Part shown: piece by piece, positions 1 through 42,136 of the stretch
How positions within the stretch are numbered: position 1 is the stretch's first letter
How the letters are laid out: every line of letters starts with the position of its first letter
Source: a virus
Virus record (IMG/VR): IMGVR_UViG_3300038701_000842
Coordinates: 1 to 42,136 of that record
DNA: 42,136 nucleotides
Reading direction: 5' to 3' (one strand)
Notes under the pieces: generated by a model
What the model saw: only the letters and a program-made list of their open reading frames with translations
What the model was told of the DNA's origin: nothing
The model's database searches: none
Position numbers and translations under genes: made by a program

Positions 1-126
1 TCATGGGCGCTGATGGCGTCCTGACCCCCTCCACGGCCACCATCGACCCGGTGACGAGCTTCCAAGCCTCGGCCCGGTGCCGCCCAGTCTCGGCGGGCCG
101 CTTCATCTACTTCACGTTCGACCGCG
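1..126. repeat. Terminal overlap of contig (left copy)
   Basis: Bases 1-126 are identical to 42009-42134, and the next base differs (a at 127, t at 42135). The repeat lies inside the tail tubular protein B gene and keeps its reading frame. It is therefore best read as the overlap left by an assembler on a circular contig, not as the phage's own terminal repeat. Confidence 0.93.
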
Positions 127-1103
127 ACGGTGCCTCTGGTGTCCGTGAGTTCTACGTGGACGGGGCTGCCCAGACCGAGGATGCGACCGAGATCACCGCC
201 CACTGCCCCACCTACCTCCCGACCGGCATCACTCGGATGACCGGGAGTACCCTTGAGAACGTCATCTTGGCGATCTCCGAGGACCAGCCGAACAAGGTGT
301 TCGTCTATGAGTACTTCTGGGCAGGCGAGGAGAAGCTGCAGTCAGCATGGGGGACGTGGGAGTTCGAGGCGGGGTCCAAGGTCCTGTCCTGCGACTTCTT
401 CGACAACGTCGCCTACCTCGTGATCGAGAGGGCTGACGGCTACCATCTCGAACGCATCCGGTTCCGCCCGGGCCTGAAGGACAACGGCCTTGGGTACTTC
501 ACCCTGCTGGACAGGCGGCTGGTGTCGGGGGAGTTCACCCTGACTTACGACGCCCCCTTCGACCGAACCATCATCACGCTGCCCTATGACGCCTCGGCGA
601 CGATGCAGGTGGTGACCGGGTTCTCCGAGGGGAACCTCCATGCCCCGGGCGTCCAGCTCGCTGTCTCCTCAGTGGCTCCGCAGCAGATCGCGGTGCCGGG
701 GGACAAGACCAGCTGGAACCTCATCGTGGGCGTCCCATACGAGCAACGCTTCGGCCTGACGCGCCCCTACTATTCCTCCCCGGCATCCGGCGGCGGGACG
801 GTGGCTGACACCGAGGCCACCCTGAAGGTCAGGGACTTCTCGCTCGACTTCTCTGCGGCTGGCTACTTCAAGGCCATCTTCGCGCCCAAGTACCGGGCTC
901 CCGTCGAGAAGGAGTTCGCAGGCCGCGTCCTCGGTGCCACCGCCCTCTCGATCCCAGACTTGGACGAGGGGACATTCCGCATCAAGACGCCGACCCGGAA
1001 CACCTACTGGGCGCTCACCATCGTCAACGACAGCCCCTTCCCATCGAGCTTCCTTGCGGCCTCGTGGAGGGGCCTCATCGAAAGCAAGAGCCAACGTGTC
1101 TAA
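1..1103 (+). CDS. Tail tubular protein B, gp12-like (3' part, continues from right edge)
   Basis: This is the C-terminal part of the nozzle protein that closes the short tail of T7-like virions. The open frame enters at base 1 mid-codon and joins in frame with the gene starting at 40751; joined across the overlap it is about 786 residues, close to the 794 of T7 gp12. It ends with a TAA at 1101-1103 that overlaps the GTG start of the next gene. Position after tail tubular protein A and before the internal core proteins matches T7 order. The ATG at position 3 is internal, not a start. Family assignment rests on the N-terminal half, length and synteny. Confidence 0.88.
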   Translation, partial: MGADGVLTPSTATIDPVTSFQASARCRPVSAGRFIYFTFDRDGASGVREFYVDGAAQTEDATEITAHCPTYLPTGITRMTGSTLENVILAISEDQPNKVFVYEYFWAGEEKLQSAWGTWEFEAGSKVLSCDFFDNVAYLVIERADGYHLERIRFRPGLKDNGLGYFTLLDRRLVSGEFTLTYDAPFDRTIITLPYDASATMQVVTGFSEGNLHAPGVQLAVSSVAPQQIAVPGDKTSWNLIVGVPYEQRFGLTRPYYSSPASGGGTVADTEATLKVRDFSLDFSAAGYFKAIFAPKYRAPVEKEFAGRVLGATALSIPDLDEGTFRIKTPTRNTYWALTIVNDSPFPSSFLAASWRGLIESKSQRV

Positions 1104-1554
1104 CATCACATTTCACCCCGCCGTCCGAGAGGACATCGAGTACATCTCCGCCAACCTCCGCGAGGCGGACTTTGAGGAGTTCGTCATGGCGACTGGCCGT
1201 CACCCGCACGGCCTGCTCGTCAAGCGGGCTCTCGCCTCCGCCGGAACCATGGTCGCCAAGCGCGACGGTCGCCCGGCTGCGGTGTTCGGTTGCGTCCCCC
1301 AAGGGGACACCGGAGCGCCGTGGCTGATGGGCACCCCCGACATCGAGGGCTTCGATGCCGCCCGCAAGCTCATCGAGACTGGGCGCTCGCTGCTCGACAG
1401 CTGGGCTCAGCTCTACCCGGGCGGGCTCAAGCACCGGGCATATGCGGGCAATCCCGTCCACATCCGCTACCTCGTCGCCCTCGGCTGCCAGCTGAGCGAT
1501 CCGAAACCATACGGCCCCCTTTCGGGCCTGTTCAGGGAGTTCTCCCATGTGTGA
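1096..1554 (+). CDS. Internal virion protein A, gp13-like (GNAT-like fold)
   Basis: A 152-residue protein starting at GTG 1096, overlapping the stop of tail tubular protein B by 8 bases; no good in-frame ATG lies near. Its C-terminal part, with GNPVHIRYLVALGCQL, resembles T7 gp13 (GNTSHIRFLKTIGA), and the whole protein has the look of an acetyltransferase-like fold (a repeated host-interaction domain seen in gp13 homologues). In T7, gp13 is required for assembly of the internal core. It is followed by gp14-, gp15- and gp16-like genes in the T7 order. Enzymatic activity is not implied. Confidence 0.72.
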   Translation: MSNITFHPAVREDIEYISANLREADFEEFVMATGRHPHGLLVKRALASAGTMVAKRDGRPAAVFGCVPQGDTGAPWLMGTPDIEGFDAARKLIETGRSLLDSWAQLYPGGLKHRAYAGNPVHIRYLVALGCQLSDPKPYGPLSGLFREFSHV

Positions 1555-2104
1555 ACCGACCACCATTGCGCTGGCCGCCACCGCGATGTCGGCAACCCAA
1601 GCCATCGTCGGGTACATGGGGCAAGCCCAGCAGGCCTCTCAGATGAATGCCGCATACTCGCGGAACGCTGACGCCGCGATCACCGCCTACCAGAGCGACA
1701 TCGAGGCCACGAACCTCGACACCATGGCGGGCCAAGAGGGTGACACCCAACGCCGACTTCAGGCCTCCTCAGAGGCTCTGGCGGCCCGTGGTGCCTCAAG
1801 GGCTACCGCAGGTGAGCGTGGCGTCGGGGGCCTCTCCGTGGCCGCCCTGCAGCGTGACCTCGGGTTCCAAGAGGGCCAGCAGATCGCCGCCATCAACCGC
1901 AACGCAACCCTCAACCAGCAGCGTCACCGCCTCACAGCCCGGGGCTCCCAAGACGCTGCCCAGTCCCGCATCAACTCCGCACCTCGCTCCCGAGGTCCGA
2001 GCCTTCTGGCACTCGGTGCCGACCTCGGTGGGGCTGCTCTGAACGGATACACCATGCGCTCGAACCTTCGGGCGAACGCAGCGGCAGGAACAGGAACCCA
2101 GTAG
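1547..2104 (+). CDS. Internal virion protein B, gp14-like
   Basis: A 185-residue protein beginning MCEPTTIALAATAMSA, like T7 gp14, which also starts MC followed by a short hydrophobic Ala-rich stretch. The rest is Gln/Ala/Arg-rich and predicted helical. In T7, gp14 is ejected into the outer membrane as part of the DNA-ejection channel. The start at 1547 overlaps the end of the previous gene by 8 bases and is preceded by a GGGAG ribosome site. The stop directly abuts the next ATG at 2105, consistent with translational coupling. Confidence 0.82.
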   Translation: MCEPTTIALAATAMSATQAIVGYMGQAQQASQMNAAYSRNADAAITAYQSDIEATNLDTMAGQEGDTQRRLQASSEALAARGASRATAGERGVGGLSVAALQRDLGFQEGQQIAAINRNATLNQQRHRLTARGSQDAAQSRINSAPRSRGPSLLALGADLGGAALNGYTMRSNLRANAAAGTGTQ

Positions 2105-4267
2105 ATGCCAAATCAGAGACTTCGTGCCCCGGAGGCCATCCAGCGTGGTGGCTTCCAAGGTGGCACCTTCGTACAGCCTGAGCAGTCACCGCTGGGCAGT
2201 GGCCTGACGGAGCTTGCGAGCGCCCTCGGGCGAATGAACCCGGCCCTCGACAACGCCATGGTGACCCGCGAGACCAACCGCGTGGATGCACTGCGCCGGT
2301 CGGCGGAGGACGAAGCTGCCGACATCCAATCGACCTTCCAAGGATACACTGCCGAGCAGATGGGGGCAGCACTGGAGAGTGAGCCACTGGCTCGCCGGTT
2401 CCGGGACAACCCCTACATCCTCCCGGCGCTACAGGTCCACCGTGGGCGCGTGGCTGCCGACGAGATGGCGACCGGCATGGCCGAAGCTGGCGTTGACCCC
2501 AGCGATGCTGATGCAGTCAACGTGTACCTCCGAGAGAACGCCCCCCAGAACGACGATACCTTCTTCTCCCGTGGCATGAACGAGCAGATGGAGCGTCACC
2601 GCGCACAGTGGGTGCAGATGCAGCAGCGGGCGACCCTGCAGGAGGCTGAGGCCGAGCGTAGGACTGCCGCCGGGCGGGAGTTCCAGACCGTCTATGAGGA
2701 CACTGGAGACATCGGTGCAGCCGTAGATGCCCTGCGGAACTCACAGCTCGGCCTGCGCGGTACTGACGTCAACGACATCCTCGTCGCCAACATGCGGGCA
2801 GCCGCCCAGCGTGGTGACAAGGACTTCGTGGAGGCCTTGGCCACCCTCGACCGGGGCGATGCCCCCACCATGGCCGATGACGCCAACCTGATGGACGACG
2901 TCGCTGTCCACCGGGAGCAGGCTGACCTGCGCTGGCGGCAGAACAAGAACGACGAATGGGTGCAGACCCGGACGGACCTCTATGACGTGATCGACGTGGG
3001 CGTCACCCGCCCGGCGCTGGAGAGCGACCCTCGGTTCGAGAGCCTCCCTGAGGCCATGCAGTCCATGGTCATCGAGCGGTGGCGATCCGACCGTGACAGC
3101 CGCCGTGCCGAAGCCCGCCGCAACAGCGTGGGCCACTGGGAGGCTTCCCAGCGAGCCACGGTGACCGAGCAGGCCCTCCAGCTCCTTGTCAGCGGGCGAG
3201 GCGAAGAGATCGACGATGTTACCGTGGTGGACGAAGAGGCAGGCTACAGCGTCTTCTTGTCCCGGGGCCAGCAGATCGAGGCCGGTGTCCGAGAGTTCCG
3301 CTCCCGGTTCCTCGGAGAGAACCCTCTGGCTGTCCCGCCCGAGGAAGGCGAACGCTACCGTGCGTACACCCAGCGGCTGGCAGACGGCGATCTACACGAT
3401 CCTATGCTCCAGCGGTATCTGGACGGCCTCGGTGCCATGATGACCACTGAGTCGGTCATGCAGAACGGGGGCGATGTAGCGCAGGGGTACGTGATGTACT
3501 CCAACATGGACCCTGTCACGGCCCGCCGGTACGTCACCGACACCCGCAGCCGCGCTGTCTTCGCTCAGATGGATGCCATTGTCCAACGTGACCCGGACAT
3601 CGACAGAGCAGAGGCGGCGCAGAGGGCGGTGGCCGTGGTGAGCCAAGAGCGCCCACGCGTCTCCCCGAACTCCGACTTGATGGAAGCTACGGTGCGGGGG
3701 CTGGAGATCACCGACCCCCTGAACACCCACAGGAACTGGAGGTTCGCCCGGCGGAATGACACCGTGGCGGCTGACGGTCTTGAGGCCCGGGGGTGGATCG
3801 CCGAGCGGGCCTTCGAGTACGCCGCCTACATGCCACAGGGCCCCGCCGTCGAGCAGGCCCAAGCGGACTTTGCGGCGGAGCACACCGTCGTCAATGGGCG
3901 GCTTGTGCAGCTCCCCAACGGGACGCCGAGTGACCCCACGATTGCCCGGGACACCCCGGAAAGCTGGGCTCATACCGCCACAGACTTCGTGGCCGGGGCA
4001 GCCCGTCGAGAGGGCATTGAGAGCCCTGAAGACATCCACCTGACCCACTTCGGCGGGAATAGCTACAGCGTGGCCCTGCCTGACGGGAGGGTCCGTTACT
4101 ACACAGCCGAGCAAATGCGCCGTGCCGCAGACGAGTACCGCAACGCTGTGGATGCCGAAGAGGCCGCCGCAGAAGCTGCTGCAAACGACGCCGCTGCCCA
4201 AGAAGCAATCGACCGTCGCAACCGACCCCGCAACGACGCGGCCACCATCCTACGTGGCCTCGACTAG
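2105..4267 (+). CDS. Internal virion protein C, gp15-like
   Basis: A 720-residue, mostly helical, charged protein close to the length of T7 gp15 (747). It lies exactly between the gp14- and gp16-like genes. In T7, gp15 forms the periplasmic tunnel with gp16 during genome ejection. The C-terminal tail is Ala/Glu-rich and then basic. I see no catalytic motif. Assignment is by position, size and composition; sequence resemblance to T7 itself is weak by eye. Confidence 0.8.
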   Translation: MPNQRLRAPEAIQRGGFQGGTFVQPEQSPLGSGLTELASALGRMNPALDNAMVTRETNRVDALRRSAEDEAADIQSTFQGYTAEQMGAALESEPLARRFRDNPYILPALQVHRGRVAADEMATGMAEAGVDPSDADAVNVYLRENAPQNDDTFFSRGMNEQMERHRAQWVQMQQRATLQEAEAERRTAAGREFQTVYEDTGDIGAAVDALRNSQLGLRGTDVNDILVANMRAAAQRGDKDFVEALATLDRGDAPTMADDANLMDDVAVHREQADLRWRQNKNDEWVQTRTDLYDVIDVGVTRPALESDPRFESLPEAMQSMVIERWRSDRDSRRAEARRNSVGHWEASQRATVTEQALQLLVSGRGEEIDDVTVVDEEAGYSVFLSRGQQIEAGVREFRSRFLGENPLAVPPEEGERYRAYTQRLADGDLHDPMLQRYLDGLGAMMTTESVMQNGGDVAQGYVMYSNMDPVTARRYVTDTRSRAVFAQMDAIVQRDPDIDRAEAAQRAVAVVSQERPRVSPNSDLMEATVRGLEITDPLNTHRNWRFARRNDTVAADGLEARGWIAERAFEYAAYMPQGPAVEQAQADFAAEHTVVNGRLVQLPNGTPSDPTIARDTPESWAHTATDFVAGAARREGIESPEDIHLTHFGGNSYSVALPDGRVRYYTAEQMRRAADEYRNAVDAEEAAAEAAANDAAAQEAIDRRNRPRNDAATILRGLD

Positions 4268-4276
4268 GAGACCAAC

Positions 4277-7200
4277 ATGGAACGTGACCCGTTCAACGAC
4301 GCCTTCGACCGTGCCGTAAGCTACCAACCCTTCGACCACGAGACCGAGGCTCAACCGACCATCAACGCTGATGGGGTGCTTGAGGCACTCCCGGAAGACG
4401 CCACCTCGGTGTCCTCCGCGCCCCTGCCGTGGGCCACAGTGAACTGGGACGGCGCTCACGGCGTCCCTGACGTGGACTTCCCCATCGTGGAGAGCATAGC
4501 CGCGCAGGACTGGTTCGGCGGCTCCGAGATGGACGTCTGGCGCACCCGTGCCGAGAGGTACGGAACCCCCTTCTTCGGGGAGCAGCTGGACAACCTCCCG
4601 GACTTCCAGCCGACCGCTGAGCAGATCACCGAGACTGCCAACCGCTGGAACCTCGACCGGCGCTACTATGACTACCTCGCGGGTGCTCGCTCAGAGATGG
4701 ACATGGACGTCCTCGCCGAGGCCTACGCATCCCGCAATGTCCGGGAACAGGCTATCGGGGAGGCTACACCGGGCCTCGTCGGCCTTGTCACCCGCATCGG
4801 CGTGAACGCCTTCGACCCCGCGTTCGTCGTCTCTGGCGGCACTGCTGGAACGGTGTTAAAGGTCGGAGCCGGGGCTACACGCACCGCCAACGCCCTACGC
4901 GCGGCTGGTGCCGGTCTGGCAGGCGATGCTCCCTTCGAGCTGGCCCGCCAGCACCTCGACCCAGCTGTCACATGGCAGATGACCGCCCTCTCCCTTCTGG
5001 CCTCCACAGGCCTCTCAGGGGCCCTCGGCTCCCTAGGGAGGGGCGTGTCGTCTTCCGAGGTGTCGGCCATCGACGACGCAGCTGCAGACAGCATCGACTA
5101 CTTCGCGTCGTATGGCAGCTCGGTCGGTGCCGCCCAGTCCCGCCCGATCCTCCGGGAGATCGACGACGGGTCTGGTGCCTTCGAGGCCGTAGACGCTCCC
5201 GGGCGCTTGGAGATCAAGGTACCCTTCACGGACATCGGGGTCGGCCAGTTCGGTACGCCATTGAACTTCCTCGGAAGGTCGGTGGACAGCATCACTCGCG
5301 ACTTGGCCGCGCGCTTCAGCTGGAACCCCTACTTACAGGGTGGCCAGCAGTCCACGGCCTTCACGGCCCAGCGCCGTATCTACGAGGCCGGTGGTGCGTT
5401 CCTGCGGCAGCACGAAGACGCTGCCAAGGGGTATCTCCGGGACCGCAACCAGCTGGCCCCTACGGGAGGCATCAGCACCACACAGCGGCAGCAGTTCAAC
5501 ACTCTGGTGGCGCAGGTGCTGACTGGGGTTCGGCAATCGGAAGACCCCAACGTCCTGCGGGCGGTGAAGGTCTGGTCGGACTTCCACGAGGACACCTTGG
5601 CCTTCGTGAAGAATGAGTTCCACAACGGCCCGGGGGCGACCGGCGGTCAGGGTAGGGGGCTGGAAGAGTTCGCTGACATCGAGCACGACAAGTCCTACCT
5701 GATGCGCGCCTTCTCAGATGACGGCTTCCGCCGCGTCCAGAACACCCTCGGTGGCAACGACAAGGTGGCAGTCCAGCTCGCAAGAGTGATCCTCCGGTCG
5801 AACCAAGAGTGGCTCGCCGGGCTGGCCGAGAAGTGGAACAAGGGCCGGGCCAACACCCCGGACGCCACAGGCCGCATCGCCGCTCCAATGACAGCCGACT
5901 GGATGGCTCAGCGCCTCGCCAAGAAGTACGTGGAAACGGTCGAGCGCCTAACCAACCCTGCCATGCGGGGAGAGCACTCGCCGCACCGGCCTGTCACGAA
6001 GGCAGACCGAGACGCGGCCCGGGAGCTTGCCCGACAGTCGTTCAACGACGGTGACGAGTTCGGTGACAATGTCGAGGAAGCTATCGACATGATCATGGAC
6101 CTTCTGGCCCCGGCCCGTAAGGGCGGCACGGAGAGCCCCCGAACCCGCCACCGCATGACGCTCAACCTCGACGCCAAGGAAGACGCCGCCATCCTCGACA
6201 TGTTCGACTGGGATGTCGAGCGGCTGGGCGTGACCTACCGCCGCCAGCTGTCTGGCTTTGCCGGGCTTCTCCGGGCTGGCTTCGGGTCCACCCGGGAGGT
6301 CGATGGGATGATCGAGAAGGTCGTCCAGAACTCCGCCGGGAAGTCGGCCCGCCGACAGCGCCTCGCTGCCAAGGAGGCCGAGATGCTTGGGCACATGCGC
6401 GACATGATCCTCGGCAGGTCGCGGCCTTCGCTCTTCAAGTCGGAGACCTACAACTTCATCATGAACCAGATCAGGCGGCTGAACTTCGGCAACCTGATGT
6501 CAAACGTGGGCTTCCTCGCCGCCTCAGAGCTCGGTGGGGCGCTCACCCGCGTGGGCCCGATCCGCCTGTTCAAGGAGTTCCCTGCCTTCCGCCGGTACTA
6601 TGCGCTGGCCCGGAAGGGCGACCCGGAGGCAACCAAGAGCCTCTACCACCTCGCGGATGCGATCAACGGACACGGCTCCCAGCAGCTTCTCTCGCGGCTC
6701 TCGGGCCGGGTGGATCGCTATGAGGGCGACTTCGAGGACTTGATCGACCCGCAGACGCGGCTTCAGGAACGAGTGGACACCTTCACGCGGAAGCAGGCCA
6801 ACGCGACGGCTCGCTTCTCCGGTATGGCCCCGCTCTCTGAGTACCTCCGCATGACCATCACGGTCTCGGAGGCTCAGGACTGGCTCAAGGCCGCCCGGGC
6901 CGGTCGCCCGATCTACTCCGCACGTCGTCTGTCCATCATGGGCGTTGACGAGCCGATGTGGAACCGGATCAGCGCCCAGCTCCGCAAGATGGACGACGCT
7001 CGGTCGCCCGATACAGGGCAGCAAGTCCCCGAGTTCGACCTGAGCCGCTGGGACGACCCGGAGGCGCTCAACGTGTTCATCGAGGCCCTAGACCGCAACA
7101 GTCGCCGTCTGGTTCTGGAGGGCGACTTGGGCCACCAAGCGCTCATCATGCGGCGGTCACCCGCAATGCAGCTCCTGTTCCAGTTCCTCGGCTTCCCTCT

Positions 7201-7735
7201 CAATGCTTTCTCCAAGCACCTCGGGTTCGCCCTGAACGCCCGGGACATGCGAGCGGTGGCGGAGACCTTGGCGATGTCGTTCGGCGGTGCCATCGGCTTC
7301 ATGGCTCGTGTAGCATCGCAGGCAGCTGCGATACCGGACGAGAGGGAGCGCGAGGCTTTCCTCGAGGAGCGGTGGACGATGGAAGAGATGGCGAAGGCGG
7401 CCTTCTACTACTCAGCCCACGCCTCTCTCATCCCCAACCTGATCGACCTGCCCCTGTCAGCAGCCGAGCAGGCCGGGTTCGACGTCGATCCCATCTTCTC
7501 CAAGGCCCGGGCATCGGGGCTGGCAGGTGACCCGCTCATGGGCAACGCCTCCCGGACCCGCTTCTACAACATGCTCCGGTCTGCTGGCGATCTCGCCACC
7601 GGCACCCCGCTCTCCGAGCAGGACATGCAAGAGCTTGCGACGGCTTGGGCCCCCATGGGCAACCACGTCCTCGTCCAAGCCTTCCTCAACCGGGCCCTCA
7701 GTGGCCTGCCCCAAGAAACCGAAGACGACAGCTAG
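4277..7735 (+). CDS. Internal virion protein D, gp16-like, without recognisable transglycosylase domain
   Basis: An 1152-residue protein preceded by TAGGAG at 4265-4270, in the place of T7 gp16 (1318 residues). It has long helical segments and a small hydrophobic Ala/Gly-rich region near residues 160-270, in keeping with an ejected inner-core protein that crosses the cytoplasmic membrane. T7 gp16 begins with a lytic transglycosylase domain (catalytic Glu in an ESRF motif, then a GxMQF-like motif). Here the N-terminus is acidic and I find no such motif, which also fits the shorter length. The gene ends in a strong hairpin before the tail-fibre gene. Confidence 0.82.
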   Translation: MERDPFNDAFDRAVSYQPFDHETEAQPTINADGVLEALPEDATSVSSAPLPWATVNWDGAHGVPDVDFPIVESIAAQDWFGGSEMDVWRTRAERYGTPFFGEQLDNLPDFQPTAEQITETANRWNLDRRYYDYLAGARSEMDMDVLAEAYASRNVREQAIGEATPGLVGLVTRIGVNAFDPAFVVSGGTAGTVLKVGAGATRTANALRAAGAGLAGDAPFELARQHLDPAVTWQMTALSLLASTGLSGALGSLGRGVSSSEVSAIDDAAADSIDYFASYGSSVGAAQSRPILREIDDGSGAFEAVDAPGRLEIKVPFTDIGVGQFGTPLNFLGRSVDSITRDLAARFSWNPYLQGGQQSTAFTAQRRIYEAGGAFLRQHEDAAKGYLRDRNQLAPTGGISTTQRQQFNTLVAQVLTGVRQSEDPNVLRAVKVWSDFHEDTLAFVKNEFHNGPGATGGQGRGLEEFADIEHDKSYLMRAFSDDGFRRVQNTLGGNDKVAVQLARVILRSNQEWLAGLAEKWNKGRANTPDATGRIAAPMTADWMAQRLAKKYVETVERLTNPAMRGEHSPHRPVTKADRDAARELARQSFNDGDEFGDNVEEAIDMIMDLLAPARKGGTESPRTRHRMTLNLDAKEDAAILDMFDWDVERLGVTYRRQLSGFAGLLRAGFGSTREVDGMIEKVVQNSAGKSARRQRLAAKEAEMLGHMRDMILGRSRPSLFKSETYNFIMNQIRRLNFGNLMSNVGFLAASELGGALTRVGPIRLFKEFPAFRRYYALARKGDPEATKSLYHLADAINGHGSQQLLSRLSGRVDRYEGDFEDLIDPQTRLQERVDTFTRKQANATARFSGMAPLSEYLRMTITVSEAQDWLKAARAGRPIYSARRLSIMGVDEPMWNRISAQLRKMDDARSPDTGQQVPEFDLSRWDDPEALNVFIEALDRNSRRLVLEGDLGHQALIMRRSPAMQLLFQFLGFPLNAFSKHLGFALNARDMRAVAETLAMSFGGAIGFMARVASQAAAIPDEREREAFLEERWTMEEMAKAAFYYSAHASLIPNLIDLPLSAAEQAGFDVDPIFSKARASGLAGDPLMGNASRTRFYNMLRSAGDLATGTPLSEQDMQELATAWAPMGNHVLVQAFLNRALSGLPQETEDDS

Positions 7736-7753
7736 GCCCCCTCACGGGGGTCT
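7734..7753 (+). terminator. Hairpin between gp16-like and tail-fibre genes
   Basis: AGGCCCCC (7734-7741), loop TCAC and GGGGGTCT (7746-7753) form an 8-bp stem with one G-U pair, starting inside the stop codon of the gp16-like gene. No long T tract follows, so it may act as a weak terminator, a processing site or 3'-end protection rather than a full stop. Confidence 0.6.
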
Positions 7754-7774
7754 ACGCCCCTGTGAAGGACCATC

Positions 7775-10700
7775 ATGGCACTCTCATACATCAACTACCC
7801 GGCTGATGGCTCGACGACCCAGTTCGACATCACCTTCGGATACCTTCGGCGAACCCATGTGTTCGTCTTCGTGGACAACTCCCTCGTCGGGTTCAAGTGG
7901 ATCAGCTCCACCCGCATCGAGATTTCACCGGCCCCACCACTGGAGGCCGAGGTCCGCATCCAGCGACTGACCGACAAGGTCAACCGCATCACCGACTTCG
8001 CAGACGGCCAGACGCTCCTCGCGGGCGACCTCGACGCTGCGACCCTCCAGAACTTCTACCTCGCGCAGGAGATGCTGGACGGGATCACCGATGGCGTCCT
8101 TCAGGGCGACGTGGTCCTGAACCAGCCTCTGGTCGGCGGGGAGCCCCTGACCATTCAGGAGGTCCAAAGCATCCTCAACGAGGCCGCCCGGAACTCCCCA
8201 GTCGTCCAGCAGCTCCTCGGTGACGTCAGCGGGAATACCCAGAGCATCCTCACGGAGACGCAGGATCGCCTTGCTTCCGTCACTGCCGAGACACAGGCCC
8301 GCATCGCGGCTATCGCGGCAGAGGCCCAGTCCCGTCAGGATGCCCTCAGCGCTGAGGCGCAGGCGCGTCTGGACGCCCTCAACGCCCTGCAGGCCCAGAT
8401 CGACGCCGATGTGGCTAGCCTCGCGGTAACCTCGGCTGCCCTGACGCAGGAGATCGCCGACCGCATCAGCGCCGTGGATGGCGTTGCTGCCGGGCTCTCT
8501 CAAGAGGTCACCGACCGCATCAGCGCCGTGGATGGCGTTGCTGCTGGGCTCTCTCAGGAGATCACCGACCGGGCTACAGCTGTTCAGGCGAACGCTGACG
8601 CCCTCGCACAAGAGGCTCTCGACCGCCAAGGCGGCGATCAGGCTCTGGACACTCGGATCGACGCCGTGGTGGCCACAGTGGACGGCAACTCCGCCCTGAT
8701 CGCCTCTGAGCAGACTGCTCGCATCTCCGGGGACAACGCCCTCGCGAGCCAGATCAGTGTCGTGCAGGCTGCCACGGACGGCAACGCCGCCCAGATCGCA
8801 GCGGAGCAGACTGCTCGCATCAACGCCGATACCTCCTTCGCGACGAGCCTCACGGCCCTGACGACCCGGATGGGTGACGCTGAGGCTGAGCTGATCTCCG
8901 TGAACGAGGCTGTGTCCACCGAAACGTCTGCCCGGGTCACGGCCATCAACGGCCTACAGACCAGCCTCAACGCGAACTCGGCGCTGATCGCCTCGAACTC
9001 CACGGCCATCTCCGACGAGACCTCGGCCCGGGCTTCGGCTGTCGCGGCCCTGCAGGCGCTAGTGGACGACAACGCGTCTGCCATCACGACTGAGCAATCG
9101 GTCAGGGCGAGCGCCGACAGCGCCTTCACGCTCCAGATGTCGGCCCTTACGGCCCGCGTAGGCGACAACGAGGCCGGTCTGGTCTCCGTCAACGAGGCTG
9201 TGGCGACCGAAAGCTCTGCCCGTGCGACCGCCATCAGCGGCCTGCAGACGCAGATCGACGGGAACTTCGCCTCCATCGCTGCCAACGCTACCGCGATCTC
9301 TGATGAGACCGGTGCCCGCGTGTCCGCCATCAGCGCCATACAGACGCAGGTGGATGACAACGAGGCTGCCATCACGGCAGAGGCCATGGCTCGCTCGGGT
9401 GCTGACAGTGCCTTCACGCTCTCCCTGAACGCCCTCACAGCGCGTGTAGGAGACAATGAGGCTGACATCATCACGGTCAACGAGGCGGTCTCTACGGAGT
9501 CCTCAGCCCGCGCTTCGGCTATCTCCGGTCTGCAGACGCAGGTGGATGATGCCAACGTCCTGATCGCCTCGAACCAGACGGCGATCTCTGATGAGGCCTC
9601 AGCACGGGCGTCCGACTTCAACGCACTCTCCGCCGAGATCACCCGTGTCGAAGAGACGCAGTCGGCGTTCAGTAAGCCGCTGACCTCCACCGCCGACCTC
9701 CACTCTGTTGGTGCCTCGGTGACCGTCGAGGACGGCGCAGGCGTCTTCGGCCAAGAGGGTATGGTAACCGTCCGCGAGGCGGCTGCTGTAGGTTATGACA
9801 CCACAGCCCAAACGAACGGTGCGTCTGTAGTCATTCCGACGAACATTGCACTGCAGTTCTCCGCTCGCCGGGTGCGCATCGCGGTCCTTGCGAAGGCATC
9901 CTCCGTTCAACCAGCAGCGGACTTCGTGGTCGCTTACTCGACATCGGACACAGGTAACAGCGGTGCGATGTACTCCGCGCTCACATACTCATGGGCGTGG
10001 CACACCTTCTACTATCAGGTTCCTGCCGCCTCTGCTGGCGGCACCGACTTCCTCGGCATCTTCTCCACCGGGTCGGATGGGGATGGCGTGGACGTGGCAC
10101 GCGTCATGATTGACGTAGCGGCAACGGCGGGGGACATCCCTGAGATCGCTCAGAACACAGCCGCGATCACCTCGGAGCAGACCGCTCGGGCTTCTGCAGA
10201 CAGCGCCATCGCCTCTGACGTCTCAGCCCTGACGACGCGCATGGGGGACGCCGAAGCGGACATCGTGTCCAACCAGACGGCTATCTCGAACGAGACGTCC
10301 GCACGGGCCTCAGCGGTGTCCGGCCTACAGACGCAGATCAACGGGAACGCCGCTGCGATCACCTCTGAGCAGACCGCCCGGTCAACGGCTGACAGCTCTC
10401 TTGCCTCCGACATCTCTGGACTGACAGCCCGAGTTGAGGACGCTGAGGCGGGTGTCATCTCGAACTCCACGGCCATCTCGGACGAGGAAACGGCTCGGGC
10501 AGCGTCTATTGACCTGCTGTACGCACGCTTCTCGGGAACGCGTCAAGACATGCTGGGGGCCGACCGGCGGATGTCTTCTGGACTCGATGGGCTTCCACAG
10601 GATGTTGGGAACCTGAACAGCACTTGGTACGAGGAGGAGACGGCTGACGGGCCGAAGGTGACCATCCCGGTCTCAAGTGCGCAACTCTCTCTGAAGGAGA

Positions 10701-13700
10701 CGATCAGGCCGGTCGCTGGCCACACGTATCGCTGTTCTGTGAGATGGCGCTGGTCGGGCACTACCGCGCCCTCGACAACCATCAAGCTCGGCTTTCGCGC
10801 GATGGACGCGACGGACGCGACGTATGTTGTGAACCGTTGGGAAGACGTCTCAGTTCCGGCTGAGAATGTGTGGGCGACCCATGTGTTTGAATACACGGCG
10901 GCTGGCAGTATGGAGGATGAGATTTGGCGGCTCTTCTTCTACTTCGGCGGGGGAGACAGGGACTGCGAACGCGAAGTTGTTCAGCTCTATGTCGAAGACG
11001 TTACGGACGGCGTCGAACGCGAAGAGGCTGTAGAGGCCTTGGTGGCCTCGGAAGCATCCGCGAGGTCCACGGCTGACACTGCCATCGCTTCTGATGTCTC
11101 CGGGCTTACGACGCGGATGGGGGATGCCGAGGCTGACATCGTATCGAACGCTCAGGCTGTCTCTGACGAGGAGGGGGCGAGGGTGTCTGCATTCGAGGCG
11201 CTTACGGCCCGCATGGAAGACACTCAGGGGAGCATCGTGCCGTCCGAGTTCTCCACACTGGACTACTGGACCACCAACTATACCGCAATGGACCAGCCTT
11301 CGGTCACCCCCAACATGAGCCTCGTTACCGACGACCCCGACTTCGGTACGTGCGCCGAGATGGATATTTACAACCGCGCAATCGTCAACAGGACGGCAGT
11401 TCGGCTGGTTCCGGGAAGGGTCTACGAGGTCGAGATGACGGCTAAGGCTGTCTCAGGGGACAATAGGTTCAACTTCCACTTCAACACCTTCGATGCTGAT
11501 AAGGTGAACGTTATCAACAATCAGCAGCTCAGCTTCAAGGTGCCTGAGAGCGGGAGCAACAGTACGCAGCTTCTGGCCTCTGACGGTGTCGTCACGAATA
11601 CACTCCGCTTCAGGACACCGGGATCGCCTACCGCTGGCAATGACGTGAAGGAAGTCTGGCTCTCGGGAGACCAAGTGTGGCTCCTCGCAGGCTGGAGGAG
11701 CAACGCCGGGGAGACCACGGCGTCTACCGTTCGCATCGGGTCTTTCAAGATCAAGGATGTGACTGACACGGTGGCCGCTGAGGCATCGGTGATTTCCGAG
11801 GCCTCTGTTCGGGCGTCCGCAGACAGTGCCATCGCTTCTGACGTCTCAGGCCTCACGACACGCATGGGGGACGCTGAGGCGGACATCTTGTCGAACTCCA
11901 CGGCGATCTCGGACGAGGAGGGCGCACGGGCATCTCAGTTCAACTCGCTGTCCGCAGGGATGACTGGAAGCGGGAACCTGCTGGCAAACGCCTCGTTCAA
12001 CCTCGACACGGGCAGCGGGGCCGTGAGGGCACCGGATGGCTGGGCCATATGGGGCAGTCTTACTCTTACCAATGCAGCCGTAAGGACTGACGTTTGGGCG
12101 CTCGCAAACACCGAGGATGCGACTTGGTACCTGCGAACCGCTGACTACACTCAGACGAGCCTTTTCAAGGAAATGGCATCTGATCCTCATCCCTGTCAGT
12201 CCGGCGAGCGCATCATCGCCTCTGCCCTCACTGGCGCGCACAGGGCAGACCTCCGCGCGTATGTGTTCTTCTACGATGCGAGCGGTGTGTGGCTGGGGAC
12301 TGGCTCTAGTCCGACAATCGTGTCCAACAACACCGAGAAACCGGGCGGAGCTTTGCTCTCTAGCTGGGTGCGGGTGTCCTCGGCGGTGACGGCCCCTGCC
12401 AATGCTGCCTACTGCCGGGCAGTGTTTCGCATGGTCCCATCCGGGGTTTCCCCTGATGCCTACATGTTCATCACCCGGCCTATGCTGGAGAAGGCTGCCT
12501 ACACTGGGCAGACCCTTCCTTCGCCTTGGGTTCCGGGAGACGGTGACAAGGCGGCATCTGCACATGTGGCGTCTGAGGCCTCTGCTCGGGTCTCAGCAGA
12601 CAGTGCCATCGCGTCCGACATCTCAGGCCTCACCACCCGCGTGGGAGATGCCGAGGCAAGCCTCACGACCGTCCAGTCGGTGGCTGCAGACGCTCAGGGA
12701 CGCGCTCAGGCGATCTACGGCCTGCGGACCAACGTGAACGGACATGTGGTCGGCTTCGGCCTGTCCAATGACGGGGCCACAGGGGAGTTCGCGGTCCTTG
12801 CGGACAAGTTCCTGATCGTGGACCCGAGCAACGGCTCGACCGTGGCGTCCCCGTTCAGTGTGATCGGCGGCACGACCTACATCACCAACGCTCGTGTCGG
12901 GGCCGCCCAGATCGACAGCCTCTCCGTGAACCAGCTGACCGCTGGCTCGCTCAACGTGAACCTCACGTTGGACGGGGTGATGGACATCGGGCAGGGCAAG
13001 ATCACGTTCGACAACGGGGTCTACATGAAGGTCCAAGGCGTTGCCTTCGGGGCCAACAATGACCTGATCGAATGGTATGGCCCGAAGATGGCCATCGTGG
13101 CATGTACCAAGGCCAACGCCATCATGTACGCCGACACCACCGGGAACTACCACCTCGGTGGCGGAGTGACGGCTGAGTGGGCCTCGATCCAGAACGTCTC
13201 TGTGCAGACGCTGGACTTGGCCGCTGGTTCAGTCGGGGCATCGACCGTCCTCGACACGGTGGCAACCTTCGACCTCTACACGGGGGCGAACGCCAACCCT
13301 GTCAACGCCACGGAGTTCAACACTTGGACCGACACCTTGCCAGAGGTGCCGATCAAGGTCGGTGACCAGCTCGTGGTGGACTTCTCGTATGACATCGAGT
13401 GCCAGTTCAACGCATTCGAGTTCTTCAACTTCTTGGACACCGTGAGCGTTCGCTACCACTTCGCGAACGGATCGACGACCGTGGCCTACCCGGGCGACTG
13501 GGTGAAGAAGCGGTTCTTCGCGTGTGCGTCCAATGGTGCCATCCCGAGCATCTCAGGGGCTCCTAACTACGACGTACTGGAGAGCTTCCAGCGCAAGCTG
13601 GTGCTGACCATCCCAGACGCCGCCCCGTTCAACACGGCGGGCGCGGAACTGGAGGGGGTCGAAGTGATCCTCTCGGTCGCACCGTATGCCCAGCCCGGCC

Positions 13701-13819
13701 AGTCCCGGGCGATCCACGGGGGCACTTACACAGGCTCCAAGATCACCGGACACCTCAAGCTCCGGGATATCAACGCGGCAGCCACCGTCTTCGCGGCGGG
13801 GCCTATCGCAACCTCCTAA
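7775..13819 (+). CDS. Giant chimeric tail fibre: T7 gp17-type adaptor, coiled-coil repeats, beta domains, J-like C-terminus
   Basis: A 2014-residue host-recognition protein with GAAGGA before its start. Residues 1 to about 115 match the T7 gp17 N-terminal tail-attachment domain (SYINYPADGSTTQFDI, then VNRITDFADG). About residues 130-630 are Ala/Ser-rich coiled-coil modules with recurring ISDETSARASA and TARVGDNEA units. Four non-repeated beta-rich domains follow at about 630-788, 922-1078, 1154-1331 and 1398-1588, each separated by the same coiled-coil module; they look like carbohydrate-binding jelly rolls. About 1630-1733 resembles the central-fibre/J-protein region of siphophages (VVGFGLSNDG, GEFAVLADKFLIVDP). 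The last 280 residues are a further unrecognised tip. T7 gp17 is 553 residues, so this is nearly four times longer. Confidence 0.88.
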   Translation: MALSYINYPADGSTTQFDITFGYLRRTHVFVFVDNSLVGFKWISSTRIEISPAPPLEAEVRIQRLTDKVNRITDFADGQTLLAGDLDAATLQNFYLAQEMLDGITDGVLQGDVVLNQPLVGGEPLTIQEVQSILNEAARNSPVVQQLLGDVSGNTQSILTETQDRLASVTAETQARIAAIAAEAQSRQDALSAEAQARLDALNALQAQIDADVASLAVTSAALTQEIADRISAVDGVAAGLSQEVTDRISAVDGVAAGLSQEITDRATAVQANADALAQEALDRQGGDQALDTRIDAVVATVDGNSALIASEQTARISGDNALASQISVVQAATDGNAAQIAAEQTARINADTSFATSLTALTTRMGDAEAELISVNEAVSTETSARVTAINGLQTSLNANSALIASNSTAISDETSARASAVAALQALVDDNASAITTEQSVRASADSAFTLQMSALTARVGDNEAGLVSVNEAVATESSARATAISGLQTQIDGNFASIAANATAISDETGARVSAISAIQTQVDDNEAAITAEAMARSGADSAFTLSLNALTARVGDNEADIITVNEAVSTESSARASAISGLQTQVDDANVLIASNQTAISDEASARASDFNALSAEITRVEETQSAFSKPLTSTADLHSVGASVTVEDGAGVFGQEGMVTVREAAAVGYDTTAQTNGASVVIPTNIALQFSARRVRIAVLAKASSVQPAADFVVAYSTSDTGNSGAMYSALTYSWAWHTFYYQVPAASAGGTDFLGIFSTGSDGDGVDVARVMIDVAATAGDIPEIAQNTAAITSEQTARASADSAIASDVSALTTRMGDAEADIVSNQTAISNETSARASAVSGLQTQINGNAAAITSEQTARSTADSSLASDISGLTARVEDAEAGVISNSTAISDEETARAASIDLLYARFSGTRQDMLGADRRMSSGLDGLPQDVGNLNSTWYEEETADGPKVTIPVSSAQLSLKETIRPVAGHTYRCSVRWRWSGTTAPSTTIKLGFRAMDATDATYVVNRWEDVSVPAENVWATHVFEYTAAGSMEDEIWRLFFYFGGGDRDCEREVVQLYVEDVTDGVEREEAVEALVASEASARSTADTAIASDVSGLTTRMGDAEADIVSNAQAVSDEEGARVSAFEALTARMEDTQGSIVPSEFSTLDYWTTNYTAMDQPSVTPNMSLVTDDPDFGTCAEMDIYNRAIVNRTAVRLVPGRVYEVEMTAKAVSGDNRFNFHFNTFDADKVNVINNQQLSFKVPESGSNSTQLLASDGVVTNTLRFRTPGSPTAGNDVKEVWLSGDQVWLLAGWRSNAGETTASTVRIGSFKIKDVTDTVAAEASVISEASVRASADSAIASDVSGLTTRMGDAEADILSNSTAISDEEGARASQFNSLSAGMTGSGNLLANASFNLDTGSGAVRAPDGWAIWGSLTLTNAAVRTDVWALANTEDATWYLRTADYTQTSLFKEMASDPHPCQSGERIIASALTGAHRADLRAYVFFYDASGVWLGTGSSPTIVSNNTEKPGGALLSSWVRVSSAVTAPANAAYCRAVFRMVPSGVSPDAYMFITRPMLEKAAYTGQTLPSPWVPGDGDKAASAHVASEASARVSADSAIASDISGLTTRVGDAEASLTTVQSVAADAQGRAQAIYGLRTNVNGHVVGFGLSNDGATGEFAVLADKFLIVDPSNGSTVASPFSVIGGTTYITNARVGAAQIDSLSVNQLTAGSLNVNLTLDGVMDIGQGKITFDNGVYMKVQGVAFGANNDLIEWYGPKMAIVACTKANAIMYADTTGNYHLGGGVTAEWASIQNVSVQTLDLAAGSVGASTVLDTVATFDLYTGANANPVNATEFNTWTDTLPEVPIKVGDQLVVDFSYDIECQFNAFEFFNFLDTVSVRYHFANGSTTVAYPGDWVKKRFFACASNGAIPSISGAPNYDVLESFQRKLVLTIPDAAPFNTAGAELEGVEVILSVAPYAQPGQSRAIHGGTYTGSKITGHLKLRDINAAATVFAAGPIATS
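8459..8566 (+). repeat. 54-bp tandem duplication inside tail-fibre coiled coil
   Basis: Two 54-base units, 8459-8512 and 8513-8566, are near-identical (only a few silent or conservative changes) and each encodes the 18 residues starting DRISAVDGVAAGLSQE. This is recent in-frame expansion of the fibre shaft. Confidence 0.9.
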
Positions 13820-13840
13820 CTCTCTCAGAAAGACATCAAC

Positions 13841-14095
13841 ATGAATGACATTGAAGAAGGCTTCGACGACGTCGAGGCTCCCGTTGACCCGTGGGTCGGC
13901 GAAGACGCTGATGCAATCCGCTCCGAGCGCAATGCTCGCCTGAGTGCATCGGACATGTACGTGCTGCCGGATCACCCTGCGCAGCGCACCCTTCAGTCCC
14001 GGGCAGCCGTCTGGCTGTACCGGAAGTCCCTCCGGGACATCACGGCCACCTTCGCGTCCCCTGCGGACGTCGTCTGGCCTGAGCTGGAGGTGTAA
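13841..14095 (+). CDS. Tail assembly chaperone-like small protein
   Basis: An 84-residue acidic protein immediately after the tail fibre. Its central and C-terminal part (RNARLSASDMYVLPDHP, then YRKSLRDI and VVWPELEV at the end) follows the pattern of phage tail-assembly chaperones, where a basic segment, a short D-x-x-x-L-P-D-x-P motif, a YRxxLRD motif and a terminal WP motif recur. Such genes usually sit directly downstream of the fibre they help fold. The assignment comes from motif pattern and location only. The next gene starts GTG at 14098, just after the stop. Confidence 0.55.
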   Translation: MNDIEEGFDDVEAPVDPWVGEDADAIRSERNARLSASDMYVLPDHPAQRTLQSRAAVWLYRKSLRDITATFASPADVVWPELEV

Positions 14096-14097
14096 CC

Positions 14098-14337
14098 GTG
14101 GACAAGGCTCAGAACCTCGGCGAGTTCATTGCCGGGCTTCTTGTAGCTGGTGCGGGCGGGGCGGTTCTCCTCTGGGGGACCGTCACTGCCAACCGCACGG
14201 ACATCGACGCATTGCGGAGGGGACAGGACGTCCTCACCACCCAGCTGCGATCCGTGTCGGACGACACCGCCTACATGCGGGGGCAGCTCAACGCCCTCAC
14301 AACCCATGTACTCGAAAGCGAGGAAGACGATGAGTAA
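14098..14337 (+). CDS. Small membrane protein, candidate holin (gp17.5 position) or i-spanin
   Basis: A 79-residue protein starting at GTG 14098. One transmembrane helix spans about residues 10-31 (FIAGLLVAGAGGAVLLWGTV), followed by a polar helical, probably coiled-coil region and an acidic tail. Its place between tail fibre and small terminase is that of the T7 holin gp17.5, which also has a single main hydrophobic segment. The N-terminal anchor with a coiled coil outside would equally suit an inner-membrane spanin or an anchor for another protein. It overlaps the start of the small terminase gene. Confidence 0.5.
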   Translation: MDKAQNLGEFIAGLLVAGAGGAVLLWGTVTANRTDIDALRRGQDVLTTQLRSVSDDTAYMRGQLNALTTHVLESEEDDE

Positions 14338-14575
14338 GGCAGCCAAGATGGATGCGCTGGAGGCTCTCCACGCGCTGACCGCGAATGTGCTGAAGGTAGC
14401 CCTGAGTGACGACCCCAGCCCCCAGATGCTTGCCCAAGCCATCAAGTTCCTGAAGGACAACGGCGTGGAGCCCGCTCGGGACACGAACAACAGGGAGCTG
14501 CAAGAGCTGGCGAGCAGCATCGAGCGCATCGTCGCCGGGGGTGACCCTGACGACATCCGAGACCTGATCAACTAG
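14330..14575 (+). CDS. Small terminase subunit, gp18-like
   Basis: An 81-residue protein with GAGGAAG at 14320-14326 before ATG 14330. It shows the features of T7 gp18 (89 residues): an N-terminal helix containing LEALHALTANVLKVALSD, a SPQMLAQAIKFLKDNGVEP segment like SPQLYNAINKLLDRH in T7, and an acidic C-terminus ending DIRDLIN. It would recognise concatemeric DNA and hand it to the large terminase 131 bases downstream. Confidence 0.8.
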   Translation: MSKAAKMDALEALHALTANVLKVALSDDPSPQMLAQAIKFLKDNGVEPARDTNNRELQELASSIERIVAGGDPDDIRDLIN

Positions 14576-14596
14576 GGCGCACAGACGCCCACTGAG

Positions 14597-14667
14597 AGCC
14601 TTTCGGCTACCCCCGGGACCAACACCCCCGGGGGCTTCCTGAACGCTCTGAGCGGCCCTGTATGGCC
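14597..14667 (+). terminator. Three consecutive hairpins upstream of large terminase
   Basis: AGCC-TTTC-GGCT (14597-14608), CCCCCGG (14610-14616) with CCGGGGG (14628-14634), and CGGCC-CTGTAT-GGCCG (14652-14667) are all visible in the spacer between the terminase genes. None has a T tract. They could be RNA processing or partial termination sites. Confidence 0.5.
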
Positions 14668-14706
14668 GAAAGAGAACTACCTCACACATGAAAGGAGCCT
14701 GCACTC

Positions 14707-16461
14707 ATGGCAGCACCACAGGTTCACCCTTGGTGGCGAGACAAGTATGCAATTCAGCCGGGCGTCTGGCCGATGTACGAGGACTTCAAGGTCTTCCTTC
14801 ACATCGTCTGGAAGTTCCTCGGCCTCCCTCCGCCCACCGCCGTCCAGCTGGACATGGGAGACTACCTTCAGCACGGCCCGAAGCGCCGGATCATTGAAGG
14901 CTTCCGAGGCGTGGGCAAGTCCTACGTCACCGTTGCCTTCGTCATCTGGCTCCTCCTGAGAGACCCCCAACACAAGGTCATGGTGGTGTCGGCAGGGGAG
15001 GAGCGTGCGACAGCCTTCTCGATCTTCGTGAAGCGCCTGATCAGCGAGATGAGTATCCTCCACCACCTGCGCCCAAAGCTGGGCCAGAGGACGTCCAACG
15101 AGGCGTTCGAGGTAGGCCCGGCGACAGCCGGTGGCTCACCCTCGGTGAAGTCGGTCGGCATCACCGGCCAGCTGACCGGCTCCCGGGCCGATACGATCAT
15201 CGCCGACGACATCGAAATCCCCAAGAACTCCGAGACCCAGAACCAGCGCGACAAGCTGGCCGAGCTGATCAAGGAGTTCGACAGTGTGCTGAAGCCGGGC
15301 GGCAACATCGTCTACCTCGGCACCCCGCAGACCGAGCAGTCCCTCTACAACCGGCTGCCCGAGCGTGGCTATGACATCTGCGTCTGGCCCGCTGAGCTTC
15401 CGAACGAGACCTACTACAAGCGGATGCACAGCAAGCTGGCACCCTTCGTCCACCGCACGGTGCTGGAGGGCTACGTCTACGGAACCTCGCTGGACCCGAA
15501 GCGGTTCACCGACGACGACCTCGCGGAGCGTAAGCTCTCCTACGGGTCTGCTGGCTTCTCCCTCCAGTTCCTGCTCGACACGTCCCTCTCGGATGCCAAC
15601 AGGTATCCCCTGCGCCTGCGTGATCTCATCATCATGCCACTGGACGTCGCTCGAGGGCCGATGTCGGTCGCTTGGGGTCCGAAGCAGGACCAGCTGTATC
15701 ACGACCTGATCACCCCGGGCTTGGATGGCGATGCCTTCTACCGCCCGGCCTACACGGACGACAGCTCCTACCAGCCCTACACAGGGGCGGTGATGTTCGT
15801 TGACCCCGCTGGCCGAGGCGCGGACGAAACCACATGGGCTGTCGCCAAGATGCTCAACGCCACGGTCTTCCTGACCAAGGTGGTCGGCACTCAGGGCGGC
15901 TATGAGGACCGCGTACTCCGAAGGATCGCTCAGGACGCCAAGGAGCAGTGCGTGAACACCGTTCTGGTCGAGGAGAACTTCGGCCTAGGAATGTTCGAGA
16001 AGCTCCTCCAGCCCCATCTGGTGGCCGTTGGACACGCCTGTGTGATCGAACCGATCCGAAGCACCCGTCAGAAGGAACTCCGCATCATCGACACCCTCGA
16101 ACCGATCATGAACCAGCACCGACTTGTGGTGGCTGAGGACGTGGTCCGCGAGGATGACGCCATGGTGCAGGGATACACCCCTGACAAGGCCACGGCCTAC
16201 CGCCTGTTCCACCAACTAACCCGGATCACCCGGGACAAGGGCGCTCTTGCCCACGATGACCGCCTCGACGCTGTGGCTGGCGCTGTCTCCTACTGGGTCG
16301 ATGCCCTCGCTCAGGACCAGCGCAAGGCCGTGGAGAAGGCCAAGGACAAGCTCCGTGAGAAGGAGCTGAAGGACTTCTTCGCCAACCAGATCAATGCCCA
16401 GTTCCGAGCCCCATCAAAGGCCGGGAAGGGGCGGCGTGACGGCTTCGTCATCAGGTCTTAG
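14707..16461 (+). CDS. Terminase large subunit, gp19-like
   Basis: A 584-residue packaging motor (T7 gp19 is 586). The N-terminal ATPase has Walker A GFRGVGKS (about residue 66) and Walker B IIADDIE (about 160), with a TPQTEQS-containing coupling motif. The C-terminal RNase H-like nuclease shows FVDPAGRGAD (about 363), VLVEENFG (about 420) and HDDRLDAVAGA (about 517), which supply the metal-binding acids. GAAAGGAG precedes the start. It is the last late gene; the gene-free region with packaging-type repeats follows. Confidence 0.95.
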   Translation: MAAPQVHPWWRDKYAIQPGVWPMYEDFKVFLHIVWKFLGLPPPTAVQLDMGDYLQHGPKRRIIEGFRGVGKSYVTVAFVIWLLLRDPQHKVMVVSAGEERATAFSIFVKRLISEMSILHHLRPKLGQRTSNEAFEVGPATAGGSPSVKSVGITGQLTGSRADTIIADDIEIPKNSETQNQRDKLAELIKEFDSVLKPGGNIVYLGTPQTEQSLYNRLPERGYDICVWPAELPNETYYKRMHSKLAPFVHRTVLEGYVYGTSLDPKRFTDDDLAERKLSYGSAGFSLQFLLDTSLSDANRYPLRLRDLIIMPLDVARGPMSVAWGPKQDQLYHDLITPGLDGDAFYRPAYTDDSSYQPYTGAVMFVDPAGRGADETTWAVAKMLNATVFLTKVVGTQGGYEDRVLRRIAQDAKEQCVNTVLVEENFGLGMFEKLLQPHLVAVGHACVIEPIRSTRQKELRIIDTLEPIMNQHRLVVAEDVVREDDAMVQGYTPDKATAYRLFHQLTRITRDKGALAHDDRLDAVAGAVSYWVDALAQDQRKAVEKAKDKLREKELKDFFANQINAQFRAPSKAGKGRRDGFVIRS

Positions 16462-16482
16462 GGCCCCTCTGGCCCCTCTCGG

Positions 16483-16500
16483 TAACCCATTGGATATGAA
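16483..16500 (+). promoter_or_regulatory. Variant promoter-like element
   Basis: TAACCCATTGGATATGAA shares the AACCCA(C/T)TG core with the phage-promoter candidates but has a diverged right half. It lies 24 bases upstream of a consensus copy. It may be a weak or decayed promoter. Confidence 0.3.
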
Positions 16501-16506
16501 CACCTA

Positions 16507-16531
16507 TCCAAAACCCACTGTTATCGAGAGG
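16507..16531 (+). promoter_or_regulatory. Candidate phage RNA polymerase promoter, right-end copy
   Basis: Contains AAAACCCACTGTTATCGAG. Bases 16507-16530 are identical to 35246-35269, and the core recurs at 25600-25617. It lies just after the large terminase gene, the place of the T7 right-end promoter (phiOR) used in replication and packaging. Identity in three intergenic sites on one strand is strong evidence of function; assignment to the phage polymerase is inference. Confidence 0.72.
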
Positions 16532-16564
16532 GGCCAACTAAGGATACCTATAGTTAGACCTATA

Positions 16565-16600
16565 GATGCTCCTAGAGATGCTCCTAGAGATGCTCCTAGA
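16565..16600 (+). repeat. Three 12-bp tandem repeats (GATGCTCCTAGA)
   Basis: Three exact copies at 16565-16576, 16577-16588 and 16589-16600, followed by a degenerate fourth (GATGACCTATAG). The word CCTATAG recurs around the block. This resembles the short-repeat arrays next to T7 genome ends, built on CCTAAAG. Confidence 0.85.
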
Positions 16601-16636
16601 GATGACCTATAGACCCCATGGGACTGGGGGTGATTG

Positions 16637-16739
16637 TTAGACACCCCTCCCATGGCCCTATCTATGCGCCAACGAAAGATGTGCTTGACAGTCCCTCCTA
16701 TAGACCCCGTCTATGCGCCTATGAAAGCAGTCCTTGACA
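16637..16739 (+). promoter_or_regulatory. Tandem sigma70-type promoter repeats, likely early host promoters
   Basis: A roughly 49-bp unit is repeated. Its clearest part is TCTATGCGCC-N5-GAAAG-N6-TTGACA-like sequence at 16661-16690 and 16710-16739. Candidate promoters are TTAGAC (16637-16642) with TATCTA (16659-16664, 16-bp spacer) and TTGACA (16685-16690) with GTCTAT (16709-16714, 18-bp spacer); the third TTGACA (16734-16739) has no obvious -10. T7 also has three tandem host promoters at this place. -10 boxes are imperfect, so strength is uncertain. Confidence 0.5.
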
Positions 16740-16891
16740 TGGGTCTGCCTCCGTGGGTGGGGGAGGGGGATCGAAAATATGCTAGACAAACGAGCACCCT
16801 GATGATCGGAGACCGTCCGAGCCTTCCCCCCTTGGGGCCCTCCCGGATCGCCCAGAGCATGCCAGCGTCACGATGCCCGGCACCACATGCC

Positions 16892-16913
16892 CTAACCCAT
16901 TGATATCGTTAGG
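16892..16913 (+). promoter_or_regulatory. Palindromic promoter-like element
   Basis: CTAACCCATTGATATCGTTA shares AACCCATTG-ATATCG with the candidate phage promoters and is also bounded by the inverted arms CCTAAC (16891-16896) and GTTAGG (16908-16913). It may be a variant promoter, an operator, or both. Confidence 0.35.
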
Positions 16914-16958
16914 TCTGCATTGGGTACTAGATCCAATCCCACGGGTGTCTACAGGGGA

Positions 16959-17283
16959 CCAGAGGCGACCAGAGGCAAGGCCGGTTTCATGGCCGCCCGG
17001 GCGAGCAATCGCCTATCGTTTTGCCATAGGCTGAGCCTATAGCTCCCTCGGTTCCCATAGGCTTTCCCTATAGCTCCAAAGGCCCCCCAAAGCCGCCCCG
17101 GCCAGAGGCTGACCAGAGGCTGCCCAGAGGCTGACCAGAGGCTGACCCAAGGCCAGCCCCTCGCGCGAGCCTTATATGGGGCGATCTCGAACCCGGCTCG
17201 AACCCGGCTCGAACCCTGCCCGGCTCGAACCCTGCCCGGACCAGAGGCTGGCCGGAGGCTGGCCGGAGGCTGGCCAGAGGCTC
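16959..17283 (+). repeat. Phased CCAGAGGCTG repeats, two clusters with 11-nt period
   Basis: Copies of CCAGAGGCTG (or CCGGAGGCTG) start at 17102, 17113, 17124 and 17135, and again at 17241, 17252, 17263 and 17274, exactly 11 nt apart in each cluster. Two shorter copies start at 16959 and 16969. Between clusters CTCGAACCC(G/T)G starts at 17186, 17197, 17208 and 17224. Spacing near one helical turn suggests a cooperative protein-binding array. Confidence 0.85.
17024..17077 (+). repeat. Two 31-bp repeats each forming a hairpin
   Basis: CCATAGGCT-NNN-CCTATAGCTCC occurs at 17024-17046 and 17055-17077. The first folds as ATAGGC-TGA-GCCTAT, the second as ATAGG-CTTTC-CCTAT. They extend the CCTATAG theme seen at 16.55-16.70 kb. 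Confidence 0.75.
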
Positions 17284-17416
17284 CATTTCCCCAGAACGTG
17301 CAACCTGGTACGCAATAATGATTCGCAACTAGCGCTTCCCAAGGCCGCGCAAGGCCCCTCATGCAAAAAAAGTTCGCCCCAAATCACTAGGCCAGCAAGG
17401 GCTGGACGCCTGTCGG

Positions 17417-17448
17417 GTGCAAGAAAGTGCAAGAAAATGTGCAAGAGG
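17417..17448 (+). repeat. Three GTGCAAGAAA-like direct repeats
   Basis: GTGCAAGAAA at 17417-17426 and 17427-17436 and GTGCAAGAGG at 17439-17448. A short iteron-like array at the edge of the structured region; function unknown. Confidence 0.7.
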
Positions 17449-17469
17449 GCCTTGTGTTCGAACTCGCGC

Positions 17470-17830
17470 CATGGTCTAAGGGGTCATCGCAGCGATGCGG
17501 CTCCGGGGTGCCTCCCGGGGGAAGACCAGCGGCAGGGACCGCAGGGGCCAGCTTGAGACCGGAGACGGTCGACGGCGCTAAGAGCCCGGACAGGAGGCAC
17601 ACGCGTCACCCTCAAGACTTGCGACCCGGCATAGCCGGTGAATGACAGCAGGACCGGGGGGCCAGCCTAGCCATTGTGGCGAGCGGTTGGCGGTCGAAGT
17701 CCGGGGAAGGCCCGGCACGGCTTGGCGTATGGGAGCCCGGCGCGTTATCGCGGACCACGGGTGTTGATCTAGGGGAGACGTCACGGGCTATCGCTGCCCG
17801 TCTGAAGAGGGCCTAGCAGGGCCGAAACGT
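17470..17830 (+). ncRNA. Candidate structured RNA upstream of first early gene
   Basis: Several compact hairpins stand in one stretch: GCGG/CCGC (17529-17542), GACCG-GAGA-CGGTC with a GNRA loop (17557-17570), CCGGC-ATA-GCCGG (17626-17638) and ACGGGC-TATCGCT-GCCCGT (17783-17801). There is no convincing coding frame. It may be the long 5' leader of the early transcript or an independent RNA. I checked it loosely against RNase P, tmRNA and group I intron cores and found no match. Confidence 0.4.
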
Positions 17831-17854
17831 CACACACACACAAAGGGAAATCAC

Positions 17855-18055
17855 ATGAAAATCCAGCTGACCGATTACAATCCGGGCGGTGTTTCAACCT
17901 TCATGATCAGCTCCGGGCCGATGACAATGTGGTTCGAGATGGAAAGCGAGACGGGGAAGCCAGCTAGCGTCATGCCGCTTGTCGAACCCTACGCCACGAA
18001 GGCCCATACAGAGGCTCGCATCCTCTTGAGCCAGCGCAACCGCCACAAGGGATGA
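17855..18055 (+). CDS. Early hypothetical protein 1
   Basis: A 66-residue protein beginning MKIQLTDYNPGG, with AAAGGGA seven bases before the start. It is the first gene after the terminal region, where T7 puts its anti-restriction and host-takeover genes. Predicted mixed alpha/beta with no motif I recognise; the net charge is near neutral, unlike the very acidic T7 Ocr. Its stop codon is the first base triplet of the repeated leader element. Confidence 0.7.
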   Translation: MKIQLTDYNPGGVSTFMISSGPMTMWFEMESETGKPASVMPLVEPYATKAHTEARILLSQRNRHKG

Positions 18056-18110
18056 TGCCCGGTGTCCTGTCCGGCCAGTCTGGACAGGCATCCCGGCACC
18101 ATGCCGACAA
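18053..18110 (+). promoter_or_regulatory. Early spacer RNA element, copy 1
   Basis: Outer stem GATGC (18054-18058) with GCATC (18088-18092); inner stem CTGTCC (18067-18072) with GGACAG (18082-18087); loop GGCCAGTCT (18073-18081); then a second hairpin CGGCA-CCA-TGCCG (18094-18106). Copies 2 and 3 have C-G where this has T-A in the inner stem, a compensatory change. Begins at the upstream stop codon; a ribosome site follows. Likely an RNase III-type processing site or translational control element. Confidence 0.75.
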
Positions 18111-18133
18111 CCGCGAACACAAAGGGAAACACC

Positions 18134-18316
18134 ATGTTTCGAGCTATCCAGATTGCCTATCACTCATTCCGCTGCGACCGCCACAACGTGGGCTTTGCCC
18201 GGCACTACGGGACAGACCTCGGGTTCATGCATTCCCGCACGGCCATGCATCACTTCGATTGCATGCAACGCCTGAAGCGAGAGGAGCGGCGCGCTCGTTC
18301 CCGCCGTCGTACCTGA
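18134..18316 (+). CDS. Early hypothetical protein 2
   Basis: A 60-residue protein, MFRAIQIAYHSFR at its start, ending in a very basic tail (KREERRARSRRRT) that suggests nucleic-acid binding. AAAGGGA precedes ATG 18134. An upstream in-frame ATG lies inside the second hairpin of the leader element and would add 11 residues, but it has no ribosome site. His and Cys are frequent; no family recognised. Confidence 0.6.
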   Translation: MFRAIQIAYHSFRCDRHNVGFARHYGTDLGFMHSRTAMHHFDCMQRLKREERRARSRRRT

Positions 18317-18358
18317 TAGCGTTCGACCTTCCACCTGTTACAACCACGCACACAACAT

Positions 18359-18382
18359 GCGGCACAACCAGCCGCGCCTTTT
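18359..18382 (+). terminator. Intrinsic terminator or attenuator
   Basis: GCGGC (18359-18363), loop ACAACCA, GCCGC (18371-18375), then GCCTTTT. Short stem and four Ts, just 16 bases before the next start codon, so it may attenuate rather than end the early transcript. Confidence 0.45.
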
Positions 18383-18397
18383 GACCGGAGAAATACC

Positions 18398-19192
18398 ATG
18401 CCGAACCTGATCGACCTTCGCTCTATCCGCCGTGCTGACAGCAAGCCTGCCCGTGGCGTCGTCTTCTATCGCGGGCCGTCCATGATTGACGGCGAGCCTA
18501 TCGTTGCCGTGGCACTGTTCGGCTCTCGCAACACTAAGACCGGGAACATGGTGCAGACTTACATCATTCGCGATGACATGGCACCGGTGGATGCTATCCG
18601 CTCCGGTGCCGACAGCACGGTGTGCGGAAGCTGCACACATCGCGGCAAGCGTGATCCTGAGACTGGTGCGCTGATACCCGGCACCCGGACCTGCTACGTT
18701 GTCATCGGACAGGGTCCGACGGGTGTCTGGAAAGGCCTTCAGGCTGGCCAGTACCCGGCGATGAACGCACGCGGCCTATTCGCTGGCAAGTTTGTCCGCC
18801 TTGGTACCTATGGCGACCCTGCCGCGGTCCCGTTTGAAGTCTGGGAAGGCATGCTGGAAGGTACCACGGGGCACAATGGATACACGCACCAAGGGGCTGA
18901 CTGCGATAGCCGCTTTGCATCGCTCTGTATGGCCAGTGCCGACAGTGAGCTGGACCGTGAGCATGCCAAGGCCTTGGGATACCGAACCTTCCGGGTTCGC
19001 CCTGACACGGCCAAGCTCAGGGGCGAGTTCGTCTGCCCGGCCAGTCAAGAGGCGGGCGCTAAGCTGCAGTGCGCCGCTTGCAAGGCCTGTGGCGGCACCA
19101 GCTCGAAGGCCAAGGCGGACGTTACAATCACCATCCATGGTGGTTCTGCAGTCATGGCCAACGCCAAACGCCGCGACATGCTCGCCGCGTGA
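18398..19192 (+). CDS. Early cysteine-rich conserved phage protein
   Basis: A 264-residue protein, the largest early gene, with GGAG before ATG 18398. Cysteine pairs CGSCTHR (about residue 75), RTCYVVIGQGP (about 97), CDS...LC (about 170) and CAACKACGG (about 228) suggest one or two metal sites. The segment TVCGSCTHRG...TCYVVIGQGPTGVWKG is a pattern found in uncharacterised phage and plasmid proteins. Role unknown; host takeover is possible from its early position. The stop codon opens copy 2 of the early leader element. Confidence 0.75.
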   Translation: MPNLIDLRSIRRADSKPARGVVFYRGPSMIDGEPIVAVALFGSRNTKTGNMVQTYIIRDDMAPVDAIRSGADSTVCGSCTHRGKRDPETGALIPGTRTCYVVIGQGPTGVWKGLQAGQYPAMNARGLFAGKFVRLGTYGDPAAVPFEVWEGMLEGTTGHNGYTHQGADCDSRFASLCMASADSELDREHAKALGYRTFRVRPDTAKLRGEFVCPASQEAGAKLQCAACKACGGTSSKAKADVTITIHGGSAVMANAKRRDMLAA

Positions 19193-19248
19193 TGCTCGGT
19201 GACCTGCCCGGCCAGTCTGGGCAGGCATCCCGGCACCATGCCGACAAC
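19190..19248 (+). promoter_or_regulatory. Early spacer RNA element, copy 2
   Basis: Outer stem GATGC (19191-19195) with GCATC (19225-19229); inner stem CCTGCCC (19203-19209) with GGGCAGG (19219-19225); invariant loop GGCCAGTCT (19210-19218); second hairpin CGGCA-CCA-TGCCG (19231-19243). Identical to copy 3 and different from copy 1 at four bases, two of which compensate each other in the stem. Confidence 0.78.
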
Positions 19249-19271
19249 CTCGAACATAAAGGGAAAACACC

Positions 19272-19601
19272 ATGATCCGCACCATCGATACCACGATTGC
19301 ACGCCCCGGCCTGAGCGGCGACGCCGCCACGTCCGAAACCTTCGCCATGATTGTGAAGGGGTTCCGGGGGCCCAAGCGTATCACCGCCGAGGTGACCCAA
19401 TGGGGTGAAGAGGTATTCGTCACGCAGCGCTCCGGCATGCTCAAGGACAGCTACACGGAAGCTGACCGCGTAGAGCAAGACCGGCTGAACACGGAAGACC
19501 CTGTCAAGGATGGCGACGTCATTAGCGTCAATGGCACGACCTATCGAGTCGCGGTCAAGGGCGACTACTCGGACCCCGCTGCGCTGATCGCTGAGGGGTG
19601 A
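19272..19601 (+). CDS. Early hypothetical protein 3
   Basis: A 109-residue acidic protein with AAAGGGAAAA before ATG 19272. Contains MIVKGFRGPKRITAEVTQWG and ends ALIAEG. Predicted beta-rich in the middle and at the end (GDVISVNGTTYRVAV looks like a small beta-barrel strand pair). No family recognised. Its stop begins copy 3 of the leader element, so it is flanked by two identical copies. Confidence 0.7.
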   Translation: MIRTIDTTIARPGLSGDAATSETFAMIVKGFRGPKRITAEVTQWGEEVFVTQRSGMLKDSYTEADRVEQDRLNTEDPVKDGDVISVNGTTYRVAVKGDYSDPAALIAEG

Positions 19602-19657
19602 TGCTCGGTGACCTGCCCGGCCAGTCTGGGCAGGCATCCCGGCACCATGCCGACAAC
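19599..19657 (+). promoter_or_regulatory. Early spacer RNA element, copy 3
   Basis: Same two-hairpin element as at 19190, starting at the stop codon of the previous gene, with inner stem CCTGCCC (19612-19618), loop GGCCAGTCT (19619-19627) and GGGCAGG (19628-19634). It precedes an AAGGAG ribosome site and a very short open frame. Confidence 0.78.
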
Positions 19658-19673
19658 CCGCACACAAGGAGAA

Positions 19674-19730
19674 ATGAACATGACCATGACCACACGCCTT
19701 GCAAGCGCCAAGCGGGAGGGCAAGCGATGA
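19674..19730 (+). CDS. Very short open frame, possible leader peptide
   Basis: Eighteen codons (MNMTMTTRLASAKREGKR) with a perfect AAGGAG just upstream, overlapping the next gene by ATGA. It carries the best ribosome site in the area, which suggests it is translated and couples translation of the following gene. A functional peptide cannot be claimed. Confidence 0.4.
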   Translation: MNMTMTTRLASAKREGKR

Positions 19731-19957
19731 GCGCCCGCCTGCCGATCTGCCCGTGGCCGCAGTACCTGCGGATCGAGGCGAAGGCCGGGGGAGCGTTTGC
19801 CTCCCGGCGAGCCATGCTGAAGGCCGCCCGGACCTTAATCCTCCCAGAGCTTCGGGCCGATCCCACGCACCGCGAAGCCCGACACAATTGGTTCCGCTCC
19901 GTGTTGAACCAGCAGATGGAAGCACGGGCCGCTGCCCGCTTCTCCGCCCTTCTGTAG
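19727..19957 (+). CDS. Early hypothetical protein 4
   Basis: A 76-residue basic helical protein (MSARLPICPWPQYLR at its start). ATG 19727 overlaps the stop of the 18-codon frame and has GGAGG upstream. A longer in-frame reading back to 19598 would run through the conserved RNA element and is not credible. No family recognised. Confidence 0.65.
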   Translation: MSARLPICPWPQYLRIEAKAGGAFASRRAMLKAARTLILPELRADPTHREARHNWFRSVLNQQMEARAAARFSALL

Positions 19958-19963
19958 AGGAAC

Positions 19964-20221
19964 ATGACCATGCAACCACACCACAAACACGACTGCGACC
20001 GCTGCCAGCTTGTTGGTGCCATAGCGGGGCCGAAGGGGCCTATTGACCTGTACGTCTGCGCCGATGGCGACCGCAAGCAGGGGCCTACCTACGTCGCCCG
20101 TTACTCCAGCGATGGACCGGACTACTCCAGCGGTTCCCGGCACTTCCTCGACATGCTGCCAGCGGGGGCATCAGCTCACCTGCATGTGGCCCGGCTGATC
20201 CATGACACGGGGGCGGCCTGA
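19964..20221 (+). CDS. Early conserved hypothetical protein 5
   Basis: An 85-residue protein with GAGGA before ATG 19964. The pattern HHKHDCDRCQLVG, then DLYVC, then ARYSSDGPDYSSG is one I know from small uncharacterised phage and plasmid proteins. The CxxC and later Cys may bind a metal. A second start six bases downstream (ATG 19970) would also fit. Function unknown. Confidence 0.7.
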   Translation: MTMQPHHKHDCDRCQLVGAIAGPKGPIDLYVCADGDRKQGPTYVARYSSDGPDYSSGSRHFLDMLPAGASAHLHVARLIHDTGAA

Positions 20222-20321
20222 TCCACGGCGAAACACCGGGGCCACGCGCTCCGGTGTCTTCCGGGCTGACCTCCCGGGACTGACGAGCCTGTCAGCTTTC
20301 TCAACCTACACACAAGGGAAC
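20222..20321 (+). terminator. Spacer with two hairpins
   Basis: ACACCGG (20233-20239) pairs with CCGGTGT (20251-20257), followed by TCTT; then CCGGG (20261-20265) with CCCGG (20273-20277). No real T tract. May be processing or partial termination sites within the early operon. Confidence 0.4.
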
Positions 20322-20519
20322 ATGACCATGAACGACATCGCCATTGACCGCCTGCTGGCAGAGATCGACCGCCAAGAGGACGACCTCCGGACACTGGAGG
20401 GCCGCCCGGTCCTCACGGCGCGCTCATTCCGCATCAAGGCCCATGGGGTCGAGGAGGGCCGGAAGGCTCGCCTGCAGGCGCTTGAAGTGGCCAAGGCCCG
20501 CTATGGGGCCGCAGCATGA
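20322..20519 (+). CDS. Early hypothetical protein 6 (coiled coil)
   Basis: A 65-residue charged helical protein (MTMNDIAIDRLLAEIDRQEDDLRTLEG at its start, heptad-like). AAGGGAAC lies just before ATG 20322; a second ATG at 20328 is equally possible. The ATGA overlap with the next gene suggests coupling. Unrecognised. Confidence 0.6.
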   Translation: MTMNDIAIDRLLAEIDRQEDDLRTLEGRPVLTARSFRIKAHGVEEGRKARLQALEVAKARYGAAA

Positions 20520-20620
20520 CCGCCCGCGCGCTCTTCCGCCTGATCGTCGAGGGGATCGCCTGTGTGGCGTTCTTCTCAGTCTTCATCTGCTGGCTGAACG
20601 TCCTGCAGGCCCTCAGCTGA
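20516..20620 (+). CDS. Small single-pass membrane protein
   Basis: Thirty-four residues, with one transmembrane helix (about residues 10-29, VEGIACVAFFSVFICWLNVL) and an Arg at positions 4 and 8 giving an N-in orientation. Start overlaps the previous stop (ATGA). Unrecognised; could be a membrane-acting host-takeover or superinfection peptide, by location only. Confidence 0.5.
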   Translation: MTARALFRLIVEGIACVAFFSVFICWLNVLQALS

Positions 20621-20646
20621 CACCAAGCACACATGGAGAATGACCA

Positions 20647-20970
20647 ATGACTGACCGCGAGATCGACCGCCGGACCATGGCCTTCATCAACGCCTGCCCT
20701 AAGCGTAAGGCCGTCCACCAGCAACACGGGAAGCTCTACTTCCGGGCTGTCCGCTGGGTCGCCGAGGGGGGGGAAGGAATGAAAGCCCAGATCGCCCTGC
20801 ACCGCCTCTGCTGGGAGGCAGCACCGTCGGCACAGCTCAAGGACCGCCTCAGGTTCCTGAAGGCTTACCGAGACCTGAACACGCCGGACCAGACCGCCGA
20901 GCTGTTCGCCATCAATGACATCCTCAAGGGCCGCAACAGGCAGGCCCGCCACACGCACAAGGGAACATGA
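20647..20970 (+). CDS. Early hypothetical protein 7
   Basis: A 107-residue basic, mostly helical protein (MTDREIDRRTMAFINACPKR at its start), preceded by GGAG. It includes a G7 run at 20768-20774, another potential slippage point, but the frame is intact here. The C-terminus overlaps the next start by ATGA. No family recognised. Confidence 0.65.
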   Translation: MTDREIDRRTMAFINACPKRKAVHQQHGKLYFRAVRWVAEGGEGMKAQIALHRLCWEAAPSAQLKDRLRFLKAYRDLNTPDQTAELFAINDILKGRNRQARHTHKGT

Positions 20971-21170
20971 GCATGACCCAGAAGCCTTTCACCATGGCGG
21001 AACTGCTCGCCAAGATGGACCGGGAGCTGGCCGAAAGGCCGGATCCCGCACCCCTCGGCCCCGCCGAGAGCACGGACGTCTTCTGGCAGGCCTTCCAGCC
21101 TGACCGGGGGCCTGCCCGCGATGCTGCCTGCCTCGAATACGAGGCCTCATATGGCATCGAGCTGTACTAA
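20967..21170 (+). CDS. Early hypothetical protein 8
   Basis: A 67-residue acidic protein (MSMTQKPFTMAELLAKMDRE at its start) with AAGGGAAC before ATG 20967. Helical N-terminus, then a Pro-rich linker; ends EYEASYGIELY. Last clear gene of the early cluster. Unrecognised. Confidence 0.65.
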   Translation: MSMTQKPFTMAELLAKMDRELAERPDPAPLGPAESTDVFWQAFQPDRGPARDAACLEYEASYGIELY

Positions 21171-21249
21171 GTGAGGGCTTGCAACTGCCGCGAGCCTGTG
21201 TGTAAATGACCCCAAGAGCTGCCCAAGGCAGCCGAGCTTGAGAGTATCA

Positions 21250-21354
21250 TGACCCTCAACCCTCCTCAGTTCTTAGGTGCCCGCAAGGCCAAGGCCTTCC
21301 ACAATCGGAGCAAGATGAAATGTCAAAGACCGCCGCACTCCGGACCGTGAGCCG
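21250..21354 (+). CDS. Possible small open frame before the MarR-like gene
   Basis: Thirty-four codons beginning MTLNPPQFLGARKAKAFHNR, overlapping the start of the MarR-like gene by about 30 bases in another frame. The basic, KxK-rich sequence is plausible, but the ribosome site is weak (GAGAG). It may be a leader that couples translation, or chance. The end is approximate. Confidence 0.22.
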
Positions 21355-21704
21355 CATCGTGCAGGAGTTCCGCGTTATCGAGCCGGACATGCCTGCCAAC
21401 TATGTCGCCATTGTCCTCTTCGTCGCCAAGTTCATCGAGGACAACCACGAAGACCCATCAATTGGGGACATATCCAACGGGCTTGGGATCACCCGGCCCT
21501 CGGTGTCCCGCGCTGCCTTGGCGCTATCCTCTCGCCGCCTCGGGGGTTCCCGTGCGACCGAGGAGAGACCAGCCGGGGGGGCGCAAGGCTCTCGGCCTTC
21601 TGGAGCGAGAGGCCGACTTCAGAGACCTGCGGCTCACCCGCTGCCGCCTGTCTACCAAGGGTTCCGCCCTCATTTCCCGCATCATTGACCTGACGAAAGG
21701 ATAG
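21320..21704 (+). pseudogene. MarR-like winged-helix regulator interrupted by a +1 G in a G7 tract
   Basis: Residues 1 to about 85 read in the first frame: SRIVQEFRVIEPDMPANYVAI, then the recognition-helix region SIGDISNGLGITRPSVSRA. After G7 (21575-21581) that frame degenerates, while another frame supplies the typical MarR wing and C-terminus, GRKALGLLEREADFRDLRL then STKGSALISRI. Removing one G joins the two cleanly (PAGGRKALGLL), giving about 127 residues ending at the TAG 21702-21704, three bases before the integrase start. GGAG precedes ATG 21320. It is either a sequencing or assembly error, a real phase-variable or slipped gene, or a decayed lysogeny regulator. Confidence 0.72.
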
Positions 21705-21707
21705 ACC

Positions 21708-22787
21708 ATGGCTATACGCCGCCGAGGAGACGGCCTGCAGATCGACGTGCAGGTGACCGTGGACGGCCAGACCGTCCGCCACCGCGAAAAGTGCATCGCC
21801 GAGATGCCACAGGCGAGGGCACGTGAGGCCGCCATCCGGGCCGCCCTGCTCGCCGGGGATGATCCGGGTACGCCCGGAGGCCGATCAGCTGGCTCTTCCC
21901 TGACCCTCAAGGACGCTCTGGAGCTGACGTGGGAGAAGTACTGGGCGCATGCCGCCATCGCGCGGACTGTCCGGTCGAACATGAAGACCGCTCTCGAGTT
22001 CTTCGGGGACGACATGCCTGTGGCCCAGATCGACACCCAAGACGCAGACAGGTACGTCGCTCACCTCACGAAGGCCGGGCTGTCGCCCTCTACGATCAGG
22101 TCCAAGTGCGCCTGTATGACGAAGATGTTCAGCTACCTGCACCGCAGGGGCACCGTGAACCGGAAGCCCTACTTCGAGATGCCCAAGCCCAACGACAACA
22201 CGCGGGACAGGGTCATCAGCTTCGAGGAGGAGGCGGAGCTACTGCGCCTGTTCGCTGAGGCCTACGACGAGGCCCTTCCGCGCCGCTCTGACGGCCACAC
22301 AGGGCAGGATTGGGCCGACCTTGTGTCTTTCCTCATGGATACCGGATGCCGCCCCAGCGAGGCCCGTAGGCTTAGCAGCAGGTGCATGCGGGGGACGCTG
22401 GTGGACTTCAAGATCACGAAGACCAACAAGCCCCGCACCATCCCCCTGACCGACAGGGCTGCCGAAGCCTTGGCCCGCCAGATCGAGCGCCACGGCGAGG
22501 AGCCATTCGCATGGGCTACCACCGGGGCCTTCCGCCACGCTTGGGACTGGGCACGGGGCTCGATGAGCAAGTCGGATGACGCCGGTTTCATCCCCTACGC
22601 CCTGCGCCACACATGCGCCACCCGGCTGTACGACCGGACGCGTGACCTGCTGATCGTCCAGCGGTGGCTCGGGCACACGGACATCAAGATGACCCTGCGG
22701 TACGCCAAGCTGCAGCCCGATGACCTTGAGCGCGCCCGCGACCTGCTGCAAGGGGGCAGCACTGCGAAGCTGAGGGTGGTAACCTGA
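21708..22787 (+). CDS. int: Tyrosine-family site-specific integrase
   Basis: A 359-residue recombinase. An N-terminal arm-binding-like domain (to about residue 65) is followed by a SAM-like core-binding domain (LTLKDALELTWEKYW to about 160) and the catalytic domain with Arg in TGCRPSEARRL (about 213), Lys in TKTNKPRTIPL, HxxR in YALRHTCATRLY (about 302), His in LGHTDIKMTLRYAKL and the nucleophilic Tyr in the same segment. It would integrate the circular genome at the adjacent tRNA-Leu. AAAGG precedes the start; the gene follows the MarR-like gene directly. Confidence 0.95.
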   Translation: MAIRRRGDGLQIDVQVTVDGQTVRHREKCIAEMPQARAREAAIRAALLAGDDPGTPGGRSAGSSLTLKDALELTWEKYWAHAAIARTVRSNMKTALEFFGDDMPVAQIDTQDADRYVAHLTKAGLSPSTIRSKCACMTKMFSYLHRRGTVNRKPYFEMPKPNDNTRDRVISFEEEAELLRLFAEAYDEALPRRSDGHTGQDWADLVSFLMDTGCRPSEARRLSSRCMRGTLVDFKITKTNKPRTIPLTDRAAEALARQIERHGEEPFAWATTGAFRHAWDWARGSMSKSDDAGFIPYALRHTCATRLYDRTRDLLIVQRWLGHTDIKMTLRYAKLQPDDLERARDLLQGGSTAKLRVVT

Positions 22788-22810
22788 TGAAGTAGAAGGC
22801 ATCCTTGGGC

Positions 22811-22861
22811 GTGACGCGGCGGTGACGCGGTGTCGCGACCTGTGACGCGAAGGGACGTCAC
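22811..22861. promoter_or_regulatory. Integrase arm-type sites, left cluster
   Basis: GTGACGCG at 22811-22818, 22822-22829 and 22842-22849, plus an inverted GTGACG (CGTCAC at 22856-22861). The 22842 copy sits in CTGTGACGCGAAG, which recurs at 23010-23022 on the other side of the tRNA. Confidence 0.6.
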
Positions 22862-22868
22862 GAGACGC

Positions 22869-22955
22869 GCGGCTGTGGTGGAACTGGTAGACACGCAAGG
22901 CTTAGAACCTTGTTTTCCTTGGAAAGTGGGGGTTCGAGCCCCTCCAGCCGCACCA
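22869..22955 (+). tRNA. tRNA-Leu (anticodon TAG), complete with CCA
   Basis: Acceptor GCGGCTG (22869-22875) pairs with CAGCCGC (22945-22951), then A and CCA. D-arm GTGGAACTGGTAGACAC, anticodon stem CAAGG/CCTTG with loop CTTAGAA giving anticodon TAG (22903-22905), a long variable arm as required for Leu, and T-loop GGTTCGAGCC. All helices pair. It reads CTA-type codons. Since it sits beside the integrase, it is likely the phage copy of the host target gene, kept full-length so that integration restores an intact tRNA. Confidence 0.95.
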
Positions 22956-23011
22956 ATACCCCTTGCATTTAGGTTCCATTCACCTATCTAAGCGACCTCG
23001 AACACAATCCT

Positions 23012-23019
23012 GTGACGCG
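23012..23019. promoter_or_regulatory. Integrase arm-type site, right side
   Basis: GTGACGCG within CTGTGACGCGAAG, identical over 13 bases to 22840-22852 left of the tRNA. Lies immediately before the terminator stem. Confidence 0.55.
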
Positions 23020-23022
23020 AAG

Positions 23023-23052
23023 CCCCCGAGCCTAGTTTGGCCGGGGGTTTCT
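23023..23052 (+). terminator. Strong intrinsic terminator between tRNA-Leu/attP and RNA polymerase
   Basis: CCCCCG (23023-23028), bulged A, GCC (23030-23032), loop TAGTTT, GGC (23039-23041), CGGGGG (23042-23047) and TTTCT (23048-23052). It would stop transcripts coming from the integrase/tRNA side before the RNA polymerase gene. Confidence 0.8.
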
Positions 23053-23106
23053 ACGCCGGGGACGTGTGCGAGCCTGTACCTAACTCAGAAACTGCATGAA
23101 AAGGAC

Positions 23107-23120
23107 GTGACGCGTGACGC
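23107..23120. promoter_or_regulatory. GTGACGCG repeat overlapping the RNA polymerase start
   Basis: GTGACGCG at 23107-23114 and GTGACGC at 23114-23120 overlap by one base and cover the GTG start codon of the polymerase gene. If these are integrase arm sites, integrase binding could hinder RNAP expression. Coding constraint alone could also explain part of the match. Confidence 0.4.
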
Positions 23121-25585
23121 TCAACCTCAACATCATCGACTTCACAGACGAACAGCTTCGCCGGGAACTGGAACACGAGCAGGACATGATCGACACCGGC
23201 ATAGCCACGGTGCGGAACCGGCAGGAAGGCGAACGGGACCGGGGTAACGCCGGGGCGCTGGCCGGTGGCCGGGTTCTCATGTCCCGGATGTCCGGCACGC
23301 TGGCCGAGCGGATCATCGAAGAGATCGCCCGCCTCGAAGACGGCCGGGTGAAGCGCAAGCCGCCAGAGCTTCGCACCCTCAAGCTCCTCCCGGCGAAAGA
23401 TGCGGCGGTCCTCGCGATCCGCTCGGTGACCAACGTCCTCGCTCAGTACAAGAACGACCTCTGCACCACGCAGCGCCTTGGCTTCTGCATCGGCAATGAG
23501 ATCGAGGGCGAGTACCTCGCTCGTCTGTTCCGCAAGAACGACCGGGGCCTGTTCGACCGCGTGATCCGCAACGTGAACGAACGCTCGAAGAACCCGGAGC
23601 AGCGTCGCAAGGAAATCGTCGAGGCATACGAGCGCATCAGCGATGACGACGCCGCACGCCTGACGAACACCGACAAGGTACGCCTAGGAACCTTCCTGCT
23701 GGCCCAGATCGAGGATATGGGGGTCGTATCCTCCTCGACCATCGTGAAGGGCAAGAAAGCGTCCAAGGTGTTCGAGCTGACCGAGACGGCCATGAACATC
23801 ATGACCAAGGCAGACGAGATGGCGGCGGAGATGCAGCCGCACCTGTACCCCACGCTGATCCAGCCCCGCCCTTGGACGACGCTACGCTCTGGCGGCTACT
23901 GGCTCCCCTTCAAGCGGGGCGGGCAGATGGTTGTGGCCCGGACGAAGACCAACGGCATCCGCAAGGCCACCGAGGAGGAGATGCCACACATGTTCCGCCC
24001 GGTGAACTACCTGCAGAACACCCCCTTCCGCGTCAACTCGAAGGTTCTCGCGGTGGTCGAGCGTATGCGTGAGACCGGCATCACCTGCGGTAGCCTGCCC
24101 AAGATGATCCTCGAAAACGTACCAGCCAAGCCGCACGACATCGAGACGAACGAGGATGCCCGCAAGGTGTGGAGCCGCGCTGCCCGAGAGGTCCACACCC
24201 GCAACGCCACAGCGAAGGGTAAGATACTGTCCGTGGACAAGACCATTCGGCTGGCTGCAGGCCTCCGCAACGAGGAGCACATCTACTTCCCGAAGGTCGT
24301 GGACTTCCGGGGGCGTGTGTACGACTGCCCGTCCTTCCTGAAGCCGCAGGGCGACGACCTGTCCAAGGGTCTCTTGGAGTTCGCCAGCGGCAAGGTCGTA
24401 GGCGAGGACGGGGCCTACTGGCTGGCTGTCCACGGTGCGAACGTCTGGGGCGAGGACAAGTGCAGCCTCGACGAGCGGGTCCGCTGGGTAGAGGCAAACG
24501 AGGAGCGCATCCGCCGTACCGCCGACGAGCCGTTCTCGGATCGCTGGTGGATGGACGCGGACAAGCCCTTCCAGTTCCTGTCCTTCTGCTTCGACTGGGC
24601 TGGCTTCTGCCAGAACGGCTTCGACCACGTCAGCCACACGCCTGTCGCCATGGACGGCTCGTGCAACGGCCTACAGCACCTCTCCGCCATGCTGCGGGAC
24701 AGCGTGGGCGGTGCAGCTGTGAACCTGCTACCTGCCGACAAACCGCAGGACATCTACACGCAGGTCATGACGAAGGTGGTGGCCGTGCTCGGAGAGCGGG
24801 CCGCTGCCGGTGAGCCTACGGCACAGAAGTGGCTGCCGCTGATGAAGCGCTCGGTAGTCAAGCGTCCGGTCATGACGCTGCCCTACGGGGCCACGAAGAC
24901 GGGCTTCGCCGACCAGATCATGGAGGACACCATCCGTCCCCTTGAGAAGGAAGGGAAGAGCCCGTTCAAGTCAGAGCCCTACAAGGCCGCCCAGTACCTC
25001 GGGAAGCTCGTCTGGGAGGCCACCGGCCAGACCGTGATCGCAGCTCGTGCCGCCATGGACTGGCTGCAGGAGGTAGCGAAGATCGTGGCCAAGGCCAACC
25101 AGCCCATCGAGTGGACCACGCCGTCAGGCTTCACCGTGAAGCAGGACTACCGGAAGGCGGTCAGCCGCAAAGTCGAGCTGTTCGCAGCGGGGCAGCGGGT
25201 CACGCTCTACGTCGCAGAGGGGCACGAGGACAAGATCGACTGCGCCAAGATGGCACTCGCTATTGCCCCGAACTTCGTACACGCCATGGACGCGGCGCAC
25301 ATGCTCCGCACGGTGGAACTCCTGCTCGACGTCGTCGGGCCTGATGTCCATCTGTCCATGGTTCACGACAGCTACGGATGCCACGCCGCTGACGCTGAGG
25401 CGCTGGCCTTCGCTATCCGACAGGCCTTCGTGCAGATGTACCAAGAGCAGGACTGGCTGGAGGCATTCCGCGAGGAGGTCGCCGCCCAGCTGCCCGAGGA
25501 GATCGCCCAGACCCTGCCACCTGTGCCGGGGCACGGTGACCTGAACATCTCCGAAACGCTTAACTCTTTGTACTTCTTCGCATAA
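23114..25585 (+). CDS. Single-subunit DNA-directed RNA polymerase, T7 gp1-like
   Basis: An 823-residue polymerase (T7 has 883) that would transcribe middle and late genes. Motifs: DFRGRVYDCPSFLKPQGDD (about residue 397), motif A with catalytic Asp in MDGSCNGLQHLSAMLRD (about 514), motif B RPVMTLPYGATKTGF (about 585), motif C SMVHDSYG (about 752) and the hydrophobic C-terminus ending FFA, as T7 ends FAFA. GTG 23114 is chosen for AAAGGA 8-10 bases upstream; no ATG is nearby. A promoter-like element follows the gene. Confidence 0.96.
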   Translation: MTLNLNIIDFTDEQLRRELEHEQDMIDTGIATVRNRQEGERDRGNAGALAGGRVLMSRMSGTLAERIIEEIARLEDGRVKRKPPELRTLKLLPAKDAAVLAIRSVTNVLAQYKNDLCTTQRLGFCIGNEIEGEYLARLFRKNDRGLFDRVIRNVNERSKNPEQRRKEIVEAYERISDDDAARLTNTDKVRLGTFLLAQIEDMGVVSSSTIVKGKKASKVFELTETAMNIMTKADEMAAEMQPHLYPTLIQPRPWTTLRSGGYWLPFKRGGQMVVARTKTNGIRKATEEEMPHMFRPVNYLQNTPFRVNSKVLAVVERMRETGITCGSLPKMILENVPAKPHDIETNEDARKVWSRAAREVHTRNATAKGKILSVDKTIRLAAGLRNEEHIYFPKVVDFRGRVYDCPSFLKPQGDDLSKGLLEFASGKVVGEDGAYWLAVHGANVWGEDKCSLDERVRWVEANEERIRRTADEPFSDRWWMDADKPFQFLSFCFDWAGFCQNGFDHVSHTPVAMDGSCNGLQHLSAMLRDSVGGAAVNLLPADKPQDIYTQVMTKVVAVLGERAAAGEPTAQKWLPLMKRSVVKRPVMTLPYGATKTGFADQIMEDTIRPLEKEGKSPFKSEPYKAAQYLGKLVWEATGQTVIAARAAMDWLQEVAKIVAKANQPIEWTTPSGFTVKQDYRKAVSRKVELFAAGQRVTLYVAEGHEDKIDCAKMALAIAPNFVHAMDAAHMLRTVELLLDVVGPDVHLSMVHDSYGCHAADAEALAFAIRQAFVQMYQEQDWLEAFREEVAAQLPEEIAQTLPPVPGHGDLNISETLNSLYFFA

Positions 25586-25598
25586 ACGGCGTCTCCCC

Positions 25599-25620
25599 TC
25601 AAAACCCACTGTTATCGGAA
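25599..25620 (+). promoter_or_regulatory. Candidate phage RNA polymerase promoter, middle genes
   Basis: CAAAACCCACTGTTATCG (25600-25617) followed by GAAG; the same core as the copies at 16507 and 35246, with change only in the last few bases. Placed right after the RNA polymerase gene and before the DNA-metabolism genes, as T7 class II promoters are. Confidence 0.72.
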
Positions 25621-25653
25621 GACCTGTGCGGCCCAAAGCCCCATGGGTCCTTT

Positions 25654-25671
25654 CCTTTAGGTAACCAAAGG
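25654..25671 (+). promoter_or_regulatory. Hairpin covering the ribosome site of the first middle gene
   Basis: CCTTT (25654-25658) pairs with AAAGG (25667-25671), with inner GG/CC. AAAGG is also the ribosome-binding site of ATG 25679. The mRNA start region may thus be self-occluded. Confidence 0.4.
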
Positions 25672-25678
25672 TGATCCA

Positions 25679-25921
25679 ATGTTCACATTCTCTGCCCCGG
25701 GTGGACGAGCAAGTCTTTCCATCCGCTCCGCCTATCCTGATCCCAACCGACGTTTCTCGATCACTGTGTCTGATGGCTTCGGCATTAGTGCTGATGGCCT
25801 TCGTGATCTTGCGAAGCAGATCAATGCCTTCGCCAAGGAAGTCTCTCCCAAGCCGGTGGCCAAGAAGGCCCCGACTGTTGCCCCTGAGACTGACGAAAAC
25901 CTGACTGGAGGTGACGCATGA
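25679..25921 (+). CDS. Middle hypothetical protein 1
   Basis: An 80-residue protein (MFTFSAPGGRASLSIRSAYP at its start), beta-like first half with the phrase RRFSITVSDGFGISADGL, a helix, then a Lys/Pro-rich tail. First gene behind the middle promoter candidate. ATGA overlap with the next gene. Unrecognised. Confidence 0.65.
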   Translation: MFTFSAPGGRASLSIRSAYPDPNRRFSITVSDGFGISADGLRDLAKQINAFAKEVSPKPVAKKAPTVAPETDENLTGGDA

Positions 25922-26172
25922 ACGTGACCTCCATGACCGCGCTGGAGATCGGCAAGACCTACCACGCCATCCTCAGCGATGACGGTCAGCCCGCTCTGGA
26001 GCTGGTCGTCACCCGTGGCCGCCCCCGTGGCCTGTCCAACGAGCAGATCATCGCCGCCCGTGCGCTCCGTGCGCTGGGTCGCACCTACGCCGACATCGCA
26101 GCTGCCGTCAGCGGCAAGGACGGTGTCCGCGTCTCTGGTGGGGCCGTCCGCACGGCTCTCGGCGCTCGATGA
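25918..26172 (+). CDS. Small helix-turn-helix protein
   Basis: An 84-residue basic protein. Residues 38-82 (GLSNEQIIAARALRALGRTY, ADIAAAV, then VSGGAVRTAL) match the helix-turn-helix seen at the C-terminus of resolvase/invertase recombinases, but there is no catalytic domain. It may be a DNA-binding regulator. Overlaps both neighbours by ATGA, suggesting one translational unit. Confidence 0.6.
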   Translation: MNVTSMTALEIGKTYHAILSDDGQPALELVVTRGRPRGLSNEQIIAARALRALGRTYADIAAAVSGKDGVRVSGGAVRTALGAR

Positions 26173-26435
26173 GCCGCCAGCTGGACCTCGGGATGGTCCG
26201 GCGATCCCGGGCCTCCCGCCTTGCGTTCTGCATCCTTGATGCCACGCAGGATGAACCCCTCCAATACATGGCCGCTGCCCTTGGTCTGACGCTGAAGACG
26301 CTGTGCGAAGTCAAGAACCTGTCCCCGCAGGATATCATGACCGCAGCGGACAACATGCTGAAGACGACCGGGCTTGAAGACGACAACTACGTCACGGCCC
26401 TCCGCACCTTCATGGCAGACGAGGTTCCCAACTGA
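26169..26435 (+). CDS. Middle hypothetical protein 2
   Basis: An 88-residue helical protein (MSRQLDLGMVRRSRASRLAF at its start), acidic towards the C-terminus. Coupled to the gene before (ATGA) and to the gene after (TGATG). Part of the same small-gene run between RNA polymerase and SSB. No family recognised. Confidence 0.62.
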   Translation: MSRQLDLGMVRRSRASRLAFCILDATQDEPLQYMAAALGLTLKTLCEVKNLSPQDIMTAADNMLKTTGLEDDNYVTALRTFMADEVPN

Positions 26436-26569
26436 TGCCCCACACTCCCTCATACTACCGCGCCCGCTTCATGCTGGCATCCGGTGTACAGCTACCTGTC
26501 GATCTCCTCGCCCGTCTCGAGGCTGAGGGGTACGACCTCACCGAACTCCACTCCCGTCACGCTCAATAG
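26435..26569 (+). CDS. Small hypothetical protein
   Basis: Forty-four residues (MPHTPSYYRARFMLASGVQL at its start), beginning on the last base of the previous stop. The second half is amphipathic (LPVDLLARLEAEGYDL). The tight coupling is the main evidence for translation. Confidence 0.5.
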   Translation: MPHTPSYYRARFMLASGVQLPVDLLARLEAEGYDLTELHSRHAQ

Positions 26570-26601
26570 CGCACGACCTCACACACAGAAAGACCTGACA
26601 C

Positions 26602-27258
26602 ATGTCTAACCAGCAACTGCACATCCGTGGCATCACCCGCTACCCGCACCTGAACAAGCCGGACACCAAGTTCGACGATGCCGGTGTCTACAAGACCGAC
26701 CTGATCCTCGACGCCGCGACCGGCTCGAAACTCACCGCCAGCTTCGAGAGAGCCCGGGCGGCTGAAATGCAGGAGGTTCAGGCCCGCCTGAAGGGTAAGA
26801 AGGCGAAAGCCGCCGACCTCCCGGTCCAGCCCGAGCTGGACGATACCGGCGAGGAGACTGGCCAGTTCATCCTGCGGGCGAAGATGAAAGCCTCTGGTAT
26901 CTCGAAGAAGACCGGGGAAGCGTGGAAGCGCAGCCTCCCCCTCTTCGACGCCGATGGCGTTCCGACCAACGCCCGTGTTGGCGGCGGCTCTGAGGTGATC
27001 GCCTGCATCACCCCGAAAGCGTGGTCTAACCCGAAGGGCGAGTGCTCGGTCACCTGCTATCTGGAAGCCATCCAGATCATCAGCCTGTCAGCGGGCGGTG
27101 GCGCAACTGCCAGCCGCTTCGGCTTCGGCGCTGTCGAGGGCGGCTTCAAGTCCTCCGAGATGGACGCCGCCGACGAGGACGAGGACGATGTCGAGATCGA
27201 GGGCAACGGCCTGAGCCTCAATGGCGACGACGACGAGGGCGAGGCGTACGAGTTCTAG
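26602..27258 (+). CDS. Single-stranded DNA-binding protein, gp2.5-like
   Basis: A 218-residue protein. The OB-fold region (about 1-165) begins LHIRGITRYPHLNKPDTKF, matching the T7 gp2.5 pattern in which a strand is followed by a Pro-rich turn and PDT. The C-terminal 35 residues are very acidic and end in aromatic F (EGEAYEF), the hallmark tail that contacts the phage DNA polymerase and helicase. Coats ssDNA at the replication fork. Directly upstream of endonuclease I, as in T7. Confidence 0.88.
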   Translation: MSNQQLHIRGITRYPHLNKPDTKFDDAGVYKTDLILDAATGSKLTASFERARAAEMQEVQARLKGKKAKAADLPVQPELDDTGEETGQFILRAKMKASGISKKTGEAWKRSLPLFDADGVPTNARVGGGSEVIACITPKAWSNPKGECSVTCYLEAIQIISLSAGGGATASRFGFGAVEGGFKSSEMDAADEDEDDVEIEGNGLSLNGDDDEGEAYEF

Positions 27259-27259
27259 C

Positions 27260-27724
27260 ATGGCTCGCCGTCCCCACGCCGACATGGGGATAGTTCACGG
27301 TTACCGCTCGGGGCTTGAGGCTGACATCCAAGGTCAGCTTCGAGCCTCCGGGCTGCCGGTGATCTACGAGGAGGTCCACATCCCGTGGCGGCTCGAAAAG
27401 AGCTGCAAGTACACACCGGACTTCATCCTCCCCAATGGCATCATCATCGAGACGAAGGGTCGCTTCGTCACCGCCGACCGGCAGAAGCACCTGTACATCA
27501 GGAAGCAGCACCCAGAGCTGGACATTCGCTTCGTCTTCTCCCGGTCATCCTCGAAAATCTCCAAGACCTCGAAGACCACCTACGCCAAGTGGTGCACGAC
27601 CAAGGGCTTCCTGTTCGCCGACGCTGCCATCCCCCAGCGATGGATCGACGAACCGATCAGCCCGGTCTCACTGGCCAAGGTTCTGGACCTCTTCGAGCAA
27701 CAGGGAAGGAGTTTTCCCGCATGA
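27260..27724 (+). CDS. Endonuclease I (Holliday junction resolvase), gp3-like
   Basis: A 154-residue enzyme. Motifs shared with T7 gp3: FRSGLE-type GYRSGLEADI (catalytic Glu, about 20), YTPDFILPNGIIIETKGRF (Asp, Glu and Lys, about 53-69) and RKQHPELDIRFVFS. T7 gp3 resolves branched DNA and helps degrade host DNA. ATG 27260 lies one base after the SSB stop, so translation is probably coupled. Overlaps the amidase gene by ATGA. Confidence 0.94.
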   Translation: MARRPHADMGIVHGYRSGLEADIQGQLRASGLPVIYEEVHIPWRLEKSCKYTPDFILPNGIIIETKGRFVTADRQKHLYIRKQHPELDIRFVFSRSSSKISKTSKTTYAKWCTTKGFLFADAAIPQRWIDEPISPVSLAKVLDLFEQQGRSFPA

Positions 27725-28113
27725 GAGACATCGACATGATCGTCGTCCACTGCACGGACACGCCGCCCTCTCGGGACATCGGCGCTGCCGAGATACGGGA
27801 CTGGCACGTCAGAGACAACGGCTGGTCTGACATTGGATACCACTACGTCATCCGCCGCGATGGCACGGTTGAAGTCGGTCGCCCGTTGGGTGTCCCCGGC
27901 GCTCACGCCAAGGGCTTCAACGATAGCACCATCGGTATCTGTCTGGTTGGCGGCAGGGGTGGCGTGTTCGACTTCACCTTCGAGCAGGTCTTCGCCTTCC
28001 GCAACAAGGTCGCCCTCCTGCGCCAGCTGTTCCCGGGCATCGCCGTCCGGGGCCACCGGGAACTCGACCCCAACAAGACATGCCCGGGGTTCCACCCGCG
28101 CTGGCTGGTGTGA
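27721..28113 (+). CDS. N-acetylmuramoyl-L-alanine amidase, gp3.5-like endolysin
   Basis: A 130-residue zinc amidase that cuts peptidoglycan at lysis. The conserved zinc ligands and catalytic residues of T7 lysozyme are present: His in VVHCTDTPP, Tyr in GYHYVI, and His/Lys/Cys in HRELDPNKTCPGF. In T7 the same protein also inhibits RNA polymerase, and the N-terminus (MRDIDMIVVH) is short as in T7. GGAAGGAG precedes the start. The likely holins are far away (14.1 and 38.1 kb). Confidence 0.94.
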   Translation: MRDIDMIVVHCTDTPPSRDIGAAEIRDWHVRDNGWSDIGYHYVIRRDGTVEVGRPLGVPGAHAKGFNDSTIGICLVGGRGGVFDFTFEQVFAFRNKVALLRQLFPGIAVRGHRELDPNKTCPGFHPRWLV

Positions 28114-28222
28114 CCGCTCATATAGTATGACGGGATGCACCGCCTAGCGGCCTTCCGCCTTATACCTCGAAACGGTACAACGCCCCTCCCCACGCATTCA
28201 AGTCACCAAGAAAGACCAAGCC
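28114..28222. other. Spacer after amidase
   Basis: 109 bases with an AT-rich patch (CATATAGTATGA near 28120) that could be a weak -10-like sequence, but no match to the candidate phage promoter and no strong hairpin. Confidence 0.3.
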
Positions 28223-28486
28223 ATGCACATCATCGAGACCCTTCGCATCCAGTTCAACCTCGTCCGCGCCGCCGTGTTCTCCCGCGCCGGTACTCTGGAC
28301 GGACTTCTGGAAGACGCCCGCCGCCTGCAGGCCCGGGCCTTGCTGGTATCCCAGCGCAACAACGACAAGGCCAATGAGCTGGAGAACCAGCGGGCCGCCC
28401 TCGAAGCTGAGATCGCCCGTCTCGATGCCGAGGCTGACGAGGCCGACCTGATCGCTGTCGCCACCTCCCGCCTGCTTGGTGAATGA
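28223..28486 (+). CDS. Coiled-coil hypothetical protein
   Basis: An 87-residue protein. Residues 45-75 are a strong heptad helix (NNDKANELENQRAALEAEIA). Overlaps the start of the primase/helicase gene by ATGA. No family recognised; may be a replication accessory by position. Confidence 0.6.
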   Translation: MHIIETLRIQFNLVRAAVFSRAGTLDGLLEDARRLQARALLVSQRNNDKANELENQRAALEAEIARLDAEADEADLIAVATSRLLGE

Positions 28487-30153
28487 GCCACGGCGACGAG
28501 CGCGAGGAGAGCTTCCTCGTATCCCGTGAGCCATGCCCTGCGTGTGGTTCCCGGGACAACCTAGCCCGGTACAGCGATGGCCACGCCTACTGCTTCGGGC
28601 CCAGTTGCAAACACTTCGAGCCCCCTTCAGAGCAATCTGGAGGGGTTTCTTCGTTTCAGGAGAGACCCATGACGAACCGTCCAGACCTCTCGCTTATCTC
28701 GGGCGGGAAGTACACCGACATCAGCTCGCGGGGCCTCCGAGAGGAGACCCTGAAGAAGTTCCGCTACCGCGTGGGTGAGTACGCTGGGACGCCCTGTCAC
28801 ATCGCCCCGTACTTCAACAACGATGGCGAGGTTGTGGCCCAGAAGGTTCGTATGCCGGGGAAGGAGTTCCGCTTCCTCGGCGAGCCCCGGGCTGTCCAGC
28901 AGCTCTTCGGGCAGCAGGTGTGGGGATCGGGAGGCCGCAAGGTCGTCGTGACCGAGGGCGAGATCGACGCCATGTCCGTGGCGCAGGCTCAAGACCTCAA
29001 GTGGCCTGTGGTCTCCGTGGCCAACGGTGCCGGTGACACCAAGGGCATCGCGAAGTCCCTCCAGTGGCTGGAGACCTTCGACGAGGTCGTCCTCATGTTC
29101 GACGCCGACGAGGCGGGTCGGGCAGGGGCCATCGAGGCCGCCAAACAGCTGTCCCCGGGGAAGGCCAAGATCGCCTCCCTGCCTGAAGGGACGGACCCCA
29201 ACCAGCTGCTCGTCGAGCACAAGCTGGATGTCCTCCAGAGGGCCATCTGGGACGCCAAGCCCTACAGGCCGGACGCGATCCGCTCCCTGTCCGACCTCGT
29301 GTCTGAGGCAGTGAAGCCCGTCGAGCACGGCGCGTCCCTCCCGTTCCCTTCGCTCTACCAGCTGTCCTACGGCCCCAAGCCCGGTCAGCTCTGGATCGGT
29401 GGCGCGGGCGTGGGCATAGGCAAGACTGACGTATTCACTGAGATGGAGGCCCACTCCCTCATGGAAGGCCGCAAGATCGGTGTGTTCCATCTGGAACAGA
29501 ACCCGGTCGAGACGGTCCAACGGATCGCCGCGAAGATGGCCGGGAAGGCGTTCTTCAAACCCGGCTGTGAGTACACTGAGGAAGAGCTTCGGGACGTCCT
29601 GCTGCCCTATGACGGGGGCTTGTTCATATACGATCACAGCGGGTCGTCGGAGTGGATCGAGATCGAGCGCCACATCCGGTGGCTCGTGAAGGCCTGCGGC
29701 GTCACAGAGGTCTACGTGGACAACCTCACGGTCCTCGCCGCTGAGGCGGATGACGAGCGCCGGTTCCTCGACGGCCTCCTCAAGCAGATGAAGTCTCTGG
29801 CCACCGGCCTCGGCATCGTGTTCCACACCTTGTCCCACCTATCCACGCCCGACAACAAACCTCACGAAGAGGGTGGCCGTGTCGAGGCCAAGCAGTTCAC
29901 CGGCTCCCGTGCCGTGATGCGTTACGCGGACTTCCTCTGGGGTCTTGAGCGCAACACGCAGGCTGATGATCCTCTCATCCGCTCCACATCAACTTTCCGC
30001 ATCCTCAAGGACAGGCTCACCGGCCAGTCCGCAGGTGAGACCTTCTGGCTTCGATACGACGCCGGGACGACCCGCATGGAGGAGTGCACAGCTCCTCCGA
30101 AAGGGGACAACAATGACACAGCAAGCGACGAGGCAGCAGCCTACGGTTTCTGA
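28483..30153 (+). CDS. Bifunctional DNA primase/helicase, gp4-like
   Basis: A 556-residue replisome protein (T7 gp4 is 566). Zinc finger CPACGSRDNLARY...YCFGPSCKHF (residues 18-46); TOPRIM primase with VVVTEGEIDAMS (about 154) and VVLMFDADEAG (about 200); RecA-like hexameric helicase with Walker A GGAGVGIGKT (about 305) and Walker B VYVDNLTVL (about 408). It ends AAYGF, an acidic tail with final Phe as in T7. A second start at ATG 28669 has AGGAG upstream and would give a finger-less helicase like T7 gp4B. Confidence 0.95.
   Translation: MSHGDEREESFLVSREPCPACGSRDNLARYSDGHAYCFGPSCKHFEPPSEQSGGVSSFQERPMTNRPDLSLISGGKYTDISSRGLREETLKKFRYRVGEYAGTPCHIAPYFNNDGEVVAQKVRMPGKEFRFLGEPRAVQQLFGQQVWGSGGRKVVVTEGEIDAMSVAQAQDLKWPVVSVANGAGDTKGIAKSLQWLETFDEVVLMFDADEAGRAGAIEAAKQLSPGKAKIASLPEGTDPNQLLVEHKLDVLQRAIWDAKPYRPDAIRSLSDLVSEAVKPVEHGASLPFPSLYQLSYGPKPGQLWIGGAGVGIGKTDVFTEMEAHSLMEGRKIGVFHLEQNPVETVQRIAAKMAGKAFFKPGCEYTEEELRDVLLPYDGGLFIYDHSGSSEWIEIERHIRWLVKACGVTEVYVDNLTVLAAEADDERRFLDGLLKQMKSLATGLGIVFHTLSHLSTPDNKPHEEGGRVEAKQFTGSRAVMRYADFLWGLERNTQADDPLIRSTSTFRILKDRLTGQSAGETFWLRYDAGTTRMEECTAPPKGDNNDTASDEAAAYGF
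28657..28671 (+). promoter_or_regulatory. Internal ribosome site for a short helicase form (gp4B-like)
   Basis: CAGGAGAGACCCATG puts AGGAG seven to eight bases before the in-frame ATG 28669 (codon 63). T7 gp4B starts at codon 64, after the zinc finger. The match in place and the strong ribosome site support two proteins from this gene. Confidence 0.7.
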
Positions 30154-30751
30154 GAAGACCTGCTCGAAATGTGGGGTGATGAAACCGCTCACCGAGTACC
30201 ACCGCGCGAAGGCCGGGGAGAACGACAGGCGCAGCCAATGCAAGGTGTGCAGGAACACCGCAAAGCGGGAGCTCCTCCGCCGTAGCCCTGAGTACAGGGA
30301 GCGTCAGTACGCTGCTACCCGTGAGTGCAGCAAGGCCAAGTACCACGGTGACCCGGAGTACCGGGAGAGGCTCCTCGCGCAACAGCGGGCGCGTTACCAG
30401 AATGACCCGGAGCACCGAGAGCGTAAGAACCAGCGTTCCCAGCTGAACAGGCTAGAGCGTTACCAGAACGACCCGGAGTACCGGGAGAGGTGCCGCGCGT
30501 ACTTTCGGGAACGCTATCAGAACGACCCGGAGTACCGCGAGCGTCGTCTCCAGCTGGACCAAGAGCGCCTCGCGAAGCGATCCGCCCGCGTACGCCGTAT
30601 CCGGCAGCTCCTCGACCACTTCAAGGGGCGGGAAAAGTATCTCACCCACATCGCTCACATCATCGACGCCCGTCCAGATGCACAAGGCCTTCAGTGGCTC
30701 TGCTCTCGGATCGACGAGTTGGTAGCCCAGCGCGTTTACGGAGAAGCCTGA
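30113..30751 (+). CDS. Zinc-ribbon protein with PEYRER repeats
   Basis: A 212-residue, very basic protein. Residues 15-46 hold CSKCGVMKPLTEYH...CKVC, a four-cysteine zinc knot like that opening some recombination endonuclease VII-type HNH proteins. Then comes a run of four or five 18- or 22-residue units starting (S/D)PEYRER and ending RYQN. No HNH or other catalytic motif follows. The start has AAAGGGG upstream and overlaps the last 41 bases of the primase/helicase gene in another frame. It abuts the DNA polymerase start. Possibly a homing-endonuclease remnant, or a DNA-binding replication accessory. Confidence 0.72.
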   Translation: MTQQATRQQPTVSEKTCSKCGVMKPLTEYHRAKAGENDRRSQCKVCRNTAKRELLRRSPEYRERQYAATRECSKAKYHGDPEYRERLLAQQRARYQNDPEHRERKNQRSQLNRLERYQNDPEYRERCRAYFRERYQNDPEYRERRLQLDQERLAKRSARVRRIRQLLDHFKGREKYLTHIAHIIDARPDAQGLQWLCSRIDELVAQRVYGEA

Positions 30752-32760
30752 TGGCTAGATACATCTTTGATATCGAGACTAACGGCTTAATTCCTGAGCT
30801 GGACCGCATTCACTGTCTCGTCCTGATCGACGCTGACACTGGTGATGTGTTCGACTTCGCAGATCAGCCCGGCCACCGCCCGATCTCTGAGGGCCTTGAG
30901 ATGCTCCGCACGGCGGATGAACTGATAGGCCACAATGTGATCCAGTTCGATGTCCCGGCACTCCAGAAGGTCTACCCCGACTGGCGGCCCGAGGGGCAGG
31001 TGACCGACACGTTGGTTATGACCCGCATGGTCTTCAGCGACATCAAGGACCGTGACTTCGTCGCCCGCGAGGCCGCCCTTCGGAAGAAGCACCCGCCTCG
31101 GCTGCCCGGAAACCTGATCGGCTCCCATAGCTTAAAGGCGTGGGGAGCCCGGATTGGGTTCAACAAGGACGCCTTCGGTGACACCGCTGACTGGTCCGTC
31201 TGGACGCCTGAGATGAGCGAGTACTGCATCCAAGACGTCCGGGTGAACAAGAAGCTCTACGACGTCCTGATCAGCAAACTCGGCGAGGACGCGCCCAACT
31301 GGACGAAGGCCTTCAATATCGAGATGCGGTTCGCCCATCTCATGTACCTGCAGGAGAGCCATGGCTTCCGCTTCGATGTCACTGCGGCGGAGAAGCTGGA
31401 GCGAGAGATCCGCATCAGGAAGGCTGAGGCCGAGGGCAAGCTCTACTCCCTGTTTGCCCCTTGGTGGGTGAGCAAGGGCGTCCACACGCCTCCCCAGACG
31501 CGCAAGGTGTTCGTCCCTAGCGAGCACGGGGCGGTGACCCGCATCGTCAAGAAACCAACAGGCGACACCTATCTGCACACCTACAAAACGGGCCGGACGG
31601 TCGTTCGACAGGTGAAGCTCGAGATCGAGCAGCGGGGGTATTACGAGCACGTCGAGGAGGGCTGCGAGTTCACCAAGGTCGAGCTCCGGATCTTCAACCC
31701 CGGCTCTCGGCACCACATCGCCAACCGGCTGAAGACCCTGTACGGCTGGCAGCCGGTGGACTTCACGCCCTCCGGTGAGCCTAAGATCGACGACGACATC
31801 TTGGAGGCGCTCGACTACCCGCCTGCCAAGCAGCTCGCTTCGTTCTTCATGCTCGACAAGCGTCTGTCCCAGCTGGCTGACGGCAAACAGGCGTGGCTCA
31901 AGCAACAGCGGGATGGGCGTATTCATGGCCGGGTCAACACCCTCGGTGCCGTGACCGGGCGCTGTACGCACAGCAACCCCAACGTCGCTCAGGTGCCGTC
32001 CGTGGAGAACGCGAAGGGCAAGGTGCCTTACGGTGCCGACTGCCGCTCACTGTTCCTGCCGGACGAGGGGCATGTGCTCCTTGGCTGTGACGCCGCCGGT
32101 CTCGAACTGCGGTGCCTCGCGCACTTCATGAAGGACGGCGGTCGATACGCCAAGGCCGTCGTATCTGGAAGCAAGGAAGACGGCACCGATGTACACACGG
32201 TGAACCAGAAGGCTGCCGGGCTTCCGTCCCGTGCCGCTGCCAAGGTATTTTGCTACGCATTCTTATACGGGGCAGGCACCGAGAAGCTCGGCAGCATCGT
32301 CGCCCCTGACGCTGACGCGGATACCCAGAGCAAGCAGGGCCGTGCACTCAAGCAGCAGTTCCTGAAGAACACCCCGGGTCTCCGTGGGCTGATCAAGGCC
32401 ATCAAGGCTGCAGCCAACGAGAAGGGGTGGATCCGGGGTATCGACGGTCGCCGGGTCTCCATCCGGTCACCCCACGCAGCCCTCAACTCCCTCCTGCAGA
32501 ACGCAGGTGCCATCGCCATGAAGCTGGCCCCTGTCCTCCTCTATGAGCGCCTCCTCTCGGAGGGCTTCGAGTGGGGCAAGGACTTCGCCTTCGTGGCCCA
32601 TGTCCATGACGAGATGCAAATCTCCGTCCGCCCCGAGATCGCCAAGTACGTCGGCGAGCTGGCCTGCTGGTCGATCACTGAGGCTGGCGAGCAGCTCGGC
32701 TTCAAGTGCCGCCTCGATGGTGAGGCAGACACCGGAGCCAGCTGGAAGGAAACCCACTGA
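30751..32760 (+). CDS. Family A DNA polymerase, gp5-like
   Basis: A 669-residue polymerase (T7 gp5 is 704). The N-terminal 3'-5' exonuclease has FDIETNGL (Asp 7, Glu 9) and GHNVIQFDVPAL. Polymerase motif A is GCDAAGLELRCLAHF (about 447), motif B KVFCYAFLYGAGTEKLG (about 500), with the Tyr of T7 Y526 kept, and motif C VAHVHDEMQIS (about 617). ATG 30751 shares a base with the previous stop; an upstream extension would lack a ribosome site. The stop overlaps the next start. Confidence 0.96.
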   Translation: MARYIFDIETNGLIPELDRIHCLVLIDADTGDVFDFADQPGHRPISEGLEMLRTADELIGHNVIQFDVPALQKVYPDWRPEGQVTDTLVMTRMVFSDIKDRDFVAREAALRKKHPPRLPGNLIGSHSLKAWGARIGFNKDAFGDTADWSVWTPEMSEYCIQDVRVNKKLYDVLISKLGEDAPNWTKAFNIEMRFAHLMYLQESHGFRFDVTAAEKLEREIRIRKAEAEGKLYSLFAPWWVSKGVHTPPQTRKVFVPSEHGAVTRIVKKPTGDTYLHTYKTGRTVVRQVKLEIEQRGYYEHVEEGCEFTKVELRIFNPGSRHHIANRLKTLYGWQPVDFTPSGEPKIDDDILEALDYPPAKQLASFFMLDKRLSQLADGKQAWLKQQRDGRIHGRVNTLGAVTGRCTHSNPNVAQVPSVENAKGKVPYGADCRSLFLPDEGHVLLGCDAAGLELRCLAHFMKDGGRYAKAVVSGSKEDGTDVHTVNQKAAGLPSRAAAKVFCYAFLYGAGTEKLGSIVAPDADADTQSKQGRALKQQFLKNTPGLRGLIKAIKAAANEKGWIRGIDGRRVSIRSPHAALNSLLQNAGAIAMKLAPVLLYERLLSEGFEWGKDFAFVAHVHDEMQISVRPEIAKYVGELACWSITEAGEQLGFKCRLDGEADTGASWKETH

Positions 32761-32987
32761 TGCAAGACCAACCTCATCTGGAGGCGCTGGTTCACATCCT
32801 CGATCAAGCGTGGCAGGGCGGCTTCACCTCGAAGTCTGACCTTGCCCGCGAGAAAGCCCCGGTCGTCGCCATGGCAACCGAGCGCAGCCTGATCACCACG
32901 AGGATCGGACCCAACCACTACTCCAACACACACCTGATCACACCAGACGGCCTGAAGGTTCTCTGGTCGCTTAGAGGATTGACATGA
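32760..32987 (+). CDS. Small winged-helix-like protein
   Basis: A 75-residue protein in the usual place of small genes after T7-like DNA polymerases. The pattern TSKSDLAREKAPVVAMATER, then SLITTRIG, then HLITPDGLKVLW suggests a winged helix: recognition helix, a beta wing and a final TPxGL segment. Coupled on both sides by overlaps. Confidence 0.6.
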   Translation: MQDQPHLEALVHILDQAWQGGFTSKSDLAREKAPVVAMATERSLITTRIGPNHYSNTHLITPDGLKVLWSLRGLT

Positions 32988-33583
32988 CCATGCTCACCAT
33001 CTCCAACCCAATGGTCGCCGCTGCGGCTGCCCTCGGGGTGAATAGCTACGCAGTCACTGACCGGGAGCTGACCACCCGCTTCCGGGAGGCTGTCGAGCGC
33101 CGCAACCTCGCGCCCTTCAGGCTCGGCCACTTCTGCTTCGAGGTGCAGCTTCCGGCCATCGCCGCCATCAACGTCTCCCGACACTTCTCCGGGCAGACAT
33201 CGACGTGGGTCGGCGGGGAGGCCTCTAAGCCTCTGTTCACCGGCTTCCATCGCCGGGGCAAGGAAGGCGACCTCTACCATGCGGACAGCGCCGACTTCGA
33301 GCTACGTGCCGACATGGTCAGCGGCTTCGGTGACGAGCTCTTCACGGAGCTGACAGCCGCCGGGGTGAACCCAACCGAGGCCCGGGAGGTCCAGCCCATG
33401 TCCACCGGCACCACCCTGATCGCCAGCGGAACCTTCGTGGACTTCTACGAGCTGCTGCGGTCGGTAGGCCCTGTGGAGGCCAACGCCCATCCGGATGCCC
33501 GTGCATTCGCCCGCAACTGCTGGACGCACATCCAGTCCGCGTGTGCGCCCCTCGTGCAGGTCTTCGAGGAGGTCGGCCCATGA
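32984..33583 (+). CDS. Divergent ThyX-like (flavin-dependent thymidylate synthase-like) protein
   Basis: A 199-residue protein. GHFCFEVQLPAIAAINVSRH, then ELTAAGVNPTEAREVQPMS, then TLIASGTFVDFYELLRSVGP and HPDARAFARNC follow the ThyX order: a core strand leading into the RH motif, an AGV-x-x-x-AR-x-x-x-P segment, a strand and helix before the FxxLR-like motif, and a final A-x-x-I-R-like helix. The diagnostic RHRxxS is not intact (here SRHFSGQTS), so activity is doubtful. ThyX genes are common in T7-like marine phages at this place. Confidence 0.58.
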   Translation: MTMLTISNPMVAAAAALGVNSYAVTDRELTTRFREAVERRNLAPFRLGHFCFEVQLPAIAAINVSRHFSGQTSTWVGGEASKPLFTGFHRRGKEGDLYHADSADFELRADMVSGFGDELFTELTAAGVNPTEAREVQPMSTGTTLIASGTFVDFYELLRSVGPVEANAHPDARAFARNCWTHIQSACAPLVQVFEEVGP

Positions 33584-33654
33584 TCATCACTGCGGCCATC
33601 CTGAGCCTGCTCCTCATCATCACGAAACCCTCTGACCCGGAGAGCCCTGCATGA
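33580..33654 (+). CDS. Tiny hydrophobic peptide
   Basis: Twenty-four residues (MIITAAILSLLLIITKPSDP at its start) with one short hydrophobic helix, coupled by ATGA overlaps to both neighbours. The chain of exact overlaps suggests it is translated; its role is unknown. Confidence 0.4.
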   Translation: MIITAAILSLLLIITKPSDPESPA

Positions 33655-34409
33655 AAGCTCTGATCGACGCCGACATCCTCATCTACGAGGCCGCATCCCT
33701 GTGCGAGACCTCCATCCCGTGGCCTCACGGGGACGAAGGGGAAGTCCTCTGGACACGCCACGCTCACATGGACGAGGCTTGGGTCCGACTGAACGACAGC
33801 ATCGAGACGCTGAAGGACAAGGTAGGGGCCGACGAGGTCGTCCTCTGCGTGACGCACCCGAAGAACTGGCGCTTCGACTTCTACGCTGACTACAAGTCAA
33901 ACCGGAAGTCTGGCGTGAAGCCCCTTCTGGTCCCGCTGCTGCGCGACCGGATCGCCGAAGACCCTCGCGGATACCGCCGGGACTTCCTCGAAGGCGACGA
34001 CATCATGGGCATCCTCGCCACGAAGCCCGGGGCCGGTGACACCATCATGGTGACCATCGACAAGGACTTGAAGACCATCCCGGGTCGGCACTTCAACTTC
34101 CGCCAAGATGCCTTCTTCGAGGTCACCGAGGCCGAGGCCAACCAGTTCCACCTTCTGCAGACCCTGATGGGCGACCAGACGGACGGATACCCGGGCTGCC
34201 GGGGGATTGGCGAGAAGAAGGCATACAACATGCTCCCCGACCCAGTCGAGGACGTGGAGGCCGCTTGGCGTGACGTCGTTGTTCCGGCCTTCGAGAAGGC
34301 AGGCTTCGACGAGGCATTCGCCCTGAGCCAAGCCCGTGTCGCCCGCATCCTCCGGGCATCTGATTATAACCCCAAGACAGGAAAGGTGATCCCATGGACC
34401 CCGTCATGA
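33651..34409 (+). CDS. 5'-3' exonuclease, gp6-like
   Basis: A 252-residue FEN/RNase H-type nuclease. Metal-binding acids are seen in LIDADILIYEAAS (about 4-8), FLEGDDIMGILAT (about 112), VTIDKDLKTIPG (about 129), and GDQTDGYPGCRGIGEKKA (about 171-185), the last being the helix-hairpin-helix with its GIG. Removes primers and degrades host DNA for nucleotides. Overlaps the upstream tiny gene by ATGA. Confidence 0.92.
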   Translation: MKALIDADILIYEAASLCETSIPWPHGDEGEVLWTRHAHMDEAWVRLNDSIETLKDKVGADEVVLCVTHPKNWRFDFYADYKSNRKSGVKPLLVPLLRDRIAEDPRGYRRDFLEGDDIMGILATKPGAGDTIMVTIDKDLKTIPGRHFNFRQDAFFEVTEAEANQFHLLQTLMGDQTDGYPGCRGIGEKKAYNMLPDPVEDVEAAWRDVVVPAFEKAGFDEAFALSQARVARILRASDYNPKTGKVIPWTPS

Positions 34410-34443
34410 TCTACGAGGCCACCCCGCGCTCCGGGGAACATGA

Positions 34444-35244
34444 ATGGCCATAGAGCTGAAACCCTGCCCCGACAACTGGCAGTCCTGCGACTTCTGCGGG
34501 GCTGGCCCAAACGAAACCTGTAGGAACCCTGACGTGAATGGAACACAGCCTCTCCACGGGACCGAGGGATATGACCCCGGACAGCACGGCGCTGCTCCGC
34601 TCCCCAACCCCATCGCCACCTTCACCAACGCCGTCTCTGTCACCATGGAAGCCGTTCCATCTGTGGCTGATGGATCAGCTCCACGCATCATCGGCCTGAC
34701 CGGCTTCAAGCGCTCTGGCAAGGACACCGCCGCCGAGGTGATCGCGAAGATGCTCGGCTATGAGCGCATCCAGTTCGCTGGGCCGCTTAAGGAAATGCTG
34801 CGGACACTGCTGCGGTGCCAAGGCGTCAGCGAGGCGAGCATCACCGCCTGCGTCGAGGGTGACCTGAAGGAAGCCCCAGCGCCGGTCCTCGGCGGCAAGA
34901 CCCCCCGCCTCGCCATGCAGACCCTCGGGACCGAGTGGGGTCGCCGGACCCTCAGCGACACCATCTGGGTGGACACGACGCTCAACCGCGCCCAGACCGC
35001 TGAGAACGGTGCCCTGATCACCGACGTCCGCTTCCTCAACGAGGCGGAGGCCATCAAGGCCGCTGGCGGGATCATCATCCGGATCGAGCGGGCTGAGGTA
35101 GGCCTCAAGTCCGACCACCAGTCCGAGCGTGAGATACCGCAGATCGCGGCAGACTTCGTGCTTCGGAACGATACCAACCGCCATGCATTCCAGTGCGATG
35201 TTGCCGCCTTCACTTGGCGTCATTTCCTGAGCAAATGCAGCTAG
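34444..35244 (+). CDS. Deoxynucleoside monophosphate kinase with N-terminal Cys motif
   Basis: A 266-residue protein. The kinase part starts near residue 80: P-loop GLTGFKRSGKDTAAEVIA (about 84), IQFAGPLKEMLR, LQT-LGTEWGRR-type MQTLGTEWGRRTL (about 157) and ITDVRFLNEAEAI (about 195), all typical of T4 gene 1-like dNMP kinases. It would supply dNTPs for replication. An extra N-terminal 75 residues hold CDFCGAGPNETC with more Cys nearby, a possible zinc motif fused to the kinase. A promoter candidate follows the gene. Confidence 0.86.
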   Translation: MAIELKPCPDNWQSCDFCGAGPNETCRNPDVNGTQPLHGTEGYDPGQHGAAPLPNPIATFTNAVSVTMEAVPSVADGSAPRIIGLTGFKRSGKDTAAEVIAKMLGYERIQFAGPLKEMLRTLLRCQGVSEASITACVEGDLKEAPAPVLGGKTPRLAMQTLGTEWGRRTLSDTIWVDTTLNRAQTAENGALITDVRFLNEAEAIKAAGGIIIRIERAEVGLKSDHQSEREIPQIAADFVLRNDTNRHAFQCDVAAFTWRHFLSKCS

Positions 35245-35245
35245 T

Positions 35246-35269
35246 TCCAAAACCCACTGTTATCGAGAG
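35246..35269 (+). promoter_or_regulatory. Candidate phage RNA polymerase promoter, late genes
   Basis: Contains AAAACCCACTGTTATCGAG and is identical over 24 bases to 16507-16530. Lies in the 32-base gap between the last DNA-metabolism gene and the first morphogenesis gene, so it would drive late transcription. Confidence 0.75.
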
Positions 35270-35276
35270 ACGAACC

Positions 35277-35462
35277 ATGAAGTACCCAGAAGTTCCTCAT
35301 GGTCTGATCAAGCAGTTGGAACAGCAGTTCCCAGACAAGAGCCCTCGGAGTGATCCGGGGGCTTTTGGTCTTGGCGTACTGGCTGGCCAGCAGATCGTGA
35401 TCGACCTCATCCGCCATCATTATGAACGCCAGCAGGAGCGCACCCATGTGCACAGCCCCTAA
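35277..35462 (+). CDS. Small late hypothetical protein
   Basis: A 61-residue protein (MKYPEVPHGLIKQLEQQFPD at its start) with GAGACGAACC before the ATG and the late promoter candidate 8 bases upstream. LGVLAGQQIVIDLIRHHYER recalls small T7-like proteins just before the portal. Function unknown. Confidence 0.62.
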   Translation: MKYPEVPHGLIKQLEQQFPDKSPRSDPGAFGLGVLAGQQIVIDLIRHHYERQQERTHVHSP

Positions 35463-35661
35463 AGTCAAGATGCCAGAGCAGAAGGCCCCTGCGGCGGCCC
35501 CGAGCGCTCCCTTGCCGACCGCCGAGAACCTGAAGATCAATGAGCGCCTGACCTCCAAGGACGGTCGCTACGGAGAGAACACGGCCCGATCCCGACGCAC
35601 CCTGCGGACGGACGTGAAGGCCTCGGGCGGTTCTGGCACCAACATCCCGCGCATGGGCTAG
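35446..35661 (+). CDS. Small virion-type protein, possibly gp7.3-like
   Basis: A 71-residue protein. ATG 35446 is preferred over ATG 35422 because AGGAG precedes it at 35433-35437. Pro/Ala/Lys-rich start (MCTAPKVKMPEQKAPAAAP), then a C-terminus TLRTDVKASGGSGTNIPRMG that resembles the end of T7 gp7.3, a tail-associated protein needed for adsorption. Lies just before the portal gene as gp7.3 does. Confidence 0.55.
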   Translation: MCTAPKVKMPEQKAPAAAPSAPLPTAENLKINERLTSKDGRYGENTARSRRTLRTDVKASGGSGTNIPRMG

Positions 35662-35664
35662 AGC

Positions 35665-37239
35665 ATGGCCCAGACAGCGCAAGCACAGTACGACAAGTGG
35701 ACGGGGACCCGGCAGCAGTACCTGTCCCGGGCTCACGAGTGTTCCAAGCTGACCATCCCCACGCTCGTCCCTCTGGAGAGCGAACAGACCCAGCGGAACC
35801 TCGACGTCCAGATCGAGCAGCCATGGCAGTCCATTGGTTCGACCGGCGTCAACACGCTGGCAGCCAAGATGCTGCTGACCCTGCTCCCACCGAACAGCCC
35901 GTTCTTCAAGCTGAACATGGGCCGCAAGGAACGCCAAGAGCTTCTACAGCTCGCAGGCCCAGAGGCCGAAGCCTTCAAGGCTGAGATCGAGGCGGCTCTC
36001 CAGACCATCGAACAGGAGACCGTCAAGCAGATCGAGCGGACCCCGATGCGAACGGTCCTGTTCTCGGTGATCAAGCACCTCCTCGTAGCGGGCAACTGCC
36101 TCCTGTACATCGGCGAGAAGCCCCGAGCTTTCCCCATGTACCGCTACGTCACCCGGCGCGATGCCGCAGGCAACATGCTGAAGACCATCGTCAAGGAAGT
36201 CGTGGACAAGAAGACCCTTCCTGCCAAGACAATCGCGGAAGCGATCAAGGCCGGGAAGCTGAAGGACGACGACAGCGAGGAAGAGGTCACGATCTACACC
36301 GTGATCGAACGCACTCGCGGCGACACATGGACCTCGTATCAGGAGGTCTTCGGAATGGAAGTACCCGGCACCCGGGGCATCTACCAGACCGAGGCGCTCC
36401 CTTGGGTCTCCCTTCGGATGATCGTCGTTGACGGTGAAGACTATGGCCGCTCCTACGTCGAAGAACTGTACGGCGACCTCCTGTCTGCCAACGACCTGAC
36501 CAAGGCCATCGTCCAAGGTGGCATGATCTCCTCCAAGCTCCTCTGGCTGGTGAACCCGAATGGGCTCACTGACGAGGACGACCTCATGAACGCCTCCAAT
36601 GGTGACTTCGTGGCCGGTCGTCAGGACGACGTGGCGGCCCTACAGGCTGCCAAGGGCGGAGACTTCGCGCAGGCCGAACGTGTCCTGATGGCTATCGTGG
36701 ATCGCCTGACGCGCTCCTTCCTGATGACCTCCTCGGTCCAGCGAAGCGGCGAGCGTGTTACGGCGTTCGAGATACAGACGATGACGCAGGAGATCGAGGA
36801 CACCCTTGGTGGCTACTACTCGATCCTCTCGCAGGAACTCCAGATGCCTATCGCCAAGCGGTTCATGGCCATGCTGGAGCGGCGGGGCGAACTGCCCAAG
36901 CTGCCCACAGGCTCCGTTGAGCCCATGGTGGTCACCGGCATCGACGCCCTTGGCCGTGGTCAAGACCTGACCCGCCTCCGGGGCTTCATCGCCGACCTCA
37001 TGAACGCGGCACAAGCCAAGCCACAGGTGGTCGAGCGTATCGACGACAGTGAGCTGATCCAGCGTCTGGCGAACGGCCATGGCGTGGACACCGCAGGTCT
37101 CATCAAGACAGACGAGCAGATCGCTCAAGAACAGCAACAAGCACAGCAGGCTGCCATGATGCAGGAGATGATGTCTAAGGGCGCAGGCCCTGCCATCTCC
37201 GCAATGGGTCAGGTAGCCGCGAAAGGTATGCAAGCATGA
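35665..37239 (+). CDS. Head-tail connector (portal) protein, gp8-like
   Basis: A 524-residue protein (T7 gp8 is 536). Begins AQAQYDKWTGTRQQYLSRAHECSKLTIP, the usual start of this family, followed by PWQSIGSTGVNTLAAKMLLTLLPPNSPFF. The C-terminus is Gln-rich (EQIAQEQQQAQQAAMMQEMM). Twelve copies would form the DNA channel at the capsid vertex. The stop overlaps the scaffold start (ATGA). Confidence 0.95.
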   Translation: MAQTAQAQYDKWTGTRQQYLSRAHECSKLTIPTLVPLESEQTQRNLDVQIEQPWQSIGSTGVNTLAAKMLLTLLPPNSPFFKLNMGRKERQELLQLAGPEAEAFKAEIEAALQTIEQETVKQIERTPMRTVLFSVIKHLLVAGNCLLYIGEKPRAFPMYRYVTRRDAAGNMLKTIVKEVVDKKTLPAKTIAEAIKAGKLKDDDSEEEVTIYTVIERTRGDTWTSYQEVFGMEVPGTRGIYQTEALPWVSLRMIVVDGEDYGRSYVEELYGDLLSANDLTKAIVQGGMISSKLLWLVNPNGLTDEDDLMNASNGDFVAGRQDDVAALQAAKGGDFAQAERVLMAIVDRLTRSFLMTSSVQRSGERVTAFEIQTMTQEIEDTLGGYYSILSQELQMPIAKRFMAMLERRGELPKLPTGSVEPMVVTGIDALGRGQDLTRLRGFIADLMNAAQAKPQVVERIDDSELIQRLANGHGVDTAGLIKTDEQIAQEQQQAQQAAMMQEMMSKGAGPAISAMGQVAAKGMQA

Positions 37240-38096
37240 CGGAAGCAATCCAAGTCGGCCCGGACGTGAACGCGGTCCTGAAGTCCGATGCCGCCCCGGT
37301 GTCCGGTATCGAGAGCAACTTCTCCGATGACGGCTCCGGTATCATCCGGATGACCGGCGAGCTGCCGCAGGAAGAGGCCCCGAAAGAGGAGCTGATCCTC
37401 GGCAAGTTCAAGACGCAGGCCGACCTTGAGAAAGCCTACAAGGCCCTTGAGGGGAAACTCGGCGGCCAGTCCGAACCGGCTGCCGATGCGCCGCCTGCGG
37501 ATGCCGGTCCCCAGAAGATGGGCGATGGGTCTACCGAGGGTGCCGAGACGCCGCAAGGCGAGGGCGATGAGCCTCCGACAGACGGTGACACCACCCCGGG
37601 CATTGACTTCGAGGCCCTCGGCACTGAGTTCGCCGAGAGCGGGGCGCTGTCCGATGACAGCTACGCCAATCTCGAGAAGGCTGGCATCTCCCGTGAGATC
37701 GCCGACGCGTACATGGAGGGTCACAAGGCCATCCAGACGCTGCGCGGCCAGCAGCTCTATGCGGCTGCCGGTGGCGAGGCTGAGTTCAACGCCATGCTCA
37801 AGTGGGGCACCGACAATCTCCCGAAGGAACAGCAGGACGCGTTCAACAACGCAATCAGCACCGCTGTCATCTCGGGCGACTTCTCGGCCTCCACCATGAT
37901 GATCCAAGCTGTCCGGGCCCAGATGGGCAACGGGGAGCCGAACCTCATCAATGCCAACGCGGGCGGAGCGGACGCCGCAGGGGCACCGTATGCAAGCCGT
38001 GCGGAGATGGCCGCCGACATGCGTGATCCGCGCTACGCCACCGACCCGGCCTTCCAGAAGGAAGTCGCCCGTCGTGTTGGCATCTCGGAGTTCTAG
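37236..38096 (+). CDS. Capsid assembly scaffold protein, gp9-like
   Basis: A 286-residue protein, acidic and Pro/Glu/Gly-rich in its first 125 residues, helical after that, with the C-terminal segment ending TDPAFQKEVARRVGISEF. Size, acidity and place between portal and capsid match T7 gp9 (307), which shapes the procapsid and leaves before packaging. Confidence 0.85.
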   Translation: MTEAIQVGPDVNAVLKSDAAPVSGIESNFSDDGSGIIRMTGELPQEEAPKEELILGKFKTQADLEKAYKALEGKLGGQSEPAADAPPADAGPQKMGDGSTEGAETPQGEGDEPPTDGDTTPGIDFEALGTEFAESGALSDDSYANLEKAGISREIADAYMEGHKAIQTLRGQQLYAAAGGEAEFNAMLKWGTDNLPKEQQDAFNNAISTAVISGDFSASTMMIQAVRAQMGNGEPNLINANAGGADAAGAPYASRAEMAADMRDPRYATDPAFQKEVARRVGISEF

Positions 38097-38098
38097 CC

Positions 38099-38482
38099 AT
38101 GTGGGCACGTCTCGCTTCCGCAGTCTTCGGCATGGCCGAGAACTGGATCGTCGGTCAGCAGGCCCGGCAAACCGCCCGCCTGCAGGCTGACATCGCAATC
38201 GAACAGGCTCGCGCCAACCACGAGATGGACTGGGACATGATCCAAGCCCAGAACTCGGAGCGCAGCTGGAAGGACGAACTGTGGACGCTGATCTTTGCAG
38301 CGCCCCTGATCGCCATCTTCTTCCCCTACCTACAGCCGTATGTCATCAGCGGCTTCGAGGCGTTGAACACGCAGGTGCCCGACTGGTATCTCGCGTTCGT
38401 CGCCATCGCGGTCTCCGCTGCCTTCGGGTATCGAGAGATCGTCCGTCCGTTCATGGACAGGATGACCGGCAGGAACCGCTAG
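38099..38482 (+). CDS. 3TM-type holin-like membrane protein
   Basis: A 127-residue protein with a helical soluble N-terminus, then transmembrane helices near residues 62-82 (TLIFAAPLIAIFFPYL) and 99-116 (YLAFVAIAVSAAFGYREI), with a weaker hydrophobic stretch between. WKDELWTLIFAAPLIA and a Pro-Asp-Trp before the second helix follow the pattern of the phage holin family known from gene transfer agents. It may make the membrane lesion that releases the amidase. Location between scaffold and capsid is not the T7 holin location. Confidence 0.62.
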   Translation: MWARLASAVFGMAENWIVGQQARQTARLQADIAIEQARANHEMDWDMIQAQNSERSWKDELWTLIFAAPLIAIFFPYLQPYVISGFEALNTQVPDWYLAFVAIAVSAAFGYREIVRPFMDRMTGRNR

Positions 38483-38555
38483 ACCTCTGCAGGTTCCCCC
38501 GCTATATCTGAGATACACGGTCCCTTGGTCAGGACTTGTGTGTGTGGAATGGAAA

Positions 38556-38592
38556 GGCCCTCTCCTTGGTGGTTCTCGGAGGGGGTCTTTCT
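38556..38592 (+). terminator. Intrinsic terminator after the holin-like gene
   Basis: CCCTCTCC (38558-38565) pairs with GGAGGGGG (38578-38585, one G-U), loop of 12, then TCTTTCT. Would end or reduce transcription from the late promoter at 35.25 kb. Confidence 0.7.
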
Positions 38593-38630
38593 ACGTTCGC
38601 ATCCCCGCCTCTTCTGTGAAGATGAGGCCC

Positions 38631-38890
38631 CCAGCAGGTTCCGGCCTGTTGGAAGCCCTAGCTGACCACTAGGCGGAGCCAGAGGCGGCTTGTCGTAAGA
38701 ACGCCTCATACAGGCCCGGAGGGGCCAGCGTAGCAAACCCTCCACTCGGCGGCTATCGCCGCAGGCCACCTAGGCTCTGCCTTCGGATGATCCGTACCAG
38801 CCCCCTGCCGTGCGCGGCTTGAGGGTGCGTCCCGGTAACGGGGCGTCGGGGGGCTGATTAATAAGCGGTCCCCCATATTGCCCATTGAAC
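38631..38890 (+). ncRNA. Candidate structured RNA between scaffold/holin and capsid genes
   Basis: Hairpins in order: CCAGCAGG-TTCCGG-CCTGTTGG (38631-38652), CCTAG/CTAGG (38657-38673), GAGGCG/CGCCTC (38682-38707), GGCCC-GGAG-GGGCC (38713-38726), CGGCG-GCTAT-CGCCG (38747-38761) and CGTCCCG-GTAA-CGGGGCG with a GNRA loop (38828-38845). The density of stable stems with short or GNRA loops in a gene-free stretch suggests a folded RNA. Not a tRNA and not a family I recognise. Confidence 0.48.
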
Positions 38891-39065
38891 CCATGTGACG
38901 CCAAGCGTGTGCTGCTTCTTAGTAGGCAGCTTGGCCCTCTCCTTCATCCAGATCGTTGGCCCGATCAGACAGTCCCCGAGGGGAACGTCTGCCCGGACAC
39001 CCCTCTGTGACGGGAAGAGGAATGAGGCCGCTACCCCTCAAAATCTCACATGAAAGGTCTGCACA

Positions 39066-40043
39066 ATGGCAGCTCCCGATTTCAATGTTCTCCGTGGCGG
39101 TCAGATCAATCAGGCTGGCGACGACCGCGCCCTGTTCCTCAAGCTGTATGGCGGCGAGGTCTTCACTGCCTATGACGAAGCGAATGTCTTCGCTGGCCGT
39201 CACTTCGTCCGTACCATCGCCTCTGGCAAGTCGGCCCAGTTCCCGTCTGCCGGTGGCAAGGGTGCCTTCTACCATACGCCGGGCGAGATGATCCTCGGCG
39301 AGAAGGGCAACCTCGCTGAGACCCTGCTCACCATCGACGACTTCCTCGTGGCTGCGACCTCGTTCGCCGAGATCGACCAAGCCATGTCGCACTTCGATTA
39401 CCGCGCTGCCTTCACGAAGGAAGATGGCCGGGCAATCGCGCGTCAGTTCGACCGCAACGTGGCCCGTGTTGGCGTACAGGCGGCCCTCGAAGCCACGTCC
39501 CGCTTCGATGGTACTGGTGACGAGTACGAAGCCAAGACTGTCGGCTTCATCGAGAACCGTGCCAGCTCCAACTCCGACATTGCTGCCCTCAAGGCCGCGA
39601 TGCTGGCAGTTGCCACGAACTTCGACGAGAAGGACATCCCGACCGAAGATCGCAACCTGTTCCTGAAGCCTGCCCAGTACAACCTGCTGGCGGCTGACAA
39701 CGAGACGATCTCCTCGGACTACGGTTCGGCTGGTCGTGTCCAGAACCTGCGCATCCCGATGCTGCATGACTTCAACCTCATCAAGACCAACAACCTGCCG
39801 ACGACCAACGTCACCGGCACGTACGGTTCGAAGTATGACGTTGACGCCCGCAACGTCGTGGCTCTCGCCATGCGCCCGGGTGCGGTCGGCACCCTGAAGC
39901 TCCGTGACCTCTCGGTCGGCATGACTGGCAACGATCACCTCGTGACGCACAACGCCACGCTGGTGACGACCAAGATGCTGGTCGGTCACGGTGTCCTGAA
40001 GCCGGAAGAGGCTGCGGTCATCCGCACCGCCGCCCCGGTCTAA
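39066..40043 (+). CDS. Major capsid protein, gp10-like
   Basis: A 325-residue HK97-fold capsid protein (T7 gp10A is 345). FLKLYGGEVFTAYDEANVFA, then HFVRTIASGKSAQFPSAGK-type sequence, then YHTPGEMILG follow the T7 capsid pattern, and the C-terminal part has DYGSAGRVQNLRIPMLHDF. GAAAGG precedes ATG 39066. I see no frameshift extension like T7 gp10B. A very strong terminator follows, as in T7. Confidence 0.95.
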   Translation: MAAPDFNVLRGGQINQAGDDRALFLKLYGGEVFTAYDEANVFAGRHFVRTIASGKSAQFPSAGGKGAFYHTPGEMILGEKGNLAETLLTIDDFLVAATSFAEIDQAMSHFDYRAAFTKEDGRAIARQFDRNVARVGVQAALEATSRFDGTGDEYEAKTVGFIENRASSNSDIAALKAAMLAVATNFDEKDIPTEDRNLFLKPAQYNLLAADNETISSDYGSAGRVQNLRIPMLHDFNLIKTNNLPTTNVTGTYGSKYDVDARNVVALAMRPGAVGTLKLRDLSVGMTGNDHLVTHNATLVTTKMLVGHGVLKPEEAAVIRTAAPV

Positions 40044-40070
40044 TCACAACCCGCCTATTGGCTAACCCTT

Positions 40071-40104
40071 GGGGGCTCAGAGACAACTCTGGGCCCCCTT
40101 TTTT
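40071..40104 (+). terminator. Strong intrinsic terminator after capsid gene (Tphi-like)
   Basis: GGGGGCTCAGAG (40071-40082), loop ACAA, CTCTGGGCCCCC (40087-40098), then TTTTTT (40099-40104). The T7 late terminator Tphi is at the same place, after gene 10. Confidence 0.95.
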
Positions 40105-40166
40105 CGCCCCCATGCTCGCCCTCCGGGAAGTGCAATGCACACGTAGCGGGGCCCGAAAGGATCACC

Positions 40167-40751
40167 ATGAACACGAACCCACTCACCGAACTCGACGCGG
40201 TGAACATCATACTCCGCAACGACGGCGAGGCTCCCGTGGCCTCCCTCGACGAGGCTGGCTTCGACGAGGCCGCTGATGCTCAGGCAGCCCTAGAGGAGGT
40301 CTCCCGGACTGTCCAAGACGGCGGCTGGGCGTTCAACACGGACTTCAAGCGGAAGTTCACCCCGGACATCAACAGCGAGATCGCCCTCCCGGCTGACACC
40401 CTGTGGATCAAGCCGACCTACGCCTCTCAGGCCATGAGCGTCGTCGAGCGCGGTCGCAAGCTCTACGACCTCGAGAGCAACAGCTACGAGTTCCCCCAGC
40501 CGGTCTACCTCGACGTCTGCCAGATGCTGGACTTCAGCGACCTCCCGAGCGCCGCTCGCTATTACATCGCCATCCGCGCCGCCCGGCTCTACCAGTCTCG
40601 GGCAACCGGATCCGGCTCCCAGAACTCCTTCACCGAGCAGGACGAGATGCGGGCCCAAGCGTCCCTCCGCAAGGCTGACCTTCGGGCCAAGCCGCGCGGC
40701 ATGTTCCGCAACCCGGCCCAGTCCCGTCTGCTCCTGCGGAGGCCCCTCTAA
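40167..40751 (+). CDS. Tail tubular protein A, gp11-like
   Basis: A 194-residue gatekeeper protein (T7 gp11 is 196). Begins LTELDAVNIILRNDGEAPV, the typical start, with DGGWAFNTDFKRKFTPD and RYYIAIRAARLYQSR. Forms the ring between portal and nozzle. GAAAGGA precedes the start; the stop overlaps the next ATG by one base. Confidence 0.94.
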   Translation: MNTNPLTELDAVNIILRNDGEAPVASLDEAGFDEAADAQAALEEVSRTVQDGGWAFNTDFKRKFTPDINSEIALPADTLWIKPTYASQAMSVVERGRKLYDLESNSYEFPQPVYLDVCQMLDFSDLPSAARYYIAIRAARLYQSRATGSGSQNSFTEQDEMRAQASLRKADLRAKPRGMFRNPAQSRLLLRRPL

Positions 40752-42136
40752 TGGCCCTGATCAACCAGCCGATCCCGAACCTGTACGGTGGGGTCAGCCA
40801 ACAGCCCCCTCTGGCGCGGTACATCAACCAGCTCGAGCTGGCGAAGAACTGCCTCGCCGACCCTGTGGAAGGCCTGACCAAACGCCCGCCGACTGAGCAT
40901 ATCGCCCGGATCATCCCCGAGGTCTACGCTGAGGGGGCCGCCGTGTTCCCCATTGATCGCGATCCGGATAACCGCTTCATCGCTGTGGTCCGCTCTGGCC
41001 GGGTACAGGTGTTCGACACCGCCGATGGCTCCGAGAAGACGGTCCTGAACGCCACGAACGCCTACCTCGACACGCCCACGCCGACCACGTCCTTCCGGTC
41101 CCTGACCATCGCGGACTACACCTTCGTCGTGAACCGCGACGTCGTCGTCAGGGCCAAGGATGACACAGCCCCGACACGGCCCCACGAGGGCCTGATCTTC
41201 GTCCGGGCTGGCAACTACGGGAAGGACTACCGGATCACCGTGAAGCGGAAGTCCGATGGCGTCACCCTGACGAGCGCCCTGTTCGGCACCCCACGAGGGG
41301 ATGACCCCTCGCACATCGACAGCATCGACACGGCCTTCATCGCCCAGTCCCTGTTCAACAGCCTGGCGGTCGCCTCGAAGTCCATCGACGGCTCCGTGAT
41401 CTACTTCACGATGAACGAGGAGTTCACCGTCGAGGTCGAGGACGGGCAGGGCAAGCAAGCCATGAAGGCCTTCGCAGGGGAGGTGCAGCGGTTCTCGGAC
41501 CTCCCTGAGACCGCCAAAGAGGGCGTTGTCCTCAAGGTGGTTGGGGACCAGACGTCGGCCTTTGACGACTACTGGGTCCGCTTCAACGGTAAGGTCTGGG
41601 AGGAAACGCTCCAGCCCGGCCTGAAGACATCGCTCGACGAGACGACAATGCCGGTGGCCATCGTGCGTAGGCCGGACACGACCTTCGAGCTGATCACCCT
41701 TCCTTGGGAGGACCGGCAGGTTGGCGATGACGACAGCGCCCCGTTCCCCTCGATCACGGACCTGCGGCTCTCGACGATGTTCTACTTCCGCAACCGCCTC
41801 GGTTTCTTAGCGGACGAGAATGTCCTGTTATCGCAGGCGGGGGACTACTTCAATCTGTTCCCGACCACCATCACGCAAGTGCTGGACAGCGATCCCATTG
41901 ACGTGGTCGCGGGGGACGCCTCTGGGGAAAGCTCCCCGGTGTCGATCCTCGAACACGCCGTGGCCTTCGACCGCAAGCTGGTCCTGTTCGCCCGCAATGC
42001 CCAGTTCATCATGGGCGCTGATGGCGTCCTGACCCCCTCCACGGCCACCATCGACCCGGTGACGAGCTTCCAAGCCTCGGCCCGGTGCCGCCCAGTCTCG
42101 GCGGGCCGCTTCATCTACTTCACGTTCGACCGCGTC
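40751..42136 (+). CDS. Tail tubular protein B, gp12-like (5' part, continues at left edge)
   Basis: The first 462 codons of the nozzle protein. ALINQPIPNLYGGVSQQPPL and KNCLADPVEGLTKRPPTEHI are the family's conserved beginning. Runs open to the window end and joins in frame with 3-1103; the last two bases (tc) differ in one position from the corresponding bases at 127-128. Distal tail opening that binds fibres and lets DNA out. Confidence 0.93.
   Translation, partial: MALINQPIPNLYGGVSQQPPLARYINQLELAKNCLADPVEGLTKRPPTEHIARIIPEVYAEGAAVFPIDRDPDNRFIAVVRSGRVQVFDTADGSEKTVLNATNAYLDTPTPTTSFRSLTIADYTFVVNRDVVVRAKDDTAPTRPHEGLIFVRAGNYGKDYRITVKRKSDGVTLTSALFGTPRGDDPSHIDSIDTAFIAQSLFNSLAVASKSIDGSVIYFTMNEEFTVEVEDGQGKQAMKAFAGEVQRFSDLPETAKEGVVLKVVGDQTSAFDDYWVRFNGKVWEETLQPGLKTSLDETTMPVAIVRRPDTTFELITLPWEDRQVGDDDSAPFPSITDLRLSTMFYFRNRLGFLADENVLLSQAGDYFNLFPTTITQVLDSDPIDVVAGDASGESSPVSILEHAVAFDRKLVLFARNAQFIMGADGVLTPSTATIDPVTSFQASARCRPVSAGRFIYFTFDRV
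42009..42134. repeat. Terminal overlap of contig (right copy)
   Basis: Exact copy of 1-126. Base 42135 (t) disagrees with base 127 (a), probably an error at the very contig end, since the left copy keeps Asp in the protein. Confidence 0.93.

Follow-up and report, generated by a model that had tools for sequence, protein, structure and literature searches.

What is the function of a structured repeat that starts exactly on the stop codons of early phage genes? The stretch analysed here (the window, the whole 42,136 bases of a virus record) harbours a T7-type RNA polymerase gene (23114-25585), an integrase gene (21708-22787) and a tRNA-Leu, and protein family matches revealed a primase/helicase, a DNA polymerase and a head-tail adaptor; it is a temperate T7-like phage. 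Identical 126-base repeats were present at positions 1-126 and 42009-42134, as left by the assembly of a circular or terminally redundant genome. The early region extends from about 17855 onward. Tandem repeats of 10-11 bases, possibly origin iterons or protein sites, lie 5' of the early operon in the window (17100-17285) and in the related contig L001 (333-542), and their units differ.

The repeated element and its copies

The early genes and the element copies are arranged as follows:

17855-18055, plus strand: early gene 1 (66 aa), common to the window and to contig L033 (92% amino acid identity), along with element copy 1
18053-18112, plus strand: element copy 1, beginning at the TGA stop of ORF 17855-18055 (stem-loop 1 at 18061-18092, spacer C at 18093, stem-loop 2 at 18094-18106, tail to 18112)
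18134-18316, plus strand: early gene 2 (60 aa), homologous to the gene that opens the early region of L001 (42% identity)
18398-19192, plus strand: early gene 3 (264 aa), PHROG 2554, a family with no assigned function
19190-19249, plus strand: element copy 2, beginning at the TGA stop of ORF 18398-19192
19272-19601, plus strand: early gene 4 (109 aa), no match in the family search
19599-19658, plus strand: element copy 3, same sequence as copy 2, beginning at the TGA stop of ORF 19272-19601

The early gene 1 protein had no match in the phages collection. A sequence-only reading of this DNA had placed three copies on early-gene stops (18053, 19190 and 19599), and each was found to start on a TGA. 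Alignment confirmed that copies 2 and 3 are identical, as had been stated (over 60 nt counted from the stop and one further base before it, with divergence immediately outside), and that four positions distinguish copy 1 from copy 2 (7, 13, 18 and 32 of the element), the last two constituting the described swap of a T-A for a C-G pair. The conserved unit is 60 nt, not the 58 bases proposed. The 22-nt core occurred three times in the window with up to three mismatches (0.01 expected by chance). Neither element nor hammerhead was present in the spacer between genes 2 and 3, and several closely spaced genes have neither between them. A leader peptide beginning at the ATG of stem-loop 2 was considered and set aside, since by eye this ATG is in frame with the downstream gene in some copies only.

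The RNA polymerase search of viral contigs recovered L001 (76% identity to the window), L002 (74%), L003 (61%), L004 and L205 (53% each), and the fragment L005. In the phages collection the best RNA polymerase among the matches listed was 38% identical, and genome contigs provided five distant matches (32-37%). Three further element copies were located, two in L002 (at 4647 and 6112) and one in L033 (at 9751), a contig of another phage recovered by the element pattern search. The known set comprises six copies, with five distinct sequences, from three contigs (the window, L002 and L033), and in every one of them the element begins precisely at a TGA stop codon. The covariance model based on w1, w2 and L033 only scored 54.8 bits at L002 6112 and 25.1 bits at L002 4647. 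With default filters, model R1 missed copy L002b, which was recovered with the filters off (25.1 bits, E 5e-5 over three sources). Model R1 also matched the reverse strand of the copies (up to 21.5 bits), because the hairpins are near-palindromic.

Scanning 5.69 Mb (both strands counted) for a GGTGN-hairpin-CATC pattern returned the known copies alone with the conserved 3' part. Pattern scans of the viral contigs gave 84 and 65 stretches, and the structural screen of the 5.69 Mb detected the helix together with the conserved 3' part only in the six known copies; the remainder were judged to be chance. DNA searches of the phages collection gave matches of the large query in coding sequence and short, weak matches to the element. 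No convincing element copy was found in 385 alphaproteobacterial genomes. Model R1 matched 2/385 of them at E ≤ 0.001 and 1/3 genomes at E ≤ 0.1, as well as 2/28 in the family of one matching genome at E ≤ 0.01 (L304 being the second). These matches were judged to be chance because L239 and L240 apparently lie inside coding sequence (by eye), the chromosomal L241 (1501-1563) has 21/22 bases of the element 3' part and a partial match to its 5' part with the apical helix absent, and partial matches to the 3' part (up to two mismatches) occur in 6/385 genomes. In 67 other loci, model R1 gave four matches at E ≤ 1, the best of them at 0.058, and these were likewise judged to be chance.

Fold, covariation and constraint

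In the best-supported fold, stem-loop 1 (GGUG, one bulged nucleotide, a helix of 7-9 pairs, CAUC) is followed by one C, stem-loop 2 (CGGCA-CCA-UGCCG) and the tail ACA; L002b carries a variant stem-loop 2 (CGCA-CUCA-UGCG) and L033 the tail AAA. Stem-loop 1 pairs in 100% of cells across the five distinct sequences. Three of its 11 pairs changed on both sides, one on one side, and seven were invariant. The covariation score of the whole structure was reached by none of 500 shuffles and none of six slides. Selection on RNA structure had been claimed from the window alone, with covariation across related phages proposed as the check, and the three double-sided changes support it: the element is a structured RNA under strong nucleotide-level constraint. 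Two details of that claim did not extend beyond the window. The outer stem GATGC/GCATC is constant in the window only, since L033 has GACGC (a C.A mismatch) and no sequence has a compensatory change there; the loop GGCCAGTCT, described as invariant, is the same throughout the window and not conserved in L002.

Stem-loop 2 was better than shuffled 3' strands in all five sequences (p 0.007-0.029); in L002b it counted as broken in the ungapped alignment and pairs once one base is deleted per side. The strand at the stop codon can also be paired with a stem-loop 2 strand, giving a switch or a long RNase III-like hairpin, and two double changes in L002b fit this pairing. The switch was dropped because its energy gain did not exceed that of random 5' strands (p 0.27-0.51), in contrast to stem-loop 2, which beats shuffled sequence. 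A pseudoknotted alternative (GAUGC:GCAUC plus GGUG:CACC) pairs in 93.3% of cells. It adds no covariation to that of the apical helix, and the outer helix breaks in L033 and to some extent in L002b. Fits by eye to an HDV-like nested pseudoknot, the hairpin ribozyme and twister all failed.

A covarying helix in a hairpin located at early-gene boundaries is what would be expected if host RNase III, or another host nuclease, cut the element as in the T7 early-gene spacers. We consider this a tentative possibility. Against it, the longest helix has 11-13 bp including one bulge, its extension by a longer 5' pairing is at chance level, and such a site does not explain why stem-loop 2 and the tail are near-fully conserved. 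The chief rival to processing is a binding or antitermination site, in which the two stem-loops bind RNA polymerase, like HK022 putRNA, or a protein of phage or host origin, for instance to protect untranslated spacers from Rho. The element does have tandem stem-loops one base apart, the first with a bulge, and putRNAs are likewise made of two stem-loops, in about 70 nt, and suppress intrinsic and Rho-dependent termination (PMC9378689). However, according to the same source, each operon has a single put site, close to an early promoter, that exerts its effect over 10 kb or more, whereas the element is present in several copies at gene ends, in slots otherwise taken by hammerheads. We regard this reading as a somewhat less likely possibility.

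Between copy 2 and L002a, 12/13 bases 5' of the helix and 24/24 bases 3' of it are identical, while the helix and loop differ in sequence and, by one nucleotide, in length. Between the window and L033, identity is 177/201 bases in gene 1 and 54/55 in the first 55 bases of the element, and therefore the element is kept tighter than the gene that precedes it. This similarity stops at the gene 1 start codon and at the element end, and gene 1 plus the element behaves as a cassette. The window phage seems to have gained this cassette by insertion, because in L001 the homologue of window gene 2 is the first gene 3' of a type III hammerhead. A gene and element common to two otherwise different phages, with similarity ending at the start codon and at the element 3' end, would also be compatible with an element that acts as DNA, that is, a recombination site marking gene cassettes in an integron attC-like layout. 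This is very improbable, as the compensatory changes in the apical helix favour an RNA fold (a folded single DNA strand could also account for them) and the attC core pattern is not visible in the element.

Hammerhead motifs at early-gene boundaries

Hammerheads are treated throughout as motif matches predicted from sequence, the criterion being CUGANGA, GAAA and UH cleavage-site blocks joined by three stems. The strict scanner covered types I-III with strict cores, and the relaxed scan covered types II and III with one extra nucleotide allowed at stem II. No element copy was reported by the strict scan for types I-III or by the relaxed scan for types II and III, and the alignment lacks CUGANGA in all five distinct element sequences; by these measures the element is not a hammerhead. 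Rfam (cmscan of window positions 17380-19700, E ≤ 10) gave four matches, all far under their gathering scores and none to a ribozyme. This is weak evidence, because hammerhead motifs of L205 (at gathering) and L004 (at E ≤ 10) likewise escaped Rfam. Beside the element, the window carries two hammerhead motifs:

17776-17831, plus strand: type III hammerhead motif before the first early gene, with one extra nucleotide at stem II and a predicted cut before 17783
20227-20289, plus strand: canonical type II hammerhead motif, 6 nt past the stop of ORF 19964-20221, with a predicted cut before 20259

The window type III motif was absent from the Rfam results and has counterparts in L001, L002 and L205; in L004 the motif before the first early gene is of type II. 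In the strict scan, L001, L205 and the window (the last also via its pieces L035 and L036) yielded motifs of types II and III, and seven loci from other phages yielded type I motifs. These seven (L178, L180, L183, L185, L186, L187 and L191) are phage contigs that have a PHROG 2554 gene too. The relaxed scan of seven sources gave 19 motifs (two in the window, four in L001, one in L002, none in L003, three in L004, nine in L205 and none in L033), compared to none in 2.84 Mb of Markov sequence. The zero in L003 carries little weight because this contig starts past most early genes. In 5.40 Mb of other loci there were six motifs, five of them on pieces of the window or L002 contigs and one in L170.

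Type II motifs lie at early-operon stops in four contigs with closely related RNA polymerases (the window, L001, L004 and L205), up to eight per phage. All eight found by the scanner in L205 start within 11 nt of a stop codon, as do all three in L001 within 2 nt; two of the three in L004 are just 3' of a stop and the third is in the leader. Rfam reported three type II hammerheads (RF02276) in L001, while most of the early-boundary motifs were not reported by Rfam at gathering. A weak ninth type II motif was seen by eye in L205, 3' of the stop at 773. By these positions, the element occupies hammerhead slots at early-gene boundaries. The slot argument fails for L033, because the 14 kb scanned there contain the element and no type II or III hammerhead.

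Other RNA-like features were observed in these contigs. A noncoding leader of approximately 200-320 nt ends at the type III hammerhead in the window (17462-17775), L001 (685-922) and L002 (3108-3312), with the common blocks CTAAG..., GGCNCTGCACGG..., ATGGGAG and GTTGATCTAGGGGAG; this leader may be a structured phage RNA with a ribozyme-generated 3' end. In L002 (5618-5680), a structured spacer directly after a stop (GTTTACC...GGTAAAC, with a second possible pairing CTGTAGG/CCTACAG) looks by eye like another RNA type in a similar slot. L033 has other two-hairpin spacers past stop codons (10512-10588, 11428-11508 and 12110-12190), the first of which bears the loop of the window copies on a different stem. 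Rfam detected a group I intron in L205 (15983-16254).

Cutting of the early message, which the sequence-only reading had proposed by analogy with T7, is made more plausible by the hammerheads that relatives have in these slots; the RNase III part of that proposal may hold, though the helix is short and bulged and the conserved 3' hairpin and tail are not accounted for by such a site. Hammerheads clustered around single prophage genes cleave, and one case adjoins marR and integrase genes (PMC3088659). In the literature outside subscription papers, covered as titles and abstract starts, no ribozymes were described at early-gene boundaries of T7-like phages, and PMC3088659 was the only report of hammerhead clusters in prophages among the papers listed. 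There is also precedent for reading a structured RNA found where a ribozyme is expected as a possible ribozyme of a new type (PMC10085705 and PMC4604425). From the slot position and the ribozyme precedent, we slightly favour an intercistronic transcript-processing element, with cleavage inferred from position. It would be a cis-acting RNA on the early polycistronic transcript, acting at gene boundaries and equal in role to the hammerheads at other boundaries of the window phage and its relatives; the message would be separated between the upstream stop codon and the ribosome-binding site of the next gene, leaving the upstream piece with a structured 3' end. Against the processing reading stand the six copies (five distinct sequences) on three contigs only, the absence of a hammerhead core and of an Rfam match, the L033 exception, and the gene junctions that have neither element nor hammerhead.

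Whether the element would cut itself or be cut by a host nuclease is about evenly balanced. A self-cleaving ribozyme of an undescribed class, possibly with the GGUG:CACC pseudoknot beside GAUGC:GCAUC, is a tentative possibility, consistent with the slot equivalence with hammerheads, with fixed bases that surround a freely varying helix, and with the reasoning in PMC4604425. Nevertheless, the nested fold leaves few fixed bases unpaired, the pseudoknot has no covariation of its own and has the failing outer helix noted above, and the ten other candidates tested in PMC10085705 are reported not to cleave. It is equally tentative that a new small ribozyme class replaced type II hammerheads at early boundaries of temperate T7-like phages; if true, several unrelated ribozymes would cut the early message of these phages, a task that falls to RNase III in T7. 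Overall, the element is probably a transcript-cutting element and possibly a self-cutting RNA of a new type. Many known self-cleaving ribozymes lie near phage genes, mostly with no established purpose. Temperate T7-like phages with ribozyme motifs at early stops (up to eight of type II per operon) suggest such a job, the separation of the early message in place of RNase III, and a structured RNA in the hammerhead slots is a candidate for either a new class of ribozyme or a new processing signal.

Comparison with known systems

In T7, RNase III sites separate the early genes. The element resembles them as an early-boundary hairpin in a phage with a T7-type RNA polymerase, and differs in its shorter bulged helix, its strictly conserved second hairpin and tail, and its start on the stop codon. 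Integron attC sites are folded single-stranded DNA recombination sites with conserved core triplets, and are substrates of the integron integrase; their likeness to the element comes from layout alone (a gene followed by a 3' element of about 60 nt). The stem-loops of putRNA are bound by the zinc-binding domain of the RNA polymerase beta' subunit, downstream of an early promoter. Compared by layout, HK022 putRNA (PMC9378689) and the element share two tandem stem-loops, a similar total size and an early operon, but the element is found in several copies at gene ends and putRNA once per operon near the promoter. The element also resembles the prophage hammerhead clusters (type II, RF02276), such as the Agrobacterium tail/ardA/marR/integrase locus (PMC3088659), and the window itself has two hammerhead motifs. 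Although the element has a different fold, with neither CUGANGA nor a hammerhead junction, and a cleavage predicted from position, the element and these clusters are both found at gene boundaries of phage operons near marR-like and integrase genes, in several copies per operon and with a freely varying helix.

Follow-up and report, generated by a model that had tools for sequence, protein, structure and literature searches.

How a T7-type transcription cascade, driven by a self-amplifying polymerase, is kept silent in a lysogen is an unsettled question, to which the published answer, a model put forward for LUZ100 and temperate T7-like phages, is repression of the RNA polymerase (RNAP) gene by a MarR-type protein (PMC10134795). 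The stretch of DNA analysed here (the window, a virus record of 42,136 bp taken over its whole length) raises the question through its gene order: a MarR-like gene, a tyrosine integrase gene, a tRNA-Leu(tag) gene, a terminator and the gene for a T7-type RNAP follow one another, all on the plus strand.

Gene order and putative promoters of the window

Family searches, a tRNA scan and hairpin prediction bore out this order, which the preliminary description had given as MarR-like gene, integrase, tRNA-Leu, terminator and RNAP on one strand. The tyrosine integrase (21708..22787, plus strand; PF00589, 1.3e-18; phrog_1, 3e-50) precedes the single-subunit RNAP of T7 type (23114..25585, plus strand; PF00940, 6.5e-111; phrog_414, 4e-246). 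The MarR-like regulator gene (21320..21704, plus strand; phrog_9665, 1.5e-7) is broken, one frame running from 21320 to 21688 and the tail lying in the frame that ends at 21704, with the change of frame near a G7 tract (about 21574-21580). In relatives this gene is unbroken and in a single frame, its Pfam matches to MarR_2 being weak, and since the window is a metagenome contig, its one frameshift may stem from misassembly.

The wider gene content is that of a temperate T7-like phage of the Autographiviridae type. Family searches recovered the RNAP, a gp2.5-like SSB, a T7-type primase-helicase, a DNA polymerase A, a connector and a T7-type terminase; T7-type replication and structural genes come after RNAP, and the integrase lies beside RNAP with the MarR-like regulator, frameshifted here, upstream. 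In a related contig the homologue of the window's last gene is directly followed by that of its first, which gives the window the appearance of a phage genome in circularly permuted form; because integrase, attachment region and RNAP are joined in the record, we take it to be the unintegrated form. An identical module order is found in five relatives (L002, L003, L004, L005 and L114). LUZ100, Pasto, HTVC019P, P-SSP7 and Lo5R7ANS, the last of these an annotated Autographiviridae phage, likewise share the order MarR-like gene, integrase, RNAP, with a tRNA-related attachment site between integrase and RNAP. The window differs from these phages in that the succession of integrase, tRNA, core, terminator and RNAP is accommodated in about 330 bp, with no phage promoter motif before RNAP. 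The tRNA is on the opposite strand in LUZ100 and Pasto, and extra genes occupy the integrase-RNAP interval in Lo5R7ANS and Pasto, unlike in the window.

The motif concerned, CAAAACCCACTGTTATCG, is 18 nt long and occurs in the window in three exact copies, all on the plus strand: after the terminase gene and before the early region (16509..16526), just 3′ of RNAP and before the middle genes (25600..25617), and before the head-tail connector gene (35248..35265; the connector gene itself, PF12236, is at 35665-37239). A variant with four mismatches lies at 16891..16908 (plus strand), and a search with the 15-nt core of the motif gave five matches with at most three mismatches, against 0.5 expected. 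Although hardly conserved among relatives, the motif has a similar counterpart directly after RNAP in one of them (L002, at 8938). It resembles the promoter set of a T7-type RNAP and is probably the promoter of the phage enzyme; the first copy, at 16509, would be separated from RNAP on integration. A motif search of the window found no copy between the tRNA or core and RNAP, the place at which LUZ100 has a mapped phage promoter, phi1. Host-type early promoters, which had been placed at about 16.7 kb, did not withstand scrutiny: no sigma-70-like site scoring at least 9/12 was found between 16.4 and 26.5 kb, and this early-promoter region contains only two TTGACA boxes within a 35-nt repeat.

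The probable attachment core and the host tRNA-Leu

The complete phage-borne tRNA-Leu(UAG) gene (22869..22955, plus strand; ARAGORN) has an encoded CCA end; no promoter for it was identified in the window. Just downstream, at 22967..22978 (plus strand), lies the 12-bp sequence ATTTAGGTTCCA. It matches in full the anticodon-loop region of tRNA-Leu(UAG) in two host genomes, those of Aminobacter anthyllidis and Pseudomonas putida. A 9-mer of this sequence, TTTAGGTTC, has a single occurrence in the 42-kb window and did not turn up when the 158-bp leader was shuffled 5000 times. Recombination had earlier been placed within the phage tRNA-Leu itself. That candidate was rejected because the anticodon loop of this tRNA, CTTAGAA, is unlike the one usually found in hosts, TTTAGGT, with no usable overlap, because the 12-bp host match lies just downstream, and because the cores of relatives are outside the tRNA. 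The attachment core is thus probably 22967-22978, beside the phage tRNA and not inside it.

Positional equivalents of this core were found in six relatives (L002, L003, L004, L034, L114 and L122), and the anticodon contained in the core agrees with that of the phage tRNA: UAG in the window, L003, L004, L034 and Lo5R7ANS, CAA in L002, and UAA in L114 and L122. Inspection by eye gave the same agreement in LUZ100, where the core ACTTAAAA adjoins a tRNA-Leu with anticodon UAA, and in HTVC019P, where the core GGATTTGCAATCC is found with a tRNA-Cys with anticodon GCA. In P-SSP7 and L005 a tRNA 5′ half stands in place of the matching-loop arrangement, unlike the complete tRNA of the window.

Short direct repeats surround the core. 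GTGACGC is present in six copies within 335 bp, on both sides of the core, whereas the commonest 7-mer in 500 shuffles reached at most four. Three GTGACGC(G) repeats lie on the integrase side (22811..22849), one on the RNAP side (23012..23019) and a tandem pair over the RNAP start codon (23107..23120), all on the plus strand. The tandem at the RNAP start is identical in L002, and L114, L117, L119 and Lo5R7ANS also have repeats flanking the core on either side; no shared 7-mer was found for L005, LUZ100, HTVC019P, P-SSP7 or L129. This arrangement is suggestive of arm-type integrase sites.

The fate of the host gene can be followed at the prophage junctions of relatives. A search for attachment sites by simple direct repeats failed for several prophages because the cores are short, and patterns based on tRNA halves worked. 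In seven prophages (L117, L119, L127, L129, L145, L147 and G338) the break in the host tRNA-Leu falls at the anticodon, with the 5′ half beside RNAP and the 3′ half at the integrase end, where a complete phage tRNA-Leu of matching anticodon is also found. Rejoining the flanks restored a tRNA-Leu in 7 of 7 cases (UAA in five, UAG in one and CAA in one), and no tRNA gene was found at the RNAP-end junction of these seven, which were checked in detail. In five of these genomes a pattern search allowing two mismatches gave no UAA-type match other than the gene broken in the host and the one carried by the phage. Three other loci (L118, L123 and L131) follow the ordinary plan, with a 3′-half repeat of 50-60 bp, the tRNA at the RNAP end being whole.

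Such features are those of tRNA-dependent lysogeny as described for mycobacteriophages, in which the core measures about 10 bp, the host tRNA stays broken and a same-isotype tRNA from the phage is required (PMC10865867). The window has a short core common to attP and host tRNA genes, and a complete phage tRNA-Leu(tag) of the isotype and anticodon of the target; in the seven relatives the host tRNA is rebuilt at neither junction. The likeness to the Fionnbharth-type mycobacteriophages (PMC10865867) thus covers the short host-tRNA core, the host tRNA that is not rebuilt, the same-isotype phage tRNA, the tyrosine integrase and the arm-type repeats. Unlike that system, the present one belongs to a T7-like phage, involves tRNA-Leu, and would separate RNAP from its upstream promoters in the same event. 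In the passages of PMC11476347 that deal with them, two Lo5R7ANS-like prophages of Sinorhizobium meliloti (strains AK21 and RU11/001) replace tRNA-Leu(UAG), the host gene being inactivated by central insertion and replaced by a phage tRNA-Leu(UAG), as proposed here; the position of RNAP, insulation and a switch are not discussed in those passages. The junctions described above suggest that temperate T7-like phages carry their tRNA genes as replacements needed for lysogeny; that of LUZ100 had earlier been read as a leftover of imprecise excision. For the window we propose that the phage tRNA-Leu(UAG) would replace the host tRNA broken by integration.

Integrase and RNA polymerase at opposite prophage ends

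The preliminary description had called for attL and attR to split integrase from RNAP in prophages. When one genome per species was scanned, 40 loci with related RNAPs came up, and the predicted split was indeed encountered: 13 prophages, from 12 genomes, have a same-strand integrase gene 34-44 kb downstream of RNAP, and a 14th chromosomal prophage (G338) displays the same split at a distance of 39 kb. RNAP abuts host DNA in all 14 of these chromosomal T7-like prophages. Of the 24 loci whose contigs measure about 60 kb or more, none has a related integrase immediately upstream of RNAP; an integrase in that position occurs only on six contigs of 46 kb or less (L114, L120, L122, L125, L140 and L149), as expected for free phage genomes. 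Two loci were left out of the split count, one with an integrase only about 6 kb past RNAP, apparently in a decayed prophage (L132), and one with the integrase on the opposite strand (L137). No prophage near the window was found among 385 alphaproteobacterial genomes or in the order to which G338 belongs; G338 is the best-matched chromosomal relative from an extra genome search, with an RNAP only 37% identical to that of the window.

Given this split, and with no phage motif between core and RNAP, the RNAP of a lysogen would lose early transcripts and upstream feedback promoters. To that extent the earlier claim that RNAP loses upstream phage transcription stands; it is qualified by the promoter of the host tRNA-Leu, which in the integrated state faces RNAP. 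This placement of a host tRNA promoter before RNAP was not foreseen in the preliminary description. With the host promoter and the 5′ half of the tRNA pointing at RNAP, silence would need a terminator or another block.

The window contains a candidate for such a block at 23022..23055 (plus strand), where an intrinsic-terminator-like hairpin (23022-23047) is followed by a T-tract. Its predicted dG is -18.7 kcal/mol, and none of 30 shuffles was as strong. A hairpin located 30-55 nt past the core and strong relative to shuffles was found in the window, L003, P-SSP7, L117, L129 and L148; a hairpin at this offset is evident in G338 and moderate in L116, and it is weak, absent or close to chance in L002, L004, L005, L114, L128, L145, L147 and HTVC019P. 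The annotated terminator T4 of LUZ100 also lies between core and RNAP. Plausibly, the hairpin of the window acts as an insulator that shields RNAP from the host tRNA promoter. Experiments on Tn916 have demonstrated such insulation of the element against host promoters by a terminator close to one of its ends, antitermination being needed after excision (PMC11658703). The likeness is in the position of the predicted terminator near one end, and in Tn916 the genes downstream of it are expressed after excision; Tn916, however, is a conjugative element with a defined antiterminator, and none was identified here. Early transcription towards RNAP in the free phage would meet this hairpin as well, and for the "on" state the phage would then depend on read-through, on antitermination or on a promoter not yet seen.

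A proposed layered switch and competing explanations

We consider it likely that the prophage is kept silent by a layered switch, made up of the integration split, terminator insulation and MarR-like repression. The integrase would carry out recombination between the 12-bp core and the anticodon-loop sequence of a host tRNA-Leu(UAG) gene, breaking that gene so that its promoter and 5′ half come to lie beside RNAP and its 3′ half beyond the integrase. The phage tRNA-Leu(UAG), beside the integrase, would then take over from the host tRNA, as in tRNA-dependent lysogeny. RNAP would at the same time be cut from the early region, from the MarR-integrase pair and from the upstream phage promoters, with the loss of early transcripts and of its own feedback. 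The terminator would stay with RNAP and block read-through from the host tRNA promoter, the MarR-like protein would repress what leaks, and excision would rejoin the early region and RNAP.

As far as can be read from their sequences, relatives exhibit the split, the broken host tRNA, the replacement tRNA, a recurrent hairpin and a retained MarR-like gene; that a lysogen of the window phage itself would share these features, that its RNAP would be silent, and what share each layer would have in this, we infer. Integration likewise changes the regulatory state in the integration-dependent immunity of mycobacteriophages (mentioned in PMC10865867), where attP lies within the repressor gene, whereas attP of the window lies between integrase and RNAP. 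Neither the split as such nor its coupling with tRNA-dependent lysogeny and an insulating terminator turned up in the literature searched, and an earlier statement of the split is possible.

The real switch may instead be MarR-type repression of RNAP, with MarR supplied by the MarR-integrase operon and the position of attP incidental, an explanation to which we attach appreciable though limited credence. It is the published model for LUZ100 (PMC10134795) and is favoured by the MarR-like gene found directly before the integrase in the 15 prophage ends examined (its Pfam matches again weak). It also draws on LUZ100, where both phi1 and terminator T4 lie between integrase and RNAP; with phi1 in that position, the split alone would not remove the RNAP promoter of this phage. 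The separation of RNAP from the integrase and the upstream region is nevertheless physical and recurrent, and in the window no phage promoter motif on which MarR might act is found before RNAP, and no operator was identified.

Another explanation holds that integration is transient or accidental, the phage being essentially lytic and its att/tRNA module giving no true lysogeny. The T7-like cyanophages P-SSP7 and S-TIP37 provide the precedent, as they integrate at tRNA-Leu during lytic infection and form no stable lysogens in experiments (PMC8776855); in the same sense, the MarR-like gene of the window is frameshifted, and lysogens of LUZ100 were not obtained (PMC10134795). A frameshift in a single metagenome contig may, however, be an artefact, and chromosomal prophages with the host tRNA replaced are present in isolates such as Rhodopseudomonas palustris, Xanthobacter and Aminobacter; we consider this explanation unlikely.

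It is very doubtful that the architecture alone silences the prophage, lost upstream transcription being sufficient and no strong repressor needed, as was first proposed. The geometry is confirmed in prophages, and the core-RNAP interval of the window gave no phage-type promoter; yet the host tRNA-Leu promoter stands in front of RNAP, the prophages examined retain the MarR-like gene, and LUZ100 has phi1 before RNAP. The T7-like cyanophages, of which P-SSP7 shares the MarR-int-att-RNAP order, integrate at tRNA-Leu without stable lysogeny (PMC8776855). As their integration may follow RNAP synthesis, this argues against the sufficiency of the split and not against its contribution. A lysogen without a trans-acting repressor, moreover, would not resist a second phage. 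The architecture is thus probably only part of the off-switch. It is also quite improbable that integrase bound at the RNAP-side junction helps to repress RNAP by blocking initiation at putative arm sites over the start codon: the flanking repeats and the conserved tandem fit such a role, but binding of integrase to them is presumed, their overlap with the RNAP start may merely reflect compact packing, and five of the genomes compared gave no shared 7-mer.

Returning to the layered switch, the prophage junctions indicate that the polymerase loses its link to the early region through integration itself, which also sets a host tRNA promoter before the polymerase. This reading of the junctions yields specific elements that can be removed, namely the terminator, MarR and the position of the core. 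More tentatively, we suggest that a single cut in the anticodon loop of an essential host tRNA-Leu may at once take RNAP off its own promoters and feedback, place it behind an insulated host promoter, and make the host dependent on the tRNA of the prophage. If this is true, the off-state and the retention of the prophage would be built by the same cut.

Record ends, repeats and the MarR-like gene

The window record (1-42136) seems to be circularly permuted, since in the related contig L175 the homologues of its first genes follow those of its last genes. Within a 1.4-kb stretch without clear genes downstream of the terminase gene, 11-bp repeats of the CCAGAGGCTGA type form two clusters (17084-17293), close to the expected position of the genome ends. 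Three copies of a 77-nt element (18053-18129, 19190-19266 and 19599-19675; 79-92% identity) are located upstream of three early genes, and perhaps represent a common leader or translation signal. The MarR-like gene (21320-21704) features a frame change near a G7 tract (about 21574-21580), and is unbroken and in a single frame in four related loci (L002, L003, L034 and L114). This frame change may stem from an error in assembly or be a mutation switching the gene off.

Related elements in bacterial genomes

The T7-like phage in an isolate assembly of Chelatococcus sambhunathii (G026; L174-L176) constitutes a separate, phage-sized contig (C17, 40302 bp), with integrase adjoining RNA polymerase and no exact repeats at the contig ends. 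It may represent the phage in excised or extrachromosomal form. Locus L132, with the 5′ half of a tRNA-Leu 228 nt upstream of the RNA polymerase gene, an integrase gene about 6 kb downstream of it, and no DNA polymerase gene in the flank searched, is probably a decayed T7-like prophage.

Apparent anticodon-loop cores in published phages

In Lo5R7ANS (L187, 5856-7051; NC_025431, 8855-10050), the interval between tRNA-Leu/core and RNA polymerase holds two genes with the annotation tRNA splicing ligase (RtcB-like). LUZ100 (L183, about 3916) seems to have a short anticodon-loop core with the same anticodon as the phage's own tRNA (Leu-UAA), which the LUZ100 authors proposed to be left over from imprecise excision. 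Another apparent core, in HTVC019P (L185, about 4716), matches that phage's own tRNA-Cys (GCA; 8946-9019). These matches between apparent core and own tRNA suggest tRNA-dependent lysogeny in both phages, i.e. replacement of the host tRNA gene broken upon integration by a complete phage tRNA of the same isotype.
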